Shown here: positions 1-64,000 of the stretch, one piece after another
Numbering within the stretch: position 1 is the first letter of the stretch
Layout: every line of letters begins with the position of its first letter
Assembly (NCBI RefSeq): GCF_004102725.1
Contig: NZ_LHQS01000001.1
Location: forward strand, 477,327-541,326
Origin: Methanoculleus taiwanensis
Lineage (GTDB): Archaea; Halobacteriota; Methanomicrobia; Methanomicrobiales; Methanoculleaceae
DNA length: 64,000 nt
Direction: 5' to 3'
Program-made: the position numbers and the translations under genes
Notes under the pieces: model-generated
What the model was told of the DNA's origin: nothing
Database searches by the model: none
What the model saw: the letters and a program-made list of their open reading frames with translations, nothing else

Positions 1-1425
1 CCACTTCGCCCAGAAGAAGACCGTGACCGCACCGCCGTACGCGAGGATGGCGACGAAGGCGAGGCCGTAGGGGGCCTGCACGAACCCTTCGATAGCCGCC
101 CATTTCGAGATCAGCATCCCGAAGGGTGCGAGGAACATCCCGGCGATACCGATGAACATCATCACCGCCATCTTCGGCATCCTGACGATCAGCCCTTCCA
201 TATCCTCGATATCCCTGCTGTGGATCCGTTGTTCGACGGTGCCGACCGAGAGGAAGAGGAGCGACTTTGAGATGGCGTGGAAGATGATCAGCAGGATCGC
301 CGCCCAGACGAGCATCGGCGTCCCCACTCCGGCGCAGGCGGCGATCAGACCGAGATTGGCGACGGTCGAGTAGGCGAGGACGGACTTTGCGTCGCTCTGC
401 GAGATGGCTATCGCGGAGGCGACGAGGAACGTCACGGCGCCGACCATCGCTATCGAGACGCCGGCCAGCGTCCCGGCATAGACCGGGGCGAACCGCACCA
501 GGATGTAGACCCCTGCCTTCACCATCGTGCTCGAGTGGAGGAGGGCCGAGACCGGTGTCGGGGCGACCATCGCCCCGAGGAGCCAGGTGGAGAAGGGCAT
601 CAGCGCCGCTTTGGTGATCCCGGCAAACCCTATCAGGACGGCGGGAATGAGGGCTATCGCCTCCCCGGAGGCGAGGAGCTGGTCGAGCTCGAGGATCCGG
701 CCGGCCGGGTCGACCGCGGCGAGGTAGATCAGGGCGGCGGCGAACGCGATCCCGCCGAGCAGGTTCATGGTAAGTGCCCGGAAGGCGTTCCGGGTCGCTT
801 CGTCCGTCTCCGAGTACCCGATCAGCAGGAAGGAACTGATGGTGGTCACCTCCCAGAAGAAGAAGATCCACTGGAGGTTGTTTGAGAATACCAGGCCGAA
901 CATCGCGGCGATGAAGAGGAAGATGACGAAGAAGAAGAACCGCTGCCGGTTGCGCACTTCGGGGTGTTCGGTGTGGTAGGTCTCCATGTAACGGAGGGCG
1001 TAGACCGCGATGAGGCTGCCGATGATCCCGATGATCAGAGCCATGATGACGGAGAACTGGTCGATGAAGAGGTTGTTGACCGGGTGGAGGTCCCCTGCGT
1101 ACAGGAACTCGAAGGCGACGATCAGGGCGGTCTGCACCGCAATGAGGGCGATCGCCAGGTAGTTCCTGAACCGGAGACCGAGGTAGGCGATATAAGCGGC
1201 GAGGCCGAGTTCGATGATCACCAGTATCCGGCTCACCGGCTCTGACGGGATGGCAAAGAGTATCAGATCCTGCATTCCGTAGACGGCGAGCAGAAGGACC
1301 GATGCGGCGGCGATGACCACAGCGGCGGCAGTGACCATCGCGAACCTGACTTTTTTCTGGTTCGCGAGCAACATCCCGACGGCGATGACGGCGGGAAAGA
1401 GTATCAGAAAAAGCAGCGTCTCCAC
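1..1425 (-). CDS. echA: Ech hydrogenase subunit A-like proton channel (partial, 3' end outside window)
   Basis: The first 475 codons of a very hydrophobic membrane protein are read on the minus strand; the frame stays open to base 1, so the C-terminus lies outside the window. Many transmembrane helices are visible, together with family signatures of the NuoL/MrpA antiporter group: FFFWEVTTISSFLLIGYS, a Lys-containing helix (GFAGITKAALMPFSTWLLGA) and LLHSSTMVKAGVYILVRF. In the family this subunit translocates ions, here presumably coupling ferredoxin reduction by H2 to the membrane gradient that feeds formylmethanofuran synthesis. The start is the GTG at 1425, preceded by GAGGAA on the coding strand. 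EchA is preferred over NuoL or EhbF because of the methanogen context, but those are not excluded. Confidence 0.75.
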   Translation of the reverse strand, partial: METLLFLILFPAVIAVGMLLANQKKVRFAMVTAAAVVIAAASVLLLAVYGMQDLILFAIPSEPVSRILVIIELGLAAYIAYLGLRFRNYLAIALIAVQTALIVAFEFLYAGDLHPVNNLFIDQFSVIMALIIGIIGSLIAVYALRYMETYHTEHPEVRNRQRFFFFVIFLFIAAMFGLVFSNNLQWIFFFWEVTTISSFLLIGYSETDEATRNAFRALTMNLLGGIAFAAALIYLAAVDPAGRILELDQLLASGEAIALIPAVLIGFAGITKAALMPFSTWLLGAMVAPTPVSALLHSSTMVKAGVYILVRFAPVYAGTLAGVSIAMVGAVTFLVASAIAISQSDAKSVLAYSTVANLGLIAACAGVGTPMLVWAAILLIIFHAISKSLLFLSVGTVEQRIHSRDIEDMEGLIVRMPKMAVMMFIGIAGMFLAPFGMLISKWAAIEGFVQAPYGLAFVAILAYGGAVTVFFWAKW

Positions 1426-1454
1426 AAGTGTTCCTCGATAGGGACTATATCAGA

Positions 1455-1482
1455 CCTACATTATTAATCATTCTAAATCACA
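1455..1482 (-). promoter_or_regulatory. Probable promoter of the Ech-like operon
   Basis: An AT-rich stretch 35-55 bases upstream of the GTG at 1425 reads ATTTAGAATGATTAATAATG on the coding strand, resembling an archaeal TATA box in otherwise GC-rich DNA. Position and composition are seen; function is inferred. Confidence 0.4.
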
Positions 1483-1506
1483 CTCCGGTCTTTGGCCTGT
1501 ACGGCC

Positions 1507-1869
1507 TTACCCTTTTACGTGCCTGACTCCGCCGTCCGGGTGGGATGTATCGCCCCGGTAACGCGGGATGAAGTGAACGTGGGTGTGCATAATTGCCTGC
1601 CCGGCAACCTCGCCGATATTGACACCGATATTGTAGCCGTCGGGGCTCTGGTCACGCTCGACGATAGCCTTACAGTCCTCGGCGAGCTGCCCGATGGCCA
1701 ACCGCTCCGCGTCGGTCGTCTCAAAAGCGCTTGCCACGTGCCGGAACGGGATGAGGAGGAGGTGTCCGGGGTTCACCGGGTGGATGTCGTAGCGGGCATA
1801 GGCGAGATCGTTCTTCGCCACGATAACCGCCGGGTCGGGGTTACAGAAGGGGCATGCCATGCTCTCCAC
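1507..1869 (-). CDS. HIT family (histidine triad) nucleotide-binding protein
   Basis: A 120-residue protein with the histidine-triad motif HTHVHFIPR near residues 93-101 and the upstream HIT helix signature (HPVNPGHLLLIPFRHVAS). HIT proteins hydrolyse nucleotide phosphoramidates or related nucleotidyl substrates; the middle His of the triad is the expected nucleophile. An N-terminal CPFC pair, common in this subgroup, may help bind zinc. Length fits the family. The start may be Met1 (1869) or Met4 (1860). It stands alone between the Ech-like gene and the DUF362 gene, so its substrate cannot be inferred from context. Confidence 0.9.
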   Translation of the reverse strand: MESMACPFCNPDPAVIVAKNDLAYARYDIHPVNPGHLLLIPFRHVASAFETTDAERLAIGQLAEDCKAIVERDQSPDGYNIGVNIGEVAGQAIMHTHVHFIPRYRGDTSHPDGGVRHVKG

Positions 1870-1910
1870 TCCTGCACCGATCCGATATCACTCTTTTCCC
1901 GACTTTCCTG

Positions 1911-3089
1911 TCACCCGAGCAGTCCGGCGATGAGCCTTCCGATCCTGCTCCGCTCGAGTGCGATCGCTTCCTCGGTGCACATCTCATGGCAGCAGTAGCA
2001 GCGGATGCATTTCGCAAGGTCGATGACCGCCCTGCCATCCCGCACCGTTATGGCGCTCATCGGGCAGATCCGTTCGCACTTCCGGCACCCGGTGCACCGG
2101 GTTTCATCGACCTTTGGTGAGAGGGCGTAGGCCGCTCCGAACCGCTGGACGACTGCGAGGAGCGCCCGCCGCCAGATCCCGGTTCCGCTCCCCGCATAGG
2201 TGGACGGTTTTTTAAAGTCGGGTACGGCTATCTCGTCCGGCGGGACACCCCGTGTCACGATGCCGGCGAAGTCCGGATCGATAAGCCCACGGTTCGCGGC
2301 GTCCCGGATCGACCCGATCTCGAGGGGGTCGTATCCGATGAGGCGGGCGAGCACCACGTCCATGGCCGTATAACTGCCGCTCGCGAGAACGGCGCCGATC
2401 TTCCGTGGCGTCCCCGATTGGGGGCCGTCGCCCTCCATCCCCACGACCGCGTCCATGATCTGGAGACGGGGCTTTACGAGCTCGTTGAGATCGACGAGCA
2501 TCCTTCCAAACTGCGCTTCGTCCCTGAACCGGAAGTGGAAGGCGGGTTTTTCAAAGCCCGGTATCAGGCCGAAGAGGTTCTTCGCCGCCCCGCTCATCCG
2601 CGTCCACATATGCGTCTTGGCCTTCGAGACGACCACGATCGCATCGGCCTTTAGTGCCGGGGTGATGATCGAGAAGCGCTTCATCACCTCGCCGCCCGGG
2701 AAAGGAACCTCCTCGTGGCCGGGGTCGAGGTTGAGGTCTATCCCGAGCTCTTCAGCGACGGCAGTGAATCCCGATGCGGCATAGGCCCGGCGAAGGTTTC
2801 CTTCGGAGTAGACGATCCCGGCTCCAGGGCTGTCGGCGATCATCACCCGGCACCCGTGCTCGGCGAGGAGCTCCGCAACGGCGAAGACGACCTCAGGGTG
2901 GGTGGTGACGCATCGTCCGGGGTCGGACCCCTGCAGCATATTCGGCTTCACGAGGACGGTCTCGCCCGGCGAGGCGAAGATGCCCACCCCGCCGATAAGC
3001 CCGATCGCTTCCCGCACCGCCTTCCTGACCTCGTCACGGCGGTATCCGTCACAGCGGACGATCGATACCGGCATCTCTGCTGCTGCCAT
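1911..3089 (-). CDS. DUF362 domain protein with C-terminal two-cluster ferredoxin domain
   Basis: 392 residues. The N-terminal three quarters match DUF362: VLVKPNMLQGSDPG near residue 50, then ADSPGAG, VVSKAKTHMWT and AAKNLFGLIPG. The last ~65 residues hold two [4Fe-4S] motifs, CTGCRKCERICP and CIRCYCCHEMC. Family members are thought to be redox or maturation proteins, but the substrate is unknown. The ATG at 3089 was chosen over longer in-frame extensions because AGGAAG precedes it, and because an upstream start would overlap the RNase III gene ending at 3118. The 28-base gap suggests co-transcription with RNase III. Confidence 0.85.
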   Translation of the reverse strand: MAAAEMPVSIVRCDGYRRDEVRKAVREAIGLIGGVGIFASPGETVLVKPNMLQGSDPGRCVTTHPEVVFAVAELLAEHGCRVMIADSPGAGIVYSEGNLRRAYAASGFTAVAEELGIDLNLDPGHEEVPFPGGEVMKRFSIITPALKADAIVVVSKAKTHMWTRMSGAAKNLFGLIPGFEKPAFHFRFRDEAQFGRMLVDLNELVKPRLQIMDAVVGMEGDGPQSGTPRKIGAVLASGSYTAMDVVLARLIGYDPLEIGSIRDAANRGLIDPDFAGIVTRGVPPDEIAVPDFKKPSTYAGSGTGIWRRALLAVVQRFGAAYALSPKVDETRCTGCRKCERICPMSAITVRDGRAVIDLAKCIRCYCCHEMCTEEAIALERSRIGRLIAGLLG

Positions 3090-3117
3090 ACTCGCTTCCT
3101 GTAGGACGCCGCTGCTC

Positions 3118-3900
3118 TTATCTTCTCCCCTCGCCGAGCCGGGCGAGGGCATCCTCCGCCGCAACCGTGGCGGCGCCCTGCTTGGTGCTGTCGGTTCCCG
3201 TGCCGCAGACCTCCCCGCCGAGCAGCACCTGTGCAGTCCAGGTGGCGGCGTTTTCAGGCCCGGTCTGCCGATACTCGTAATCGACGGCGCCGAGTTTTCG
3301 CGAGGCCGCAAGCTCCTGGAGTCTTCCTTTATAGTTCCTGGTGAGGTCGAACCGCTCGATCTCTTCCGCAAAGATCGCGAGGATGACCGTCCGCACCGTC
3401 TCCATGCCGCGGTCGAGATAGATCGCGCCGAGGAGTGCCTCGAATGCGTCGGCGATGATGGCGTCGGTGAGAACCTGACCCCGGCGCCGGAGCGCTCCAT
3501 CGATGCCGAGATTACGGGAGAGAGCGATCTCCGCGAGATTGGCGTTCCCGGTCACCTGAAGCCGTCTGTTCAGTTCTCCCGGGGGGAGATTGTAGCGGGA
3601 GTAAAGATGATCGGCGATGACGAAGTCGAGGACGTAATTGCCGAGAAACTCGAGCCGCTCGTTGTCTCCGGTGGCGGAACGTCGATACCGTGCCCCTTCG
3701 ACGTAAGACCGGTGCGTCAGCGCCCGGTCGTAGAGCATGAGCTCCCCGGCATCTGCTATCTCGAGGTTGAACGGCGGGGCGGCGAGGAGGCGGCGGAGTT
3801 CCTCCTCGCGGCCCTGAGCCGGCGGGAGGGGTATCTCTTCGCGGTGCCGTCGCAGAAAGGAGGGAACCTTCAGTCTGATCGGGAGCGTTGGGAACTTCAT
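3118..3900 (-). CDS. rnc: Ribonuclease III with a substituted catalytic Asp
   Basis: A 260-residue class I RNase III. The nuclease domain spans about residues 35-180 and a double-stranded RNA-binding domain about 185-258 (YKGRLQELAAS ... KQGAATVAAEDAL). The signature is NERLEFLGNYVLDF. Aligned to E. coli RNase III, Glu38 and Glu41 are kept (Glu81, Glu84), and Asp114/Glu117 are kept as Asp151/Glu154 in ADAFEALLGAIYLD, but Asp45 is Asn88. RNase III processes double-stranded RNA in bacteria and eukaryotes and is found in only a few archaea. A basic extension of ~30 residues precedes the domain. The gene is divergent from the protease at 4014. Confidence 0.88.
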   Translation of the reverse strand: MKFPTLPIRLKVPSFLRRHREEIPLPPAQGREEELRRLLAAPPFNLEIADAGELMLYDRALTHRSYVEGARYRRSATGDNERLEFLGNYVLDFVIADHLYSRYNLPPGELNRRLQVTGNANLAEIALSRNLGIDGALRRRGQVLTDAIIADAFEALLGAIYLDRGMETVRTVILAIFAEEIERFDLTRNYKGRLQELAASRKLGAVDYEYRQTGPENAATWTAQVLLGGEVCGTGTDSTKQGAATVAAEDALARLGEGRR

Positions 3901-4013
3901 AGGCGGATTGTGATGAAGAATGTCCGCGCTATGCTCACTTATACCCGTCCCTTCTTTCGGGGGAAAGACTCTTCACGCCGGGGGTCTACCGGACGCTCCG
4001 GAGAGCGGGGAGT

Positions 4014-4844
4014 ATGGTCGATGTCTGGACGGTGCTCGTGGTGGTTGCCGTCATCATCCTGGTTCTGCCCATCGCCGGGCGTCTCATCACCCGGATCCGG
4101 CGTATCAGGATGATCCGGACGATCGAAGAGATGCGGACGACCCGGGTGATCACCCTGATCCACCGGCAGGAGCGTGTGGCGCTTCTCGGCATTCCCCTCG
4201 TCCGCTATATCACTATTCCCGATGCCGAGGATATTCTGCGGGCTATCAGGCTCACTCCGGCGACCATGCCGATCGATCTCGTCGTCCACACGCCGGGCGG
4301 TCTCGTGCTCCCGGCAGAACAGATCGCCATGGCGCTCAAACGGCATCCCGCCCAGGTAACGGTCTTCGTCCCCCACTACGCGATGTCCGGAGGGACACTG
4401 CTTTGCCTTGCAGCCTCCCGGGTGGTGATGGACGAAAACGCTGTCCTCGGACCGGTCGATCCGATCATCGGGCGGTATCCTGCGGCGTCGATCCTGTATG
4501 CGGCCCGCATCAAAGATGTCAATGAGGTCGACGACGAGACACTCATCCTCGCGGATATCGCCGGAAAAGCCAGCGGGCAGATGCAGGAGTTCGTTCGCAC
4601 CATGCTTGCGGGAACGGTAGATCCGGAGAGCAGAGCGCGGATAGCCGAGGCTCTGACCGGTGGGATCTGGACGCACGACTACCCGATCACCTGCCGTGAG
4701 GCCGTTGGGATAGGGCTTCCGGTCTCCTGCACGATGCCGGAGGAGATATTCCGGCTGATGGACCTCTACCCGCAGGCGATGCCGGGGCGTTCCGCGGTCG
4801 AGTACCTCCCGGTGCCGTACCGGAAGAAGGGTGATCGGCGCTAA
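4014..4844 (+). CDS. SDH-type (serine dehydrogenase proteinase-like) membrane serine protease
   Basis: 276 residues of the ClpP/crotonase fold. One N-terminal transmembrane helix (about residues 3-23) anchors a cytoplasmic protease domain. VVHTPGG and the nucleophile segment YAMSGGTLLCLAA (Ser about 126), followed by DENAVLGPVDPIIG, are typical of the archaeal SDH family (PF01972). Family members are predicted Ser/Lys or Ser/His/Asp-type peptidases of unknown target, possibly in membrane protein turnover. A TATA-like CTTATACCC sits about 75 bases upstream. The end overlaps no gene, but the exonuclease-like gene follows after 67 bases. Confidence 0.82.
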   Translation: MVDVWTVLVVVAVIILVLPIAGRLITRIRRIRMIRTIEEMRTTRVITLIHRQERVALLGIPLVRYITIPDAEDILRAIRLTPATMPIDLVVHTPGGLVLPAEQIAMALKRHPAQVTVFVPHYAMSGGTLLCLAASRVVMDENAVLGPVDPIIGRYPAASILYAARIKDVNEVDDETLILADIAGKASGQMQEFVRTMLAGTVDPESRARIAEALTGGIWTHDYPITCREAVGIGLPVSCTMPEEIFRLMDLYPQAMPGRSAVEYLPVPYRKKGDRR

Positions 4845-4911
4845 GGGATCTGTCCGGAATCTTTTACCTGTACGAGGTCTGACAGTATGTATCCCGTCGC
4901 CGGGAGGTGTA

Positions 4912-5664
4912 ATGATATCCGGTGACACTGCATACCTGGATCTCGAGTTCGGTTATGTCTACGGGACGGCACGAGCCGTGATCATGCCGATCGAGATCGG
5001 TGTGGTCGTCCACCGCCGGGAGGATGATTCCGTCAGGTACGCCGGAGACGTGTTCCGGTACGGGATTGACGTCGAGATCTGGAAGAAGGTCGCCGATGAC
5101 TGCGGGCGCACCGTCGGCGTCTCGACGTCGGTCGCGAATACCGGCGAAGGTGTCTACGGGAAACCCTACGACCACTACTTCCGCCTCTCACCGGAGAGGA
5201 CGGTCTCCGCTCAAACGATCTCCCGGGCGGCGTTTGATGATCTCCGTGCCTTTATGGTCGGGCTCCTCGACAGCGGGCAGGTCTCGAGGCTGGTCGTCTT
5301 TGCGGCCGATATGGAGAAGATGGCGTTTCGCGAAGCCGGTATCCCGGTTGAGAGCTATACGCTTGTCGACCTCCAGCGGGAGATCAAACGGCAGATGTCC
5401 CTGCGCGACGTTTTCTCGCTCGACCGTGTGTCCCGCCTCGTCGACTTCCGGACGGGCGACGGCGTTATCGCCTCGGCGCATTTCGAGTACCCGATCCCGG
5501 CGGCGTTCCAGGGGTGCCTCGCGCCTCACCGCGGGATGGGCGATGCCGCACGGATATTCCTCCTCTCCCGGGAGTTTTTTGACCGCCGGGAGGCTTTTAC
5601 GAAGAGAATAGATGCGCTCACCCGGGTATGCGAGGCATCCCGCGAGCCGGAGAGCGGCAGGTGA
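4912..5664 (+). CDS. DEDDh-type exonuclease-like protein
   Basis: 250 residues. I read three RNase H-fold exonuclease motifs: motif I YLDLEFG followed by MPIEIGVVV; a motif II candidate VVFAADMEKMAF around residue 125; and motif III PHRGMGDAARIF near residue 209, matching the H-x4-D-A pattern of DEDDh enzymes. This arrangement is typical of 3'-5' exonucleases such as DnaQ or the KapD/Eri1 group; DNA versus RNA substrate cannot be told. The ATG at 4912 was chosen because a strong Shine-Dalgarno sequence (GGGAGGTG) precedes it. The 3' end directly abuts the convergent moeA gene. Confidence 0.68.
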   Translation: MISGDTAYLDLEFGYVYGTARAVIMPIEIGVVVHRREDDSVRYAGDVFRYGIDVEIWKKVADDCGRTVGVSTSVANTGEGVYGKPYDHYFRLSPERTVSAQTISRAAFDDLRAFMVGLLDSGQVSRLVVFAADMEKMAFREAGIPVESYTLVDLQREIKRQMSLRDVFSLDRVSRLVDFRTGDGVIASAHFEYPIPAAFQGCLAPHRGMGDAARIFLLSREFFDRREAFTKRIDALTRVCEASREPESGR

Positions 5665-7278
5665 TTATACCGGATGCCGGAGGCGTCCGGTCTCGGTTGT
5701 ATCGTATCCGCCCGCTTCGGTGAGGATTTTTCTGAACGCCGGTGAGGATATCGTGCGGATGAGCCTGTCCAGTCGTTCGTCCTCCAGATCGGCAGTTCTG
5801 ACCGCCAGTTCGTACCGTTCTTCTGTCAGGGGGATACGATGCAGATTCTGTGCGCCTGCGATGCAGATCAGGGTCAGATCTCCGGGAGAGAAGTGTTCCC
5901 GGAGGAGTGCGTCGCCATCCGGGCTCCGGAAGGGAGTTCGGACTGCAACGGCATGGCAGGCTGCATTCCGGAGTAAGAGGACTGCTCTCCGTTCATCGAT
6001 CTCGTTTACGCGAAGCCGGGTGTCCTGTCGCTGCATCAGATCGGCGAGATGGTCGAGTGCCTGGTCGCGGGAACCCGCAATGAGCAGGGAGCGGTTGACG
6101 GCCTCCTCCGGTTCCGTCAGGCGGGCGTCTACCTCCGTCCCCGCGGCGAGCTTGTCGACGGCAGCGGGGATGCGCAGATAGCCGTTCGCCTGAAGAGCGG
6201 CCATCTGCATTCCCGTGCCCCGGACAGGGGGGTGGGCAATGTACTGACCGTCGACCCGTGTGACCATCAGCTGAATGAACTCATCGCACCCGGGTTTTGA
6301 TGTGAGCGGATGGGCGAGCCGGGCATGGACTCTTCCGGCGGGCCGGGCTCTGAACCCCCAGGAGGCCAGCAGCGGCATGACGATCTCCCGCTGGATCGTC
6401 AGTGCCGCCGTCGGACTTCCCGGTAGCCCGATCACGGGTGTATCGTTCACCCTCCCGATTATTGCCGGCCTCCCCGGTTTCACTGCAATGCCATGGGCCA
6501 GCACCTCTCCGAGTCCGGCTATCGCGCTCGCCGTGAAATCCCGTATCCCTGTCGACGATCCTGCCGAGATCAGGACGAGATCGCTTTCTCTGGCGCCGGT
6601 TTCGATAGCTCTTTGGAGCAGGTCGGGGTCGTCCCGGACGATGGGATAGCGGGTGGGAGTTGCCCCGGTTTCGGCGAGCCATACGGATGCTGCGGTAATA
6701 TTGCTCTCGATCACCTGCCCCGGCTCCGGGAGCGTGCCCGGGGGAACGAGCTCGTTGCCGGTGGGAATGAGGCCGACCCTGACGGCATCGACGGTGATCT
6801 CCGTGATGCCGCAGGTCGTGAGCGCACCGATCTCACAGGACGTGATCCGGTGACCGGCAGGGAGAAGTCTCGCCCCTGCACGGACATCTTCTCCGCATCT
6901 TCTGATATACTGCCATGGACGGGCGGTCTGCCGGACACTCCATTCTCCCGGATTCCCGTCCTGCCCGATATCCTCGATTTTGATGACTGCGTCGTATTCG
7001 GGCGGCACGCCGCTGCCGGTACTGACCCGGAGAGCATCGCTTATCGTTACCGGACAGTGAGCGCCCGCTCCGGACGTGTCGCTGCTCTTAACCGCTATGC
7101 CGTCCCTAACTGCGACGTTCACACCGGGCAGGGTAAGGGGGGAGAAGACCGGCTGATAGGTCACTCTCCCGACCGATTTGAGAACCGGGATATTCTCGTT
7201 CCTGTCGGGTTTCGGGAATGAATCGGTGACCAGCGATACTGCTTCTTGCAGAGGGAGGAGGGGGTACCTCCTCACCAT
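5665..7278 (-). CDS. moeA: Molybdopterin molybdenumtransferase MoeA with extra C-terminal substrate-binding-like domain
   Basis: 537 residues. The first ~400 are MoeA, which inserts molybdate or tungstate into adenylylated molybdopterin. Visible signatures are NVAVRDGIAVKS, the central ISAGSSTGIRDFT motif and IIGRVNDTPVIGLPGSPTA. The remaining ~140 residues (from SLLIAGSRDQALDHLA) resemble the periplasmic-binding-protein-like domain fused to MoeA in many archaea. The ATG at 7278 has GAGGTTC upstream and overlaps the end of the preceding moeA by 7 bases, indicating coupling. It lies downstream of fwdDBAC, whose product needs this cofactor. A longer in-frame start is rejected because it would run into the first moeA. 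Confidence 0.88.
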   Translation of the reverse strand: MVRRYPLLPLQEAVSLVTDSFPKPDRNENIPVLKSVGRVTYQPVFSPLTLPGVNVAVRDGIAVKSSDTSGAGAHCPVTISDALRVSTGSGVPPEYDAVIKIEDIGQDGNPGEWSVRQTARPWQYIRRCGEDVRAGARLLPAGHRITSCEIGALTTCGITEITVDAVRVGLIPTGNELVPPGTLPEPGQVIESNITAASVWLAETGATPTRYPIVRDDPDLLQRAIETGARESDLVLISAGSSTGIRDFTASAIAGLGEVLAHGIAVKPGRPAIIGRVNDTPVIGLPGSPTAALTIQREIVMPLLASWGFRARPAGRVHARLAHPLTSKPGCDEFIQLMVTRVDGQYIAHPPVRGTGMQMAALQANGYLRIPAAVDKLAAGTEVDARLTEPEEAVNRSLLIAGSRDQALDHLADLMQRQDTRLRVNEIDERRAVLLLRNAACHAVAVRTPFRSPDGDALLREHFSPGDLTLICIAGAQNLHRIPLTEERYELAVRTADLEDERLDRLIRTISSPAFRKILTEAGGYDTTETGRLRHPV

Positions 7279-8477
7279 AAATGAACCTCGACCTCGTCGG
7301 TGGTATCGAGCCCTTCTGAGGCCGGGCCGATCCTGACGATGCCGTCGCTCTGGACGAGCGTATTGAGGAGGCCTGACTTTCCGAAGAGCGGGACGGCCTC
7401 TTTCCCGAGAATCTTGACACGGACGTACTCTTCCCTGCCCCTTTCGGACGGTATATTCCGGGACAGCCTGACTTTTCTGGTCGACTCTCTGCTCGTCAGG
7501 CACCGGGTCAGTGCATTCATCAGGTGACCGCCGAGCAGCGTGAGCACGACGAATGTGGCTGCCGGATGACCGGGAACGCCGATAACGGGGGTCTTCCCGA
7601 TGCGACCGATGATCGTCGGTTTGCCGGGTGCGAGTGCAATACCGTGGGCAAAAACCTCTCCAAGCCCGGCAATGACCTTGGCGGTGATATCCCGGTCATC
7701 CTTCGAACTGCCGCCGGAAACCAGCACTGCATCGCATTCGGCAACTGCCTTCTCAAGTGCCGCCCGGAGTTCCCCGGGGTCGTCCTTGACGATGCCGTAG
7801 TACTTTGGAATGCCGCCCCTGTCTTCGACGAAAGCGCCGCAGAGATAGGTGTTGACGTCTCTGACCTCTCCGAAGGCAGGTGTCCTGTCCGGGGAAACCA
7901 GTTCGATGCCGGTTGAGATTATCCCGATCGTCGGTCGCAGTCTGACCGGCACGAGGAGTGCCCCTACTGCGGCAAGCATCCCGATGTCCTGCACTTTCAG
8001 GAGCCTTCCAGCGGTGAGCACGCCTTCACCCTTCCTGAAGTCTTCATCCTGGCAGAGGACATCTTCACCCGGTGCGACAGGCCGTGTCACCAGGATTTTA
8101 TCTCCGAGATTCTGGCAGTATTCGCCCATCACAACGGCATCGGCGCCGCGGGGCAGCATGCCGCCCGTCGGGACGTAGGCGCACTCCCCCCTCCGAATCG
8201 TTCCGCGCCCCTTCTGCCCCATGGAGACCCGCTGAATGGACGTGAGGACAACAGGAGCTGATTCGGTTGCCTGATTGGTGTCCTGTGCGATCACCGCATA
8301 GCCATCTTTAACCGAACGGTCAAAGCCGGGAATGTTGATGTCTGCCTGAATGTCCTCTGAGAGGACCCTACCGCGGGCCTCGGTCAACAGGACAAATTCG
8401 GTCTCCATCTCCGGAGCAATACGGGATATCAGATTGAGTGCATCCAGGACAGAAATTAAACGGAAAAACTGGCTCAT
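7272..8477 (-). CDS. moeA: Molybdopterin molybdenumtransferase MoeA (single-module copy)
   Basis: 401 residues, the normal MoeA length. Motifs: GFDRSVKDGYAV, AYVPTGGMLPRGADAVVMGE, IGIISTGIELV, LVSGGSSKDDRDIT and IIGRIGKTPVIGVPGHPAA, ending in the domain IV beta barrel. It catalyses metal insertion into the pterin dithiolene. It is the first gene of a two-gene unit and is paralogous to the next gene, from which it differs mainly by lacking the C-terminal fusion. In methanogens with two MoeA proteins a division between Mo and W has been suggested; nothing in the sequence assigns metals here. Confidence 0.92.
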   Translation of the reverse strand: MSQFFRLISVLDALNLISRIAPEMETEFVLLTEARGRVLSEDIQADINIPGFDRSVKDGYAVIAQDTNQATESAPVVLTSIQRVSMGQKGRGTIRRGECAYVPTGGMLPRGADAVVMGEYCQNLGDKILVTRPVAPGEDVLCQDEDFRKGEGVLTAGRLLKVQDIGMLAAVGALLVPVRLRPTIGIISTGIELVSPDRTPAFGEVRDVNTYLCGAFVEDRGGIPKYYGIVKDDPGELRAALEKAVAECDAVLVSGGSSKDDRDITAKVIAGLGEVFAHGIALAPGKPTIIGRIGKTPVIGVPGHPAATFVVLTLLGGHLMNALTRCLTSRESTRKVRLSRNIPSERGREEYVRVKILGKEAVPLFGKSGLLNTLVQSDGIVRIGPASEGLDTTDEVEVHLW

Positions 8478-8514
8478 AATCGATGACTCCGGTGAGGTTT
8501 TGAGGGCTGATAAA

Positions 8515-8562
8515 TTAGTTTCATTTACAAAAATATAATGTTTACTATATTCGCTATACTGT
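8515..8562 (-). promoter_or_regulatory. Promoter region of the moeA pair
   Basis: The 114-base gap between fwdC and the first moeA holds a very AT-rich tract, ACATTATATTTTTGTAAATG on the coding strand, with a TATA-box-like core about 65-70 bases upstream of the moeA ATG. The moeA pair can therefore probably be transcribed independently of fwd. Confidence 0.5.
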
Positions 8563-8591
8563 CCGGGAGCCAGAAAAAGGAGAGGGGGTAG

Positions 8592-9392
8592 TTACGCCTT
8601 GACGTAGAGGTGAGCGTATACGGGCTGCCCCTTCGCCTTCGGGTGGCGCTCGCCGAGGTCGCCGATGAAATGGTCGAACTGCGCCTGCACGCCCTCGACG
8701 TCACGCTCGACGGTCTCGATCTTCTTGAATCCCGGCAGGGGATTTTCGATCGTGCCGAAGACGTAGATCTCGCCTTTTACCATCTGGCCGCCGACGCGTC
8801 CCTTGGCGTTCCCTTTGACGATGACGGTGCCGCCCTCGCCGTGGGTTGAGACGTGGATATCGGCATCGCCGCCGATGACGATGGTTCCGCCGTTGATGAA
8901 CGTGGCGGTATCGTTGCCGACGTTTCCGCCGATTCGGATGACGCCGCCCTTCATACCCCTCCACTCGCCGCGGGGTGCCGCGCCGACGTGGTGGCCGGCA
9001 TTGCCGTCGATGATGAGCTCGCCGCCTTCCATACCGATGCCGCAGAAAGAGTCGGCGTTCCCTTTCACGTGGATTTTGCCGCCCTTCATCCAGCCGCCGA
9101 TGTACATATCGACGTCGCTCTCGATGACGATCTCACCGTCGGTCATCTGCTGGCCGATCCTCTTCACGCGGGTGCAGTCGCCCTTGATGATGATCTTCGT
9201 CTCAGCGGGTGTCGCCCCTGCGGAGCCTTCTATCGTGAAGAAGTCTCCGAGGGGGATCTTCTCCTTTCCTTCCCACACCTCGAGAGTTGCAATCTCTGCT
9301 GGTTTCTTTCCGGCGAAGGCGTCGGGGGTGATACTGTCGCACTCCAGATAGAGTTCCGGCTGCTTGGTTAATGTCAGAGTTACCGTCTTCAT
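8592..9392 (-). CDS. fwdC: Formylmethanofuran dehydrogenase subunit C
   Basis: 266 residues. The centre is a run of Gly-rich beta-helix repeats typical of FwdC and glutamate synthase domain 3, for example IGGWMKGGKIHVKGNA, GIGMEGGELIIDGNAG and FINGGTIVIGGDAD. It is a structural subunit of the complex that reduces CO2 and methanofuran to formylmethanofuran. The ATG at 9392 is preceded by GAGGTGGACGAC. Ten bases separate it from fwdA. It is the last subunit gene of the operon order D-B-A-C. Confidence 0.95.
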   Translation of the reverse strand: MKTVTLTLTKQPELYLECDSITPDAFAGKKPAEIATLEVWEGKEKIPLGDFFTIEGSAGATPAETKIIIKGDCTRVKRIGQQMTDGEIVIESDVDMYIGGWMKGGKIHVKGNADSFCGIGMEGGELIIDGNAGHHVGAAPRGEWRGMKGGVIRIGGNVGNDTATFINGGTIVIGGDADIHVSTHGEGGTVIVKGNAKGRVGGQMVKGEIYVFGTIENPLPGFKKIETVERDVEGVQAQFDHFIGDLGERHPKAKGQPVYAHLYVKA

Positions 9393-9402
9393 GTCGTCCA
9401 CC

Positions 9403-11106
9403 TCATTCCGCCGCAGGCACCTCGATAACCCTCGGGTTGTGCAGGTGCTCATCAAACAGCGCATAGTTCTCGAGTTTGAGACTGTAATGCTTGAGGAAAT
9501 GCTCGTAGATGTCGCGGTTGACCTGTGCGTTCTCCGGAACCTTGACGTCTACCCAGATCGTCCGCTTTGCGGGTTCTGCGACGATCTCTCCGTCCTGAAC
9601 GGCGATCACACCGTCCTTGATCATGTATGCGCACCGCGAGAATGCCTTCTCGATCTCGTTCGCATCCGAGGGCATAGCATCTGCGTTCAGGTTGTAGATG
9701 GCCACATCGGCGTCCATGCCGGGTGCGAGGCCGCCGTACATGTCGGCGATACCGAGCGCCTTTGCGGTACCGGCACGGGTCATCTGGGCGATCTCGTAGA
9801 GCGTGAGTTCGCGGTCGATACCGGCGATGTTGGTGGCGTCGATGACCTTGTCACGGTGCTTGAAGGCATCGATCTGCTCGTTACGTGCACTCTCGCTCAT
9901 CAGCCACTTGATAACCCGCGGATACCGGGTGAACGGCCCGGCGTTCGGGTGATCGGTGGTGATGAACGTCCGCATCGGATCCTTTGCAAGGAGACCGATT
10001 TCGAGGCCGATGGCCCACTGAATGGCGTTCGCCTTGTTGTTCGCACTGTAGATGAACGGCACGACACCGGCGGCGGTCTCGAGTTCGACGTCGACGTTTG
10101 CCCACTTCAGGTTGTTCACTGCCCGCAGGTGGTGCTCGAACGGCCCATCGGCGGTCATCGTGGTGGTCTCGTCGAGGGTGACCTGACCAATATCGACGGT
10201 GATGTTGTCGTGACTGTTCACGTAGTCCATGATCTCCGGAACCTTGGACTCGAAGTTGAATCCTTCGCCGCCGTAGGAGTGGAACTGCAGGTGCGTGAGG
10301 TGCATGACCTGCGTCCTGCCGAAGGTGTTCTTCGCGGTGTAGCCTTCGGCGAGCCTGAGCGTCTCCAGCGTATCGACGTAATTGCCGGGATTCCCGAGGT
10401 TGTTCGGGTGGATATGGATCGAGTGGGGGAGACCGAGGTACTCGTTCGTCTCGATGGATCCTTTGATGATCTGCGCCGGGGTGACGTCGAAGTACGGCAC
10501 CGGTTCGTGGATATTCGCACAGTTCAGACCCCATCCCCAGGCTTCGGAGCCACCGGGGTTGACGATCTTGATGCCGAACCCGCGGGTGGCGCGGAGCAGC
10601 CAGGCGGTGTATGCTGCGTTATTCTCGATTTCGTTGTTCTTCAGGTACTCAAGAGAGAACCAGTTGTTCCCGAAGACAGGCATCGCGGATATGTCGATGA
10701 TGGGCGTGTCGCGGATCTCCTCGTGAACATGGGGCGAGTGGAGCGGGGGCATTGCCGCTTCATTGACGTAGGAGTATCCCATCCGGGCATAGTCATACCC
10801 TGTCTTGTAGACGGATGGGACTGAGGTGCCCATCTCCATCCTGCTGGCGGTCTTCTTGATATTTTTGAAGAGCTTTTCTTCCGGGCGGAAGAGACGGCCG
10901 GTGTTGACTTTCGGTCCCACGACATGGGAGTGGATGTCCACACCGCCGGCCATGACGGTCATGCCGGCAGCGTCGATCGTCTTTGGGTTTTTCAGGGCGC
11001 TCGTCTCGACGATCTTGCCGTCCTTGATGGCGATGTCCTTTTTGTCGCCTTTGATGCCCTGCAGGGGGTCGAAGACGAAACCGTTCTTGATGATAATCTC
11101 ACTCAT
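9403..11106 (-). CDS. fwdA: Formylmethanofuran dehydrogenase subunit A (amidohydrolase subunit)
   Basis: 567 residues, full length for FwdA. It belongs to the amidohydrolase superfamily; the binuclear metal site is seen in GGVDIHSHVVG near residue 55, FGIKIVNPGG (candidate carboxylated Lys) and FITTDHPNAGPF (catalytic Asp). In known structures this subunit condenses formate, made at the W/Mo site of FwdB, with methanofuran. The gene starts 3 bases after fwdB and shares its operon. Confidence 0.97.
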   Translation of the reverse strand: MSEIIIKNGFVFDPLQGIKGDKKDIAIKDGKIVETSALKNPKTIDAAGMTVMAGGVDIHSHVVGPKVNTGRLFRPEEKLFKNIKKTASRMEMGTSVPSVYKTGYDYARMGYSYVNEAAMPPLHSPHVHEEIRDTPIIDISAMPVFGNNWFSLEYLKNNEIENNAAYTAWLLRATRGFGIKIVNPGGSEAWGWGLNCANIHEPVPYFDVTPAQIIKGSIETNEYLGLPHSIHIHPNNLGNPGNYVDTLETLRLAEGYTAKNTFGRTQVMHLTHLQFHSYGGEGFNFESKVPEIMDYVNSHDNITVDIGQVTLDETTTMTADGPFEHHLRAVNNLKWANVDVELETAAGVVPFIYSANNKANAIQWAIGLEIGLLAKDPMRTFITTDHPNAGPFTRYPRVIKWLMSESARNEQIDAFKHRDKVIDATNIAGIDRELTLYEIAQMTRAGTAKALGIADMYGGLAPGMDADVAIYNLNADAMPSDANEIEKAFSRCAYMIKDGVIAVQDGEIVAEPAKRTIWVDVKVPENAQVNRDIYEHFLKHYSLKLENYALFDEHLHNPRVIEVPAAE

Positions 11107-11109
11107 TCT

Positions 11110-12486
11110 TTACTCCCCCACGATGGACTTCTGCGTATCCGCTGCCGCTGCACCCGTCTGGGTAATTCCTTCTTCAGCCTCGATCTCGCAGATCCGCTGG
11201 TGAATCCGCTCGAAGAGCTCTTCGTCGCTGATGACGCCCTCAGGCGGGTTCAGCACCTGGCGGTACTGGATCGGGACGTTGTCCATACGATAGACGATGC
11301 CCGGAACTTCGACGCCGACGATGCCGACCGGGATGTGGAGGTCGGCGATCTCGCTGGCCATACAGATGTTCGGGTCGATGGTGATCCAGGGATGTTTCTT
11401 CAAGTGCTTGACGGCCTCGATCGGGAAGTGGGCTCCTGCATCGGTCCCGATGTTGAAGAAGGCGTCCACCTCGTCCCGCATGGCAAGGTCGATCGAGCTC
11501 GTCTCGCCGGGGTTCATGTAGGCGTGGTCTTTCTTGCTCATGTCGATACAATAGGGGTATCCGGTCGTCCACGCCCAGACCACACCGGGACCGGCGATAT
11601 TGTAGTGACCGCGCATTGCCATGATCGTCCACTTGGTGAAGTCGTTCAGGTCACGGGTCATGCTGATAGCGATATCGACGTTGTGGTTACGGCCGTCGGA
11701 GTGGCAGAGACCCATGCCGTAGAAGATGGTGCCGAAACGGGCTTTCTTCAGGATATCGGCGACTTCCAGGATCTGCTCCTTCTTCACACCGGCGACCTCG
11801 TCCGGGATGTCCTCGCCATGGATGACCGTTCTGAAGGCGTTGAAGAGATCGTAGTCCTGACCCTGCTTCACCTGGACGTAGATGTCGGCGACGCGGGCGG
11901 TATCGGTATACCGCGGATCGATGACGATGATCTTCCGGCCCTTGTGACCCTTTCCGGTGAAGAAGCCACGGGGGAAGATCGAGTAACGGGACATGTGCCG
12001 CGGGTGAGCGTGTGCCGGGTTAGAGCCCCAGTAGACGATGACGTCCGCCCGGTTCTTGGTCTCTCCAAGGGTGCAGCTCGGGTAGCCGTTGTCAAAGATA
12101 GCCAGGAATGAGCTGCCGTGGCAGATCGAGGCACAGTTATCGAGCACCGCTCCCGCTTTCTCGGCGACCTTGGCTGCGGCGGCCATTCCCTCGCAGTTTG
12201 TCGAGCCGAAGCCGTAGATGAGGGGTTTTTTCGCCTTGACCAGAACTTTTGCCGCGTAGTCGACTGCTTCATCGTAGCTGATGTCCTTGTAGGTGCCGTC
12301 CGGCTGGCGGAGACGGGGCAGCTTGATCCGGTTGTCACCGGAGGCGTGGTGAAAGATCTCATTCCCGATAGCACAGGCGTTCTCGACCTCGAGGACATGT
12401 CTTCCGTCGTCGGAGACGGTCACGACGAGGTCGTCGCAGCAGACGCCACAGTAGGGACATCCGACGTTTTCAATCTTCTTTGGCAT
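11110..12486 (-). CDS. fwdB: Formylmethanofuran dehydrogenase subunit B (Mo/W pterin catalytic subunit)
   Basis: 458 residues of the formate dehydrogenase/DMSO reductase superfamily. The N-terminal [4Fe-4S] motif is CPYCGVCCDDLVV, and the metal-ligand segment is DNCASICHGSSF. The ligand is Cys rather than selenocysteine, as there is no in-frame TGA. It reduces CO2 to formate with electrons from ferredoxin at a tungsto- or molybdopterin. Which metal is used cannot be read from sequence, so fmdB is an equal name. The start at 12486 lies 2 bases past the fwdD stop, indicating tight coupling. Confidence 0.96.
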   Translation of the reverse strand: MPKKIENVGCPYCGVCCDDLVVTVSDDGRHVLEVENACAIGNEIFHHASGDNRIKLPRLRQPDGTYKDISYDEAVDYAAKVLVKAKKPLIYGFGSTNCEGMAAAAKVAEKAGAVLDNCASICHGSSFLAIFDNGYPSCTLGETKNRADVIVYWGSNPAHAHPRHMSRYSIFPRGFFTGKGHKGRKIIVIDPRYTDTARVADIYVQVKQGQDYDLFNAFRTVIHGEDIPDEVAGVKKEQILEVADILKKARFGTIFYGMGLCHSDGRNHNVDIAISMTRDLNDFTKWTIMAMRGHYNIAGPGVVWAWTTGYPYCIDMSKKDHAYMNPGETSSIDLAMRDEVDAFFNIGTDAGAHFPIEAVKHLKKHPWITIDPNICMASEIADLHIPVGIVGVEVPGIVYRMDNVPIQYRQVLNPPEGVISDEELFERIHQRICEIEAEEGITQTGAAAADTQKSIVGE

Positions 12487-12488
12487 CG

Positions 12489-12899
12489 TTAATCACTCCT
12501 CCACAGCCCTACGGCTCCCTGAACGCACTCGAGTGCGCTCTTCCTTCTCTCTCCCCGTGCGGACTCGACCGTCGCGGGAAATCCGCTGTACTGGGGTTCT
12601 CCGGTCGCCTGCGTCCGCGGCGGGACGATCTGGTTTGCCCAGACGCCCTGGGGGATATGTCCGAGGCCAGGATAGACCGTCTGGCGGCCCTTGATGGCCT
12701 TTACGATGACACTCCCGCATTCACTCGTTACTTTCACGAGCTGGTTCGGCAAGAGGCCGAGTTTTCTGATATCCTCTTCATTCATCTCGATGATTGAGCA
12801 GGCTTCGAAGTATTCCTGCGTCGTTTTTCCTTTCTCCATCGCAACACCTTCTTCGATGGAGCGCTGGGTGATCATATTTAGCGTCAGTTTGTCTACCAT
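12489..12899 (-). CDS. fwdD: Formylmethanofuran dehydrogenase subunit D
   Basis: 136 residues forming the molybdopterin-dinucleotide-binding beta-barrel that in FdhA-type enzymes is the C-terminal domain but in methanogens is a separate subunit. Recognisable segments are CGSVIVKA, GHIPQGVWANQIVPP and YSGFPATVE. It is the first gene of the fwd operon. GAGGTAAAGGT lies directly before the ATG at 12899. The ferredoxin-type subunit genes fwdE/F/G/H are not in this window. Confidence 0.94.
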   Translation of the reverse strand: MVDKLTLNMITQRSIEEGVAMEKGKTTQEYFEACSIIEMNEEDIRKLGLLPNQLVKVTSECGSVIVKAIKGRQTVYPGLGHIPQGVWANQIVPPRTQATGEPQYSGFPATVESARGERRKSALECVQGAVGLWRSD

Positions 12900-13197
12900 A
12901 CCTTTACCTCTTCATGCATCACGTGCTCATTCGATGGCAAACGGAATGCCTCCTGCCCCTAAAGTCCATAACGGGCTTACGGAGCGGAGAGTGACAGTAT
13001 CGCTGTCCTGCCGTGACTGCGATATGGGGTCATCCCGGCCTTTTGCGAGACGATTATGCCCGACCGGGCATAGCGCCGCCCCCGATTTCGGGCGGCCGCC
13101 CGTTCACGCCGGAGAGGTGTGTGGAGCAACTTCTCGGGGTGCATTTGCCGGTCGGAGACGTATCCCGACAAAGCGTTGTAATGAGTTGTATTTAACC
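12900..13197 (-). promoter_or_regulatory. Promoter and long structured leader of the fwd operon
   Basis: No gene is supported here. A TATA-like element (GGTTAAATACAAC on the coding strand, about 13186-13198) would start transcription near 13165 and leave a leader of roughly 265 bases before fwdD. The leader contains self-complementary blocks: a perfect palindrome at 13055-13072, CCCGATTTCGGG around 13082-13093, and CGGGCGGCCGCCCG around 13090-13103. These could form RNA hairpins or bind a protein. The TATA assignment is an inference. Confidence 0.4.
13055..13072. repeat. Perfect 18-bp inverted repeat in the fwd leader
   Basis: TATGCCCGACCGGGCATA has two 8-base arms and a 2-base centre. As DNA it could be an operator; as RNA it would give a 6-pair stem with a 6-base loop. 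It lies about 155 bases upstream of the fwdD start. Confidence 0.6.
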
Positions 13198-13631
13198 ATT
13201 CCTATGGTTTTCCTGCCGTTAAATCGAAAATAGTGCCCGTATTTTGTAAATTTAATCGGGTTAACCCGGATCTCCCTGTCAACGAGTATGGGTCGTATTA
13301 TCTGCCCCTCTCTCACAACGTTTCCCCGGTGGAGCAGATGTGCGACCTGTTTCAGATGTACTTAACTCCTCTCCTGCCGGGTCTGCCCCCTCCTCGGCGG
13401 ACTGCAGGGTAAATCCTTTTGGAAAAGAGCATGGTGTGTTCGGATCCGGGAAAAAGCGCAGAATGCGATGCGCCTTCCGGCACTGTACCAGGCCGTCCGG
13501 GGAGCCTGTTCTGCAGACCGGGAGGCGGGAAGAGCCGATGGTATCGGGATCGCGATCCCGGGTGGTGCCGTCTCACTTTCGGGCGGGGCGGCATGCCTTT
13601 ATCTTCGGGACGGCTCAGAACTGTACCGTTC
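13198..13631. other. Intergenic region between fwd operon and dinB
   Basis: I see no supported gene. The left end is AT-rich and contains a CGGGTTAACCCG palindrome (about 13257-13268). Near 13592-13605 CCTTTATCTT lies about 30 bases before the dinB ATG and may be its TATA box, implying a nearly leaderless dinB transcript. Confidence 0.4.
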
Positions 13632-14726
13632 ATGGCTGGCGATGACCGGATCATCCTCCATGTGGATATGGACAGTTTCTACGCTTCTATCGAAGTTCGG
13701 GAGCGGCCTGCTCTTCGGGGCTCTCCGGTCGTCGTGGGGGCCGACCCACGGGGCGGGGCGGGACGGGGCGTCGTCAGTACCTGCTCCTACGAGGCACGGC
13801 GGTACGGCATCCACTCGGGTCAGCCGATCTCCCGTGCGTTCGATCTCTGCCCGCATGCCGTCTTTCTACCGGTGAACCGCCGCCTCTACGTCCGGGTCTC
13901 CGGGAACGTGATGCAGATCCTCGGGCAGTATGCCGGGAGAATGGAGCAGGTGAGTATCGATGAGGCTTACCTCGACCTCACCGGCATCGGGAGCTATACT
14001 GAGGCAGAAGAACTCGCCCGGAGCCTGAAGGAGGCGGTCATGGAGGCGGAGGAGCTCACCTGCTCGGTCGGGATCGGGCCGAGCAAGGTCGTCGCCAAGA
14101 TCGCTTCGGACTATCGGAAGCCTGACGGCCTGACGGTCGTCCCGCCTGATCGGGTTGCAGCGTTCCTCGCCCCGCTCCCGGTCGGGAAGATCCCGGGCGT
14201 CGGGAAGAAGACCGGGGCGGAGCTTGCCGGGATGGGTGTCCGGACGGTCGGCGATCTGGCGGCGTATGACGTTCAGGAGTTGATCGCCCGGTTCGGGAGT
14301 GGGGGCGTCCGGATCCGCGACCTCGCGCTCGGCAGGGACGAGCGCCGCGTGGAGGTGCGTGAAGGGGCGAAGTCGATCAGCAGGGAGACGACGTTTGCGG
14401 AGGATATGGACGATCCCCGCTTTCTCGGGGCGGCCATGGATTTCCTTGCCGCCGACCTAGCCGGAACGCTCGCGAAGGAGGCGCCGGCGTTCCGGACGCT
14501 GACGGTAAAAGTGCGTTATCGCGGTTTTGCCACCCATACCCGCTCGCGAACGTTCGATCACGCCACGAGCGACCCGGCGGTGATCCGCGAGGGTGCCCGT
14601 GAGCTGCTGGCCGCGTTCCTCGACGGGCGATTCGTCAGGCTGATCGGGCTCCGGCTCTCGGGGTTCGACCGGCACGAGGGGAGGCAGTCTTCGCTCGACG
14701 AGTTCCTCGCGCCGGAACGGGGATGA
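13632..14726 (+). CDS. dinB: DNA polymerase IV (Y family)
   Basis: 364 residues. Catalytic carboxylates are seen in HVDMDSFYASIE (residues 10-21) and VSIDEAYLDL (about 103-112). The helix-hairpin-helix segment is IPGVGKKTGAELAGMG, and a little-finger domain follows. It performs translesion synthesis. The extreme C-terminus, RQSSLDEFLAP, fits a PCNA-interacting peptide (Q-x-x-L-x-x-F). The ATG at 13632 was chosen because the family start HVDMDSF follows directly and a TATA-like element lies about 30 bases upstream; the longer in-frame extension is low-complexity and not conserved-looking. Confidence 0.95.
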   Translation: MAGDDRIILHVDMDSFYASIEVRERPALRGSPVVVGADPRGGAGRGVVSTCSYEARRYGIHSGQPISRAFDLCPHAVFLPVNRRLYVRVSGNVMQILGQYAGRMEQVSIDEAYLDLTGIGSYTEAEELARSLKEAVMEAEELTCSVGIGPSKVVAKIASDYRKPDGLTVVPPDRVAAFLAPLPVGKIPGVGKKTGAELAGMGVRTVGDLAAYDVQELIARFGSGGVRIRDLALGRDERRVEVREGAKSISRETTFAEDMDDPRFLGAAMDFLAADLAGTLAKEAPAFRTLTVKVRYRGFATHTRSRTFDHATSDPAVIREGARELLAAFLDGRFVRLIGLRLSGFDRHEGRQSSLDEFLAPERG

Positions 14727-14735
14727 ATCCCGTCG

Positions 14736-15395
14736 TCACCGCTTCCCGTCCACGTCCATACGGATCCGCCGCACCCGTTCCTCGAAGGGGGGGAAGTACC
14801 CGGAGAACTGCCTGCAGGAAGGGGGGTGGAGGCTTGCGGCGATCCGGCCCTGACTCGTGCCGGCGCTGATATCGGTGAGGATCCCGAGGAGGAGCCGTGA
14901 AGGCTCGTGTATATGGTAGTGCGCTTTCATCACTCCGGCGGCATACCGGTCGGCGGTGAACTCCTCGTCGTACATCCGGCGGTAGAAGAGTCGGTAGATG
15001 AGAAGCATGACGGCGAGTGTGGCCGCGATGAGCAGAACTTTCGTCGGCACCGGGCCGAGGAACCCTTCCAGCGTCGCGAGCCCTGCGTCGGGGAGGGGAG
15101 AGCGGGTGAGTGCGATCAGAAGGAGCAGGGGGAGTGCGACGATCCCGTAAGGGGCGAGCGACCCCTTCCTGATATGTCCCTCTTCATGCAGGAGAATGAA
15201 CCGAAGGGCATCGTCGCTCAGGCGGCTGAGTTTCGCATCGTAGAACGCCCGGCGGTACCGGATGCTCCGCATGAACCCCTGCACGTTCAGGGTTACCGGG
15301 CACTCCCGGAGCCGCCGCTTCTCGGCGATCAGACCCTTCGCCTGCAGTTCGCTGAAGATCCGGAAGAACCGTGTATCGCTGGCGTCGCTCTCCAT
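14736..15395 (-). CDS. M48-like integral membrane zinc metallopeptidase
   Basis: 219 residues. The zinc motif HEEGH (HExxH) appears around residue 71, two transmembrane helices follow (about 82-97 and 122-140), and a third-ligand segment DEEFTADRYAAGVM follows these, as in HtpX/M48 enzymes. It probably has its active site at the cytoplasmic membrane face. The protein is shorter than HtpX. A clear TATA-like element (AAGTATATATC on the coding strand) lies 35-45 bases upstream. The gene converges with dinB, with a 9-base gap. Confidence 0.78.
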   Translation of the reverse strand: MESDASDTRFFRIFSELQAKGLIAEKRRLRECPVTLNVQGFMRSIRYRRAFYDAKLSRLSDDALRFILLHEEGHIRKGSLAPYGIVALPLLLLIALTRSPLPDAGLATLEGFLGPVPTKVLLIAATLAVMLLIYRLFYRRMYDEEFTADRYAAGVMKAHYHIHEPSRLLLGILTDISAGTSQGRIAASLHPPSCRQFSGYFPPFEERVRRIRMDVDGKR

Positions 15396-15548
15396 GCCGT
15401 GCTCAGACGTTTTATTGTAATGTGATATATACTTTATCGGAATATAATAATCGCCGTAAAGGTTCCCCGTCAGAATTGGAGCATTTTTCGACGAGAGGCT
15501 CTGGAGATCATGCCCTCTTCATTCGTCACGATCCGTCGTGCGGGGACA

Positions 15549-17087
15549 TCAGTCCCGGATCACCTGTCCGGCGTCCGCCGGTTCGGGCTGCGGCAGGCCT
15601 TCGGCATGCCCGTCCGTCCCGTGGCCGCCTTCGAATAGCCGGGATACCCCGACGGCGGCGATCGGGGTGCCGAGGACGAAAGCCCACCCGACCGCCTGTG
15701 CGAGGGGCGGATATCCCCCGTAGGGCGTGCCGATCCTCGCGATCAGGTTTGTGGCGACCGCGACGATCAGGACGGCGGGAACGAGGTACCTGATGCTGAT
15801 ATCCCACCACCTGCCGACCGGGTGGGACGCCGACGCGTTCATGAACCCGCGAAGCCGCCCGGCACCGTACAGGTGACCGATCACGACCGCCTCCAGGATG
15901 CCGACGATAAGGATTGCAAACGAGTTGTAGTAGGAGTCGATGAGATCGAGCCAGTACAGCCCTCCTTCCGTCATGAAGATCAGGCCGGCGAGGAAGATTC
16001 CCAGAGAGACCATGGCGGAGAGGAGCATGGGCGGCGTGCTGATGTAGTCCTGGAGCGATATGCTGATCCCCTCGACCGCCGCGAAGATGGAATCGACGGC
16101 GAGGGTGACGAACATCAGGAAGAAGAGGATGCCGAAGACCCCCGGAGCCAGAGGCAGGAGGCTGATAGCCGCCGGGTAGACCACGAATGCGAGTTCGATC
16201 CCACCCTGCACGACGTCCGGAACCGGGACGCCGGTGGTGTGGGCGAGGTAGCCCAGGGTCGAGAAGACGGCGATCCCGGCGACGAACGATGTGATACCGT
16301 TCGCGATGCAGATCAGAAACCCGCTCCTGACGAGGTCGTGCTGGTCAGGGAGAAATTTTGCGTAGGCGATCATGATTCCCATACCGATCGAGAGCGAGTA
16401 GAAGATCTGCCCGAAAGCGGCCACCCAGACGCCGGGTCTTGTGAGCGCTGCGAAATCCGGCGTAAGGTAGTAGGCAAGCCCGTCGATCGCCCCCGGGAGC
16501 GTCACGCCCCGGACGACCATGACGATCAGGAAGACCCAGGGGAGGAGTACGGTCAGCCAGACGACCTTCTCGACGCTTCTGATCCCGCGGAAGATCGAGA
16601 TATATACCGCTATCCAGGAGATGACGGCACCGAGGACGACCGGCCAGTTCATGCCGCCTGGCGTAAAGATATCGGGTGAGAGGCAAAGGAAGGTGGCGTA
16701 AAAGAATCCTTCGGGATCCGACCCCCAGGCGAGCGTCGCGGCAAACCCGATGTAGTTCACGCCCCAGGCCATGATCACCGAGTAGTACGCCATCAGGATC
16801 ACGGTCAGGATCACGACCAGCCAGCCGATCCAGGCGGTATTCCGGCCGATGAGCAGCCGGAACGATCCGGGGACTCCCGCCCGTGTCCGGTACCCGAGGG
16901 CGCTCTCCATCAGCCAGAGCGGAATGCCTGCAAAGAGCAGGGCGACGACATACGGGATCAGGAACGCTCCGCCGCCGTTGTCGTAGCAGACGTAGGGAAA
17001 GCGCCAGAGGTTCCCAAGGCCAATTGCCGCCCCGATCCCGGCGAGGATAAAGGTAAGCCGGGAACTCCACTGCTGTTCGCTACTCAT
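15549..17087 (-). CDS. Sodium-dependent transporter of the NSS (neurotransmitter:sodium symporter) family
   Basis: 512 residues with about 12 transmembrane helices. The family opening is GIGAAIGLGNLWRFPYVC with GGGAFLIPY after it, corresponding to TM1, the Na+ and substrate site in LeuT. Bacterial and archaeal members import amino acids; the substrate is not predictable here. The C-terminal ~25 residues after the last helix are hydrophilic. It is transcribed alone. Confidence 0.92.
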   Translation of the reverse strand: MSSEQQWSSRLTFILAGIGAAIGLGNLWRFPYVCYDNGGGAFLIPYVVALLFAGIPLWLMESALGYRTRAGVPGSFRLLIGRNTAWIGWLVVILTVILMAYYSVIMAWGVNYIGFAATLAWGSDPEGFFYATFLCLSPDIFTPGGMNWPVVLGAVISWIAVYISIFRGIRSVEKVVWLTVLLPWVFLIVMVVRGVTLPGAIDGLAYYLTPDFAALTRPGVWVAAFGQIFYSLSIGMGIMIAYAKFLPDQHDLVRSGFLICIANGITSFVAGIAVFSTLGYLAHTTGVPVPDVVQGGIELAFVVYPAAISLLPLAPGVFGILFFLMFVTLAVDSIFAAVEGISISLQDYISTPPMLLSAMVSLGIFLAGLIFMTEGGLYWLDLIDSYYNSFAILIVGILEAVVIGHLYGAGRLRGFMNASASHPVGRWWDISIRYLVPAVLIVAVATNLIARIGTPYGGYPPLAQAVGWAFVLGTPIAAVGVSRLFEGGHGTDGHAEGLPQPEPADAGQVIRD

Positions 17088-17256
17088 CGTTCTGAAATCT
17101 TGCGCCCGAAGCCGGAAAGAGGTTTTGTTCCCGCTCCTGATCTTGATCGCGATACTGTGCCCTCAAAGGGGGCTTTCGGGCTCTTCCGCTGTCAAGGGCG
17201 CCTGTTTCCCCGGCATCGAATACTTATTTCACTCCCGCGGACGACATGAATCCAGC

Positions 17257-17691
17257 GTGAGTGAGATACAACTGGATCTCGGGGCGTTCGATCCGGCGGG
17301 CGGCGCCCTCTGCGACGGCAACCCCGGCCTGAACGGGTTTCTCCCCCTCTGCTACCGCTGCCCCTTCGCCGACCGGACAGCACGCCCGCTCCGGTGCCGG
17401 GAGTACGATCTCCCGATACGGGCACGGGGCAAATATGCCCTGAAGGGCTGGAAGAAGGTCAGAACCCTCGTCCTTGAGCGAGACGGCAACCGCTGTGTCA
17501 TCTGTTCCGGGGAGGAGAATCTGCATATCCACCACATCGACGGAGACAATACGCACGACAGTGCTGAAAACCTCGCCACCCTCTGCGAGTTCTGCCACGC
17601 CCGGGTGCATACCGAGCTTCGGCGGGAGGGCGGGCACGAGCGGGTGGCGCGGGTGCTCGATCTGGTGCGGGCAGAGAAGCGGGACGCGTGA
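17257..17691 (+). CDS. HNH endonuclease family protein
   Basis: 144 residues if the GTG at 17257 is used. The C-terminal half is an HNH domain: RDGNRCVICSG, LHIHHIDGDNTHD and LATLCEFCHARVH, with two CxxC zinc pairs and the catalytic His in HHID. The N-terminal half has four further Cys (CDGN, CYRCPF, CREY), perhaps another metal site. The start is chosen because ACTTATTTC lies about 35 bases upstream; the longer open frame begins in a hydrophobic stretch with no support. No restriction or phage genes are nearby, so the role is unknown. Confidence 0.75.
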   Translation: MSEIQLDLGAFDPAGGALCDGNPGLNGFLPLCYRCPFADRTARPLRCREYDLPIRARGKYALKGWKKVRTLVLERDGNRCVICSGEENLHIHHIDGDNTHDSAENLATLCEFCHARVHTELRREGGHERVARVLDLVRAEKRDA

Positions 17692-17706
17692 CTGCAACGC
17701 TCTGCC

Positions 17707-18468
17707 TCACGCCGATGAGTTTTCCTCCTCCATCTCCCAGAGCCGGTCGAAGAGGATTCTGTAGGCTCCGACGATATGCCGGTTAGCGGTGCAGAGGACA
17801 AACGGCCTCTCCCTGAGCACCATGATCGCCATCATCGTATCGGTGATGATCGTCGTCGCTCCGGCGTCGCGGTTCGGCGGCGTGAACTTCAGATCGATGA
17901 GGTCGCCGTATGATCGCGCAAGCTCCGATCCGCGTGCCGAAGCGTTGTAGATCATTCTGATAGCGACCCGCCGGTGAAGTTGCTCAGCGGCGCCGCGCTG
18001 CAGGAGTTTCGGGAAGTAGTACTCGAGGTGGTTCGCCGCCTCCCCGGTGCCTCCGATGACGTAGAGATGTTCTGTTTCTTCATCCTTGATGGCGGCGTAG
18101 AGTTCCTCGTAGAAGGATTTGAGCCCTTCGTTCCCTTCGTATATCCTGACGGCGGTATCCGCCTTCGACTCATGATAGGTCTCGCGGAGCGTTGCGACCG
18201 CTTCGAGCACCCGCACCCGCCGCTCCTCGATTATCCTCACGATCCTGTCCGGATGGGCGGCCTGGTAGACGTTCGCCTTCGGCAGTATTGCCCGGGTGAC
18301 AAGTCCCTTCTCCGTCAGTTTGGCCAGCGTATCGTAGACATACGGGCGATACAGTCCTGACTTCTCTGCTATCTCCCTGGCAGAGAGCGGGTTGTGTGCT
18401 ATGAGTGTCGTATAGACACTGATCTCCGCTTCACTCATGCCGATCTCCTGGAGAGCTCGAAGATCCAT
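17707..18468 (-). CDS. TrmB family transcriptional regulator
   Basis: 253 residues. An N-terminal winged helix of the TrmB type (MSEAEISVYTTLIAHNPLSA, then SGLYRPYVYDTLAKLTEKGL) is followed by a coiled segment and a C-terminal phospholipase D-like sensor domain of the reduced TrmB kind (FYEELYAAIKDEE, LYVIGGTG). TrmB proteins usually sense sugars or other metabolites and bind palindromes near their own and neighbouring promoters. A perfect palindrome lies 43-61 bases upstream of this start, in the gap to a divergent gene, so autoregulation is likely. Confidence 0.88.
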   Translation of the reverse strand: MDLRALQEIGMSEAEISVYTTLIAHNPLSAREIAEKSGLYRPYVYDTLAKLTEKGLVTRAILPKANVYQAAHPDRIVRIIEERRVRVLEAVATLRETYHESKADTAVRIYEGNEGLKSFYEELYAAIKDEETEHLYVIGGTGEAANHLEYYFPKLLQRGAAEQLHRRVAIRMIYNASARGSELARSYGDLIDLKFTPPNRDAGATTIITDTMMAIMVLRERPFVLCTANRHIVGAYRILFDRLWEMEEENSSA

Positions 18469-18510
18469 GAGTACAATCCGGGCGTCTCTCCCGGTTAACT
18501 CTTCGGTTAT

Positions 18511-18529
18511 TGTCGTAGTTCTTACGACA
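18511..18529. promoter_or_regulatory. Palindromic operator candidate between the TrmB gene and divergent gene
   Basis: TGTCGTAGTTCTTACGACA has two perfect 7-base arms around a 5-base spacer. It sits between the TrmB-type regulator (start 18468) and the plus-strand gene at 18606. A CCTTTAGTAG stretch immediately to the right may be a TATA element. Binding by the TrmB protein is inferred from position. Confidence 0.6.
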
Positions 18530-18605
18530 CACCCTTTAGTAGTTTTCCATCATACATTTCCTGCAAGCGCCATTGATTCCGGCTTACCTGGTGTACGGTT
18601 TATCT

Positions 18606-19040
18606 ATGACAGCAAGCATCCTGCGACATATTTCCCTCCTGTTTCTCTCCTCCCGCGGAGGTTTCGGCCTATCGGGAGCCGCTCCGCCGGATAAGACCTT
18701 CAGGTTGTATCAGGAGTCCTTCAATACGGGTGATATCCCCGGCATTGCTGCTCTCCTCTCTGAGGATGCAGCGGCCGAGGAGCAGATCCGGCCGTACGTC
18801 ACCGCAGGTGTGACGATGGAGGGGTTTGAGATCACCCGGTTTACCGTCTCTCCGGACGAGACCGCCGAGATGGAATTCTCCGTGAGATGGCGGTTCCCGG
18901 GCGGTGCGCTGCAGCGGGATGTCTACTTCTTCGGCGGCGGGAGAATGGCGCTCACTGCACGGGACGGTCTCTGGCGTCTTCCGGCCGTCATCGAACCATG
19001 CCGGGCGTCAGGTGAGCACGCGCCGCCCGGCTATCTGTGA
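18606..19040 (+). CDS. Hypothetical protein, NTF2/SnoaL-like
   Basis: 144 residues from the ATG at 18606. The body (FRLYQESFNTGDIPGIAALL, then a beta-rich half ending GLWRLPAVIEPC) looks like the cone-shaped NTF2-like fold seen in DUF4878 or SnoaL proteins, but no catalytic residues are evident. The N-terminus contains a short hydrophobic stretch (ISLLFLSS), perhaps a membrane segment. The start is uncertain; a TTG at 18573 would add 11 residues. It precedes a lipoprotein gene by 16 bases and shares the palindromic control region with the TrmB gene. Confidence 0.55.
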   Translation: MTASILRHISLLFLSSRGGFGLSGAAPPDKTFRLYQESFNTGDIPGIAALLSEDAAAEEQIRPYVTAGVTMEGFEITRFTVSPDETAEMEFSVRWRFPGGALQRDVYFFGGGRMALTARDGLWRLPAVIEPCRASGEHAPPGYL

Positions 19041-19056
19041 AGAGGAGAAACGACCA

Positions 19057-19479
19057 ATGCGAGAGTATCACACAATCTGTATCGGCATCCTGCTTGCGGT
19101 ATGCTGCATTGCGGGCTGCCTCACGACAGAAAGGCCGGCAGCACCGCCGGCCTCTGAATTCCATCAGATGACCGAGGGCTACGACGACCGGGTCGTCTTC
19201 AATGTCATTCCCCGGACCGATACTCCCGGAACCTACGTTGTCAACTACACCATCCTCCGGAATGGCACGACCGTCGAGTCGCGCCAGGCGATGGTGTACG
19301 AGAATATCACCGGGGACAACCCGATCGTCTTCGTCGTTCCCCGGTTGCCGGGCGACGCTACCGAGCTTGCGATCGAGGTTCGGAACACCGGCGGCGTCAT
19401 CCTGCACACGAGCAGAACCACCGTCAGTCCCGCGACCCCGACGCCCGTTTCTGTCTCCCCGTCTCCTTCTCTCCCGTGA
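19057..19479 (+). CDS. Small archaeal lipoprotein
   Basis: 140 residues beginning with a signal peptide and lipobox (LLAVCCIAGCL; Cys about 21). The mature part is a single beta-sandwich-like domain with Thr/Val-rich strands (YVVNYTILRNGTTV, ELAIEVRNTGGV) and ends in a Thr/Ser/Pro-rich tail (SPATPTPVSVSPSPS). GAGGAGAAA lies ahead of the ATG at 19057. It follows the NTF2-like gene in a probable two-gene operon. Function is unknown. Confidence 0.75.
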   Translation: MREYHTICIGILLAVCCIAGCLTTERPAAPPASEFHQMTEGYDDRVVFNVIPRTDTPGTYVVNYTILRNGTTVESRQAMVYENITGDNPIVFVVPRLPGDATELAIEVRNTGGVILHTSRTTVSPATPTPVSVSPSPSLP

Positions 19480-19518
19480 TCCGGGGGAGCGGAGTGGAAG
19501 GGTTGTTGCAGGCCGGTG

Positions 19519-20574
19519 CTACCTGACGGCAATAGATCTGTCGGTGCCGATGGGGTTTACCGTAAGGTCGATACGCCGCCCGCCGCGGATGACGGTGACG
19601 GTCACCGGCTCTTCGATAAGGCATCCGGCAAGGATGCGATGCAGGTCGTCGATGCTTCCTACCGGGAGGCTGTTGACGGCGACGATCAGGTCTCCGACCC
19701 GGATCCCCGCCCGGGCTGCAGGGCTCCCGGGGTTTGTGGTGACAACCTCGACGGCGTACCCCGCATTCAGGTTGTATCCGGCTGCCACCCCTGGATTGAG
19801 CGGGCGGATCTGGCATCCGATACCGAGATGGGCACGTTTTACTTTGCCGTAGGCGAGCAGCTCCGGGACGACCCGTTTTGCCGTATCGGCGGGTATTGAG
19901 AAGCCGATACCCTGCGCAAGAGCGATGATCGCGGTATTGATCCCGATAATCCGACCGCGTGAGTCGACCAGCGGTCCGCCGGAGTTTCCGGGGTTTAAGG
20001 GTGCTGTATGCTGGATGACGTCCTCGATAAGACGGCCGTCGCGCCCCCTAAGTGCCCGTCCGAGCGCGCTCAGCACGCCAGTCGAGACGGTGGACTGGAA
20101 CCCGAGCGGGTTGCCGATAGCGATCGCGAGCTGGCCGACCGCAAGTGATCGCGAGTCGCCGAGCGGTGCACAGGCGAGATCGTTTCCTTTTGCCTGGATG
20201 AGAGCAAGGTCGGTGGCCGGGTCGGTGCCGACTACCCGGGCGGGCAGGGGTGTTCCGTCTGCAAGCCGCACCTCGATGGTGCCTGCCCGGTGAACGACGT
20301 GATCGTTCGTCAGGATATATCCGTCAGGAGCGACGATCACGCCGGAACCGCCCCCTATCTGCTGGCCGCCGTGCCCCGGCACCTGCTTTCCCACGGCAAC
20401 GCTCACTACAGCAGGGCCTACGGCCTCTACCACGCGGATCACGGCGCGGGAATATGCGTCGAGGAGCTCCGCATCCGATTCTTCGGTTCCGGGGGTATCC
20501 GCATGCCCCGCCGGGGTTGGAGGAGGCACATGGCCTTCCGGCAGATGAAATGGCTTTATTTTGTTTTTATTCAT
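19519..20574 (-). CDS. HtrA/DegP-type serine protease with PDZ domain, no signal peptide
   Basis: 351 residues. The trypsin-like domain carries the full triad His92 (ILTNDHVVH), Asp122 (DPATDLALIQ) and Ser198 (LNPGNSGGPLV). One PDZ domain covers about residues 260-345 (GSPAARAGIRVGDLIVAVN). HtrA proteins are quality-control proteases, usually outside the cytoplasmic membrane. Here the N-terminus (residues 1-35) is charged and Pro-rich with no signal peptide or membrane helix, so a cytoplasmic location is likely. The start at 20574 follows an AT-rich promoter tract; longer in-frame extensions run through that tract. Confidence 0.88.
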   Translation of the reverse strand: MNKNKIKPFHLPEGHVPPPTPAGHADTPGTEESDAELLDAYSRAVIRVVEAVGPAVVSVAVGKQVPGHGGQQIGGGSGVIVAPDGYILTNDHVVHRAGTIEVRLADGTPLPARVVGTDPATDLALIQAKGNDLACAPLGDSRSLAVGQLAIAIGNPLGFQSTVSTGVLSALGRALRGRDGRLIEDVIQHTAPLNPGNSGGPLVDSRGRIIGINTAIIALAQGIGFSIPADTAKRVVPELLAYGKVKRAHLGIGCQIRPLNPGVAAGYNLNAGYAVEVVTTNPGSPAARAGIRVGDLIVAVNSLPVGSIDDLHRILAGCLIEEPVTVTVIRGGRRIDLTVNPIGTDRSIAVR

Positions 20575-20759
20575 TACACCATTATATTTGTATATGAATC
20601 TAAATTTACTTTTGGTTAGTGTTGGAATCCCTTTCTGGTGCCTTGTTTTCGGATTACCGGGCATTAAAGTCTTTGAATAGGTGAGCCCCATTGTGCCTCC
20701 TTTGCCGGCATGCCGCATCGAGCGTGGTGTTTATAGGGCATGGCCTCTCCCTATCATCC

Positions 20760-21626
20760 ATGTCGAATCGTATGAAGGTGGGGTTCATCGGCCTCGGCCA
20801 CCTCGGGAGCGTCATGGTTGGGCGGCTCAAAGCCGAAGGAGTCGAACCGGTTGTCTGGAATAGGACACGAGCGAAGGCGGAAGCTCTCGGCCTTCCGGTG
20901 GCGGAGAACCCTGCGGCACTGATCGGCGGAGCCGATATCGTCATCCTCAGCCTCTTTGACAGCGACGCGGTCGAGTCTGTTCTCACCTCTCCGGACGGGC
21001 TTCTCGCCGGTGACTGTGCAGGAAAGATCGTCGTCGATACGTCCACCAATCACTTCGAGCGGGTGGCGGCGTTCCACGGGATCGTCCGGGAGCACGGCGC
21101 ATCCTACCTCGAAGCCCCCGTGCTCGGGAGCGTTGTACCCGCGTCGCAGGGTGCCCTGACGGTGCTCGTCTCCGGCGACGCGGATGCCTGCGAACGTGCC
21201 CGCCCGATCCTCGAGGTGCTCGCGAAGACGCTCTTCTACCTCGGCGAGCCCGGACGTGCAACCCGCATGAAGCTCATCAACAATCTGGTGCTCGGCACTC
21301 TGATGGCGACATCTGCGGAGGCGGTTGCCCTCGGCGAGGCGGCGGGGATCGATCGCGAAACCGCCGTCGATATCCTCCTTGCCGGTGCGGGAAACTCGGC
21401 GGTGCTCGCCGGCAAGCGGGAGAAACTCGTCAGCGAGGATTTCTCCACTCACTTCTCATCGGCGCTGATCTACAAGGATCTCCACTACCTGCAGGACCTG
21501 GCACGCGATCTGCGGCGGCCGCTCTTCACCGGCAGCATCACCAAGGAACTCTATGGCCTCGTGCGGATGCGGGGTATCGACGACCTTGACTTCTCCGCCC
21601 TCTATACGGTGCTGAGGGACTATTGA
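20760..21626 (+). CDS. NAD(P)-dependent beta-hydroxyacid dehydrogenase (HIBADH/6PGDH family)
   Basis: 288 residues. The Rossmann motif VGFIGLGHLGSVM is at residues 7-19, the substrate-binding segment is EAPVLGSVVPASQGAL (about 120), and the catalytic Lys lies in RMKLINNLVLG (about 175). The family oxidises 3-hydroxyacids such as 3-hydroxyisobutyrate, tartronate semialdehyde or succinic semialdehyde; the particular substrate cannot be named. The start at 20760 is supported by a TATA-like TTTATAGG 27-31 bases upstream, as in leaderless archaeal genes. Confidence 0.88.
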   Translation: MSNRMKVGFIGLGHLGSVMVGRLKAEGVEPVVWNRTRAKAEALGLPVAENPAALIGGADIVILSLFDSDAVESVLTSPDGLLAGDCAGKIVVDTSTNHFERVAAFHGIVREHGASYLEAPVLGSVVPASQGALTVLVSGDADACERARPILEVLAKTLFYLGEPGRATRMKLINNLVLGTLMATSAEAVALGEAAGIDRETAVDILLAGAGNSAVLAGKREKLVSEDFSTHFSSALIYKDLHYLQDLARDLRRPLFTGSITKELYGLVRMRGIDDLDFSALYTVLRDY

Positions 21627-21639
21627 CGGATATTTTCTT

Positions 21640-21902
21640 ATGCCGATACCGATCCGGATCCTGATGAAGGGGACGACTTTCGACGCCGAACTCTTCGATA
21701 CCGCCTGTGCAGGCGAGATAGGTCGCGTGCTTCCCCTCGATGCCGCCCGACGAGACTGCGACAAGCGAGGTGAACTCCGGCGAGTATGGACGATCGCCCC
21801 GTCCCGGCAAGTCCCGTGAATATCATCGGGCGGATCCGGGGCGATGCCGCGAGGCTGCGGGATGCCCGGGGAGCAGGGGTGGTCAGGGTGGAGAAGGTCT
21901 GA
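21640..21902 (+). pseudogene. Decayed cyclophilin-like (PF04126-type) gene
   Basis: Three successive reading frames carry pieces of a single small domain. Frame 1 from 21640 gives IRILMKGTTFDAELFDTACA and reaches GRVLPL. Frame 2 around 21740 gives MPPDETATSEVNSGEYG. Frame 3 gives PVPASPVNIIGRIRGDAARL and ends at the TGA at 21900-21902. The first and last pieces match the start and end of cyclophilin-like TM1367-type proteins (about 120 residues), but the conserved WGxEIYF and GYWPPG...FFGPTP segments are missing. Two frame changes plus about 35 missing codons indicate a pseudogene. Confidence 0.65.
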
Positions 21903-21990
21903 TCCCCTCCTGCCGATGCCCGTGCCCGGGGGATACTGTTATATCAGACCTCGGTGAGTGTAAGCATCGTTACAGGGGGAAGCGTCAGGG

Positions 21991-22827
21991 ATGGGAATAC
22001 TCGGGCACCTCTTCGGGGGGAGAGAGGAAGAGTCAGGTGTGCCCCGGCACGACCGCGACCACGAGAGGGCATGGAACAGCGCCGCGATCGCCTGTGCCCG
22101 GGAAGGAAGGTTTGACGATGCGGTCGGCTGTTTTGATCGGGCGCTCCTGACCGATCCGAAGAATCCGAAACTATTGAACAACAAAGGTGTGTTTCTTGAA
22201 CTCCAGAACCGGGATCAGGATGCACTGGCCTGTTTTACGGAGGCACTTTCGATCGATCCCGGATTCGTTCCGGCATGGATCTCGCGTGGGATGATGCACC
22301 GGCGGCGGGGCAGACTCGCCGAGGCGCTGGACTGTTACGACCGTGCGCTTGCTCTCGACCCGGGTTCCGTTATCGCCTGGTACAACCGGAGCGGTGTCTT
22401 CATGGCGCTCGGCCGGGTGCAGGAAGCGGTCACCTGCTATGAGAAAGCGCTCGCTCTCGACCCGGATTTCGTCCCGGGATGGATCGATCTCGGGTATGCC
22501 CATTTCACCCGGCAGCACTATGAGGATGCCCTCTCCTGCTACGACCGGGCACTCGCTTCCGACCCCGAGAATACGCGCGCCTGGAGCCTGAAGGGCGGGG
22601 CGTTCTACGCTTCGGGAGAGTACCGTCAGGCCCTCTCCTGCTTCGACCGTGTGCTTGAGTTCGATACCGCCTCGGCCTCCGGGTGGAGCATGAAGTGCAG
22701 CGTGCTTTTCCGCATGGAGCGGTACCGGGATGCCCTCACCTGCGCCGATCGGGCGCTCGCACTCGAGCCGGACTGTTCCGTGACCCTGCAGGTTCGTGAA
22801 CGGCTGCTGGAACTCATCGGCGACTGA
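21991..22827 (+). CDS. Tetratricopeptide repeat protein (copy 1)
   Basis: 278 residues. After a short Gly/His-rich N-terminus (GILGHLFGG), about seven consecutive 34-residue TPR units follow, with the usual A/G at position 8 and P at 32 (for example GRFDDAVGCFDRALLTDPKN and EALDCYDRALALDPGS). TPR arrays bind proteins; no catalytic domain is attached and there is no membrane segment. A TATA-like TGTTATATC lies about 50 bases upstream. The following gene is a shorter paralogue in the same orientation, so tandem duplication is likely. Confidence 0.9.
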   Translation: MGILGHLFGGREEESGVPRHDRDHERAWNSAAIACAREGRFDDAVGCFDRALLTDPKNPKLLNNKGVFLELQNRDQDALACFTEALSIDPGFVPAWISRGMMHRRRGRLAEALDCYDRALALDPGSVIAWYNRSGVFMALGRVQEAVTCYEKALALDPDFVPGWIDLGYAHFTRQHYEDALSCYDRALASDPENTRAWSLKGGAFYASGEYRQALSCFDRVLEFDTASASGWSMKCSVLFRMERYRDALTCADRALALEPDCSVTLQVRERLLELIGD

Positions 22828-22900
22828 TCTGCTCAGGCTCCGCTTCCGCACGACCGTCCGGGAGCGGGGACAGTTTTATCGTGTACCCCGGAGTGATAGC

Positions 22901-23698
22901 ATGCCGGGGGGAGTGTCGAGAGTGCAACCGGCAGAGGTTCGAAGCGTTACGGTGAGCCCGGAGACCGGGTGGCGGTGCGGTGCGGCAGAGGTGTCCGATC
23001 TCTGGCACCTGTGGAGAATAGATCCAAAGAGCGCTCTGTCCTGGAGTCTCAGGGGAGCGGTTCTCGATCTCCGGGGGGACGGTCGGGGAGCGATGGACTG
23101 TTTCGGGCGGGCTCTTGATCTCGATGCCTCTCTTGTCCCGGCATGGCTTGCACGGGCAATGATGCATCGCCGGCGGGGAAGACTCAATGATGCCCTGGCC
23201 TGCTACGACCGGGTGCTCGAACTGGACAGATCCCATCCCGCCGCCCGTTACCACCGGGGAGGGGTTCTCGCCGCCCTAGGAAGAGCGGGAGAGGCTGTCG
23301 CCTGTTTTGAAAGTCTCCTCGACGACAACCCGCACTTTGTCGGAGCATGGATCGATCTCGGCTACGTTCACCTCTCCCGGCACCGCTACGGCGAGGCCGT
23401 CGCCTGCTATGACAGGGCGCTTGCCGACGTTCCGGAGAGCGCCCGCGCCTGGAGTCTGAAGGGCGGAGCGCTCTACGCCCTCGGGGAGTACCGGCAGGCG
23501 CTCTCGTGCTTTAACCGTGCGCTCTCCATCAATCCGCGGCACGCGGTCGCATGGAGTATGACCTGCTGTGTCCTCTGTCACCTGGGTCTCTATCGGCCGG
23601 CACTTCTCTGCGCCGAGAAATCGCTCGCGCTCGATCCGTCGTGCATGCTGACCAGCCAGGCCCGGGATATGCTCCGACGAATTCTGGAGGGGTGGTGA
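22901..23698 (+). CDS. Tetratricopeptide repeat protein (copy 2)
   Basis: 265 residues, about six TPR units. Blocks are nearly identical to copy 1, such as RAMMHRRRGRLNDALACYDR against RGMMHRRRGRLAEALDCYDR, and GEYRQALSCF. The N-terminal ~40 residues differ. The ATG at 22901 is chosen because a TATA-like GTTTTATCG lies 22-30 bases upstream, implying its own leaderless promoter rather than read-through from copy 1. The binding partner is unknown. Confidence 0.88.
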   Translation: MPGGVSRVQPAEVRSVTVSPETGWRCGAAEVSDLWHLWRIDPKSALSWSLRGAVLDLRGDGRGAMDCFGRALDLDASLVPAWLARAMMHRRRGRLNDALACYDRVLELDRSHPAARYHRGGVLAALGRAGEAVACFESLLDDNPHFVGAWIDLGYVHLSRHRYGEAVACYDRALADVPESARAWSLKGGALYALGEYRQALSCFNRALSINPRHAVAWSMTCCVLCHLGLYRPALLCAEKSLALDPSCMLTSQARDMLRRILEGW

Positions 23699-23788
23699 CG
23701 GGGGCGGCAGCGTTTTTCCGGAAACCCTGCCCCGGGGGAGACTCCGACTGTTGATTACCCCGGCGAGCCAACAGCATGATCGTATCAC

Positions 23789-24631
23789 ATGGCAACCGAT
23801 CGGATCTCTATTGGAATGTTCTCGCTGATCACGCACCTCTCGCCGAAGGCTCTCCGGCTCTACGACGAGAAGGGGCTCCTCGTCCCTGCCGAGCGTGATA
23901 TCTGCACCGGATACCGCTACTACACCTACGCCCAGATCGAGCGGGCTGTCCGGATCAAAAACCTCCTCTGGCTCGGTTTTTCCCTGGATGAGGCCGCGAC
24001 TCTTCTCTCTGCAAAGGAGCAGGGCGACGCCGGGAGGGTGCGCACTCTCTTTGCGGAGAGGCTTGTCGCGACAGAGCACGAGATCCGCAGGCTGCATGCG
24101 GTGCAGGAGGTCCTGCAGCAGCAGGATCCGCTCTTCGGAGGATTCCGTATGTCGATTACCGAACCTGAAATCAAGGAAATCCCTGCCCTCCGGGTACTCA
24201 GCAGGAGGGAGCGGGGCGTCTACCAGGAGGCGATCCCGCGACTGATCGGCGAACTCTGTGCGTTCTTCGAGGCCGGGAACGGACAACAGTCTGCTGCGAA
24301 GATGGCCGGCCCCATCATCTTCATCTGCCACGACGAGGAGTACCGGGAGACGGACGCCGATATCGAGATCGCCATCCCGATCACCGGCAGGGTCGCCGTC
24401 GATACCGCTGCAATCGAAGTCCGCACCCTTCCCGCGGCACGGGTCGTCTCCGTGCTCCACACCGGCCCGTATTCCGGTGTCGGGGCTGCGTACGAGAAGA
24501 TCTTCGCGTATATCGGTGGACACGCCCTCGCTCTCGCAGGCCCGACCCGCGAACTCTACTTCAACGACCCCGCAGAGGTTCCCGAGACCGAGCTCCTGAC
24601 CGAGGTGCAGTTCCCGGTTCGGGAAGCATAA
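23789..24631 (+). CDS. MerR family transcriptional regulator with GyrI-like effector domain
   Basis: 280 residues. A MerR-type winged helix occupies residues 1-75 (SIGMFSLITHLSPKALRLYD, TGYRYYTYAQIERA), then a dimerising coiled coil (about 80-115), then a GyrI-like/BmrR effector-binding domain (about 130-278; RVVSVLHTGPYSGVGAAYEKI, ELYFNDPAEVPE). This is the BmrR/BltR layout that senses hydrophobic or cationic drugs. No efflux gene is adjacent, so the target is unknown. There is no Cys pattern of metal-sensing MerR proteins. Confidence 0.9.
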   Translation: MATDRISIGMFSLITHLSPKALRLYDEKGLLVPAERDICTGYRYYTYAQIERAVRIKNLLWLGFSLDEAATLLSAKEQGDAGRVRTLFAERLVATEHEIRRLHAVQEVLQQQDPLFGGFRMSITEPEIKEIPALRVLSRRERGVYQEAIPRLIGELCAFFEAGNGQQSAAKMAGPIIFICHDEEYRETDADIEIAIPITGRVAVDTAAIEVRTLPAARVVSVLHTGPYSGVGAAYEKIFAYIGGHALALAGPTRELYFNDPAEVPETELLTEVQFPVREA

Positions 24632-24679
24632 CCTCTTTTTCCGCGAACGTGATCTCGGTTTTGGGACACCAAAACGGCA

Positions 24680-26578
24680 ATGTTGATATCTGCTCGTTCT
24701 GCACGCTATTCCATGCAGCGTGACCGTTCTGGATCGTCTCCTCTCCTTTCCGCCGGGTGTGTGTTTCTCCTCTTCGTCCTGTGCATGTGCTGCCCGGGAT
24801 GCCTCGCTTCGGGTGAAAGCGGCGGAGGGACGCTTCTCGCCATATATATGGTCGGGTCGGATCTCGAGAGTGAAGAGGGAGCAGGAACCGCCGATCTTCT
24901 GGCTCTGGTCTCCGGTTTTTCCGCCCCTCCAGAGGAGTGCCGTGTCGTGGTCGCGTACGGCGGAGCGGAGAAGGAAGGGTGGCGCGGGATGAGGATCGCC
25001 TCCATCACGGAGCTCCGGGAGGACGCTGCCGACGGGGAGATCGGGAACGACGCGTATTTCCTTGAGGAGTACCCCGGCGCCAATATGGGCGATCCCGACA
25101 CCCTCGCGGGCTTTCTCGCCTACGTCGACGGGTTCGAGGGCTATGGGCAGCGTTACGTAATCCTCTGGGATCACGGCGATGGCTATCGAGGATTTGGCTG
25201 CGATGAAGTCTCGGGCGATGACCTGCCCCTCGACGAACTCGGCGCCGCCTTTGCAGCGGGAGAGAGCCGGTATGACATCATCGGGTTCGACGCCTGCCTG
25301 ATGAGCATGATCGAGGTGGCCGGCGTGCTCGAGCCGCATGCCGGACTGCTCCTCGCATCGGAGGAGACCGAGCCCGGGAGCGGCTGGGAGTATGAACCGA
25401 TAGGACGCGAGCTCTCGGAGAACCCCTGCATGCCCCCCGAGGCGTTCGGCAGATTCGTGGTCGACTCCTTTATGGAGAATCCTGACGATAAAAAGACGCT
25501 CGCGCTGATCGATCTCGGGAGGACTGGCGAGGCGCTGGCGGCGCTCGACGGCCTTGGAACCACGCTTCGCGGCGAGGTTGAAAACGGCGCCTTCGAGCCG
25601 GTCGGGAGATCGCTCTGGCACGCCCAGGCCTTCGACTCGATCCCGTCCGAGGGTGTGCAGACCTCCCTTGACCTCACCGATCTCGCCCTCCGCCTCCAGC
25701 AAGCCGTTCCCGCCGCCGCGGCAGAGAGCGGTCGGCTTATCGCGGCGCTCGATCGGTTCGTGCTCTATGCGCGGGATGATGGGCTCTTTACACGGACGGG
25801 CGGTGTCGCGATAGCCTCGCCGCGATACATCACGAGCGATACGCTCGTGGAATATCGTGGCAACGCAACCGTCTCGCCGGCGTGGGACGCGTTCTTCGAT
25901 GCGTACGTCGAGACGAAGTCCCGGGATGCCGAAGCGCCGGTGCTGGCCCCGACCGGCGACGGCCGGACGTTCACCGTCTCCGACAACCTCGCCGTTGCCG
26001 AAGTGACGGTCGCTTACTGCGTCGAGACGGAGGATGCCTCCCTGCCGATAGGAGCAGTGCCGGTCGCGCCCGATACCGCCGGACGGTTTGCCGTTCCCGG
26101 GTGGGACGGTGAGTGGTACTCGCTCGACGCCGGTGACGGAACAGGGCTGCTCCTGCACCTGGTCTATGAGGGCGAGATCGGTGACGGCTGCGCTGTCTAC
26201 TCCGCCCCGGTCGAGGTGATCCGGGGCGATGAGCTCTCCCGCGCTGAGCTGAATGCCTACATCGATCCCGCGACGCACGAGAGCGAGCTCGTCCTCGAGT
26301 TCTACGATCTCGATGATGCGGGAAAACCGGCACCCTGGGCAGAGGGGTGGGACGACGACTCCCTCCTCCCGGGAGATCATCTCACCGCCTACTCGGTAGT
26401 CGATGACGAATCGACGGAATGCCCTGAACGCGTGGCGCTCGGGAGCATCACCGTGACCGAAACCACCCGCCTCTCCTACGGGCTGCTGCCTGTCGGCAGC
26501 TACTCTTATGGCCTCATCGCCGAGGACTTCAACGGCAACGTCGCGTGGTCGGATCCGGTTGCCGTCGAGGTTGTGTAA
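24680..26578 (+). CDS. Clostripain-like (C11) cysteine peptidase lipoprotein
   Basis: Up to 632 residues. A signal peptide with lipobox (LCMCCPGCLAS) suggests a lipid-anchored extracellular protein. The peptidase domain has the C11 catalytic His in VILWDHGDGYRGFG and catalytic Cys in IGFDACLMSMIEVA (about residues 167 and 205). The C-terminal third is beta-rich and Asp/Glu-rich with no recognised domain. C11 enzymes cleave after Arg or Lys and are often self-activating. The start may be 24680 or, giving a cleaner signal peptide, the ATG at 24713. It is divergent in function from its MerR neighbour and probably monocistronic. Confidence 0.82.
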   Translation: MLISARSARYSMQRDRSGSSPLLSAGCVFLLFVLCMCCPGCLASGESGGGTLLAIYMVGSDLESEEGAGTADLLALVSGFSAPPEECRVVVAYGGAEKEGWRGMRIASITELREDAADGEIGNDAYFLEEYPGANMGDPDTLAGFLAYVDGFEGYGQRYVILWDHGDGYRGFGCDEVSGDDLPLDELGAAFAAGESRYDIIGFDACLMSMIEVAGVLEPHAGLLLASEETEPGSGWEYEPIGRELSENPCMPPEAFGRFVVDSFMENPDDKKTLALIDLGRTGEALAALDGLGTTLRGEVENGAFEPVGRSLWHAQAFDSIPSEGVQTSLDLTDLALRLQQAVPAAAAESGRLIAALDRFVLYARDDGLFTRTGGVAIASPRYITSDTLVEYRGNATVSPAWDAFFDAYVETKSRDAEAPVLAPTGDGRTFTVSDNLAVAEVTVAYCVETEDASLPIGAVPVAPDTAGRFAVPGWDGEWYSLDAGDGTGLLLHLVYEGEIGDGCAVYSAPVEVIRGDELSRAELNAYIDPATHESELVLEFYDLDDAGKPAPWAEGWDDDSLLPGDHLTAYSVVDDESTECPERVALGSITVTETTRLSYGLLPVGSYSYGLIAEDFNGNVAWSDPVAVEVV

Positions 26579-26601
26579 GAGATCCGTGCAGAGAATTTCC
26601 G

Positions 26602-26614
26602 CACCTTTTTTAGT
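26602..26614 (+). terminator. Poly-T terminator after the C11 peptidase gene
   Basis: ACCTTTTTTAG begins 24 bases after the stop. Archaeal transcription commonly ends at such T runs; no hairpin is needed. Confidence 0.4.
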
Positions 26615-26745
26615 GCCCTCCCTATCCCGAGACATCTTTTCTGAACACATCCTCTGGCGGCGAAGGACGGGCAGCAACATCGTGCCCGCTGCTTATGTGA
26701 CCGGAAAAGATACTGGCGATGAGGAGCCATAGTGGTACGATCTGC

Positions 26746-27261
26746 ATGCCGATTCCCGAAACACTCCTCACAGATCGTCTTCGTATCCGCCCTTACCTGC
26801 CTGACGACCTTGACTCCCTCGTCTGTTTCTTCAACGATCCCCGGGTCACCCGGTATACCGATCTGCCGGAGGGGCAGACCCGCGAGGAGACCGCTGCCTT
26901 TCTGGATATGCTCATCGCGTCGTATGCCACGGACGAACCGATATTCGCCTTTGCCGTGACCAGAAGGGATACCGGGGAGATTATCGGATCGTGCGGGTTC
27001 GCACCGATGGACGACGGGAATACCGTCCAGCTGTATTACGCCTTCTTCCCCGGGCACTGGGGGAAGGGGTACGCGACCGAAGCGAGCAGGAGGATGATCG
27101 AGTACGTCTTCTCACTCCGACGCTGGGACACTATTGTCGTCGATTCATCTCCTGAAAATCCTGCATCGGGGCGGGTTGCCGAACGACTCGGCATGCGGGC
27201 GGTCGGTACCGTCGAGTTGGACGGCCGCCTGTCCCGGCGGTACGTGCTGAACCGGGCGTGA
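26746..27261 (+). CDS. GNAT family N-acetyltransferase (RimJ/RimL-like)
   Basis: 171 residues. It opens with LLTDRLRIRPYLPDDLDSL, typical of RimJ/RimL-type acetyltransferases, and has the acetyl-CoA segment FPGHWGKGYATEASRRMIEY (about residues 98-117) and the C-terminal NPASGRVAERLGM. It transfers acetyl from acetyl-CoA to a protein N-terminus or small amine; the substrate is unknown. The ATG at 26746 fits the family length; an upstream start at 26719 adds nine unsupported residues. Confidence 0.88.
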   Translation: MPIPETLLTDRLRIRPYLPDDLDSLVCFFNDPRVTRYTDLPEGQTREETAAFLDMLIASYATDEPIFAFAVTRRDTGEIIGSCGFAPMDDGNTVQLYYAFFPGHWGKGYATEASRRMIEYVFSLRRWDTIVVDSSPENPASGRVAERLGMRAVGTVELDGRLSRRYVLNRA

Positions 27262-27308
27262 CGCCGGTCATCCGATCTTTCGGAAAAAAGAGTGTCTGGT
27301 TTTTCAGA

Positions 27309-28007
27309 TTATGCACGCCGGAACACGAGGAGCATGCCCGCTCCAAGGAGACCGATCAGAACGGTGATCGGGCTGACGGGCGTCTGCTGCGTCGGGGCGG
27401 GGGTTGCCGGGTTTAAGGTTGCGTAGAGGTCAACGGTCTCGCCCTTTGCGGGATACTGGCTGATCTCGCCGGTGTAGGTCGAGTATCCTGCCTTCGAGAC
27501 GGCGAAGGTCTGGTAAGGGGTTCCGGTGGTGTAGACCGGTACGCTCAGGGTCCCGTCGCTGATGGTGCCCTTGTGTTCGTTGTCGAAGTAAACCTCGGCA
27601 CCATTGACATTGGCGTGAACGACGTACCAGCCCTGGTCACCGCCGATCTGTCCCGGAGTGGGGGTTGCCGGATTTAAGGTCGCGTAAAGGTCGACGGTCT
27701 CGCCCTTTGCCGGGAACTGGCTAACCTGATCGGTGAAAGTCGTATAGCCCTCCTTTGAGACTGTGTAGGTCTGGTAGGGTGTTCCGGTGGTGTAGATCGG
27801 GACGTTCAGTTCACCGTTTGCGATCTGTCCTTTGTAGTCGCCGTCGAAGTAGACGTCGGCGCCGTCGACGTTGGCGTGGACGACGTACCATCCCTGGTCG
27901 CCGCCGATGGTCTCGGCTGCAGCCGTTCCGGTGATGCCGACGAGGAGCAGCAGGACGATTGTCGCTGAGAAGGTTTTTGCGAGGGTTTTTATCTGCATTC
28001 TCTTCAC
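27309..28007 (-). CDS. Surface protein with two PEGA-like repeats and C-terminal anchor
   Basis: 232 residues. A signal peptide (VLLLLVGITGTAAAE) is followed by two ~85-residue PEGA-like repeats that are highly alike, each running from GGDQGWYVVHANV to GETVDLYATLNPATP, with VYFD and a TTGTPYQT turn. A TP-rich linker and a C-terminal helix with Arg end (LIGLLGAGMLLVFRRA) resemble archaeal sorting/anchor tails, though no PGF motif is present. It is likely an exported cell-envelope protein. The initiator may be Met1 or Met4. Confidence 0.8.
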   Translation of the reverse strand: MKRMQIKTLAKTFSATIVLLLLVGITGTAAAETIGGDQGWYVVHANVDGADVYFDGDYKGQIANGELNVPIYTTGTPYQTYTVSKEGYTTFTDQVSQFPAKGETVDLYATLNPATPTPGQIGGDQGWYVVHANVNGAEVYFDNEHKGTISDGTLSVPVYTTGTPYQTFAVSKAGYSTYTGEISQYPAKGETVDLYATLNPATPAPTQQTPVSPITVLIGLLGAGMLLVFRRA

Positions 28008-28261
28008 ATCCGAAGTATCACGAAATCCGCATCACGACCGCCCGTTGGGCACTCCCGCTCACCTGCAGACTTCTTACTTCTGAATGCTTCTCGCCTGCTT
28101 TTCAGGGTTCCGGTTTGTTTTGAGGGGCATGCTGCTTCCATGCTTTCCCGGTTTGCCGGTTTATATGCCGGGTTCGCTCACACGAAGCTGCAACCGTTCG
28201 CTTCACCTCCGCGGAGATCTCCTATTCCGGGGTGAGTGGGGGAATGCGGGATGCTCTCACT

Positions 28262-29481
28262 CTACTCCGCCCGGAGTGCCTCGATCGGGTCGAGGTTCGA
28301 CGCCCTCCATGCCGGGTACACGCCGGTAACGACGCAGATGACGATGCCGACGAGCGTGGCCATAAGGACGTACACGATGCTGTCGGGCGCAAAGAAGTAC
28401 TCGGCGGTCCCGACCATCCCGAGCACCACCACGTAGCCGATGGCGAGACTTAAGACGGCACCGATGCCCGCACCCACGAGCCCGAGGATCCCCGCCTCGT
28501 AGACGAACATCTTCAGGATCTCGTCCCGTTGCGTACCGATGCTCCGCAGGATGCCGATCTCCCTGATCCGTTCGTTCACCGACATCATCATGACGTTGAA
28601 GATCGAGACCGCGGCGACGAGAAGCGAGATCCCTGCTATCGCCATCACGAACGTCGTCATCGTCGAGAGCGTCGAGGTGATGCTCTCCAGCATCCTGCTG
28701 CTGTCCGAGACCGTAACCTCATCGTTTTTCTTGTTCAGCTGCTCCTCTATCTCTGTCTTGACGGTGTCGACGTCGTCTAAGTTGTCCACGGCGATGTTGA
28801 CCTGTTTATACTCACCTTCGCCGCCGTAGATGCCGACAAAGAGCTTCTCACTCCCTATAATCGCCGAGTCCGTACTCAGGTCCATCGACATGCCGCGCTC
28901 CTCGAGGATGCCGACGACGCGGACGGTTGTGGTACTTCCCTCGTCGGAGTCGCCGATATCGATCTTGCTCCCGATCTTCAGGTCGTTGCGTTCGGCAATA
29001 GTCGGCCCGACCACAACCGAGGCGGTGCTCTTCGGGTATGCCCCTTCCGCGAGAGTGAGGACCTCCGGGATTACGTCGGGATCGAGCCCGTAGATGGTCG
29101 CCTTTCTGGTATCGTCCCCTATCTCGATAGTATCGGATTCCTGGTATACAGCGTATACCGTCCCGTATTTTGCAGCTATCTTTTCGATGTCCCGAAACTG
29201 GCTTTCGGTCAGCAGTTCATCGTCACTGCCGGACGAACTTCCTCCTCCTCCAGGCGGCCCGAAGCCGCCCCCTCCTCCGTTTCCGGTGTAGGCCGTGACG
29301 GTGAGGACGTTCGCCATTTCGGAGAGGTCGTCCGTGACCGACAGTGTCATATTCGCGCCCATCATGCCCATTGCGGCGATGGCGACGACCCCGATCACGA
29401 TGCCGAGGGCGGCAAGGACGGACCTGAGGAAGTGGAGCCGGACACTTCTCACCGAGAGCTGGAGAATGATGTCTTTCCCGA

Positions 29482-29485
<4 letters not shown>
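28262..29485 (-). CDS. MacB/FtsX-type ABC transporter permease
   Basis: 407 residues. An N-terminal transmembrane helix (LGIVIGVVAIAAMGMMG) precedes a large extracellular MacB-type domain and three C-terminal helices, with the family motif MSVNERIREIGILRSIGTQR (about residue 310) that contacts the ATPase. The extracellular domain has a very Gly-rich loop (about residues 70-87, GNGGGGGFGPPGGGG). It overlaps the ATPase gene by 4 bases (ATGA). Such exporters move peptides, lipoproteins or drugs or act as mechanotransmitters; the surface protein leading the operon is a plausible partner. Confidence 0.92.
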
Positions 29486-30156
<671 letters not shown>

Positions 30157-30174
30157 GGTTTTTACCTCCCCACT

Positions 30175-31458
30175 CTATTTACGGGATCGGTTCCTGACCC
30201 TGTCACGGATCTTTCCGATATACCCTTTCCGCCACGCGACTACGAGAACGACACCGCCGATGACAACGAGGACGATCTCCAGAACAGGGATCTGCCCGAA
30301 TCCGCTGCCGGCCCCTCCGAACATGCTCATCCCTCCGGGGCGGCCGGTCATGCCTGCCGGAGCCTGCTTGGCGTCGGTATTGCCTGCTGCCGCCGTCTGT
30401 CCGGTGCCCGTAAGCGAGATGGTCACGGTCTCTTCGAAGGTGTTGCCGTCTTCATCCTTGTACTGGACGACCAGCGGGATGCTGGATGCACCCGGTGCAC
30501 TGCACGTCACCTCGAAACTCGAGAAGTCGTCGGGTTCGAGCGCGCCGATGACATAGACCGGGTACGAGCCTGTGGCTTTTGCAGGTTCGTCAACGGTAAC
30601 TCTGACCGAGTACGCGTCTTTCAGACCGGCATTGGTCACATCTCCGGTCAGCGTGTACCCGGTGCCGCTCTGCGCCACTTCGACGTTATTGACCACCGGT
30701 TCGGGCTGCACCGAGCGGTCCCCGACCTCCACCGGGATGGTGAGCGTTGCGTGGTGCTCGTTGATCCCGTTCCGGTAGGATACGTCGAAGGTGAGCTCGG
30801 TCGACTCCGCTGCTGCGACCTCGATACTCACGTTCTTCTCCGCGTCCGGCTGCAGGGCGCCGAGGAAGACGGCCGACTGCGTGGTGGTGATCCCCTCTCC
30901 CTGCGGCACGACGGTGACGCCGCTCACGGCGTTTTCACGGGGATTGCCGACGGAGAGTGTCACTGTATCCTTGCTGTTTGCCGGGTAGGTCTCCGGAGCA
31001 TCCAGGATGGAAACCTGAATGCCGGTGCTCTCCACCTTCACCGGAACGTAGTAGCGGATGCTCCCGCCGTCCCGGAGATCCAGGTAAAACTGTGGATAGT
31101 AGATGCCGTCGGAAGTATCGGCCTTCACGGTGAAGGTGAACGTCATGCTGTTCCCCGGGCCTATGGTACCTACGGAGTCGTAGGTCCGGTCGTTGATGAC
31201 GGTGACCCCGTTCGGGTACAGCGTAGCCCTGCTGATGGCGACGCCTTCCGTCCCGGTGTTCGTGATCTCGACCGCCACCGTGCCTGTATCTCCACGCATG
31301 AAGATCCCAGGGCTGACGGTAACACCGGTGACCGCGATCAGTGCCTCCGGCGAGGTATCCGTGGCTGTGCTGGTTGCTGCCGTGTTCGTCTCGGCTGCTG
31401 CGGTTATCCCGACGATGGACGAGACAAGAAGGATCAAAATCCATATGTTCTGTTTCAT
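30175..31458 (-). CDS. Exported surface protein with CARDB-like domains, first gene of ABC exporter operon
   Basis: 427 residues. A signal peptide (ILILLVSSIVGITAAAE) is followed by three or four Ig-like/CARDB domains (for example GTVAVEITNTGTEGVAISRA, PVVNNVEVAQSGTGYTLTGD). A Gly/Met-rich linker leads to one C-terminal helix (PVLEIVLVVIGGVVLVVAW) and a basic tail. It resembles COG1361-type S-layer-related proteins found beside MacB-like transporters. The ATG at 31458 has GAGGAG six bases upstream, which decides it over the ATG at 31473. Confidence 0.82.
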   Translation of the reverse strand: MKQNIWILILLVSSIVGITAAAETNTAATSTATDTSPEALIAVTGVTVSPGIFMRGDTGTVAVEITNTGTEGVAISRATLYPNGVTVINDRTYDSVGTIGPGNSMTFTFTVKADTSDGIYYPQFYLDLRDGGSIRYYVPVKVESTGIQVSILDAPETYPANSKDTVTLSVGNPRENAVSGVTVVPQGEGITTTQSAVFLGALQPDAEKNVSIEVAAAESTELTFDVSYRNGINEHHATLTIPVEVGDRSVQPEPVVNNVEVAQSGTGYTLTGDVTNAGLKDAYSVRVTVDEPAKATGSYPVYVIGALEPDDFSSFEVTCSAPGASSIPLVVQYKDEDGNTFEETVTISLTGTGQTAAAGNTDAKQAPAGMTGRPGGMSMFGGAGSGFGQIPVLEIVLVVIGGVVLVVAWRKGYIGKIRDRVRNRSRK

Positions 31459-31751
31459 AGCTGTTCTCCTCATTCGAAAATGCGGGCAGAGAGATGTTCA
31501 CGGGACCCGTCCGGCTCCTTTCATCTTTCTGCGACCCATTCTCCCCGCACTATCCGTTTGTCCTGGCACTCGATTTTCGTACAGTGCTGCGTGATGAAGC
31601 CTCTTTTCCCGTTTCAAGAACGTTGCCGGCGCTGCTGGTCTGCATGCACAGAGATGCGGCATCGATGCGGTTGTGATGGTTTTTTCACGCATATTTTGTT
31701 CATGACCCTGGTGGGGTGCCTCCCGCAATCCCGGGAAGAGCTGCACTCCAA
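31459..31751 (-). other. Long leader or intergenic region upstream of the surface-protein operon
   Basis: About 290 bases with no convincing gene. A weak minus-strand frame starting with GTG at 31746 (82 codons, Arg/His-rich) lies directly next to the dyad at 31752-31769, but its composition does not look coding. If transcription starts at the dyad-associated promoter, this would be a long 5' leader of the ABC exporter operon. Confidence 0.35.
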
Positions 31752-31785
31752 TGTAAAATAAATTTTACATATTGTTATTTAATAC
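31752..31785 (-). promoter_or_regulatory. Dyad operator plus AT box, copy A
   Basis: The dyad TGTAAAATAAATTTTACA (31752-31769, perfect 7-base arms) is followed on the plus strand by TATTGTTATTTAATAC. Read toward minus-strand genes, a TATA-like AT box precedes the dyad, placing the dyad between the box and the likely transcription start. The same layout occurs at 32841 and 33762. Confidence 0.65.
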
Positions 31786-31899
31786 TTACTCATTGTCCGT
31801 GATCGCCAACAGTATGGCTGCCTCCCTTGACGTACTCGCGGGCACCGATGATCCCCGGGGTTCGGCGTGAATCAACGTGCTCTGGACAAAGGCGGTCAT

Positions 31900-32175
31900 A
31901 TGAAACCTGCCGATACCTTCCGGGGCGGCACCGATGTGGTGCGCGAAGACGAAAGTGCCCACTGCTTCACAGGGCACGAAAAATGTGAGGCCGAACGAAG
32001 CGGATATCGCTTCCCGTCGGGCGAGGGCGGCTTTGCGTCATCGAGCTTCGTCGGCAAAGGTACTGTATTTTTCTTCGTGAGAGAGATGGAAGGGATCGGG
32101 TGGATGGAAGATCCGTTCAGTCATGGCCGGGGGGAGATGTCTGAACCGGCTTATCGCCGCTGTCGCGTTGTGTAA
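31900..32175 (+). CDS. Possible small hypothetical protein
   Basis: A 91-codon frame with GC-rich third positions (starts KPADTFRGGTDVVRED). There is no recognised domain, no clear ribosome binding site and no strong TATA box. An upstream in-frame start at 31867 is possible. It may be a chance open frame. Confidence 0.25.
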   Translation: MKPADTFRGGTDVVREDESAHCFTGHEKCEAERSGYRFPSGEGGFASSSFVGKGTVFFFVREMEGIGWMEDPFSHGRGEMSEPAYRRCRVV

Positions 32176-32253
32176 GCACCGGGTGATGGCTACGCGACAG
32201 GTCTCTTCTTCCACCAACCGATCCCCTCTCCGTTTCTTTTGGTGATGGGCAGG

Positions 32254-32772
32254 TTACTCGGTTGGGGTGATGCACCGGTGTCCGCAGGTGCCGTTCTGGG
32301 GTCGTGCGGGAAGTTCGTCCCGGTGTTCCTCCATGAACTGCTGCATAAGCGCCCGGGCGGTTTCATGGTCGCCGTTATCGATGGCGTCACGGATCCCGGA
32401 GACGTCATACCCCTGCTGCTCCAGGTCGTTGAGGCGGGCGAGCGGTCCGAAACCCCGGTTGCCGTTTTCGGGCCGTGCGGGAAGTTCGTCCCGGTGTTCT
32501 TCCATGAACTGCTGCATGAGGGTCCGGGCAGTTTCATGGTCGCCGCTCTCGACGACGGCTCTAATCTCCGAGACGTCGTATCCCTGTGCCTCGAGTTTGT
32601 CGAGGAACGCGTCCGGTCCCAGACCCAGTTCTCCGTTCGGTAAGGCGCCGCCTCGCGGCCCGATGCCCTCGCCGGCCGTTCCGTTCTGGAATGCAGCGGC
32701 TGCGGGGGCTGCCAGGAGTGCAAGGATGCAGAACACCGATGCGACCCCTATTGCGATTGTGCTTCTCTTCAT
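32254..32772 (-). CDS. Secreted protein with two near-identical internal repeats
   Basis: 172 residues. A signal peptide (SVFCILALLAAPAAAAF) precedes two ~50-residue repeats, each containing QGYDVS-x-IR, GDHETAR-x-LMQQFMEEHRD and ELPARP (roughly residues 52-102 and 105-155), then a short tail. Each repeat is predicted helical, resembling small helical metal- or stress-related periplasmic domains, but I recognise no family. The ATG at 32772 follows GGAGG. Upstream at 32841-32873 lies copy B of the dyad promoter. The repeats are also close at DNA level, consistent with recent internal duplication. Confidence 0.75.
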   Translation of the reverse strand: MKRSTIAIGVASVFCILALLAAPAAAAFQNGTAGEGIGPRGGALPNGELGLGPDAFLDKLEAQGYDVSEIRAVVESGDHETARTLMQQFMEEHRDELPARPENGNRGFGPLARLNDLEQQGYDVSGIRDAIDNGDHETARALMQQFMEEHRDELPARPQNGTCGHRCITPTE

Positions 32773-32840
32773 AGGTTTCCTCCATCTGTCGTTGGGTTCA
32801 GGCGTTTGCCCCGTCATGATACATCGGGGTCGTTGCGCCA

Positions 32841-32873
32841 TGTAAAGTATGTTATACATATTGTTATTAATAG
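32841..32873 (-). promoter_or_regulatory. Dyad operator plus AT box, copy B
   Basis: TGTAAAGTATGTTATACA (32841-32858, imperfect dyad) followed on the plus strand by TATTGTTATTAATAG. It lies about 70 bases upstream of the repeat-protein start and has the same spacing and order as the copies at 31752 and 33762. Confidence 0.65.
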
Positions 32874-33096
32874 ATTACTATTGGTTGCCAACTGCGAACA
32901 TTGTACCCGGGAGTTCTGACGGTATCGGCGATCACGACCGCTCGGAATGGACAGGGAGAACATAACAGGGTAGCTGGGTGGGCACGGCACGCACACCTGA
33001 GCCGGATCTGCGAGAGAGCTCTGCTCCGTCTGCAGAATTCAAAAAGAATTGAGGTCTACCGGATGCCCCGACGACGGCGAGACCATTTTTCTCAGG

Positions 33097-33306
33097 TTAT
33101 CGCGGCCCGGCGGTGTCGTCGTAGATGAAAATTTCCTCGATGGCGACGCCGAAGAACCGGGCAATCTTAAAAGCCAGATCGAGCGACGGGTCGTACTTCC
33201 CCTTCTCGATGGCCAGGATCGTCTGCCGGGTGACCCCGAGCTCGTTTGCGAGCGCTTCCTGCGTCAGGTCGTGCATCGCCCGGTGGACTTTAATCCTGTT
33301 CTTCAT
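33097..33306 (-). CDS. XRE family helix-turn-helix regulator
   Basis: 69 residues, a single helix-turn-helix of the short YozG-like type: IKVHRAMHDLTQEALANELG, VTRQTILAIEKGKYDPSL, then IARFFGVAIEEIFIYD. The ATG at 33306 overlaps the preceding membrane-protein gene by 17 bases, so the two are translated together. Such pairs (short XRE protein plus DUF2178-like membrane protein) are widespread and usually autoregulated. It is the best candidate to bind the dyad repeated at 31752, 32841 and 33762. Confidence 0.9.
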   Translation of the reverse strand: MKNRIKVHRAMHDLTQEALANELGVTRQTILAIEKGKYDPSLDLAFKIARFFGVAIEEIFIYDDTAGPR

Positions 33307-33751
33307 CGGCGTCCCATTCCCCGTATTTGCGTGCGTAATACATCCTGAATCCGACATAGAGGAATATCATGAGACAGAGGAGTGCCATCTGAACGGTGGC
33401 AAACCAGCCGATCCCGGGAAGGAGGAGTTCCGTTTCTCCGGGGTGCGGAGGCCGCGGGCGCAGTCCGAGCGGCCTGCTGAATGCAATGACTGCACTTCCC
33501 AGGTTGACTGCAAAGAAAACCACCCAGAAGATCTCCAGCGTCCGGAGCGCTGCTTTCTGGGTGATCATACTGATCCGCTCGTCCTCGATCCTTCCCTCGA
33601 CCATCCGCCGTGCTCCGTAGATCAGCAGGATTCCGAGGATAAACGCCACCTGGATCAGCTGCGGTATCTCGAGCTCCACCGACACCCAGAAGGCGACGAC
33701 CTCCAGAAGTGCGACGAGCCCTACGAGCAGGTAGAATGAATTTCGTTTCAT
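33290..33751 (-). CDS. DUF2178-like integral membrane protein
   Basis: 153 residues with four predicted membrane helices (about 7-24, 30-45, 72-92, 112-133) and a cytoplasmic loop MVEGRIEDERISMITQKAAL, typical of DUF2178 proteins. The family is commonly encoded next to a short XRE regulator, as here, and may modulate it. The start at 33751 is 10 bases from dyad operator copy C, so the transcript leader is very short. The last residues are acidic (DADEEQD). Confidence 0.82.
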   Translation of the reverse strand: MKRNSFYLLVGLVALLEVVAFWVSVELEIPQLIQVAFILGILLIYGARRMVEGRIEDERISMITQKAALRTLEIFWVVFFAVNLGSAVIAFSRPLGLRPRPPHPGETELLLPGIGWFATVQMALLCLMIFLYVGFRMYYARKYGEWDADEEQD

Positions 33752-33761
33752 ATGCGACCGT

Positions 33762-33794
33762 TGTATAATTTTATAGACACTTTGTTATTAATAC
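33762..33794 (-). promoter_or_regulatory. Dyad operator plus AT box, copy C
   Basis: TGTATAATTTTATAGACA (33762-33779) followed on the plus strand by CTTTGTTATTAATAC. It is immediately upstream of the DUF2178/XRE operon. If the AT box is the TATA element, the dyad covers the TATA-to-start interval, a typical repressor site. Confidence 0.65.
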
Positions 33795-33913
33795 GTGACG
33801 TACTGCTGGGTCGACCTGCATGGAGCATCCTGATCGTCTGAGCCCCTCTCCTCACTTCGGGCTGAGGCGAAACGAGAAGGTATATCATCCGCACCCGGCA
33901 AACCTCCATTCAT

Positions 33914-34222
33914 ATGAGCGAAACAGACGGTCGCTTCGTGAACGGGCGGTGGGTCGAAGAGCCCGAACCCGAAACCGATCAGATCCCGATTGAGACCGGC
34001 CCGGCACCCGGAAGCGAGCCTCGCACTGAGGATCTCCTCGCCGATGCCTCCCGGTCGGTTACGAAAGCTGTCGACGACGTCGTCCTGGCCGCCCGGCACC
34101 TCTTCGGAACGCCGGAGGGGCGGGAGCATATCGAGCGGTCGGCACGGAAAGCCGGTTCCGATCTCGAGAAGGCGATCAACGAGGTGGCGGAGAGCGCCCG
34201 GCGGAGACTGGAACGCCGTTAA
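33914..34222 (+). CDS. Small FxxGRWVE-motif protein (paralogue 1)
   Basis: 102 residues with no recognised family. The N-terminus is ETDGRFVNGRWVEEPEPE, followed by a disordered acidic/Pro linker and a C-terminal amphipathic helical part (HLFGTPEGREHIERSARKAG, then LEKAINEVAESARRRLERR). The protein at 35831 has the same order of elements, so the two form a small family. There is no signal peptide. GTATATC about 35 bases upstream may be the TATA box. Confidence 0.7.
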   Translation: MSETDGRFVNGRWVEEPEPETDQIPIETGPAPGSEPRTEDLLADASRSVTKAVDDVVLAARHLFGTPEGREHIERSARKAGSDLEKAINEVAESARRRLERR

Positions 34223-34238
34223 TCTCCCGCCTTTCGCG

Positions 34239-34763
34239 TCAGAAGGCCAGGCTGACGACGCCGAGCGCCATTGCCATAACTATTCCCGATGCGATCATCC
34301 ACCCGATGAGCATGCAGATCACTGAGAGCATGCGGGGATACTGGAAGAGCCGTGCGACGACGGGGGTGCCGTAGAGCGCGATCCCGGGAATCCAGATGAT
34401 CGGGATCAGCGTTAAAACTCCGTACTTCCGGAAGTAATCTACTTCCCGCGTCTTTTCATCGACTTTCCGGAGCAGGCCGTTGAACCGTGCCCACCTGGCG
34501 GCGAGGAGATCGCTCAGTTCGAAGATGGCGAACATGACTCCGGCCGCGACTGAAGTGACCAGCGCGAGCACCACGAAGGGGTGCAGGTGGAACCCGAGCC
34601 CGACCGCCGCCGCTCCTGCCTGCAGGAGGAGCGTCGATACGATCAGCGTGATCACGGCGGGGGGATCGAGCCTGGACGTAACGCCGAGTACGAACGGAAC
34701 GGCGAGAATAAAGATGACGATTGCTGCCACGGCTCTGGCAATCCGGGAGAGGCAGTTCCTCAT
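34239..34763 (-). CDS. Small multi-drug export protein-like membrane protein (PF06695 type)
   Basis: 174 residues with five or so membrane helices. The signature region is YFRKYGVLTLIPIIWIPGIA with a preceding cytoplasmic helix (RWARFNGLLRKVDEKTREVD), resembling the small multidrug export/DUF families with SNARE-associated features. Direct evidence for drug export is lacking in the family. The ATG at 34763 is preceded by GGAGTCCTCG; a longer start at 34820 is less likely. The gene converges with the small protein gene ending at 34222. Confidence 0.7.
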   Translation of the reverse strand: MRNCLSRIARAVAAIVIFILAVPFVLGVTSRLDPPAVITLIVSTLLLQAGAAAVGLGFHLHPFVVLALVTSVAAGVMFAIFELSDLLAARWARFNGLLRKVDEKTREVDYFRKYGVLTLIPIIWIPGIALYGTPVVARLFQYPRMLSVICMLIGWMIASGIVMAMALGVVSLAF

Positions 34764-34893
34764 CGAGGACTCCTGCGAGCATTCACCGGTGAACGATCTC
34801 TCTGCCATCTCCTGTCGCACCCACTATTCACGGCCGGGGGCTTGAAGCTATGCTCTGCGAGCACTCTTCCCGGTGAATGGGTGCTTTGCCCCC

Positions 34894-35697
34894 TCACGCT
34901 CCCCCGTATCTCCTGACGTGATCCCACGACCGGCAGAGCTTCCCGTGCTGCTCTCCCGGTTCGTAGGGCGAGGCGTCCTCTCTTCCGTAATGCTCCCGGT
35001 CTTCACCGACAGGGCAGACTTTGATGCAGATGCCGCAGGGAGAGATGTGGCGTTTATTCAGTGCAGCGCTGTGTGCGGCGCAGGCATGTCTGTTGGTCAG
35101 GCCTTCCGGGTAGCCTTCACGGTCGAGCGCACCGGCCGGACAGAGCCGGACGCAGCGCATGCACCGGGTGCAGAGCTCGTGGTCGATCATCGGATCCGGC
35201 GGGAGCGGTGCGGCGGTGAGGACGGAGCCGAAGCGGATCCTGGGGCCGTACTCCGGGGTGAGGATGGTGTTGTTCACGCCGAAGGTTCCGAGCCCTGCAA
35301 GGAGCGCTGCGTGCCGGTGCGAGAAGAAGGCGATGGGATTCTTCCGGAGCACCTCGATGCTCCCGTAACCGTCCCGCGGCACGAAGACCGACGGGTATCC
35401 CTGTTCATTTAAAAATGAGGCCAGGCGGTAGGTATACTGGTCGAGGAGCGTGTTGACCGTTCTGTAGAGTTCGTGGTAGTAGATGGAGGGCGAGGTCTCG
35501 AGCACCGGAAGGTGGATAGGCAGGCCGATGACGATCACCGATCGTGCCCCGGAGAATATCGACTGCGGAAAGAACTCTTCGGGCATCCACGGCCGGAACG
35601 GGGGATGTTCCCACCGCTCCACGTTTGCCACCCCGACGAGCGGGATCTCCATCTTTCGGCACCGTTCCCTGACGGCATCTTTCAGTTCATTGGTCAT
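34894..35697 (-). CDS. QueG-like iron-sulfur oxidoreductase
   Basis: 267 residues. The N-terminal domain resembles epoxyqueuosine reductase QueG and related cobalamin-dependent proteins (VIVIGLPIHLPV, GFGVNNTIL-type segment LAGLGTFGVNNTILTPEYGP). The C-terminal ferredoxin domain has CTRCMRCVRLCP and a second CGICIKVCPVG cluster. Archaea make archaeosine rather than queuosine, so the true substrate is probably different. The start at 35697 is chosen because upstream frame sequence lacks homology. The opposite-strand gene at 35831 begins 133 bases away. Confidence 0.75.
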   Translation of the reverse strand: MTNELKDAVRERCRKMEIPLVGVANVERWEHPPFRPWMPEEFFPQSIFSGARSVIVIGLPIHLPVLETSPSIYYHELYRTVNTLLDQYTYRLASFLNEQGYPSVFVPRDGYGSIEVLRKNPIAFFSHRHAALLAGLGTFGVNNTILTPEYGPRIRFGSVLTAAPLPPDPMIDHELCTRCMRCVRLCPAGALDREGYPEGLTNRHACAAHSAALNKRHISPCGICIKVCPVGEDREHYGREDASPYEPGEQHGKLCRSWDHVRRYGGA

Positions 35698-35830
35698 GCC
35701 TTGATCAACCGAAGTTCTTTGCGGGCCAGCTACAAAAGGGTTCACGCCCCTCCCTTCTCCACCCGGGCGGTCATATGCCTGACCGACAGAACCAGATAGG
35801 TTTATCCTGTGCCGATACATCTCTTCATCG

Positions 35831-36121
35831 ATGAGCGAAAAGAAAGGTCATTTCGAAAAGGGCCGGTGGGTCGAGGACAACGCCCCGGTATCGGTGCCGG
35901 AATCCGCACCGGCCGTCCCGACAGGTGAGAGACGTACGAACGAAGCATCCCATGCGGTTCAGATGGCGGTCGAAGGCATGGTCAGCTCCGGTCAGCACCT
36001 CCCCGGAACACCGGAGGGGCATGACCATATCGAGCAGGCAGCACGGATTGCGGCCGAAAACCTTGAAAGAGCGATAAACGAGTGGTCGCTCTCTGCCCGA
36101 CTTGCCTTGAGAAGGTTCTAG
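35831..36121 (+). CDS. Small FxxGRWVE-motif protein (paralogue 2)
   Basis: 96 residues. It matches the protein at 33914 in order: GHFEKGRWVEDN at the N-terminus, a variable linker, then HLPGTPEGHDHIEQAARIAA and LERAINEWSLSARLALRRF. No known domain is recognised. GGTTTATCC lies about 30 bases upstream of the ATG, fitting a leaderless transcript. The two paralogues bracket a membrane protein gene and a QueG-like gene. Confidence 0.7.
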   Translation: MSEKKGHFEKGRWVEDNAPVSVPESAPAVPTGERRTNEASHAVQMAVEGMVSSGQHLPGTPEGHDHIEQAARIAAENLERAINEWSLSARLALRRF

Positions 36122-36194
36122 GCCGGACGTCCCCTGGGCGGGCTGACGCTCTTTTGCCCCGCCATCATCGTATGAGGAGCCGTCCTTTCATTTT

Positions 36195-36332
36195 TCAAGC
36201 ATCGACGCCATTCCCGGACGGATCCCGGTAGCGGGTAAACCGCCCGCAGACCGGATCGGGACACTGTTCGCAGTGCTCCAGATGACGCTCATTGACAGAA
36301 CAATCGAGGATAAGGTAGCTATCGGCATCCAC
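36195..36332 (-). CDS. Possible small Cys-rich protein (45 aa)
   Basis: A frame starting with GTG at 36332 encodes 45 residues including LDCSVNERHLEHCEQCPDPV and CGRFTRYRDP. Four Cys and two His in a C-x9-C-x2-C-x4-C spacing look like a zinc-binding knuckle. Codon third positions look coding. It is in the same frame as, and 45 bases beyond, the TAG stop of the MATE gene, but does not resemble a MATE tail. A GGACGGG four bases before the GTG may be the ribosome site. It could instead be a remnant of a larger Cys-rich protein. Confidence 0.4.
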   Translation of the reverse strand: MDADSYLILDCSVNERHLEHCEQCPDPVCGRFTRYRDPSGNGVDA

Positions 36333-36377
36333 GAATCCCGTCCCGAACGGCCTGCGGAGGGCCTCAGGGGCGCAGGC

Positions 36378-37799
36378 CTACGCTGCCGCCGGTGTCACCT
36401 GCGCTCCTTTGAGCCCTGCCGTGAAATGGTGCGCCCAGACGAACCCGAGCAGGGCACCGACTGCGTTGCCTGCGGCGATCCCCCACCAGACGCCGTCAAG
36501 TCCCATCCCGAAGACCAGCGCGAAGAGCCAGACGAAGAACGCCGAGAGGACGACCGTCTGCAGGATGGTGATCGTGAGGGAGTATGCACCCCGGCCGGTT
36601 CCCTGGAAGAGCGAGGAGGAGCAGAGACCGAACCCGACGATCGGGTAGACGAGGCTCATGATCCGGAGGAATATCGTCAGTTCCGCAGTGATGCCCGACG
36701 TATCGTCTGCGGCGGCGAAGACCGCGGCGATCCAGGGGGCGAGAATGAACGTGGTCGCGGCAACGGCTCCGCCGATGAGAAGCCCGAGACGGACGGCGTA
36801 GAGGAGTGCGGATTCCATCTTGGCGTATGCCTCTGCTCCGTAGGTGGCTCCGGTGACGGCAACCACCGCCGTCGAGATGGCGAGGATCGGGGTGAGGCCG
36901 ATGCTCACCACCCGCCACCCGACCGAGTAGATCGCAATCCCGTCGGTGCTTGCGATGAGGACGATGATTCCGTTTAAGACGAGCGCCGTCAATGCCAGGA
37001 CGAGTTGTTCTGCAGCGGCGGGGCAGCCGACCCGCAGAATATCCCTGGCGATGCCCGCGTCCGGGGCAAATCGGTGCAGGCTGAGCGAAACGTAGGTGTC
37101 CTTCTTCACAAAGAGCCAGTACGCCATCGGGACGGCGGCCAGGATCTCGGCGAGGATCGTCGCCCATGCAGCGCCGGCGATACCCATATCGAAGGTATAG
37201 ATCAGGATTGGATCGAGAACGAGATTCGCCACCGCGCCGAGAGCCATGGCGTACATGGTGCGCTTTGCATCCCCTTCCCCGTGCAGGACTGCGTAGGCGA
37301 CCTCGCCGAAGAGGAGGAAGATCGTTCCGAGGAAGAGGATCTTCGTGTACTCGGCTGCCATGCCGGCGGCTTCGCCCGCTCCCATGAGGATGAAGAGGTC
37401 GTCCGCGACAAAGGTCAGCGGCACGGTGACAAGGGCGGCGAGGATCGTCATCAGGAGGATGGTGTGCATGGCCACGCTGTCCGCTCCGGCCTTGTTCCGG
37501 GCGCCGATCATCCGCGCAAGTGCGGCTTCTCCTCCGGTTCCAAGGCCGGTCGCAAGCCCGATGGTTATGACGAAGAGCGGGAATGAGAATCCGACTGCGG
37601 CAAGGGCGGTAGCGCCGAGGCCCGCGACCCAGAATGCGTCGACGACGTTGTAGAGCGTCAGCAGGGTCATGGCGACCATCATCGGTACTGAGAGCCTGAT
37701 GATCGCGGCTTTCGGGTCGGCGAGGAGTGTTCTGGTTCCTTCTGTTTCTCGTGGCTGGTTACTGAACGGTGTGCTGTCTTCTGAGTCACTGGTCGGCAT
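36378..37799 (-). CDS. MATE family multidrug exporter
   Basis: 473 residues with about 12 membrane helices in two repeated halves. Family features: MMVAMTLLTLYNVVDAFWVA at the start of helix 1, GLGTGGEAALARMIGA, and the second-half GTGRGAYSLTITILQT. It uses H+ or Na+ gradients to export cationic compounds or cofactors. The ATG at 37799 gives the normal length; the open frame extends further upstream without homology. It is divergent from the MsvR-like regulator across a 460-base region. Confidence 0.92.
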   Translation of the reverse strand: MPTSDSEDSTPFSNQPRETEGTRTLLADPKAAIIRLSVPMMVAMTLLTLYNVVDAFWVAGLGATALAAVGFSFPLFVITIGLATGLGTGGEAALARMIGARNKAGADSVAMHTILLMTILAALVTVPLTFVADDLFILMGAGEAAGMAAEYTKILFLGTIFLLFGEVAYAVLHGEGDAKRTMYAMALGAVANLVLDPILIYTFDMGIAGAAWATILAEILAAVPMAYWLFVKKDTYVSLSLHRFAPDAGIARDILRVGCPAAAEQLVLALTALVLNGIIVLIASTDGIAIYSVGWRVVSIGLTPILAISTAVVAVTGATYGAEAYAKMESALLYAVRLGLLIGGAVAATTFILAPWIAAVFAAADDTSGITAELTIFLRIMSLVYPIVGFGLCSSSLFQGTGRGAYSLTITILQTVVLSAFFVWLFALVFGMGLDGVWWGIAAGNAVGALLGFVWAHHFTAGLKGAQVTPAAA

Positions 37800-38001
37800 A
37801 CATATCGCCTGCTGGCGTGCCCTTTCTGCGGGTCTCCGGTTCGTTCGGATAGCGGATATCTGAGAGCCCGGGCACTCTGCCTGTCTCTGAATAGTGATTG
37901 CCGATCCTGCCCGGGAAAATGGGTGAAACCGCACGCGGACGTCCGGAACCATCTGAAAAATGCCTGATCTTCGGGGCAGGATATCGTTATCCCTGAGGTG
38001 A
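37800..38001. other. Intergenic region between MATE exporter and MsvR-like regulator (left part)
   Basis: I see no supported gene, RNA or repeat here. Promoters of the divergent MATE gene are expected in it but no clear TATA box stands out. Confidence 0.3.
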
Positions 38002-38241
38002 GTGGGCGCGGATCAGTTATTAGAGATTTCCATTCCCGACCGGTTCCTGCACCTCCATGCTGCCGGAGAGATGGCGTTCGTGACATCGATGGCGGATCAT
38101 GCTTCCCACAAGGCCGAAAGCATCATACGGTTTATGGTGCGGCACGGCTTTTGGCCGCCCGCTGCCGGTTTTTCCTCCGGCAGACATCGTATGCCGGACG
38201 GTGAACTGACAATCTTTATGTCGTTTGATCGAGAGACGTGA
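38002..38241 (+). CDS. Possible small hypothetical protein upstream of the MsvR-like gene
   Basis: A 79-codon frame (starts GADQLLEISIPDRFLHLHAA, ends FMSFDRET). Its TGA overlaps a possible GTG start of the next gene at 38238 by 4 bases, which would be typical of coupled genes. No domain is recognised and no ribosome binding site is clear; a TATA-like AATCTTTATG inside its 3' end argues that the next gene has its own promoter. Low confidence. Confidence 0.25.
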   Translation: MGADQLLEISIPDRFLHLHAAGEMAFVTSMADHASHKAESIIRFMVRHGFWPPAAGFSSGRHRMPDGELTIFMSFDRET

Positions 38242-38258
38242 AAAGTGAGCGACCTGTC

Positions 38259-39035
38259 ATGACATTTATCCGGCACCCGGACGATACGCGGTCTGACCGC
38301 ATCGAGCTCTTCTCGTCGGGAGGAGAAGTTCACGTCGTAAAAAGTCCGGTGCGGGTCAGGATTCTCTCAATGCTCCGGGAGCGGGAGATGGGATTTGATG
38401 AGATTGTCGCCCGCTCCGCACGGGCGAAGTCGACTATCTCCGTCCATCTCAAAGAGCTCGCCGGGGAAGGTATCCTCGACGCGAGACCCGATCCCCTGGA
38501 CAGTCGAAAGAAGATCTTCTCGCTTCGCCCTGGGTACCTCGGCAGTCTCTCGGCGGACGATCGCATCGACGAAGATCTCGGCGGCTTTGTCCTCGCCGCC
38601 CTGGAGCGGGAGGCGGATCCGTCTTCCGTGTTCAAAGCCTTTTTCCAGGCGATCCGCCTCTCCCTGATGCGGGAAGGGGTGATGGTCGATCCGATCCTCT
38701 ACTCGGCGGGCAGCAGCGTCGGGCGGGCGCTCTCGGGGCTGGTGAATGCGCCCGATATCGAAACACTGCTCATGAATCTTTGCGCCTTCTGGGGGGAGCG
38801 CGGGCTCGGCCGCCTCGAGGTCGTGAGTCGCGACCCCCTCACGCTCGATATCTATGACTGCTACGAATGCCAGGGTCTCCCACAGCTCGGAAAGCCTGTC
38901 TGTGCGTTCGATGCCGGCATTCTCGCCGCTCTTTTCGAGGCCCACTCCCGGGACGAGTGGGTCGTCACCGAGACGAAGTGCTACGCTATGAACGATGCCT
39001 GCTGCCGGTTCGTGGTGCTGCCGCGGGCGGAGTAG
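38259..39035 (+). CDS. msvR: MsvR-like redox regulator (winged helix plus V4R domain)
   Basis: 258 residues from the ATG at 38259 (a GTG at 38238 would add seven). The N-terminus is an ArsR-like winged helix (SPVRVRILSMLREREMGFDE, KSTISVHLKELAGEGIL). The C-terminal half is a 4-vinyl-reductase (V4R) domain with CYECQGLPQLGKPVCAFDAG and CYAMNDACCRF; several Cys are available for thiol-based redox sensing. This combination is that of MsvR, a methanogen-specific regulator linked to oxidative stress genes. No close match to the published MsvR box is visible in its upstream DNA. Confidence 0.75.
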   Translation: MTFIRHPDDTRSDRIELFSSGGEVHVVKSPVRVRILSMLREREMGFDEIVARSARAKSTISVHLKELAGEGILDARPDPLDSRKKIFSLRPGYLGSLSADDRIDEDLGGFVLAALEREADPSSVFKAFFQAIRLSLMREGVMVDPILYSAGSSVGRALSGLVNAPDIETLLMNLCAFWGERGLGRLEVVSRDPLTLDIYDCYECQGLPQLGKPVCAFDAGILAALFEAHSRDEWVVTETKCYAMNDACCRFVVLPRAE

Positions 39036-39466
39036 TCTCTCCGGTTCTTCGATTCTCCGGCACCCGGCCGGGAAGGGCACAGGGAGCGGTGATACCTCCC
39101 CCCTGGTGTGGTACTGATACCTGTTCTCCCGATCTGCAGGAGTTTTTTACATGGGGCATGTCTCCGGAGTTCGGCGTACGAACCGGCCGATAGCGAAGTG
39201 GTATGCGCTCCTCGCCGGCCTTCGTGTGCTGCCAGCCTTCAGAGGGCCCGCTCGAAGATTTCCAGCCTTCTCACGCTCCTGCCCTGCGATCAGTCGCATT
39301 CGGTTTGCCCCGGGGGAGTGTTACATCCAGAGCCGAAGGGTATGATGCCGCTTGTGGGGGCATGGCCGCGGATTGCAGTCCGTGGGTAGTTGACAGAAAC
39401 AAATCTCCGTCCCGCAGTGGGATGAATTCGGTCGGCGAGTCCCTGAAGGAAAAAGAGTTGATTGTG
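39036..39466. other. Intergenic region without a supported gene
   Basis: About 430 bases between the MsvR-like gene and the convergent alcohol dehydrogenase. Short open frames exist on both strands but their translations are Arg/Ser/Cys-rich and show no family resemblance. I see no RNA gene or repeat. Confidence 0.35.
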
Positions 39467-40540
39467 TTACTGATCCAGAAGGACAACCGGTTTAATTAAG
39501 TCTCCGGGCTTCTCTTTCATCAGGAGCAGAGCCTCTTTTAATGTGTCGAAACCCTTGAAGATATGCGTTGCCATGAGTGACGGGTCCATGCGCCCATATG
39601 TCACTATCTCGGCCAGTCTCTCCATTCTCACCCTTCCACCGGGACAGAGTCCGGTCACGATATCTTTGTCTGCCATGCCGACCCCCCACCCTGCACGAGG
39701 AATAGGTATGCTATCTCTGTCGCCGATTCCCTTGCCGAAGTAGTTGACGTTCGAGATCACTGATCCGGGTTTACCCATAGTTACTGCGTCCATGAGAATC
39801 TCAGCGCCACCACCGGCAATAATGACAGCGTCGACACCTGCTCCGCCGGTTGCTTCAATAATCTGTTCTGCGGTATTTCCGTTCCTGTAGTCGATGATAT
39901 CCGTAGCACCATACTTTTTCGCTACCTTAACGGCGGCAGGCCTCGTGCCGACGGCAAATATTCTTCCGGCCCCCCGAAGTTTTGCGCCGGCGATGCTGGA
40001 TAGTCCGACCGGTCCGATTCCTAAGACCGCTACCGTAGCCCCGATCTCAATACGAGCGTTTTCAGCGCCCAAAAAACCGGTACTGAGCATATCCGGGAGC
40101 ATAACCCCTGCTTCCAGGGTCATGCCGTCCGGCAGATGGGCAAGGTTGCTGTCCGCCAGGTTCACGTGGAAGAATTCTGCGAAGACGCCATCTTTAAAGT
40201 TCGAAAACTTCCAACCGCCGAGAGGGCCGCCGGTCTGTGAAGGGAACCCGCGCTGTACGGCTTCCGAGTCCCAGTCGGGAGTGATAGCCGGTACGATGAC
40301 CCGGTCGCCGGGTTTGAAATCCTTAACGCCGCTTCCGACTTCGTCTACTATCCCGAGGGCTTCGTGTCCCAGGATGAGATTATGCCGCTCCCCGATTGCT
40401 CCTTCCCAGGCGGTATGGATATCGGACGTGCACGGCGCCAACGCCAGCGGTTTAACAATAGCGTCTCTGGAACCGCACGATGGCCGGTCTTTCTCTATCC
40501 ATCCTACCTCCCCGATTCTTAACATTGCCAGGCCTTTCAT
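39467..40540 (-). CDS. NADP-dependent secondary alcohol dehydrogenase (TbADH type)
   Basis: 357 residues, very close to the Thermoanaerobacter brockii/Clostridium beijerinckii medium-chain alcohol dehydrogenases throughout. Catalytic zinc ligands match by position: Cys37 (APCTSDIH), His59 (LGHEA) and Asp150 (MLPDM). The NADP-binding residues Gly198, Thr199 (Ser in TbADH), Arg200 and Tyr218 are at the same positions. It should interconvert 2-propanol/2-butanol and ketones, letting the methanogen use secondary alcohols as electron donors. Codon use appears more AT-tolerant than its neighbours, which together with the bacterial likeness suggests transfer. Confidence 0.9.
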   Translation of the reverse strand: MKGLAMLRIGEVGWIEKDRPSCGSRDAIVKPLALAPCTSDIHTAWEGAIGERHNLILGHEALGIVDEVGSGVKDFKPGDRVIVPAITPDWDSEAVQRGFPSQTGGPLGGWKFSNFKDGVFAEFFHVNLADSNLAHLPDGMTLEAGVMLPDMLSTGFLGAENARIEIGATVAVLGIGPVGLSSIAGAKLRGAGRIFAVGTRPAAVKVAKKYGATDIIDYRNGNTAEQIIEATGGAGVDAVIIAGGGAEILMDAVTMGKPGSVISNVNYFGKGIGDRDSIPIPRAGWGVGMADKDIVTGLCPGGRVRMERLAEIVTYGRMDPSLMATHIFKGFDTLKEALLLMKEKPGDLIKPVVLLDQ

Positions 40541-40648
40541 TTCCTACCCCCCTTCGCCCGGTTGTGAGGACCGAATAGTATAAAAAGCACCGGGTCGGAA
40601 CGATCCCGACAGCTCCGTATTCCCGGGACGGCACGCGACGAGGCGAAC

Positions 40649-41125
40649 ATGTATCTCGACATCACGATTCACGACATCCGGAACGCGAACAACGTCGCGA
40701 GTATGTACGCCGATCTCCCGGTCGAACTCGCTGAAGGAGGGCTGAAAGCCTATGTTGAGAAGCTGCGGGACAACATCGGGCGAAGTCGCGAGATTCTCAG
40801 GAACGCCGCCACTATCCGGCGGGCTTTGGAGGAATCCGGCAGTCTGGCGGCGGTGAACCTCGATGCGGTCACCAGGGAGGAGATCGGAAACTACCCCGGG
40901 ACGTCGATCCGGTATATCGACCCCGGCGTACAAGACGAAGTGAAGGGCAGGCTTTTCACACGGTTCGAGCGGGGCAAGGCCTCCGGCCGTGGGGAGGGGC
41001 TCGGACTTCTCATCGTCCGGACGCTTGTCGAATGCTACGGCGGCAGGGTCTGGATCGAGGATCGGGTGCCCGGCCACCTGGAAGAAGGGGCGTCATTCCG
41101 GTTCACACTCCGGCAGGCCGGTTGA
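40649..41125 (+). pseudogene. Remnant of a sensor histidine kinase (sensor part and N-box lost)
   Basis: 158 codons. It has the H-box (LDITIHDIRNANNVA), the four-helix region, then GTSIRYIDPGVQDEVKGRLF, the F-box (TRFERGK) and G2-box (GRGEGLGLLIVRTLVECYGG). Compared with the intact kinase at 51294, about 50 residues spanning the N-box and the start of the D-box are missing between GTSIRY and DPGV. Homology also runs upstream of the first ATG (RDEAN before MYLDI), so the N-terminal sensor was cut off. It cannot bind ATP normally and is best called a pseudogene. Confidence 0.7.
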
Positions 41126-41190
41126 GTCAACCATGCCCCGATAGATTGATGAACAGCGATTACTGAAGATACACCCTCAGCCGATGCACG

Positions 41191-42963
41191 ATGAAAAGGA
41201 GTAGGCAGAACGTGGCTCAGCAGCAGCCACACGAAGCACCGCCCCCTTCGGATCCCCTCTACCAGGCGATCGTCGAGAATACCGGCACTGCCATCATGAT
41301 CGTCGAGGGCGACGGGAGAATAGCCTATGCCAACGCCGAGTTCGAGAAGAGCTTCGGCTATGCCAGGTCGGATCTCGTAGGCACGTTCTTCTGGGATCGG
41401 CTCCCCGCAGAAGTCGACCGGGAAAGGATGATCCGCTACCACCACCTGCGCCGGGTGAAACCGTCGGCCGCACCACGAACGTATGAGGCGTCTCTTCGGG
41501 ATGCGGCCGGGGCAGAACGGAACGTTGTGGTCACGGTCGCTCTCGTCGCCGGGTCGGATCGGAGCGTCGTCTCGTTCATGGATATCACCAAGAAGAAACG
41601 TGCTGAAGAGGCACTCCGACTCTCGGAAGAGAAGTACCGCACCCTGGTCGAGGGGATAAACGAGGTGATCTTTACCGTCGATCCTCACGGCCGCATTACC
41701 TATATAAGCCCGGCACTGGAACGGCTTACCGATTACAGGGTATCGGAAGTCGTTGGAGAGCCTTTTTCCCGGTATGTCCACCCGGACGATCTTCCCGGAT
41801 TGCAGAAGAGTTTTGAGAGGACGCTGGCCGGTCTGCAGGAGCCGTACGAGTTCCGGGTGCTCACCAGGGATGGTACTGTGCACTACGTGATCACATCCAG
41901 CCGCTTCCTCATGGAGAATGACCGCCTGGTAGGTCTGATCGGTGTCCTGACCGATATTACCGAGCGCAAGCAGGCGGAAGAAGCGCTCCGGCAGAGCGAG
42001 GAGATGTACCGAACCATCACCCAGCGGAGCTTTGACATCATCGTCACAGCCGACTGCGAAGGGCGGATCACCTATGTCTCCCCGGCCGTGAAGCGGGTTC
42101 TCGGGTATACGCCGGAAGAGGCCGTCGGCACCCGGTGGATGGACTATGTGCTGCACCCGGAGCAGCCGCAGGTGCAGGTCCTCAGAAGGATGGCGAGGGA
42201 AGGGGCTGTCGAGGGTTACCAGATCGAGATGCGGCACAAAAACGGCGACGCCGTCACGCTTGAGCTCAACATCTCGCCGATCCCCGTATCGAAGGGCTGC
42301 AGCGGGTTTCAGGCTATCGGGCGGGATATCACCGACCGAAAGCGGATACGCGAGAAGCTCGCCTACCACGCCTATCTCCTCGACCACGTGAGCGACGCAG
42401 TCATCGCCACCGACGAGCGGTTTATGATTACGGCATGGAACCGGGCGGCAGAAGACCTGTACGGCTGGAAAGCAGACCAGGTTATCGGCCGCTCTCTCCT
42501 GGAACTGATCCACTCGGATCTCCCGGGAGCCGAACCCGCCACGATGCTCCAGACGCTGGAGAAAGAGGGATCCTACAGCGGTGAACTGATGCACTACCAT
42601 GAGGACGGCCAGCCGGTCTATATCGATACCAACGCATCCGCCCTGACGGAGACGGGCGGCGGGGTCACCGGCTACATCCTTGTCGGCCGGGATGTGACCG
42701 GTCGTATTGCGGCAGAATCGGTTCGGAAACGTGCATTCGAGCAGATCGAGCAGAACATGGAGCAGTTTGCCATCCTCGGCGACCACGTCCGCCACCCGCT
42801 ACAGGTGATCATGGCCCGGGCGGATCTCATGGATGACGAGAAGACCGCCGCGAGTATCCGGGAGCAGGTCCGGCGGATCAACGCACTTGTCAAGCAGCTC
42901 GACGAGGGATGGGTCGAGTCCCGGGCGATACGGGAGTTCCTCAGGCGCACCGATCTGGCGTGA
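41191..42963 (+). CDS. Four-PAS sensor protein ending in an ATPase-less H-box-like module
   Basis: 590 residues, no membrane segment, so cytoplasmic. Four PAS/PAC units are seen, starting near residues 24 (YQAIVENTGTAIMIVEGDG), 152 (TLVEGINEVIFTVDPHGRI), 275 (MYRTITQRSFDIIVTADCEG) and 395 (LLDHVSDAVIATDERFM), each ending near DITxRK or VGRDVTGR. The C-terminal ~75 residues contain FAILGDHVRHPLQVI, resembling a histidine kinase dimerisation helix, but no HATPase domain follows. The same module ends the protein at 61755. It probably transmits a signal by protein contact. It follows the kinase remnant by 65 bases. Confidence 0.82.
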   Translation: MKRSRQNVAQQQPHEAPPPSDPLYQAIVENTGTAIMIVEGDGRIAYANAEFEKSFGYARSDLVGTFFWDRLPAEVDRERMIRYHHLRRVKPSAAPRTYEASLRDAAGAERNVVVTVALVAGSDRSVVSFMDITKKKRAEEALRLSEEKYRTLVEGINEVIFTVDPHGRITYISPALERLTDYRVSEVVGEPFSRYVHPDDLPGLQKSFERTLAGLQEPYEFRVLTRDGTVHYVITSSRFLMENDRLVGLIGVLTDITERKQAEEALRQSEEMYRTITQRSFDIIVTADCEGRITYVSPAVKRVLGYTPEEAVGTRWMDYVLHPEQPQVQVLRRMAREGAVEGYQIEMRHKNGDAVTLELNISPIPVSKGCSGFQAIGRDITDRKRIREKLAYHAYLLDHVSDAVIATDERFMITAWNRAAEDLYGWKADQVIGRSLLELIHSDLPGAEPATMLQTLEKEGSYSGELMHYHEDGQPVYIDTNASALTETGGGVTGYILVGRDVTGRIAAESVRKRAFEQIEQNMEQFAILGDHVRHPLQVIMARADLMDDEKTAASIREQVRRINALVKQLDEGWVESRAIREFLRRTDLA

Positions 42964-43388
42964 GGGGGAGCCACTTCTTTCCGACCAGAGCTATGGGTAA
43001 AATTCGTTATTATCCGGTTTTAACGCCGATTCCGGAGCGCGGGTTTCTGCGGAGGCGTAACCTCGCGGATATCGGCTGGATTTCGAAATACCGGGAACTT
43101 TTTGAGGTTATACTGGCCGTATGAGGGTCAGCACTCTTTTGGGGCTGCTGTTCATGTCTCGCCTCGAGATCGGCGGTCCTGGGGCTTTCTGTGAAAGTGG
43201 TTCTTCCGGTGGAATCTGCCTGGGTTCTGGGTGTTTATGGGTTAGTTGACCGGAGCAGTAACCGGCCGCGTTATGGGGTGTGCCGAGTCCCCGGCAGAGC
43301 ATGTAATCCTGCCAATCTGACGTTTTCTTTCTGGAAACGGCTGTCAAAATTCCGGCATCTTTTACTAGGTGCTTCAATATCTTTACTT
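42964..43388. other. Intergenic region without a supported gene
   Basis: About 425 bases. A 43-codon plus-strand frame from 42993 and an 89-codon minus-strand frame (43108-43377) are present but both have poor coding character. TTTTACTAGG at about 43357-43368 is a plausible TATA box for the lipoprotein gene at 43389. Confidence 0.35.
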
Positions 43389-45041
43389 ATGCGAATATAT
43401 GCAATATCTGCCCTTCTCATCGCCCTCACGGTGCTCGGGGCGGGCTGCACGGGAGATGGCCGGTCATCTCCGGAGATTACGCAGGAGTTGGTATTAAGCG
43501 ATGCCGTCTCCGGGATAAACGATGAACTTGAGTCGATCAGGGCCTCAGTCGGAGAGAATGCCCGGGTGCTCGGAGAGACCGGGCTTACCGGTGCTGCGGG
43601 GAGAGAGGCACTGAAGCAGACGCTGCTGAAGTACCCCTGGGCAGAGTCGTCCCTTGTGATATCGAGAGACGGAGTCGTGGTTATGGCCGTGCCCGAGAAC
43701 TATGGGGGCATCATGAACCAGAACCTCTCCTATCAGCCCCAGGTGCAGAGGGCGAACAGAGAGCAGGTGCCGATCGTCAGCGAGGTCTTCTACCTGGAGG
43801 AAGGATTCTACGGGATCTCCCAGAGCTATCCGGTCTTCGGGACCGAGTATCTGGGGTACACGGACATCACGTACCGGTCGGACGTCCTCATCGGGCGGGT
43901 ACTGACGCCCCTGATCAACGGAACGCCGTACGATGCCTGGGCGGCGCAGACTGATGGGCGGGTGATCTACGACACGACCCCGGAAGAGATCGGGAAGAAT
44001 CTCTTTTCAGACCCGGTCTACCAGTTGCCGGGACTCCAGGAGGCGTTTACCCGTATCGTCTCCGAGCCCTCCGGGTCGCTCGAGTATTCGTTCTATGATC
44101 TGAACTGGGAGCGGAACGTGACCAAGGAGGCTCGATGGGATACCGCCGGCGTCGACGGAGCAGAGTGGCGCATCGTCATCACGCGGAGCCTGGATGCAGG
44201 AGAGCCGCAGCAGGTTGCAGGCAGCGGCCGGCCGCCTGCGGCAAATGCAACTGATGAGATGAAGAGTTTCGTTGCCGAGGCGGCTGCTTATGCACGGGAG
44301 CACGGCCGCACGGAGGCCCTTTCCGCGTTCAACAACCTGGACGGGGAGTTTGTCAGAGGGGATCTCTACATCTTTGCCTACGATATGAATGGCACCGTCC
44401 TCGCCCTCCCCTTCCAGCAGGGTCTCATCGGCACGGATCGGCGGGGTGTGCACGACAGCAACGGCGTGGCGTATATCGACGGGATGATCCGGGTTGCGGC
44501 GGAAGGGGGCGGCAGCCTCTACTATGTCTACCCGAACCCGGCGAACGGGTATGCCGAAGAACTCAAACTCGGGTATGCTGTGCCGGTGGATGACACGTGG
44601 TTCGTCGGCTCGGGCGTCTACATCCCGGACGTCGGTACCGGGTTTACCACGAGCGAAAAAGATGCGCTCGTGCAGCGGGTGAAGGCTGCACGGGATTATG
44701 CACAGGAGCATGGGAAAGAGGCGGCATCCGCCGCTTTCAACGATCTCGCCGGGCCTTTTGCCGCCGGCGGGGCGTATATCTTTGCATACGGAATGGACGG
44801 GGAGACGCTGGCGCTGCCGTACCAACCTGATCTGATCGGCAGCAACCGCACCGGCTTTGAGGACCGGTACGGGGTGAATATAATCGACTGGGAGATCGCC
44901 GCTGCAAAAGCCGGGAGCGGGTTTGTGTATGTCACGTACTATAACCCAGATACCGGCGGTGACGGGTTGAAGCTCTGCTATGTCGCTGTGGTGGATGAGG
45001 AATGGTTTGTCGGCTCCGGCGTCTACGCTGCGGAGACGTGA
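43389..45041 (+). CDS. Cache-domain lipoprotein without a signalling output domain
   Basis: 550 residues. A signal peptide with lipobox (ALTVLGAGCTG) anchors it outside the cell. The N-terminal ~270 residues look like a double Cache sensor domain (YPWAESSLVISRDGVVVM, VLTPLINGTPYDAWAAQTDG). Two single-Cache-like repeats follow, each ~125 residues, sharing YIFAY-x-M-G, LALP, LIG and WFVGSGVY. Cache domains bind small ligands, normally in chemoreceptors or kinases, yet this protein has no transmembrane helix or cytoplasmic part. It may present ligands to a partner sensor, possibly the PAS protein upstream. The ATG at 43389 fits the TATA box ~27 bases upstream. Confidence 0.78.
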   Translation: MRIYAISALLIALTVLGAGCTGDGRSSPEITQELVLSDAVSGINDELESIRASVGENARVLGETGLTGAAGREALKQTLLKYPWAESSLVISRDGVVVMAVPENYGGIMNQNLSYQPQVQRANREQVPIVSEVFYLEEGFYGISQSYPVFGTEYLGYTDITYRSDVLIGRVLTPLINGTPYDAWAAQTDGRVIYDTTPEEIGKNLFSDPVYQLPGLQEAFTRIVSEPSGSLEYSFYDLNWERNVTKEARWDTAGVDGAEWRIVITRSLDAGEPQQVAGSGRPPAANATDEMKSFVAEAAAYAREHGRTEALSAFNNLDGEFVRGDLYIFAYDMNGTVLALPFQQGLIGTDRRGVHDSNGVAYIDGMIRVAAEGGGSLYYVYPNPANGYAEELKLGYAVPVDDTWFVGSGVYIPDVGTGFTTSEKDALVQRVKAARDYAQEHGKEAASAAFNDLAGPFAAGGAYIFAYGMDGETLALPYQPDLIGSNRTGFEDRYGVNIIDWEIAAAKAGSGFVYVTYYNPDTGGDGLKLCYVAVVDEEWFVGSGVYAAET

Positions 45042-45186
45042 TCCCCACGACGAGGTCATGGCCGCTGCCGGCCGTACGGGGCGTGCCCTGCCGCGTCCGG
45101 TAGGCAGTGGCTGAAAAGCCGGCTACGGTAAGCGACATTGAAGGTCGGTGGAGGCTTTTCACCGTTCTTCTTCAACGTGCAGAGCC

Positions 45187-45924
45187 TTACACCTCATTTC
45201 GGGCAGCTTCCGCCACGGCAACCGGCCGTGTCGTCCGGTATTCCATGAGCGATCGCCAGATGATCGCGGCGAGGATAGCGCCGAGGATCGGTGCGACCCA
45301 GAAGACCCAGAGCTGCGCAAGGGCTTCACCACCCGCGAAGAGAGCCGGCCCAAGGCTCCGTGCCGGGTTGACGGAGGTGCTATCCACCGGGATTGTCGCT
45401 ATATGGACCATTGCGAGCGCCATTCCTATTGCAAGACCCGCGAACCCTTTTAGTTTCTCGATACTTGTTGCGGCCAGGATCACAAAGACGAACAGGGCGG
45501 TCATCACCACTTCCGAAATGAAAGCTGCCTCGAGTGAGTAGCCGCCCGGTGACGCTTCCCCATATCCGTTCTGGCCAAGACCGTCAGCGGCAAGGGAGTA
45601 CGCGGGGGTTCCCGTCGCTATGGCAAGCACCACCCCGGCGGCGATGATTGCTCCGATACACTGGACGATGATGTAGACGATCGCCTCCCTTACCGGCATT
45701 CTGCCAAGAGCAAGCACGCCTATCGTCACTGCGGGGTTCACATGGCATCCGGAGATATCCCCGATGGCATATACCATCGAAAGAAGGACTAGTCCGAAGG
45801 CAAATGCTATTCCCAGATAGCCTACCTCATCGCCTGCGAGCACCGCGCTCCCGACCCCGATAAGGACCAGTGCGAAGGTTCCGAAGAGCTCAGCGCCATA
45901 TTTTTTCATTGCGTTTGCAACCAT
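45187..45924 (-). CDS. aqpM: Aquaporin (MIP family)
   Basis: 245 residues with six membrane helices and the two pore motifs HVNPAV (about 72) and SVNPARS (about 199). It resembles archaeal AqpM in length and in the segment AMVHIATIPVDSTSVNPARS, and would conduct water and perhaps small neutral solutes or gases. The ATG at 45924 (alternative 45909) is used; upstream in-frame sequence is not homologous. The gene faces the Cache lipoprotein tail to tail. Confidence 0.9.
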   Translation of the reverse strand: MVANAMKKYGAELFGTFALVLIGVGSAVLAGDEVGYLGIAFAFGLVLLSMVYAIGDISGCHVNPAVTIGVLALGRMPVREAIVYIIVQCIGAIIAAGVVLAIATGTPAYSLAADGLGQNGYGEASPGGYSLEAAFISEVVMTALFVFVILAATSIEKLKGFAGLAIGMALAMVHIATIPVDSTSVNPARSLGPALFAGGEALAQLWVFWVAPILGAILAAIIWRSLMEYRTTRPVAVAEAARNEV

Positions 45925-46230
45925 TGTTTCATCACTCCCGAGGGGTTCGGAGAATAGTCGGATCCCTCCTGGAGGAAAGTCCTCTCCTGGACAGGGGGAT
46001 GTGATCGTGCGGTATGAGAACGGTGGTCTGAACTGATATCTGAAGTTGCAGCTGGTGCGGGAGGAATCATAGCCCCTCTTGAGTGTGAGGAATGCATCTT
46101 CCCGTATAAAAAATGGCAGTGTCCGGGTCAAGGGTGGAGGATGGAGGGAGGTGCCTGACAAGATAGAGCGTTACCCCGAATTCTGTTTGGTTTTCAGGGT
46201 TCCCCGATCTTTCGGCCGCAGCAATGGCTG
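45925..46230. other. Intergenic region upstream of the aquaporin gene
   Basis: I see no gene here. It should contain the aquaporin promoter (minus strand); GTATAAAAAATGG around 46105 on the plus strand reads CCATTTTTTATAC toward the gene and is AT-rich, about 180 bases from the start. Confidence 0.3.
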
Positions 46231-46380
46231 TCACTGCGCATGATCCTGAGTATGCGGAGCAGTGTCGGTTGTGGCGCAGAGGGACGACGCGCCCATCTCC
46301 TCCGCCACGTATCGTGTCACGTCGAACGACCTGAGATTTACGATCCCGGACACCTTCTCGCCGTTTACGAAGAACCTCTC
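46231..46380 (-). other. In-frame coding-like extension beyond a TAG stop
   Basis: Directly after the TAG at 46381-46383 the same frame stays open for 49 codons to a TGA at 46231-46233. The translation begins ERFFVNGEKVSGIV, continues NLRSFDVTRYVAEEMG and looks like ordinary protein with coding-type codon use. There is no good start codon at its beginning. It may be the former C-terminus of the upstream protein after a nonsense mutation, a read-through tail, or a remnant of another gene. Confidence 0.45.
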
Positions 46381-46860
46381 CTATGCGGGAACCTCTGCAC
46401 CGATGCCGAAGGCCCCGGCGATCTCGTTGAGGACCGCCCTCTCCGGATCGCTGACAGCGACACCGTGCTCTTTTGCCGCTTCGGCCACCTTCCGGCCTAT
46501 CGCCAATACCCACTCTTTGTAGGCCATAGCCTCGTCGGGAGAGACTTTTGAGAGGGCTTCCGAAGCAGACTTTGCCGCCTCGATGGTCGTCGTCCGGTAG
46601 CCGGTCTGGTCATGCCGCATCAGATTCTGCTGCTCTTTGATGAGCGCCTTCTCCTCCGCCTTCATCTCGGTGGATATCTGGTCGACGAGAACGCTCCCGC
46701 TGTCGGCCGCCAGGTGTACGGGCTCCTGCATCATGGCTTTCGTCTCGCCCCATGCCCCGAAGAACGACGGTGCTGCTTCTATGACCGCCATCGAGACCGC
46801 ATACGGCAGGCTGACGAGGTTCTTCCATTCTTCATCCGTAAAATTCTCTTTCGGTCCCAT
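46381..46860 (-). CDS. Hypothetical helical protein
   Basis: 159 residues, no recognised family. It is largely alpha-helical (YAVSMAVIEAAPSFFGAWGE, IKEQQNLMRHDQTGYRTTT, then KVAEAAKEHGVAVSDPERAV) with no signal peptide or membrane helix. The central A/E-rich region could be amphipathic. It ends at a TAG, beyond which the frame continues for 49 codons, so the protein may be truncated. Two TATA-like elements (CTTATAATACG and GGTATAATGAC on the coding strand) lie 20-50 bases upstream. Confidence 0.7.
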   Translation of the reverse strand: MGPKENFTDEEWKNLVSLPYAVSMAVIEAAPSFFGAWGETKAMMQEPVHLAADSGSVLVDQISTEMKAEEKALIKEQQNLMRHDQTGYRTTTIEAAKSASEALSKVSPDEAMAYKEWVLAIGRKVAEAAKEHGVAVSDPERAVLNEIAGAFGIGAEVPA

Positions 46861-47029
46861 CTTCTATCACCGGGGGGTCATTATACCGTGCGTATTATAA
46901 GAGAATTTCCGTGGACCGCCGCACTATCGGCAAGACGGTATACTGCCGGACGGTGTCTCCGCGGGGACGCCCGTTCGTCCGGCAAAGATGGCAATGAGAC
47001 GGAACGATGCGGAATGGTACAAGAAGAGA

Positions 47030-47100
47030 GCCGCTGGAGGGATTTGAACCCTCGACCTGCTGATTACGAATCAGCCGCTATACCTCTAAGCCACAGCGGC
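47030..47100 (-). tRNA. tRNA-Thr (anticodon CGU)
   Basis: 71 bases forming a full cloverleaf: acceptor GCCGCTG/CAGCGGC, anticodon arm GCTGA-TTCGTAA-TCAGC with anticodon CGT, and T arm GAGGG-TTCAAAT-CCCTC. No intron and no encoded CCA. CTTTTTAATC about 30 bases upstream fits a TATA box. Confidence 0.95.
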
Positions 47101-47159
47101 GCTGCCTTAATTAGTTGAATCTCCCTGATTAAAAAGGTATCAGTTCGGGATCGCACTCG

Positions 47160-47456
47160 TCAGGAGTAGCCCCGTATCGTCACGTTCCCTTCGGTCGCCG
47201 GAGCGCTCTCTCCCTGTGAGATCTGCCCGTGTTTCTGTTCGAAGTCCTGCATGCTCTTGGCGAGTACCTGCAACAGGTTCTTGGCGTGCCGGGGACTGAT
47301 GGAGACGATCGCCTTTGCCCGCGCCTGGTTCGTGCCCGGGATCTCGTGCAGGAACATGAAGGTGAACTCGTCTTCTTTGTAGGCGATCTGAATCCGGTTC
47401 GAGTAGACGGGATCGAGGTCGCCCGGGATATTCACCGATATCTCACGCTGTGCCAT
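47160..47456 (-). CDS. DUF3467 domain protein
   Basis: 98 residues, the usual size. Conserved features are YSNRIQIAYKEDEFTFMFLH and ISPRHAKNLLQVLAKSMQDF, then a variable tail. DUF3467 proteins are small and of unknown function, widespread in archaea and bacteria. It is downstream of a small lipoprotein gene by 27 bases, and its 3' end precedes the tRNA-Thr gene. Confidence 0.85.
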   Translation of the reverse strand: MAQREISVNIPGDLDPVYSNRIQIAYKEDEFTFMFLHEIPGTNQARAKAIVSISPRHAKNLLQVLAKSMQDFEQKHGQISQGESAPATEGNVTIRGYS

Positions 47457-47483
47457 ACCTCGTACTCTGGCACCGCTCCGGCA

Positions 47484-47732
47484 TTAAGCTGTTGCGTCCG
47501 GGCTACGTCGGGGCTCCGCGGCGGCATGCGCTTTGACCGGTGAGAAAGCGGGAGAACTGCTGTTGACCGGCGTTGCCTCCTGGCACGAAGGCAGGTCGCC
47601 AAGAACCGGGGCCGGGACGATGGCCGTCGCCGGGCCGGGAACGCTCGAGCCGGAGAGACATCCGCCGGAGAAAACGGCGAGTGCGAGCAGGACGAGCACG
47701 GCAATCAGGTACTGGGTACGGATGGCCTTCAT
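47484..47732 (-). CDS. Small lipoprotein
   Basis: 82 residues. A signal peptide and lipobox (LALAVFSGGCLSG; Cys 25) are clear; the remaining ~57 residues are Pro/Ala/Ser-rich with a single extra Cys and no domain. It may be an exported peptide of unknown role or a decayed lipoprotein. It lies just upstream of the DUF3467 gene on the same strand. Confidence 0.6.
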   Translation of the reverse strand: MKAIRTQYLIAVLVLLALAVFSGGCLSGSSVPGPATAIVPAPVLGDLPSCQEATPVNSSSPAFSPVKAHAAAEPRRSPDATA

Positions 47733-47797
47733 CTCCTCTCAACTCATTTTTTATAGGGATACGATGTAAGTCTTTTGAAACGAGATTCCGGTGCTGC

Positions 47798-48466
47798 ATG
47801 GTCGAGAGCATACCCGTATCAGCCGTCGTCGCCTGTCACGCCTGCCCGCGGCGGTACTACTTCGAGCGGTCGATGAAACGCGACGAGTCGCCCCGCTACA
47901 CCGTCGCCAAGCAGATCGCCTCGCACCTCGGCACCCCGCTCGATCCCGATCGCATCTGGCAGGAGGTGCTGTATGTCTTCCCCGGCGCCGATGCGGAGGT
48001 GCGTGCGTTCTTCGACGACTGCGTCGCCGCCTGCCGCCGCTCGCGGTGGAAGATTGCGGTCGAGAGCGACGTGACCGTAGCTTCTGAGAAACTCGGTATC
48101 CACGGGAGGGTTGACAGGATCTTCGACGGCGGAGCGTCTTTCGCCGTCGTCCGTTCGAGTCCTGCGCCGCGTGCCGGGGCCTATGCCTCGGATCGTATCC
48201 GGATAGCCTGCTATGCCGCCTGCCTCGCCGGGACGCTCGGGCGGGAGGTCTCCGGCGGTTACGTTGAGTATATCCCGAGCGGCGTCTCCCGCCTCGTCGA
48301 GCCGCAGCCCCGCGACCGTCGCGAGATGCTCCGTGCGCTCCGGGCGGCGCAGCAGGTGGCGGCGGGCGATCTCCCTCCCCGGCCGTTCCGGGCGCCGTGC
48401 GAGGGGTGTCTCTATGCCGAACGGTGCCAGGCCGGCAGCGCCCGCCGCCTCTCCGACCTCTTCTGA
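47798..48466 (+). CDS. Cas4/RecB-like protein with degenerate nuclease motif
   Basis: 222 residues. The N-terminal VVACHACPRRYYFE and C-terminal CEGCLYAERC provide the four Cys of the Cas4-type iron-sulfur cluster. The PD-(D/E)xK core is visible as HGRVDRIFDGG, but the expected E-x-K strand reads FAVVRSSPAP, so the catalytic Glu and Lys are Val and Arg. The last motif (IACYAACLAG) keeps the Tyr. It therefore may bind DNA without cutting. No CRISPR array or cas genes are present in the window. The ATG at 47798 is the first after the divergent lipoprotein promoter region. Confidence 0.72.
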   Translation: MVESIPVSAVVACHACPRRYYFERSMKRDESPRYTVAKQIASHLGTPLDPDRIWQEVLYVFPGADAEVRAFFDDCVAACRRSRWKIAVESDVTVASEKLGIHGRVDRIFDGGASFAVVRSSPAPRAGAYASDRIRIACYAACLAGTLGREVSGGYVEYIPSGVSRLVEPQPRDRREMLRALRAAQQVAAGDLPPRPFRAPCEGCLYAERCQAGSARRLSDLF

Positions 48467-48472
48467 CCGATC

Positions 48473-48673
48473 CTATTCCGGGAGGCGGATCTCCCCCGCT
48501 CCCCAGGGGATCCGGTTCAGGGCGGGTGCCGCCAGTGCCAGAATGGCATCAGCGCGCCCGACATACCGGCAGCTCTGCCGTGCTGATCTGATTGCGAGGA
48601 AGTACTCTCCCTCGCGGTGCGGGGAGCGTCCCCACGCGATGGTAATCTCTCCCGAGAGTTCGTCTCCGTGCAT
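48473..48673 (-). CDS. Small hypothetical protein
   Basis: 66 residues (HGDELSGEITIAWGRSPHRE, ending RIPWGAGEIRLPE). Codon use matches the neighbours, with GC-rich third positions, so it is probably a real gene. No domain, signal peptide or membrane helix is seen. Its 3' end abuts the convergent Cas4-like gene by 6 bases. Confidence 0.45.
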   Translation of the reverse strand: MHGDELSGEITIAWGRSPHREGEYFLAIRSARQSCRYVGRADAILALAAPALNRIPWGAGEIRLPE

Positions 48674-48789
48674 GTTCCAGCGCTCCGTTGACCCTGACGG
48701 AGTGTGGAGCGGGCAGTGACAAAAAAGTGATCGCCGGAGTATATTGGGGGATAGTACGACTCTATGAACTATTGAGGCGCCCGCCCGCC

Positions 48790-49713
48790 TCACGCTTCCA
48801 TTAGCGTCTTTGATATGATATACTCCCCCTTCGCCTCGCGGGTCGTCCCGACGATGAGCCAGTCCTCGTCCCCGTGCCGCTCACGGACGCCCTGCACCTC
48901 GATCGTCTCCCCCGCGAGCGCCTGTCCCGAGTAGGTGTGGGTGAACGAGAGCACCCGGGAGATCTCCTCGTGCTCGATGCCGTAGACCGCCGGGCTGTCG
49001 AAGGCGAGCGATGCATCGGTCACGAGCGCTTCGATCCGCATCCGCCCGAGCACCTCGCCGCGCCCTGCCGCCACGGCACGCAGGTTGTCGTACGACCGGG
49101 TGTAGAGGAGATCGAAGTAGGTCCCATCGATCTCGCCGCGGTTCCACTTCCGCTCCTCGTGGAGGACAAAGGTCTCGAACGAGATCTCGGGCACCCGTTT
49201 TTCGTAGACCCGGCGCCACATCTCTTCGCTCATCCCGGTGAGTCTGCCGCTCCCGACGAGCCGTGCGAGCTGCTGCTGCGCCGAGAACCAGGCATCGCCG
49301 TAGACGACCATATCGATATCGGACCCGGCGTTCTCGAGCCCGCAGAGCAGCGAGCCTGTAACGCCGTAGGCGCCGCCGGGAAGGTCGAAGAAACCGATGA
49401 GTTTCTGCACCCTCTTATCGCGCAGGGCGACGGCTGCCATCTCCTCCTCGGGTTTGTAGACCCGGACAATATCGGTGTGCGGCACCTGGTGTACCGTATC
49501 GAGGTAGGCGGGTTTGTGCTCGGCGATCCAGGCGAAAGCCTCTTCAAAGTCATATTTCGTATAGCGGCGACCGGCGGGGTCGCACCGCTCTCCTGCAGGG
49601 TCCGGGACATAGCGGAGAACGCATCCGACCCGGTCGCCGTTGTCGTAGTTCGAGACCGCGTAGAGGCAACCGTCCGTGTCTTCGATGAAATCACGGAGCC
49701 GTATCGGCATCAT
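48790..49713 (-). CDS. Nucleotidyltransferase-like protein
   Basis: 307 residues. A central nucleotidyltransferase-fold motif is present: GSLLCGLENAGSDIDMVVYG, with the DxD of the Pol beta superfamily. The N-terminal ~90 residues (RLRDFIEDTDGCLYAVSNYD) and the C-terminal ~60 residues form separate parts. It is an archaeal family usually found with translation-related genes; the substrate is unknown. The ATG at 49713 overlaps the Sua5 stop (ATGA), so it is the third gene of a coupled operon. Confidence 0.75.
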   Translation of the reverse strand: MMPIRLRDFIEDTDGCLYAVSNYDNGDRVGCVLRYVPDPAGERCDPAGRRYTKYDFEEAFAWIAEHKPAYLDTVHQVPHTDIVRVYKPEEEMAAVALRDKRVQKLIGFFDLPGGAYGVTGSLLCGLENAGSDIDMVVYGDAWFSAQQQLARLVGSGRLTGMSEEMWRRVYEKRVPEISFETFVLHEERKWNRGEIDGTYFDLLYTRSYDNLRAVAAGRGEVLGRMRIEALVTDASLAFDSPAVYGIEHEEISRVLSFTHTYSGQALAGETIEVQGVRERHGDEDWLIVGTTREAKGEYIISKTLMEA

Positions 49714-50285
49714 GCCATGCTCCGCAGGAAGGCCTCGACTGCTTCCCACCCTTTTCCCTTCCGGAGGATCGAGCGGGTCGTCAGATCGACCACGGTGCTC
49801 GGGGTTCCGGGAAGCTCTCCTCCGTCCACCAGGAGATCGAAGGGGACGTCGACCTCGTCGGGCCGGGTCACCGGCGCATCTCCGGCGAGGTTCGCGCTCG
49901 TCGCCGTGATCGGGGCGTCGAGGAGTTCGATGATCCTGACCGCCGTCTCGTGGGCGGGCATCCGGATCCCGATAAGCCCCGTCCCTCCGGTCAGCATCTC
50001 CGGGAGGCAGGACTTTGCGGGAAGGACGACCGTCACCGGGCCGGGGAGGAACCGGTGTATGAACGCTTCGGCAGCGTCGTCGACGACCGCGACCGCCCGG
50101 AGCATATCCGTATCCGAGACCGCTATCGAGATCGGTTTGCCGAGCGGCCGACCCTTCGCCTCGTAGATCTTCATCACGGCGTCCTCCGAGAGGGCGTCCG
50201 CTCCGAGGCCGTAGACCGTTTCCGTGGGGTAGACGATGATGCCGTCCCTCTGCAGCACTTTGACTGCGTGCTCTATGGTACTCAT
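49710..50285 (-). CDS. sua5: Threonylcarbamoyl-AMP synthase (Sua5/YrdC)
   Basis: 191 residues, the single-domain YrdC type. Motifs: YPTETVYGLGADAL (about 19-32), IYEAKGRPLGKPISI, FLPGPVTVVLP and ITATSANLAGDAP. It makes threonylcarbamoyl-adenylate from threonine, bicarbonate and ATP for the t6A37 modification of tRNA; the KEOPS complex then transfers the group (the Pcc1 subunit is encoded at 55490). Start and upstream stop overlap as TGATG, so it is coupled to the ACT-domain gene. Confidence 0.95.
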   Translation of the reverse strand: MSTIEHAVKVLQRDGIIVYPTETVYGLGADALSEDAVMKIYEAKGRPLGKPISIAVSDTDMLRAVAVVDDAAEAFIHRFLPGPVTVVLPAKSCLPEMLTGGTGLIGIRMPAHETAVRIIELLDAPITATSANLAGDAPVTRPDEVDVPFDLLVDGGELPGTPSTVVDLTTRSILRKGKGWEAVEAFLRSMA

Positions 50286-50956
50286 CAGAATTCACGACCG
50301 CGTACGCGATTGATATCAAAGACACCCTTGCCGGAGATGTGCATGACCGCAAAGACACCGGCCTGGATGGGATCGGTCACCACGAGATCGGCGTGCTCCG
50401 GAACGCTGCCGGCCATCTTCAGGGCTATCACCGGGATGCCGGTTGCCCGCACCCGGTCGACGGCTCTCGAGACCTCTCCGCCCATCAGGGATCCGGCCAG
50501 CACCAGGATCGACGCCCGGGGGAGGCGTGCCACCGCGTCGACGGCGAGCGCGAGGTCCTTCTCCCCGACGAGCGGGATGGTATCAACCGAGATCCGTTCG
50601 CCCCGGATGTTATGCCGGTCCGCCTCGTTCACTGCACCCATCGCCACCTGGGCGACCTGGGCGCCGCCGCCGATGATGATCACCCGGGAGCCGAAGATCC
50701 GCGAGAACGGCGGGTAGATAGTGACGTCGAGAACAGAAGGGATCTCGAGCATCTCGGCGATCATAACGCCGTGGTCGCCGCATTCCTCGAACTCAAAGTA
50801 GACGTATGCGTCTCCCTTATGCGGGCCGGTGCAGATGATCGACTGCTGGATCATCTGGATGTTCGCCTCGTGTTTCGCCATCACCGTGGCGACGTCACGC
50901 AGGACGCCTGCCCTATTCTCGGTGATGAGACTGAGTGCGTAGAGGTCGGGGGTCAT
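50285..50956 (-). CDS. ACT domain-containing DUF5612 protein
   Basis: 223 residues. The N-terminal ~85 residues form an ACT domain (LYALSLITENRAGVLRDVAT). The rest (SRVIIIGGGAQVAQVAMGAV, AVARLPRASILVLAGSLMGG) is the archaeal DUF5612 domain, a possible Rossmann-like fold. It is probably an amino-acid-sensing regulator or enzyme. First gene of the operon with sua5 and the nucleotidyltransferase-like gene. The ATG at 50956 begins the ACT domain directly. Confidence 0.8.
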   Translation of the reverse strand: MTPDLYALSLITENRAGVLRDVATVMAKHEANIQMIQQSIICTGPHKGDAYVYFEFEECGDHGVMIAEMLEIPSVLDVTIYPPFSRIFGSRVIIIGGGAQVAQVAMGAVNEADRHNIRGERISVDTIPLVGEKDLALAVDAVARLPRASILVLAGSLMGGEVSRAVDRVRATGIPVIALKMAGSVPEHADLVVTDPIQAGVFAVMHISGKGVFDINRVRGREF

Positions 50957-51177
50957 ACGGCATCGGAGCGCTGCATAATGCTCTCTGGCAGGGCAATTAT
51001 CGTCATTTTCGGAACTGGTTCTATGTTTGATCCCCCGATTCAATATAGGTTTTGGGCGGTGGAATGGGGGCAGAGACGCCGCTCCTGACCTCGGGGGCGA
51101 ACGACCTCTACAGAACCGGGTGCCAAACCGCTCTTCGGGGCAGAATATCATGGAGCAAAAGAGATGCAAACCTCGAT

Positions 51178-51247
51178 GCGATAGCCGGGAATCGAACCCG
51201 GGCTAAGGGCTTGGGAAGCCCCTGTCCTACCGCTAGACTACTATCGC
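51178..51247 (-). tRNA. tRNA-Gly (anticodon CCC)
   Basis: 70 bases: acceptor GCGATAG/CTATCGC, anticodon arm GGGGC-TTCCCAA-GCCCT with anticodon CCC, T arm CCGGG-TTCGATT-CCCGG. No intron and no encoded CCA. AAAATTTATC about 35 bases upstream looks like its TATA box. Confidence 0.95.
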
Positions 51248-51293
51248 ATATCTGCAACAGGTAATGTTGGCACGAAAGAAGATAAATTTTGGC

Positions 51294-53582
51294 TCATGTC
51301 CGGTTCTGAACATACCTCCGGAGCGTAAAGGTGACGGCGGCTCCCTCTCCGGGGCGGCCTTCCACCCGATCGTGCGCGGAGATCCGGCCGCCGTAGCGTT
51401 CGACGAGCATCCGGGTGATGTACAGGCCGAGTCCCTTCCCACTCTTCCTGGTGGTGCCGCGCTGGTAGCGCTGGAAGATCCTTGATTTGAGGTCGTCCGG
51501 AATACCGGGGCCGGTATCCTCGACGGTGACGCTGACCTCGTCTTCCCGTTCCTCGACGCGGATCGTGATCCCGACCTCAGGCCCCCCGAACTTGAGTGAG
51601 TTTCCGATGAGATTCGTGAAGATCTCATCGATAAGATCGTCTGCGAGCACAGTTGCGTCCGAACCGCCGTAAGCGATGGTGGCGTCGGAGAAGTAGTTCA
51701 GGACGTCCCTGATCGCCGAATCGAGTTTTATTGGGATGAGGAGCGTCTCCTCGTGCCGGAGTTTGCGCAGCGTAGTGACATTCCTGATGATCTCGCTGCT
51801 CTGCTGGATGGCGGTGAGCGCTTTCTGTGCAAACTTCTTCGCCGAGTTGTCTGCAAGCTCGATGAGCACCTGGGTGTATCCGATCGCCGCCGCGTTGGCG
51901 TTGTTGACGTCGTGGGAGAGGATATCGATATAGAGGTTTGCCTCGTCGTTCGCGGCATTCGCCTCCTCGAGATAGCGGTTCGCACGCGCGAGCGCTGCCT
52001 CGAGTTCCTCCTGCAGCAGCCCCCGGGTGACGCCGCTTCCGATCTCCTTCCCGATCGCCTCGAGAACAGCTCGCTCTTCCGGCGTGATTATCGTTCTTCC
52101 CATATCGGCGATCGCAAAGCAGCCCACGAGCCGGCCGTCGTCGAGGATGGGGACGGCGGCAAACGAGCGTATTGGGGAATGCCGGTACCCGGGGTAGCGC
52201 TCATGGAAGGAGTCGACGTAGTGGGGCACGCCGGCGACGAGGACGTCGGCGAAGAGCGGTGCGCCGATCTCCACGACCGCCGGCGGTTCCATGGCCGGGT
52301 CGCCGATTCCCTGGCGGGAGCGGAGGCTTGCCGTACCGTCCGGAGTGTTTACGATGTATATGGCACCGGTATCGAAGTTCAGGAGGTCGAGCGTCCGGTC
52401 GAGCGCTGCATGGAGCATCCCGTCGAGATCCCGGGACGCGCTCGCGGTTCCGATGATCTCGTTGATGATCGAGAGCTGCCGGTTTCGCTCCCGGATCTCC
52501 TCCTCTTTTCGGTGCTGGTCGGTGATATCCCGGATGACCTGGACAAGACCCGCCGGCTGCCCTGCGCCGTCCCGGAGCACGGTCGCCGTCACCTCGGCGA
52601 GGAACTCGCTCCCGTCCCCTCTGGCAAGCGTACACTCGAGGGGGGGGATATGCCCCTCCCGGAGGATACGCTCCCTGCTCAGGAGAGCTCTTGTATGCTC
52701 CCGCTCAGCGACGAACACCATCGGGCTCTTCCCGACGAGCGCCTCTCTCCCGGTGCACCCGTAGATCCGGAGAGCCGCTTCATTTGCGTCGACGATGCGG
52801 TCGGCAAGATCGGTGACGACGATCCCGGTGTCGACCGACTCGAGGATCGCTCTGGTCTTCTCTTCCGACCTCTCCAGCCGATCCGTCATCTGTCTCCGTG
52901 CGGTCACATCCGTGATGACCGTGCAGACGACGCGCTGATCGGGGAGGAGATTTGCCGAGACGAGCACCGTTCGGTCTTCACCCTCCCCCCGGGTGACGCC
53001 GACCTCAAGCGTTGCCACGCGCTCCCCCCCCGTGATCCGTTCGAGCGGCGCGCCCTTGAACTCGGACCAGATCTCGGTTATCAGGCGGCCCTGCACATCT
53101 TCCGGGCTCACGCCGAGGATCTCGCCGCACCGCTGATTCATCTCCTCGATACGACACGTGCCCGGATCGAAGAGGAATATCCCTGCCTCTGAATTGTCAA
53201 ATATGCCGTGATACCGGCTCTCCTGCTTCTGCAGGCTCCCCGAGAGGTAGGCGACCACGGCGGCGATGCCGATGAAGATGACCGACCGGACAACGGCACT
53301 GAGGATCTCACCCGGAACAGGGGCGAGCAGGAGGAGAACCTCTGCAAGATACGCCAGAGCGAGGAGCGCGCCGGCCGCGAGCCCCCGCCGGGGATACCAG
53401 TAGGCGGCCGTGACGATCGGGATATAGAAGAGATGCGGGAATACCACGGATATATTCCGTAGAAGACAGAACGCCGTAATGGCACAGGCACCGAGCGCCG
53501 AGACGGCGATGACGGCGATCCGGATATGCTGGCGGGATCGCGGATCTGCCCCGGTTCTGCCGGGGAAGGCGGCTCCGATCAC
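51294..53582 (-). CDS. Membrane-associated PAS/GAF sensor histidine kinase
   Basis: 762 residues. Order: N-terminal membrane region with about four helices (20-105), PAS (about 125-240), PAS (about 245-365), GAF (about 385-540), a short coiled segment, H-box YIDILSHDVNNANAAAIGY, and a complete HATPase with N-box NLIGNSLKFGG, D-box DTGPGIPDD and G2-box GKGLGLYITRML. It should autophosphorylate on the H-box His; no response regulator is adjacent. The start is a GTG at 53582, with GGTATATATG 25-30 bases upstream, so the transcript may be leaderless. Confidence 0.9.
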   Translation of the reverse strand: MIGAAFPGRTGADPRSRQHIRIAVIAVSALGACAITAFCLLRNISVVFPHLFYIPIVTAAYWYPRRGLAAGALLALAYLAEVLLLLAPVPGEILSAVVRSVIFIGIAAVVAYLSGSLQKQESRYHGIFDNSEAGIFLFDPGTCRIEEMNQRCGEILGVSPEDVQGRLITEIWSEFKGAPLERITGGERVATLEVGVTRGEGEDRTVLVSANLLPDQRVVCTVITDVTARRQMTDRLERSEEKTRAILESVDTGIVVTDLADRIVDANEAALRIYGCTGREALVGKSPMVFVAEREHTRALLSRERILREGHIPPLECTLARGDGSEFLAEVTATVLRDGAGQPAGLVQVIRDITDQHRKEEEIRERNRQLSIINEIIGTASASRDLDGMLHAALDRTLDLLNFDTGAIYIVNTPDGTASLRSRQGIGDPAMEPPAVVEIGAPLFADVLVAGVPHYVDSFHERYPGYRHSPIRSFAAVPILDDGRLVGCFAIADMGRTIITPEERAVLEAIGKEIGSGVTRGLLQEELEAALARANRYLEEANAANDEANLYIDILSHDVNNANAAAIGYTQVLIELADNSAKKFAQKALTAIQQSSEIIRNVTTLRKLRHEETLLIPIKLDSAIRDVLNYFSDATIAYGGSDATVLADDLIDEIFTNLIGNSLKFGGPEVGITIRVEEREDEVSVTVEDTGPGIPDDLKSRIFQRYQRGTTRKSGKGLGLYITRMLVERYGGRISAHDRVEGRPGEGAAVTFTLRRYVQNRT

Positions 53583-53813
53583 TCATTCTATGTCGGCATC
53601 TGCTCATATATACCTGCAGGGCTGCCTCCCGGGCGGCGATATTCTTAATACCTCTCTCCGAGAATATAATGCAGCACTGTAGAATACATGTGCTGGCTAG
53701 AGTAAGTCCGACGTGCCCGCAGAAGCACTGCCCACAGTGGCTCGGGATTACAGAGAATAGTCAGTTTACAGACTTTTTTCTGGACTTACATAGTTTTAAT
53801 CGGAGGTGAACGA

Positions 53814-54272
53814 ATGGCAAGAATGTATGCTCGACGCCGGGGAACCTCGGGGTCAGTCAGTCCCTTCAGGACCGACGCACCCGAATGGTCCAACACGGAT
53901 GTACAGGAGATTGAGAAGATCGTCGTCGATCTCCGGAAGAATGGAATGTCGAGCGCAGAGATTGGCCTGACACTGCGGGACAAGTACGGCGTCCCCGATG
54001 TCAAGCTCGCAACCGGAAAGCGCGTATCGGCAATTATCAGAGAACAGGGCCTCGAGTCCGATATTCCGGAAGACCTCCGGAACCTGATGGTAAAAGCCCT
54101 CGGGATGAGGAAACACCTCTCCGAGAACAAGAAGGATCTGCACAACAAGCGGCAGCTCCAGCTCACCGAGTCGAAGGTGCGCCGGCTCGTCCGGTACTAC
54201 GTCGGTTCCGGCAAACTGCCGAAGGGCTGGGTCTACAAGCCGGAAACCGCTGAGATTCTGCTGTCCAGATAA
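53814..54272 (+). CDS. rps15: 30S ribosomal protein S15 (archaeal S13e/S15)
   Basis: 152 residues, typical of the archaeal form with an N-terminal extension (ARMYARRRGTSGSVSPFRTD) and the C-terminal S15 helices (LQLTESKVRRLVRYYVGSGK). It binds the central domain of 16S rRNA. GGAGGTGAACGA precedes the ATG. It is the first gene of a five-gene block and is followed after 3 bases by the RecJ-like gene. Confidence 0.97.
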   Translation: MARMYARRRGTSGSVSPFRTDAPEWSNTDVQEIEKIVVDLRKNGMSSAEIGLTLRDKYGVPDVKLATGKRVSAIIREQGLESDIPEDLRNLMVKALGMRKHLSENKKDLHNKRQLQLTESKVRRLVRYYVGSGKLPKGWVYKPETAEILLSR

Positions 54273-54275
54273 TCC

Positions 54276-55493
54276 ATGTCCCTCGATGCCGCCGCTGCGG
54301 ATCTCGCAGATCACCTGCTCGAGCAGGAATTCGTGGAAGTCTTCGCGCATCACGATGCAGACGGCATAGCAGCCGCCGCCATCCTCTGTCACGCACTCTT
54401 CCGCGAAGGCAGGCAGTTCCGTCTCCGGATCCGGCCGCGGATCACCGCCGGGGATCTGCCGAAGGACGAGAGCGTTCTGCTCTGCGACTTCGGCTCGTCG
54501 CTTGCGGATCTCCCGGACAGCGTGATGGTGGTGGATCACCATATGCCCTACTTCGAGGGCGAGCACCATGTCAATCCCCGCCTCTCCGGACTCGACGGCG
54601 ACCGTGAACTCTCGGCAGCGGGAGCGGCATACCACGTGGCACAGCATATCGGGGACAACCGTGATCTGATCGGTCTCGTTATGCTCGGGATCATCGGTGA
54701 CGGCCAGGAGTTCTCAGGCACGAACCGCGACCTGGCGGACGACGGCATCGCCAACGGATACGTGGCACCCCGCCGCGGTCTGCGGCTTGCCGGGCGGAAC
54801 CTGACCGAACAGCTGGTGCTCGCTGTCAACCCCTACCTCGATGGGATCAGCGGCGACGAGACGGCGGTACGGGCGCTCGTTGCAGGATGCACCGGCGAAG
54901 AGGATGTCGACCTTGAGATGCTCCTCTCGCTTATCCTCCTGAAGATAAGCCGGACGACGCCGCTCGACTCGATGTGCGGTCTCTACGGCAACACCTACGG
55001 CCTCGGCCGCGAGGTGCTCGACGAGGCGCACACCCTGACCGCGCTCATCGATGCCTGCGGTAAAGCGGGTGCGGGTGACCTCGCGGCATCGCTCTGTCTG
55101 CGGTCGACCGCCTCGCTTCCTGAAGCGTGGGATGTCGCCGGGCGTCACCGGCGCGCTATCGTCGAGGCTATCCGGACGATCCGGCCGCTCGAAGAACGCC
55201 TTCCACTCTACGAGGTGGAGAACGGCGTTGTGATCAGCGACGTCGCCGATGCACTGGCCTGCTCCCGGACGTATACCGCGCCGGTCTTCGTCGTCGGCCG
55301 GAAGGGTGACTGGTGCTCGATATCGGCACGATGCCCGCCCGGCGTCGACCTCGATCTCGAGGCGCTGATGCGAAGGCTCGCGGAGGAGTGCGGCGGCCGC
55401 GGTGGCGGCCATCCACGTCGCGCCGGAGCGGAGATCAGCCCGGGTCACCTCGACCGGTTCCGTGCAGGGCTGCTGGAGGCGATCGCCGCATGA
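54276..55493 (+). CDS. recJ: Archaeal RecJ-like DHH phosphoesterase/exonuclease
   Basis: 405 residues. DHH motifs: EVFAHHDADGIAAAAI (motif I), LLCDFGSS (II), MVVDHHMPYFEG (III) and the DHHA1 motif GGRGGGHPRRAGAEI at the C-terminus. Archaeal RecJ homologues are 5'-3' or 3'-5' single-strand exonucleases, some bound to the GINS complex (GAN) in replication. It overlaps pcc1 by 4 bases (ATGA). The position next to rps15 is a recurring archaeal gene order. Confidence 0.9.
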   Translation: MSLDAAAADLADHLLEQEFVEVFAHHDADGIAAAAILCHALFREGRQFRLRIRPRITAGDLPKDESVLLCDFGSSLADLPDSVMVVDHHMPYFEGEHHVNPRLSGLDGDRELSAAGAAYHVAQHIGDNRDLIGLVMLGIIGDGQEFSGTNRDLADDGIANGYVAPRRGLRLAGRNLTEQLVLAVNPYLDGISGDETAVRALVAGCTGEEDVDLEMLLSLILLKISRTTPLDSMCGLYGNTYGLGREVLDEAHTLTALIDACGKAGAGDLAASLCLRSTASLPEAWDVAGRHRRAIVEAIRTIRPLEERLPLYEVENGVVISDVADALACSRTYTAPVFVVGRKGDWCSISARCPPGVDLDLEALMRRLAEECGGRGGGHPRRAGAEISPGHLDRFRAGLLEAIAA

Positions 55494-55714
55494 TCCGGAT
55501 CGAAGGAACGATTGTCACGGCGCATGAGGAAGCTGCGTGTGTGGCGGCGGCACTCCGGCCCGATAACCTCTCCCTCATGCGGACGAGTGCGGACGGGGGA
55601 GCGGTGCGAACCGATATTGCGGGGACGCGGCTTCGATCCGTCATCGCATCGGTGGACGATTATCTCATGAATCTGGCAATAGCGGAGGATGTATGTTCAT
55701 ACGTTTCGCGTTAA
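55490..55714 (+). CDS. pcc1: KEOPS complex subunit Pcc1
   Basis: 74 residues, the expected tiny size. The fold is one helix-strand unit: IRIEGTIVTAHEEAACVAAA, then LRSVIASVDDYLMNLAIAED. Pcc1 dimerises KEOPS, which transfers the threonylcarbamoyl group to A37 of tRNAs using the product of Sua5 (encoded at 49710). Both its ends overlap neighbours: 4 bases with recJ and 22 bases with serS. Confidence 0.85.
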   Translation: MIRIEGTIVTAHEEAACVAAALRPDNLSLMRTSADGGAVRTDIAGTRLRSVIASVDDYLMNLAIAEDVCSYVSR

Positions 55715-57207
55715 CAGCGGATCTGCAGTTCAGCAGAGACCTCACTCCCGAGGCGGTGCTGGCGGCAGGTGACACGGTACAGGAGGCAAACGAGGTTCTC
55801 TTCCGGCGGGGTGTCCCCGCGGAGGCGGAAGACGAGCAGATCGGAAAGATCACCGAGTGGAGCGCTCACGACTCCGTAATCAGCCTCGCGATCGAGAGCG
55901 GTCCGTATACGCGGGCACACGATGCCCTCTTCCGGTTCCGCAAGCTGATTGCGCAGGCGATGGGCAGACACCGGCTGGGGCTGCGCGAGATCACCGTTCG
56001 ATCGTTCAGCGTCGAGATTCCGGGCCACATACCGGACGAAGCGATCCCGAAGCTGCCGTTCATCAGGAGTGTCTCCTCTCATGCCGAGTCCGTCCGGATC
56101 GACCTCGCGTGCTCGGCAACCGACCTCGAAAACCGGGTGCCCGACCGGATCGTCAAGCTCATCGAGGAGAAGAAGGAAGCGGCTCTCTACGGCGGGAAGA
56201 CCGAACACTGGGAGCTCGTCTTTGAAAGCGGCAAGCGGGAGCGGATCTTCGAGGGCAACCCCACCGAGGAGATGCTCGCACGTGGCTGGATCAAGCACGG
56301 CGCGTCCCGCGGGCAGTGGATCTTCGCGCCGCAGGCAGTAGCGCTCTTCCGGGCGTTCGAGCGGATTGTCGTCGAGGAGATCATCCGGCCGCTCGGGTTC
56401 TCCGAGATGATCTTCCCTAAGCTCGTCCCCTGGGAAGTCTGGATGCGCTCGGGACACGCCAAAGGTGTGTATCCCGAGATCTACTATGTCTGCACGCCGA
56501 AGACCCGTGATCCCTCGTACTGGGAGGATATCGCCGATTACTTCAAGGTGACCGGCGAGGTGCCCGTTGAGATGATCCGCGATCGGCTCGATGGGCCTAT
56601 CGGCGGCATGTGCTACGCGCAGTGCCCGCCCTTCTGGCCGTTCGTGCAGGGCGAGACACTGGCGAACGACTGCCTCCCGATCCGGGTCTTCGACCGGAGC
56701 GGTACATCGCACCGCTACGAGAGCGGGGGCATTCACGGCATCGAGCGGGTGGACGAGTTCCACCGGATTGAGATCCTCTGGCTCGGCACGGCCGAACAGA
56801 CGATCGAGACCGCAAACCGGCTCCACGAGACGTATACCCGGGTCTTTGAAGACCTCATGGAGCTCGAGTGGCGGAGCGCGAGGGTGACTCCCTGGTTCAT
56901 GGCGCAGGAAGGCATGCTCGGCGAGTCCGGCAGCGCCGATATCGGCACGCGGGACTATGAGGCGCTCCTCCCCTACAGCAACTCGTGGCTCGAGTTCCAG
57001 AACGTCAGTGTGAACGGCGACAAGTACCCGAAGGGGTTCAACGTCAAGATCCAGAGCGGTGCCGACTGCTGGTCGGGTTGTTCCGGGATCGGCCTTGAAC
57101 GGTGGACCGCGGCGTTCCTTGCCCAGAAAGGGTTTGACACCGCGAAGTGGCCTGAGGCAGTGGCGCGACTGGTCGACGAACCGAAGGAGATCTTCAGGTT
57201 CCTCTAA
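55693..57207 (+). CDS. serS: Seryl-tRNA synthetase, methanogen (type 2) form
   Basis: 504 residues. This is the rare class II SerRS found in methanogens, with an idiosyncratic N-terminal domain (about 1-160) rather than a long coiled coil. The catalytic core holds the Cys clusters GGMCYAQCPPFWP and DCWSGCSGIGLERW that supply the active-site zinc ligands, plus HRYESGGIHGIERVDEFHR (motif 2). It charges tRNA-Ser. The ATG at 55693 lies inside the 3' end of pcc1. Confidence 0.96.
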   Translation: MFIRFALTADLQFSRDLTPEAVLAAGDTVQEANEVLFRRGVPAEAEDEQIGKITEWSAHDSVISLAIESGPYTRAHDALFRFRKLIAQAMGRHRLGLREITVRSFSVEIPGHIPDEAIPKLPFIRSVSSHAESVRIDLACSATDLENRVPDRIVKLIEEKKEAALYGGKTEHWELVFESGKRERIFEGNPTEEMLARGWIKHGASRGQWIFAPQAVALFRAFERIVVEEIIRPLGFSEMIFPKLVPWEVWMRSGHAKGVYPEIYYVCTPKTRDPSYWEDIADYFKVTGEVPVEMIRDRLDGPIGGMCYAQCPPFWPFVQGETLANDCLPIRVFDRSGTSHRYESGGIHGIERVDEFHRIEILWLGTAEQTIETANRLHETYTRVFEDLMELEWRSARVTPWFMAQEGMLGESGSADIGTRDYEALLPYSNSWLEFQNVSVNGDKYPKGFNVKIQSGADCWSGCSGIGLERWTAAFLAQKGFDTAKWPEAVARLVDEPKEIFRFL

Positions 57208-57266
57208 GAGAACTCCTGATAGAATGCAGAGAGTGCAAAACAGAAGAATGAAAGCGAAGTGATACT

Positions 57267-57860
57267 ATGGCAAGAAAGAAGCAGGTTGGAAGAAGAGTAG
57301 AAGGCTGGAAGGCAAAGAAGTGGTACCGGGTGCATGTTCCGGACGCCTTCGGCAAGATCGAGATCGGTGACACGATCTCCGCCGACCCCGAGAACATGGT
57401 CGGCCGTGTGATGACTGCGACCCTCGGCGAGGTTGTCCAGGACTACTCCAAGTCGCACATCAAGATGAAGTTCAGGATCAACAACGTGGCAGGCGAGTCC
57501 GCCTACACCGAGTTCGTGGGGCACGAAGTGACCCGTGACTACCTCCGGTCGATGGTCAAGCGCCGGACGTCCCGGATCGACACGATCATGCCGGTCATCA
57601 CCAAAGACGGCAAGAAGGTTCGCCTGACCATCGTCTGCCTCACCCTTACCAGGGCAGAGCAGAGCCAGATCCACTCGATCCGTCAGACGATCATGCAGCA
57701 GATCGCTGCCCGCGCTACCGAGGCCGACCTCGATACGCTCGTCAAGGACGTCATGTCCGGCGATCTTTCCCGGGATCTCTTCAAGGCCGTCAAGACGATC
57801 TACCCCGTCAGGCGCGTCGAGATTACGAAGTCCAAGCTCGAGCGGATCGCTGCCGTATAG
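57267..57860 (+). CDS. rps3ae: 30S ribosomal protein S3Ae (eS1)
   Basis: 197 residues, complete. Family features are RRVEGWKAKKWYRVHVPDAF at the N-terminus and RVEITKSKLERIAAV at the end. It binds near the mRNA exit on the small subunit. It follows serS by 59 bases and closes the operon; a T run follows. Confidence 0.97.
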   Translation: MARKKQVGRRVEGWKAKKWYRVHVPDAFGKIEIGDTISADPENMVGRVMTATLGEVVQDYSKSHIKMKFRINNVAGESAYTEFVGHEVTRDYLRSMVKRRTSRIDTIMPVITKDGKKVRLTIVCLTLTRAEQSQIHSIRQTIMQQIAARATEADLDTLVKDVMSGDLSRDLFKAVKTIYPVRRVEITKSKLERIAAV

Positions 57861-57874
57861 GCCGATCCGTCGAC

Positions 57875-57884
57875 TCTTTTTTCT
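57875..57884 (+). terminator. Poly-T terminator after rps3ae
   Basis: CTCTTTTTTC begins 14 bases past the rps3ae stop and is the likely transcription end of the rps15-rps3ae operon. Confidence 0.5.
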
Positions 57885-58082
57885 GCAAATCCGGATCCCG
57901 ATCCGCAGCCTCGGGAAGATGCAAATCGCGGTTTTCTCATCCCGAATGCCGTTTCCTCGCGGTGTTCCGGCGATATCCAATTGGCTGAATACTTTCCCGA
58001 CCACAATCATTATACCCTCGAACAGGTACATGCCCCCGCGTACGTAGGGGAGCATTACTCGCGATCAGGAGGTGTAAGGCTG

Positions 58083-58532
58083 ATGTACCGGTCCCTGGAG
58101 AAGCGATCTGCCCGGCCACGGTGGGAGGCGCTGAGTGCGCCCGCCGGAGATCCGTGTTCCGAGCAGCAGTCCGCCGTGCTGACGATGATTCAGCGGGTGC
58201 TCACGGATTTTGATAAAGACTGGAACCTGCTCCGGGAGGAGGCGGAGGGTGAGGACTGGCCTGCCGCGGCGAATGAACTCCTCGACCGCTACTCGCACGA
58301 GATGTATGACCTCGTGCGGGCAATTCAGGGGATTCTCGCCGAGGATATGGAGTTTCACGTCCGGGGACTCTCCGCGGATATGATCATGGCGACCAACATC
58401 TGCCATATGATCGGTTGTGGCCGGGAGTTTCTGATCCGGGGCGACGAGCTGGCGAGGCGCGCACGCTCTTCTGCGGACAGGTGTATTCTTATGTGCCGGG
58501 CGCGGCGGCGGGTCAGGGTCGTCGTCCGGTGA
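58083..58532 (+). CDS. Hypothetical helical protein
   Basis: 149 residues, no recognised family. The centre is helical and acidic (VLTDFDKDWNLLREEAEGED, DRYSHEMYDLVRAIQGILAE), and the C-terminus is strongly basic (RARRRVRVVVR). There is no signal peptide. GGAGGTG precedes the ATG at 58083, which decides the start, and CATTATACC about 75 bases upstream may be the promoter. Confidence 0.65.
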   Translation: MYRSLEKRSARPRWEALSAPAGDPCSEQQSAVLTMIQRVLTDFDKDWNLLREEAEGEDWPAAANELLDRYSHEMYDLVRAIQGILAEDMEFHVRGLSADMIMATNICHMIGCGREFLIRGDELARRARSSADRCILMCRARRRVRVVVR

Positions 58533-58596
58533 GACCCCCTCCGTCTCCCGCAGGTACCGGATAAAGTAATGTTTCTTTGCGTCACATCTCTCTTCG

Positions 58597-59832
58597 ATGA
58601 CTGCACAGAAGATCCTGCTCCTGGTGCTCGACGGGATATCCGACCGCCCCTGCGCGTCGCTTGGCGGGCTGACGCCCCTGCAGGCCGCAAATACCCCGAA
58701 CCTCGACCGGTTCGCGACGGAAGGAATCACCGGCATCATGGATACGATTGCGCCCGGCATCAGGCCCGGGTCCGATACGGCACACCTGAGCCTGCTCGGC
58801 TATCCGCCCGAACGCTACTACACCGGCCGGGGGCCGCTTGAGGCGGAGGGGTCGGGTATCCACATGGAACCCGGGATGATCGGGTTTCGGTGCAATTTTG
58901 CCACGGTCGACGAAAACAGCCTGATCACCGATCGGCGGGCCGGCCGGATCCACGACACCGCGGCTCTCTCGGCGGCGATCCGGGAGGGGGTCGATCTCTC
59001 CGCGTACGAGGTTGGATTCCGGTTCGAGTCCGGTGCCGGGCACCGCGCCGCCCTCGCGTTCGTCGGTGATCTCCTCGGCGACCGCGTCACCTCGAACGAC
59101 CCGAAGAAAGAGGGTGCCGAGCCGCTTCCCGTCAAACCCATCGGTGATGCGCCTGCCGACGAGAAGACGGCAGCTGTCTGCAACGAGTTCATCCGCCAGT
59201 CCCGTGAGATACTCTTCGATCATCCCCTCAACATCGAACGGCTGGAACAGGGGTTGCCGCCCGCGAACCTCCTCCTGATCCGGGGTGCCGGGAGAATGGG
59301 GCATTTCGAACCGTTCGAGGAGCGGTACGATCTCTCCGGCAGCGTTATCTCGGCCGCCACCCTGATCTCGGGGATCGGGATGGTCGTCGGGCTCGAGCAT
59401 ATCCCGGTGCCGGGGACGACCGGGTCGGTGGACTCCGACCTCCCCGCCAAGGTGGCGGCGACCCTGCGCGAGCTCGAGCGGAAGGATTTCGTGCTCCTGA
59501 ACATAAAAGGCGCGGACGAGGCCGGGCACGATGGAAAACCCGAGCAGAAGCGGGATTTCATCGAAGTGATCGATGCGGCGCTCGAGCCCTTTGCGGCGCT
59601 CGACGATACGATCCTCGTGATCTGCGGCGATCACAGCACGCCCTGTTCGGTGAAGGATCACAGTGCAGACCCGGTTCCGCTGGTGATCCGGGGAGAAGGC
59701 GTCAGAACCGACCGCAATTGGGCGTTTGACGAGATATCCTGTGCAGAAGGGGGGATTAACCGGATACGCGGCCTCGATCTGATGCCGATTGTTCTCGATC
59801 TAATAAACAAGGCTCATAAATACGGCGCATGA
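58597..59832 (+). CDS. apgM: 2,3-bisphosphoglycerate-independent phosphoglycerate mutase (archaeal)
   Basis: 411 residues of the alkaline phosphatase superfamily. Motifs: LLLVLDGISDRP (metal-binding Asp), IRPGSDTAHLSLLGY (nucleophile Ser), HDGKPEQKRDFIEVIDAALE and VICGDHSTPC. It interconverts 3- and 2-phosphoglycerate in glycolysis and gluconeogenesis. GGATAAAGT about 30 bases upstream is a likely TATA box. Confidence 0.95.
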   Translation: MTAQKILLLVLDGISDRPCASLGGLTPLQAANTPNLDRFATEGITGIMDTIAPGIRPGSDTAHLSLLGYPPERYYTGRGPLEAEGSGIHMEPGMIGFRCNFATVDENSLITDRRAGRIHDTAALSAAIREGVDLSAYEVGFRFESGAGHRAALAFVGDLLGDRVTSNDPKKEGAEPLPVKPIGDAPADEKTAAVCNEFIRQSREILFDHPLNIERLEQGLPPANLLLIRGAGRMGHFEPFEERYDLSGSVISAATLISGIGMVVGLEHIPVPGTTGSVDSDLPAKVAATLRELERKDFVLLNIKGADEAGHDGKPEQKRDFIEVIDAALEPFAALDDTILVICGDHSTPCSVKDHSADPVPLVIRGEGVRTDRNWAFDEISCAEGGINRIRGLDLMPIVLDLINKAHKYGA

Positions 59833-59854
59833 AGATCTTAGCGGCGGCAGACTC

Positions 59855-60700
59855 ATGGAGGATACAGCGAAGCACGACTGGCTCAGGGAATGCTCGCTCC
59901 CCGACAGCACCGAGCTGCAGGAGCGGCTGCTCAAGACCGACCAGGATATTATAATCGGCGACCGCTGCCAGATAGATTACGGCCTTGCAGGCAAGGATAT
60001 AGTTGTCTGTGAGTTCTGTACCATAAACGGGAACATCCTCGCGTCAGGCGACGTCAGGATCGATAATTGGTGCGAGGTGGCCGGGAACGTCTTCGTGGAC
60101 GAGGATGCCTACCTTGGCGAGGGTGTCAAGATCCGGGGCAAGCTCGTCGTCCATGGCGACCTCGATATCGGTGATAACGTCCAGATAGAGCAGGGTTTCG
60201 AGGCAAAGGGCTGGATCTCGATCAGGAACCCCATGCCGGTCATCGTCTACCTCATGCTCTACCTGGTGGCGCTCCTCGGCATCGAGAAGGAAGAAGAACT
60301 CGAATCGGTCATGCAGAAGATCTTCGGCGAGGAGGAGGTCGAAAAGACTCCCCCGCTGATGATCCCGGGAGGCGCGGTGATGAACATGCAGACCATCACC
60401 GTCCCCGACCGCATGGCCATCGGCAGGGGGTGCCGCCTGCACGGCAACATCAAGGCGGGCTCGGTCACGATGCTCGCCAGCACGACGCTGTTCGGGAGCC
60501 TGCATGCCCGTGATGCCGTCACGGTCGCGGAGGGATCGGTCGTGCATGGCGATCTCCGGAGTGACGGTGATGTTACGCTGGAACAGAGTGTGCGGATCCT
60601 CGGGGACGTCATCTGCAGGAGGCTGACGCTCCACGAGGAGGCACGGGTGGACGGCACGATCCGGGCGCCGGGCGGGCTGAAGATAGAGAGAGTTACATGA
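59855..60700 (+). CDS. Polymer-forming (bactofilin-like) beta-helix protein
   Basis: 281 residues. Two runs of short beta-helix turns (for example DIIIGDRCQIDYGLAG, then NGNILASGDVRI, and HGNIKAGSVTMLASTTLFGS, GSVVHGDLRSDGDVTL) flank a central hydrophobic helix and acidic linker (VIVYLMLYLVALLGIEKEEE). The pattern resembles polymer-forming cytoskeletal proteins. The hydrophobic segment may attach it to the membrane. The stop overlaps the next start (ATGA), so the two genes are coupled. Confidence 0.8.
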   Translation: MEDTAKHDWLRECSLPDSTELQERLLKTDQDIIIGDRCQIDYGLAGKDIVVCEFCTINGNILASGDVRIDNWCEVAGNVFVDEDAYLGEGVKIRGKLVVHGDLDIGDNVQIEQGFEAKGWISIRNPMPVIVYLMLYLVALLGIEKEEELESVMQKIFGEEEVEKTPPLMIPGGAVMNMQTITVPDRMAIGRGCRLHGNIKAGSVTMLASTTLFGSLHARDAVTVAEGSVVHGDLRSDGDVTLEQSVRILGDVICRRLTLHEEARVDGTIRAPGGLKIERVT

Positions 60701-61527
60701 CAATTGCAGAATTACTTGATGTGGATGCGTGCCGGCTTATCGAGCCGTCGTTTGCCGAGCTGACGGAAGATCACTATACTGCCCTGCTGCTCCGGGCACT
60801 CGCCGACGATGCCCGGCTGCTTGTCGACGAAGACGAGGAACCGCTTGCCCTCGCACTTCACGACGACCAGGGGTGGCATGCGGCGTCGTTTCTCTTCCGT
60901 GACCCGACGCTCGCTGCGATCGAGTGCTTCGAGGCGTTCGATGGGGAGATCTATCAGGAGAACCGTGAAACCTGGCTCGCGGCGGTCAGGGAGTACTACA
61001 GCCTCGAGTTATGCCGTACGGTGCTTCCGGCCGTCGAGGATCTGCCCGGGGATCGGATGGCGAAGATGGAAGATCTCATCCGGGAGATCTGGGGCGACCG
61101 GAGCGGGTCGCTCTGCCTCGACTGCTGCTGCGGCTCCGGGGTCGGTACCGCCGCTCTCCGCGCCTCCGGTATCCGGTCGATTGCCTACGACAACGACCCC
61201 GCTCTCCTCTCCCTCGGTCTTGCCCGGGGCAGGCTCTCTCCTTCGGAGACGATCTGCATCGACGGGAGAGCGGCAGGGGCGTACATCAGCCCGGCTCCGC
61301 TCGGTGTCGCATTCATGGCAGGCGAGATCATCGGATACAATGCGGGTATGTGGGAAGGGATCGTCGATCAGCTCCTTTCCCTCACCGATGAGGCGCTCAT
61401 CACCCTCGGCACCGAGCAGGAATCCGGCATGGTGCGGACATGGTGCCTTGAACGGGACAAGAGCATCGAAATATTCGAGAACGATCGCGATCCGCTCTAC
61501 GACCGCTGGTGCTGCCTCATCCGGTAG
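60697..61527 (+). CDS. Methyltransferase-like protein (class I SAM fold)
   Basis: 276 residues. The second half has a Rossmann-like SAM motif LCLDCCCGSGVGTAALRASG (about residues 137-156) followed by IAYDNDPALLSLGLARG, as in motifs I and II of class I methyltransferases. A clear substrate signature such as NPPY is not visible. The N-terminal ~120 residues are specific. It is translationally coupled to the polymer-forming protein gene, so the products may act together, but the substrate is unknown. Confidence 0.7.
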   Translation: MTIAELLDVDACRLIEPSFAELTEDHYTALLLRALADDARLLVDEDEEPLALALHDDQGWHAASFLFRDPTLAAIECFEAFDGEIYQENRETWLAAVREYYSLELCRTVLPAVEDLPGDRMAKMEDLIREIWGDRSGSLCLDCCCGSGVGTAALRASGIRSIAYDNDPALLSLGLARGRLSPSETICIDGRAAGAYISPAPLGVAFMAGEIIGYNAGMWEGIVDQLLSLTDEALITLGTEQESGMVRTWCLERDKSIEIFENDRDPLYDRWCCLIR

Positions 61528-61754
61528 ATCGATCCCTTCCTCTTTTTGGTCTCCGGCTCCGGTGCGCCGGCGGCTATACGTCAGCCGATGAGCTGGTATT
61601 CTGTTTTGACGGCAGCGATTCGCGGAATCGGTTTCGGAAGGTTAATACTCTATGGGGGCCATCTCCGTTATTCCGGGTCGTTCCCCGCTACCCGCATCCC
61701 GCTGTGCAGGTATTGGGCGGTTCTCCCCGCCTCCCGGCACATGGACGTGACGGC

Positions 61755-63509
61755 ATGGATCTCCGCAGCAAAGTCATTCTCATCGTCATCGCGACACTTG
61801 CAGTACTTCTCGTAGCCCACGTCCTGATATCCGACGCCGTCGTGATGCAGAGTTACTCCGACCTCGAGCTCCGGGAGACCCGCCAGCATCTTGAGCGGGC
61901 TCTGATTGCCGTCGATTATGAGATCGGGAGGGTCGACGGGCTCTGCAGGGACTGGGCGTGGTGGGACGACACCTGCCGGTTCGTCGGTGAGGGGAACGAT
62001 GCCTACATCAGATCAAACCTCGTCGACTCCACGTTCAGCCAGCTTCGCCTGAATATGATGCTGTACCTGAACCAGTCGGGAGCGGTCGTCTTCGCGAAGG
62101 GGTACGATCTCGCTGCCGGGACGCCGACGCCGCTCCCGGCGCCCCTTCTCGACCGGATCACCTCCGACAACCGACTCGTCGGCCATGACGATGCGAAGAA
62201 CGGCGTTGCCGGACTGATCGTCCTTCCCGAAGGGCCGATGATCGTCTCCTCACAGTCGATCGTCTTAAGCAGCGGGGACGGGCCTTCACACGGAACTCTC
62301 ATTATCGGGCGGTACCTCGACGACGCCGCGCTGGAAGCGTTGCAGTCGACCACCCTCCTGCCGTTCTCCCTTCTCCCGCGGGACGACTGGGCACCGCTGA
62401 ACGACTCCTGGGAGCCGCTCCCGGCATCAGGGTCGATGCTGGTACAAACGATTAATCCGGATACCACCACCGGCTACGTGTTGATCGAGGATATCTACGG
62501 CGAGCCGGCCGTCATGCTGCGCACCGACCTTCCCCGGACTATCTACAACCAGGGACGCTCGACGTTCAACTATCTTCTCGGCTCCGTCATTGTAGCAGGA
62601 CTCCTCTTCGGTTTTGTGACTATCTCCCTCCTCGAGCGGACGACGCTCCTGCAGATGGGGCGGCTCAGCGACGACGTCGCCGGGATCGGGGCGAGGCGCG
62701 ACTTTGCATCCCGGCTCCCGGTGAACGGGGAGAACGAACTCTCCCGGCTTGCCGGAGCGATCAACGGCATGCTCGAGGAGCTCGAGGCGGCCCGCCGGGA
62801 ACTTCAGGAGAGCAGCGACCGGTATCACCTCCTCTTCAACAGCGGGAATGATTTTATAATCGTCTGTGCCGTCACCGACGACGGGGCTCCCTGCAGGATC
62901 CTCGACGTCAACGATCTCGTCTGCCGGCGGCTCGGCTATACCCGGTCTGAACTGCTCGCTCTCCCGATAACGAGGCTCATCCCCGACGGCGAGGCCGTCT
63001 CCTCAGGAACCCGGCGCCTCCACCTGATCCACTTCGTGAAGAAACGGGGGGAGACGATCCCGGTCGAGGTGAATACTCATCCCGTCACCCTCGGCACGGA
63101 GCAAGCGGTGCTTGCGATCGCCCGGGACATCACCGAGCGGCAGCTGGCGGAGGAGGAACTTACACGACACCGGCAGCATCTTGAGGAGATGGTCGAAGAG
63201 CGGACGGATGCGCTTGTCCGGCTCAACGAACGTCTTCAGCGTGAGATCGTCGAACGCCGGAAGACAGAGCAGCACAGGAAAGAGGCGTACGATCAGATCG
63301 AGCGGAATATCGAACAGTTCGCGATCCTCGCCGACCATATCCGCCACCCCCTGCAGGTCATTCAGGGAATGGCCGACCTCCTCGATGACGAGGCGAAAGG
63401 AGCGAAGATAGCGGTGCAGGTCGAGCGGATCGATGCGATCATCAAGCAGCTCGACCAGGGTTGGGTCGAGTCCGAAGAGATCCGGGCGTTTTTAAAGAGA
63501 TATTCGTGA
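61755..63509 (+). CDS. CHASE4-HAMP-PAS membrane sensor ending in an ATPase-less H-box-like module
   Basis: 584 residues. A membrane helix (about 7-28) and a second (about 272-292) frame an extracellular CHASE4 domain (CRDWAWWDDTCRFV, YIRSNLVDSTFSQLRLN). A HAMP domain (about 293-345), PAS domain (about 352-465), coiled coil (RHRQHLEEMVEERTDALVRL) and the C-terminal module with FAILADHIRHPLQVI follow. There is no HATPase domain. The last 75 residues are strikingly like those of the PAS protein at 41191. The ATG at 61755 starts directly before the first membrane helix. Confidence 0.85.
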   Translation: MDLRSKVILIVIATLAVLLVAHVLISDAVVMQSYSDLELRETRQHLERALIAVDYEIGRVDGLCRDWAWWDDTCRFVGEGNDAYIRSNLVDSTFSQLRLNMMLYLNQSGAVVFAKGYDLAAGTPTPLPAPLLDRITSDNRLVGHDDAKNGVAGLIVLPEGPMIVSSQSIVLSSGDGPSHGTLIIGRYLDDAALEALQSTTLLPFSLLPRDDWAPLNDSWEPLPASGSMLVQTINPDTTTGYVLIEDIYGEPAVMLRTDLPRTIYNQGRSTFNYLLGSVIVAGLLFGFVTISLLERTTLLQMGRLSDDVAGIGARRDFASRLPVNGENELSRLAGAINGMLEELEAARRELQESSDRYHLLFNSGNDFIIVCAVTDDGAPCRILDVNDLVCRRLGYTRSELLALPITRLIPDGEAVSSGTRRLHLIHFVKKRGETIPVEVNTHPVTLGTEQAVLAIARDITERQLAEEELTRHRQHLEEMVEERTDALVRLNERLQREIVERRKTEQHRKEAYDQIERNIEQFAILADHIRHPLQVIQGMADLLDDEAKGAKIAVQVERIDAIIKQLDQGWVESEEIRAFLKRYS

Positions 63510-63518
63510 GGGGGTGGC

Positions 63519-64000
63519 CTACTCCTGGCGCTGCTCCGCGCAGTCGAGCTCGGCGACGATCCCGACCGCGTCGTCCATCTTCGCCACGAGCCGCCGGATC
63601 TCGAGGAGGCGTTCCATCCCGATGAAGTGCTCGGCCATCACCCGTGCCATATCGGTAAGTTCAATCCGCCCCGCTCTCCTGCGCACGAGTTTCTCGTCGA
63701 GGAGCGCCGAGAGCACCGGTTCGAGCGTCCCGACCATCAGGTTGTTCAGCCGGATGATCTGCTGCTCGTCGCCGCCGCAGACGACGGCGTTCGCAACGAA
63801 CTCTTCGGAGCTCTCTTCGAGATCGTACTCCGGCGCGACCTCTTCCATCTCGCCCCGCAGGAGACCGACGGCTACCTCGTCCTCGGTCTTGCCGGAGGTG
63901 CGGGAGTACGATCCGCCGGGTTCGGCAAGGATCACGATCCTGCCGAGATCGTGGTAGTCGGGCCGCCCCGCACGTCCCATCATCTGGTGGAACTCCCCGA
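63519..64000 (-). CDS. Ski2-like/Hel308-type DEAD-box helicase, C-terminal part (partial)
   Basis: The last 160 codons are present; the frame is open through base 64000, so the gene continues beyond. EFHQMMGRAGRPDYHDLGRI is helicase motif VI plus flank, typical of the archaeal Ski2-like superfamily (COG1204). The rest is helical, with the winged-helix and ratchet-like parts (LLDEKLVRRRAGRIELTDMA). It unwinds DNA or RNA using ATP; its exact class (Hel308 or a relative) needs the missing N-terminus. Confidence 0.85.
   Translation of the reverse strand, partial: GEFHQMMGRAGRPDYHDLGRIVILAEPGGSYSRTSGKTEDEVAVGLLRGEMEEVAPEYDLEESSEEFVANAVVCGGDEQQIIRLNNLMVGTLEPVLSALLDEKLVRRRAGRIELTDMARVMAEHFIGMERLLEIRRLVAKMDDAVGIVAELDCAEQRQE

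Follow-up and report, generated by a model that had tools for sequence, protein, structure and literature searches.

The protein examined here is most likely (probability about one half) an inherited class I RNase III whose active site was remodelled once and which would act as a slow or restricted metal-dependent endonuclease. Its gene lies in a 64,000-nucleotide stretch of Methanoculleus taiwanensis DNA that was analysed as a whole and is called the window below. As judged by sequence comparison, the Asn that stands where E. coli has Asp45 is an old remodelling common to a methanogen family, rather than an error. Asp45 mutants of RNase III are known mainly from the bench, and a family that fixed Asp45 to Asn long ago is nature's own test of the need for two metal sites.

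The gene and its active-site features were located as follows:

3118..3900, minus strand: RNase III-domain and dsRBD protein P0001, 260 aa, ATG start (ORF and Pfam)
3637..3660, minus strand: signature ERLEFLGN, residues 81-88, with Glu81 (E. coli E38) and Glu84 (E41) retained
3637..3639, minus strand: Asn88, encoded by AAT, in place of E. coli Asp45 (alignment)
3580..3582, minus strand: codon CCG, Pro107, at the E. coli Glu65 position, a loss coupled with Asn88 (alignment)
3439..3450, minus strand: residues 151-154, with Asp151 (D114) and Glu154 (E117) retained
3136..3333, minus strand: dsRBD, residues 190-255, which departs from E. coli at His184 (here Asn217) and Arg209 (here Gln241) (Pfam and alignment)

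Class I RNase IIIs are homodimers that cleave dsRNA in a Mg2+-dependent manner and leave 2-nt 3' overhangs. The window protein has the class I domain order, a single RNase III domain and, C-terminal to it, a single dsRBD, both in its Pfam matches (Ribonucleas_3_3, 3.9e-23; Ribonuclease_3, 7.1e-15; dsrm, 1.9e-10) and in the secondary structure of its model. It passes the superfamily cut-offs of PF14622 and PF00636 (82.5 bits against 35 and 56.1 against 27), and scores 145.9 bits against the 166.25 required by TIGR02191, the equivalog of canonical RNase III. The host genome holds three RNase III-like genes, of which this is the only dsRBD-type one found; the others are L002, discussed below, and L003 (1396-2175 of its own locus, minus strand), a very degenerate protein of 259 aa under the Pfam cut-off.

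In RNase III, two Mg2+ ions are held by four carboxylates. Three of the canonical four (E41, D114 and E117) are present in the window protein, while D45 is replaced by Asn88: residue 88 is N in NERLEFLGNYVLDF, the alignment to E. coli Asp45 is gap-free, and solved RNase IIIs have Asp at the aligned position. Reading frame, codon and alignment thus agree with the original prediction on this residue. Its further statement that the other three catalytic carboxylates are intact holds for Glu84, Asp151 and Glu154, but the active site is altered elsewhere, the positions of Glu65 and Glu100 being occupied by Pro107 and Gln142. The change had been treated as a single residue, and the coupled loss of Glu65 had been missed. 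E. coli mutant data and the Aquifex structures place both Asp45 and Glu65 among the acids that line the active centre.

The distribution of Asn45 was followed in a family sample made up of the query and 33 members (Methanoculleus and kin) drawn from genus, order and named-genome searches, with about 56-64% identity to the query. All 34 members, query included, carry LEFLGN in independent assemblies. Asn is therefore fixed among these relatives, and a sequencing error or private mutation can be dismissed with near certainty. Relatives with Asp, which would have counted for such an accident, do not occur inside the clade, yet more distant Methanomicrobiales do have Asp at position 45. Outside the main copies of the family, Asn45 was found in L057, from a more distant genus, in L058 and L076, from other families, and in the contig-end fragments L127 and L128 of another family, which are nearest to L058 and L076. 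Some Methanoculleus genomes hold second Asn-type copies (L059, L060 and L061), one of them with an in-frame TGA; L060 and L061, which lie within family members, carry Asn45 and have also changed Asp114 to Asn. A frame-broken RNase III gene from family f8 (L126, genome G414) reads GNYVLELS with Glu65 retained, and is apparently a separate Asn case.

Searches beyond the order gave a different picture. In Bacillota, where 167 genomes matched, all of the approximately 150 matches listed for ERLEFLG[DN] end in Asp codons. Three other signature matches beyond the order (G240, G335 and G458) proved to be unrelated proteins. Spread by viruses was rejected: one scan of viral contigs gave ten RNase III relatives, and every one of them reads LEFLGD. 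The view that RNase III is unusual in archaea fits reviews, but RNase III-domain proteins are common in this order.

Comparison of seven conserved acids of bacterial RNase III (E38, E41, D45, E65, E100, D114 and E117) separated three patterns. The Asn clade reads E-E-N-P-Q-D-E, the remaining dsRBD-type Methanomicrobiales mostly read E-E-D-E-Q-(D/G/A)-E, and most domain-only proteins read (D/E)-(A/R)-D-(K/R)-E-E-E. Asn45 and Glu65 occur together in none of the full-length rows compared, those with Asn45 having Pro (38) or Val (one) at position 65; the dsRBD-type rows with Asp45 mostly have Glu65. Positions 46 (Tyr vs Arg), 49 (Asp vs Asn) and 65 (Pro vs Glu) split the two Methanomicrobiales clades almost completely, with Tyr89 and Asp92 (positions 46 and 49) fixed in the Asn clade. 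The combination of Asn88, the loss of Glu65, fixed Tyr89 and Asp92, and the usual loss of a histidine from loop 2 of the dsRBD amounts to a coordinated remodelling.

These neighbouring changes raise the possibility that the enzyme is fully active, with Asn88 and Asp92, one helical turn further on, substituting for Asp45 without real loss. Asn can ligate Mg2+, and every Asn-clade row has Asp92 where the Asp-type sisters have Asn. An acid at position 49 also stands beside Asp45 in L044, L047 and L086, however, and L127 and L128 have Asn at both positions, so a strict swap between positions 45 and 49 is ruled out, L086 having both acids and the two fragments neither. The weak activity of E. coli D45N (PMC8708148) further counts against full activity, which we regard as unlikely.

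A single origin of the Asn was supported by a careful IQ-TREE analysis of 77 rows from which columns 45 and 65 were excluded. All Asn rows group together (fork 92/71) and one D/N change is needed; because the support of this fork is moderate, a single origin within the group is likely rather than certain. The next relatives (L086, L089 and L090; joining fork 96/85) combine Asp45 with Ala or Ser at position 65, so Glu65 may have been lost before Asp45. All 38 clade rows have E38, E41 and E117, and 36 of them have D114; the Asn codon is AAC in 33 and AAT in 5, and the median pairwise dN/dS of 0.22 indicates purifying selection. The invariant acids, the synonymous Asn codons and this ratio together indicate that the protein is maintained. 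Retention of Asn by 34 of 34 members through synonymous codons, set against Asp codons in all the listed Bacillota matches, is more than chance would give.

The preferred explanation is then vertical inheritance of a class I RNase III in Methanoculleus-like methanogens, with one ancestral remodelling in which Asp45 would have become Asn, Glu65 would have been lost, and Tyr at 46 and Asp at 49 would have been fixed. The metal-binding set Glu41/Asp114/Glu117 would be retained and the Asp45 side of the site weakened. Such a protein would most likely be a homodimeric, divalent-metal-dependent RNA endonuclease whose cleavage may be slow or substrate-restricted and may call for high Mg2+ or for Mn2+. 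The sequence, the fixation of Asn, its coupling with position 65, purifying selection and the predicted fold stand as results; dimer formation, residual cleavage and the metal preference are inferred. With two acids lost together and three maintained by selection, the pattern is more in keeping with a specialised or slow metal-dependent nuclease than with a relic.

Mutant data from bacterial enzymes bear on this by analogy; no open-access paper was found that describes a naturally occurring D45N or the biochemistry of an archaeal RNase III. In E. coli, D45E and D45N show weak activity in excess magnesium only, as does D114A, whereas E65A and D45A show no activity in vivo (PMC8708148 Table 1), and D45A is rescued by Mn2+ (PMC3839596). 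The lowered activity that had been proposed is thus supported by analogy, and the weak activity of D45N in excess magnesium suggests a slow nuclease. RNase III structures from Thermotoga and Aquifex are among the matches of a monomeric AlphaFold model with a mean pLDDT of 79.7. One of them, 2EZ6, is the D44N mutant of the Aquifex enzyme, crystallised, according to its entry title, with the product of dsRNA processing. That title suggests residual activity of D44N. The fold match to 2EZ6, the status of sole dsRBD-type copy and the conserved gene order described below also support the slow-nuclease reading. Against an active nuclease stand the loss of Asp114 in L060 and L061, the TIGR02191 score below the cut-off, and a review in which Aquifex carboxylate mutants including D44N, in metal-free form, bound RNA without cleaving it (PMC8138440). 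The loss of two conserved acids, together with Glu100, which is also gone in the Asp-type relatives, could have abolished cleavage.

A serious rival to an active nuclease, possible if doubtful, is that catalysis has been lost and that the protein is an RNase III-fold dsRNA-binding or structural/assembly factor. The joint loss of the Asp45 and Glu65 equivalents and the inactivity of E. coli D45A in vivo (PMC8708148) speak for it, as does the existence of noncatalytic RNase III folds, such as the KREPB proteins of trypanosomes and, among the structures that the model's fold matched, protein chains of the mitoribosomal large subunit. A dead enzyme need not have kept the remaining carboxylates (near-)invariant, however, and the dsRBD is atypical. 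The domain is present (dsrm), as had been stated, but it is not intact at the canonical RNA contacts: the loop-2 GPxH His and the second basic residue of the RNA-contact helix are replaced by N217 and Q241, with Lys240 retained. The loop-2 His is gone in 35 of the 38 Asn-clade rows, and Gln replaces the helix-2 basic residue in the same number. With E. coli D45N also low in dsRNA binding (PMC8708148 Table 1), the proposal of a mainly dsRNA-binding role is the less well supported part of the original prediction.

A further alternative is a heterodimer with L002 (1477-1941 of its own locus, minus strand), a domain-only RNase III-like protein of 154 aa whose gene lies in another part of the genome. 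It belongs to a widespread archaeal family of about 150-200 aa (including L181-L200) in which E41 is mostly replaced by Ala or Arg, E65 mostly by Lys or Arg and D114 by Glu, with Asp45 and Glu117 retained. Both kinds of protein are present in the genome of the window, each of the 14 other family genomes in the phylum sample shows one or more additional RNase III-domain matches (checked for domain-only status in some of them), and heterodimers with one competent subunit occur in trypanosome editing complexes (PMC9508840). On the other side, genomes that lack a dsRBD-type RNase III can carry domain-only proteins as well, and no gene linkage between the two kinds was seen. The four metal ligands of one RNase III site come from one subunit, so repair of the metal site across subunits by L002 is not favoured, and the heterodimer appears very improbable.

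The genes beside the RNase III gene are:

1911..3089, minus strand: DUF362/ferredoxin-domain gene, directly downstream of the RNase III gene
4014-4844: SDH-type protease gene, between the RNase III gene and the next gene listed
4831..5664, plus strand: unannotated conserved protein, weak DEDDh exonuclease-like fold

The order RNase III-DUF362 is kept in 10 of 10 relatives, and a HIT gene follows in nine of those 10. In nine Methanoculleus loci the 4831-5664 gene and the RNase III gene are immediate neighbours in divergent orientation. The product of the 4831-5664 gene has no Pfam or NCBIfam match; E39, D180 and H233-x4-D238 are invariant and D37 nearly so, a pattern of motifs that resembles DEDDh. 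The weak best matches of its model (modest pLDDT of 68) include the DEDDh exonucleases 3'hExo and CRN-4 (E about 0.01, probability 0.97) and also DnaQ. Such a divergent neighbour is absent beside RNase III in family f4 and in FWC-SCC1, and a functional link is therefore a lead only. A more specific version of the restricted nuclease, which we consider rather unlikely, is a natural RNase III lineage that abandoned one metal-ligand side and relies on one strong metal site for a narrow task, for example to nick or trim a single structured RNA. It might do so together with the DEDDh-like exonuclease whose divergent gene is its neighbour in most relatives.

Among known systems, E. coli Rnc and Aquifex aeolicus RNase III share with the window protein the domain order, ERLEFLG, the Glu41/Asp114/Glu117 equivalents and the predicted fold. 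The window protein differs from them in Asp45 to Asn, Glu65 to Pro and Glu100 to Gln, in the missing dsRBD loop-2 His and in falling under the TIGR02191 cut-off. The Asp-type RNase IIIs of Methanomicrobiales families f4 and f6 have the same N-terminal element, a dsRBD and Gln at the Glu100 position, but, unlike the window protein, retain Asp45 and mostly Glu65. Of their 21 rows, 11 (L062, L063, L066, L068, L071, L072, L075, L079, L080, L083 and L084) carry Gly or Ala at the Asp114 position, so the carboxylate missing in these sister groups differs from that of the Asn clade. Mucor R3B2 is a natural RNase III-domain protein whose signature is altered, including Glu at the Asp45 position, and which is still needed for function; it is fungal, with two dsRBDs, other substitutions and another pathway (PMC4395119). 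The laboratory mutants Aquifex D44N (2EZ6) and E. coli D45N carry the identical substitution, but as a single engineered change, whereas the methanogen Asn is natural, fixed and accompanied by a change at position 65.

Follow-up and report, generated by a model that had tools for sequence, protein, structure and literature searches.

The window analysed here, a stretch of 64,000 nucleotides from a Methanoculleus genome of 2.75 Mb in 12 contigs, contains two short open reading frames, P1 and P2, which share several sequence motifs. The question raised by this locus is whether the two genes encode members of a described protein family and, if they do not, what proteins of this size might do in these archaea.

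Two related genes in the Methanoculleus window

Both reading frames were confirmed on the forward strand, together with the common motifs GxFxxGRWVE, HLxGTPEGxxHIExxAR and LExAINE that had been noticed in the initial annotation (Table 1). P1 and P2 could be aligned over nearly their full length with 48% identity (E 1.5e-17), and they were the sole clear mutual relatives in their own genome, the other matches of P2 having E values of at least 0.03. Judged by their sequences, they are paralogues, i.e., duplicate copies of one real conserved family. The family genes are under purifying selection: the dN/dS values against Methanoculleus sp. FWC-SCC1, a named relative whose best-matching segment is 75% identical to P1, were 0.165 for P1 and 0.30 for P2 (74 aligned codons). 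No tandem repeats were found between positions 31900 and 37000 of the window.

Table 1. Features of the P1/P2 locus (positions in the window)
Feature	Position	Strand	Evidence or remark
TATA-like element of P1, tatatc	33881..33886	+	33 bases before ATG
P1, family member of 102 aa	33914..34222	+	ORF listing, mutual alignment, dN/dS
P1 motif, residues 6-15, GRFVNGRWVE, predicted beta-hairpin	33929..33958	+	AlphaFold, alignment, entropy
P1 predicted helical hairpin, residues 38-101	34025..34216	+	AlphaFold; helix periodicity across family
Sm_multidrug_ex-like membrane protein, convergent with P1; probably outside the system	34239..34820	-	Pfam, neighbour comparison
4Fe-4S protein, divergent from P2; probably outside the system	34894..35697	-	Pfam; start at MTNEL, listed ORF runs to 35820
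TATA-like element of P2, tttatc	35801..35806	+	30 bases before ATG
P2, paralogue of P1, 96 aa	35831..36121	+	ORF listing, alignment, tree
P2 motif, residues 6-15, GHFEKGRWVE, predicted beta-hairpin	35846..35875	+	alignment, AlphaFold
P2 predicted helical hairpin, residues 32-95	35924..36115	+	AlphaFold

Upstream TATA-like elements

Each of the two genes has its own TATA-like element, as had been proposed, and the upstream regions from the taxonomic family of the window (f1) gave the same picture. A TATA-like element, defined by a pattern chosen after inspection of the upstream sequences, was present within -42 to -20 in 33 of 35 f1 regions, 31 of these elements starting at -33 to -30, and in 1.3% of 28-base pieces drawn at random from the window; L101 was excluded from the count, its upstream stretch being too short. 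In archaea the TATA-to-start distance is usually about 25 bases, so elements at -33 to -30 imply a transcription start at the ATG or within a few bases of it. A promoter conserved across the order was sought and not found, as only 9 of 77 members outside f1 carried the element, at mixed positions. The TATA-like element is a trait of f1 and not of the protein family at large.

Searches for known families

The initial annotation held that no described family combines these features and that placement in one by a sensitive profile search would overturn this view. Such a search was run on Pfam, NCBIfam, PHROGs and PDB sequences, and P1 and P2 were placed in none of them. No Pfam or NCBIfam match lay above the curated cut-off where cut-offs were shown, and no model had an E value below 0.001 in several members at large. 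Helical proteins diverge fast, the scope of the search was sequence libraries and the PDB, and single members do touch known models, so that a known family might have been missed; the best such contact in a diverse set of 20 members was Dodecin (E 4.6e-4), for which 17 residues of a single member scored 20.9 bits, the cut-off being 22.5. However, the Pfam and NCBIfam matches were weak, each occurring in one of the 20 members at E 0.01, and PHROGs returned nothing under E 0.01 (best E 0.017). The tail-bearing g34 proteins described below matched coiled-coil models, again below the cut-offs (best E 1.6e-4, SHE3), PDB profile searches yielded a designed bundle (E 1.1e-4 and 0.0094) and SNAREs, and the best Foldseek hit of the P1 model had an E value of 0.77. 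We therefore give very little credence to membership in a known family.

Weak matches that stem from amphipathic helices linked 5 of 12 members to Apolipophorin-III (PF07464; best E 0.042) and one of the 12 to YtxH (PF12732; best E 0.016); at E 0.01, the diverse set matched neither. VIA-align of the P1 model reached Z values of 8.5-9.5 over 71-76 residues, with common helical hairpins only. The designed proteins 5izs and 6dmp and the Mediator subunits Med11/22 (3r84) resemble the family in having a helical hairpin of about 70 residues, and the top structural row, a segment of RNA polymerase (8eos_D), is a generic two-helix likeness. The identity of these four structures to P1 was 7-16%, Z values of this size are usual among helical hairpins, and the N-terminal motif lay outside the alignments.

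In the open-licence PMC literature, no title or abstract start was found that names such a family. By the sequence evidence, this is a genuine order-restricted family without a name in the searched libraries. Orphan families are common; this one is well defined, has a putative function only and is worth a name.

Distribution in the order Methanomicrobiales

With P1 as query, matches were obtained in 36 of 40 f1 genomes, including all 26 with at least 90% completeness and little contamination. Methanoculleus is a member of the order Methanomicrobiales, within which a 12-sequence profile matched 152 of 232 genomes and 29 of 40 genera. Among the 135 genomes of the order that were at least 90% complete, 104 were matched, the count being identical with the 12-sequence profile and a broader 20-sequence profile. 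No genome of genera g13 and g24 was among the matches of either profile in this search, and most family-bearing genomes had one copy. Because 31 of the 135 fairly complete genomes gave no match, the protein is dispensable.

A total of 392 genomes of the phylum was searched with the 20-sequence profile, of which, by the kinship labels of the listing, about 83 belong to the order and about 309 lie outside it. There were 64 matches in the order and one outside (E 3e-4, within a frame of 777 residues), and the narrower 12-sequence profile gave three marginal matches among the outside genomes, one of them with four internal stops. As candidate relatives from outside the order, these marginal matches were rejected and read as chance. 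The family thus appears to be confined to Methanomicrobiales, with marginal, chance-like matches only and no credible member among the roughly 309 genomes sampled outside.

Order-specific genes without assigned function have been described before: PMC2686161 reports 62 signature protein clusters of Methanomicrobiales, 26 of them hypothetical. By the definition given there, a cluster had to occur in all species of the class that were analysed; the present family had no match in genus g13.

The conserved motif and the variable linker

The members were compared in an alignment of 113 distinct proteins (effective number 53), a subset of the profile matches from which the weak own-genome matches L005-L007, identical proteins and loci inside larger fetched stretches had been dropped. 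The architecture was constant and consisted of an N-terminal GxFxxGxW motif, a variable linker and two amphipathic helices on either side of a TxEG turn, both helices and the turn being present in P1 and P2. The consensus N-terminus was M-[TS]-E-K-K-G-H-F-E-K-G-R-W-V-E, and G-x-[FY]-x2-G-x-[WFY] was found in 111 of the 113 members, including P1 and P2 (L095 was counted by reading from a later start codon). Conservation within the family is strongest in the motif, with a mean column entropy of 1.18 bits compared with 2.88 for the linker and 2.20 and 2.12 for the two helices, and the six positions of lowest entropy include G6, F8, G11 and W13 of the motif and T66 and G69 of the helix turn. The linker spanned 7-57 aligned residues with a net charge between -12 and +3. 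Cysteine was absent from 111 members.

The DNA of 39 genomes, 29 of them family-bearing and 10 family-free, was searched with a degenerate pattern encoding G-[HR]-F-x-x-G-R-W-[VI]. This pattern carries 27 bits (about 0.04 chance matches expected per genome) and is stricter than the family motif, the family genes of 11 positive genomes not being matched. It gave 22 matches in 18 of the genomes, all 22 inside family genes; the 10 family-free genomes had no match, and the reversed-pattern control gave two (G031 and G125). Since the strict motif occurred in no other protein of the 39 genomes, it is not a general tag, and a tag common to other proteins was ruled out for this pattern. The lowest entropy, the variable linker and the exclusive occurrence of the strict motif lend support to the suggestion in the initial annotation that the motif could be a docking peptide.

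Predicted structure of the helical region

AlphaFold models were built from 5 sequences. In the P1 model, strands were predicted at residues 6-9 and 12-15 and helices at 38-63 and 67-101 (mean pLDDT 70.0, pTM 0.39; block means of 75-88 for residues 41-100), and in the P2 model, strands at the same residues and helices at 32-56 and 61-95 (mean pLDDT 70.7, pTM 0.38). The two models concur in a hairpin at 6-15, a disordered linker and two helices. Across the 113 members, V49 and L63 are conserved in helix 1, T66-x-E68-G69 in the turn and I73, E74, A80, L84 and I88 in helix 2. Each helix bears a single hydrophobic stripe, with peaks at 99 and 98 degrees, which shuffled sequences equalled in fractions of 0.0005 and 0 of 2000 (0.96 for the linker, taken as comparison).

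The pLDDT of the motif was only about 57-63, so the motif may fold back on its own helices. In that case its beta-hairpin might cap the helical hairpin, and the protein would be one compact unit that regulates or chaperones a single enzyme, with no docking by a tethered peptide. This would agree with the joint conservation of the motif and the TxEG turn and with the freedom of motif placement in the models. The linker, however, varies eightfold in length and is unconstrained in sequence, which fits a tether better, and genus g22 has lost the motif yet kept the helices. A compact protein of this type is considered distinctly unlikely.

The helices were also examined as a possible membrane-binding part. 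Amphipathic helices could lie on the cell membrane as in a peripheral protein, with the motif recruiting a partner there. The hydrophobic period of 3.64 and 3.67 residues per turn for the two helices is near the 11/3 period of lipid-binding helices, and at the edge of the nonpolar face of helix 2 (60-90 degrees) basic residues (0.23) outnumber acidic ones (0.05). In class A lipid-binding helices of the apolipoprotein type, basic residues line the edge of the nonpolar face and acidic residues occupy the centre of the polar face. This pattern was not found: the edge is partly basic in helix 2 only (0.05 in helix 1), and the polar-face centre is acidic in neither helix, that of helix 2 (150-180 degrees) having 0.40 basic and 0.23 acidic residues. 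Nor was there a strongly hydrophobic stretch, the best 18-residue mean having a median of 0.24 and a maximum of 0.45 on the Eisenberg scale (113 members), and 15-40% of the residues on the nonpolar face, which is also the face of the hydrophobic stripe, are A, G or S. A peripheral membrane protein is thus regarded as unlikely. The earlier proposal that the helices bind membranes or nucleic acids found no clear support, given the low mean hydrophobicity, a net charge of about 0 and a charge pattern that is only partly of class A.

Duplication and variant copies

In a tree of 43 proteins, P1 grouped with its counterpart in G037, a genome of the window's genus (98/90), and P2 fell on a long branch within the clade of g3 main copies (29 rows, 100/99), next to the FWC-SCC1 counterpart with incomplete support (93/82). 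From these positions, the duplication is most likely older than the separation of g1 and g3. The P2-type copies change fast; that of FWC-SCC1 has 74 residues and is without helix 1. Copies of 72 residues in G002 and G029 likewise are without helix 1 and keep the motif and helix 2, which are under purifying selection, with a mutual dN/dS of 0.14 (72 codons). Wherever truncated copies occurred (in G002, G029 and G037), a full copy was present in the same genome, so the truncated ones may not stand alone.

Two further variants concern the ends of the protein. In genus g22 (L055 and L110), the helical hairpin is kept and the motif and linker are replaced by a highly charged stretch, the N-terminal half of L055 being lysine-rich. 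In g34, the second copy at L059 (6648-7590, genome G165; 280 aa) and L131 (genome G170; 222 aa) have a long helical or coiled extension and a lysine/proline/alanine-rich tail, which we take to resemble the tails of histone H1 or PhaF. The two g34 copies are similar to phasin-like proteins with a histone H1-like tail in combining a helical part with a K/P/A-rich tail; unlike them, P1 and P2 of the window have no tail. The g34 tails and the lysine-rich half of L055 would suit a binder of nucleic acids or polyanions, located at the nucleoid or at polyphosphate granules. Against this, tails occur in only 2 of the 113 members, the net charge is -6 for P1 and -3 for P2, and the median helix charges are -1 (helix 1) and 0 (helix 2). 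The PHA-granule model (PHA_granule_1, TIGR01837) matched one of seven scanned proteins, a tail-bearing g34 copy, at 14.3 bits against a cut-off of 94.7 (E 0.032). All 39 genomes tested encode a histone, whether they have the family or not, and a link to histone content was rejected. Such a role seems highly improbable.

A tentative scaffold model

The explanation that we prefer, as a plausible reading short of a probable one, is that the helical hairpins form a small oligomer in the cytosol, which presents the motif peptides on their tethers to a conserved partner. The reading takes conservation, linker variability, selection and the restriction of the strict motif to this family from the sequences and the folds from prediction; self-association and docking are what we infer. 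The helical hairpins would pack together into a small bundle, leaving several motif peptides on flexible tethers to dock with a partner that is conserved in these archaea, so that the protein could act as a multivalent connector or scaffold. A hydrophobic stripe with small residues on the same helix face is expected for helix packing, and truncated copies in G002 and G029 that keep the motif and helix 2 are expected if helix 2 pairs in trans. Evidence against the scaffold comes from the low confidence of the models (pTM 0.38-0.39, mean pLDDT 70 and a weak motif), the motif loss in g22 and the absence of the family from 31 of 135 fairly complete genomes.

A bolder version, conceivable if rather doubtful, is that GHFEKGRWVE is a new aromatic docking peptide which, on a helical scaffold, organises a partner complex peculiar to these methanogens. 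Copy number, linker and tail would then be retuned between genera, as by the loss of helix 1, the loss of the motif and the gain of an H1-like tail. If the motif is a docking peptide, pull-down should give access to its partner. The protein is short and nearly cysteine-free, occurs in 104 of 135 fairly complete genomes and has a clear motif to mutate, and so offers a practical entry to an order-specific process.

Neighbouring genes

The initial annotation placed P1 and P2 around a membrane protein and a QueG-like iron-sulfur protein. Both genes do lie between P1 and P2, the first with a Sm_multidrug_ex score of 30.4 bits, just below the cut-off of 30.7, and the second with a Fer4 score of 35.9 bits against a cut-off of 21.1; the name QueG-like was returned by no search. 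That they form one system with P1 and P2 was not supported. The two genes adjoin family genes in the window and at L037, L042 and L043, all from f1; at L044, another f1 locus, the fetched 16 kb contained neither. In the f1 genome G012, the 4Fe-4S gene is far from the family gene. Outside f1, it was inside the fetched stretch only at L045, and among the tested genomes from outside f1 that encode the protein, the gene is on another contig or far from the family gene, except in G050 (about 6 kb).

At E 1e-20, the 4Fe-4S protein had a match in 31 of the 39 genomes. Strong copies (E <1e-75) were commoner in family-bearing genomes, with 25 of 29 (absent from G102, G111, G113 and G120), than in family-free genomes, with 4 of 10 (G049, G125, G153 and G221), a difference with a Fisher p of 0.009 in genomes that come, especially the negatives, from few lineages and so are not independent. 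The gene positions thus lend no support to a functional link with the bracketed genes, and the co-occurrence speaks against regarding the 4Fe-4S protein as a mere neighbour, within the limits of that sample. In G123, three equal-scoring 4Fe-4S matches (contig C1, 18049, 2256206 and 2274870) lie near both contig ends, which reflects either a recent duplication or an assembly fault.

No neighbour common to the fetched loci of all families was found. In the f5 loci (L038 and L051-L056), a secreted-looking protein was encoded within a few kb of the family gene in 7 of 8 fetched, and in 5 of 8 there was a gene for a Yip1-domain membrane protein. The secreted-looking protein fits no Pfam family, and its end resembles a PGF-CTERM sorting signal. 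Together with the Sm_multidrug_ex-like protein of f1, these frequent membrane or surface neighbours would suit a peripheral membrane protein, but part of the gene order in f5 is conserved in any case.

DUF3795 genes adjoin the family gene at L037, L048 and L049. In the window, a stretch of 45 residues between P2 and a MATE gene (36219-36353, reverse strand) is 56% identical to a DUF3795 protein and looks like a remnant. On the other side of the locus, positions 32254-32859 (reverse strand) encode a small exported-looking protein, the best Pfam match of which is below its cut-off, with two copies of the repeat GYDVSxIRxxxxxGDHETARxLMQQFMEEHRDELPARPxNG.
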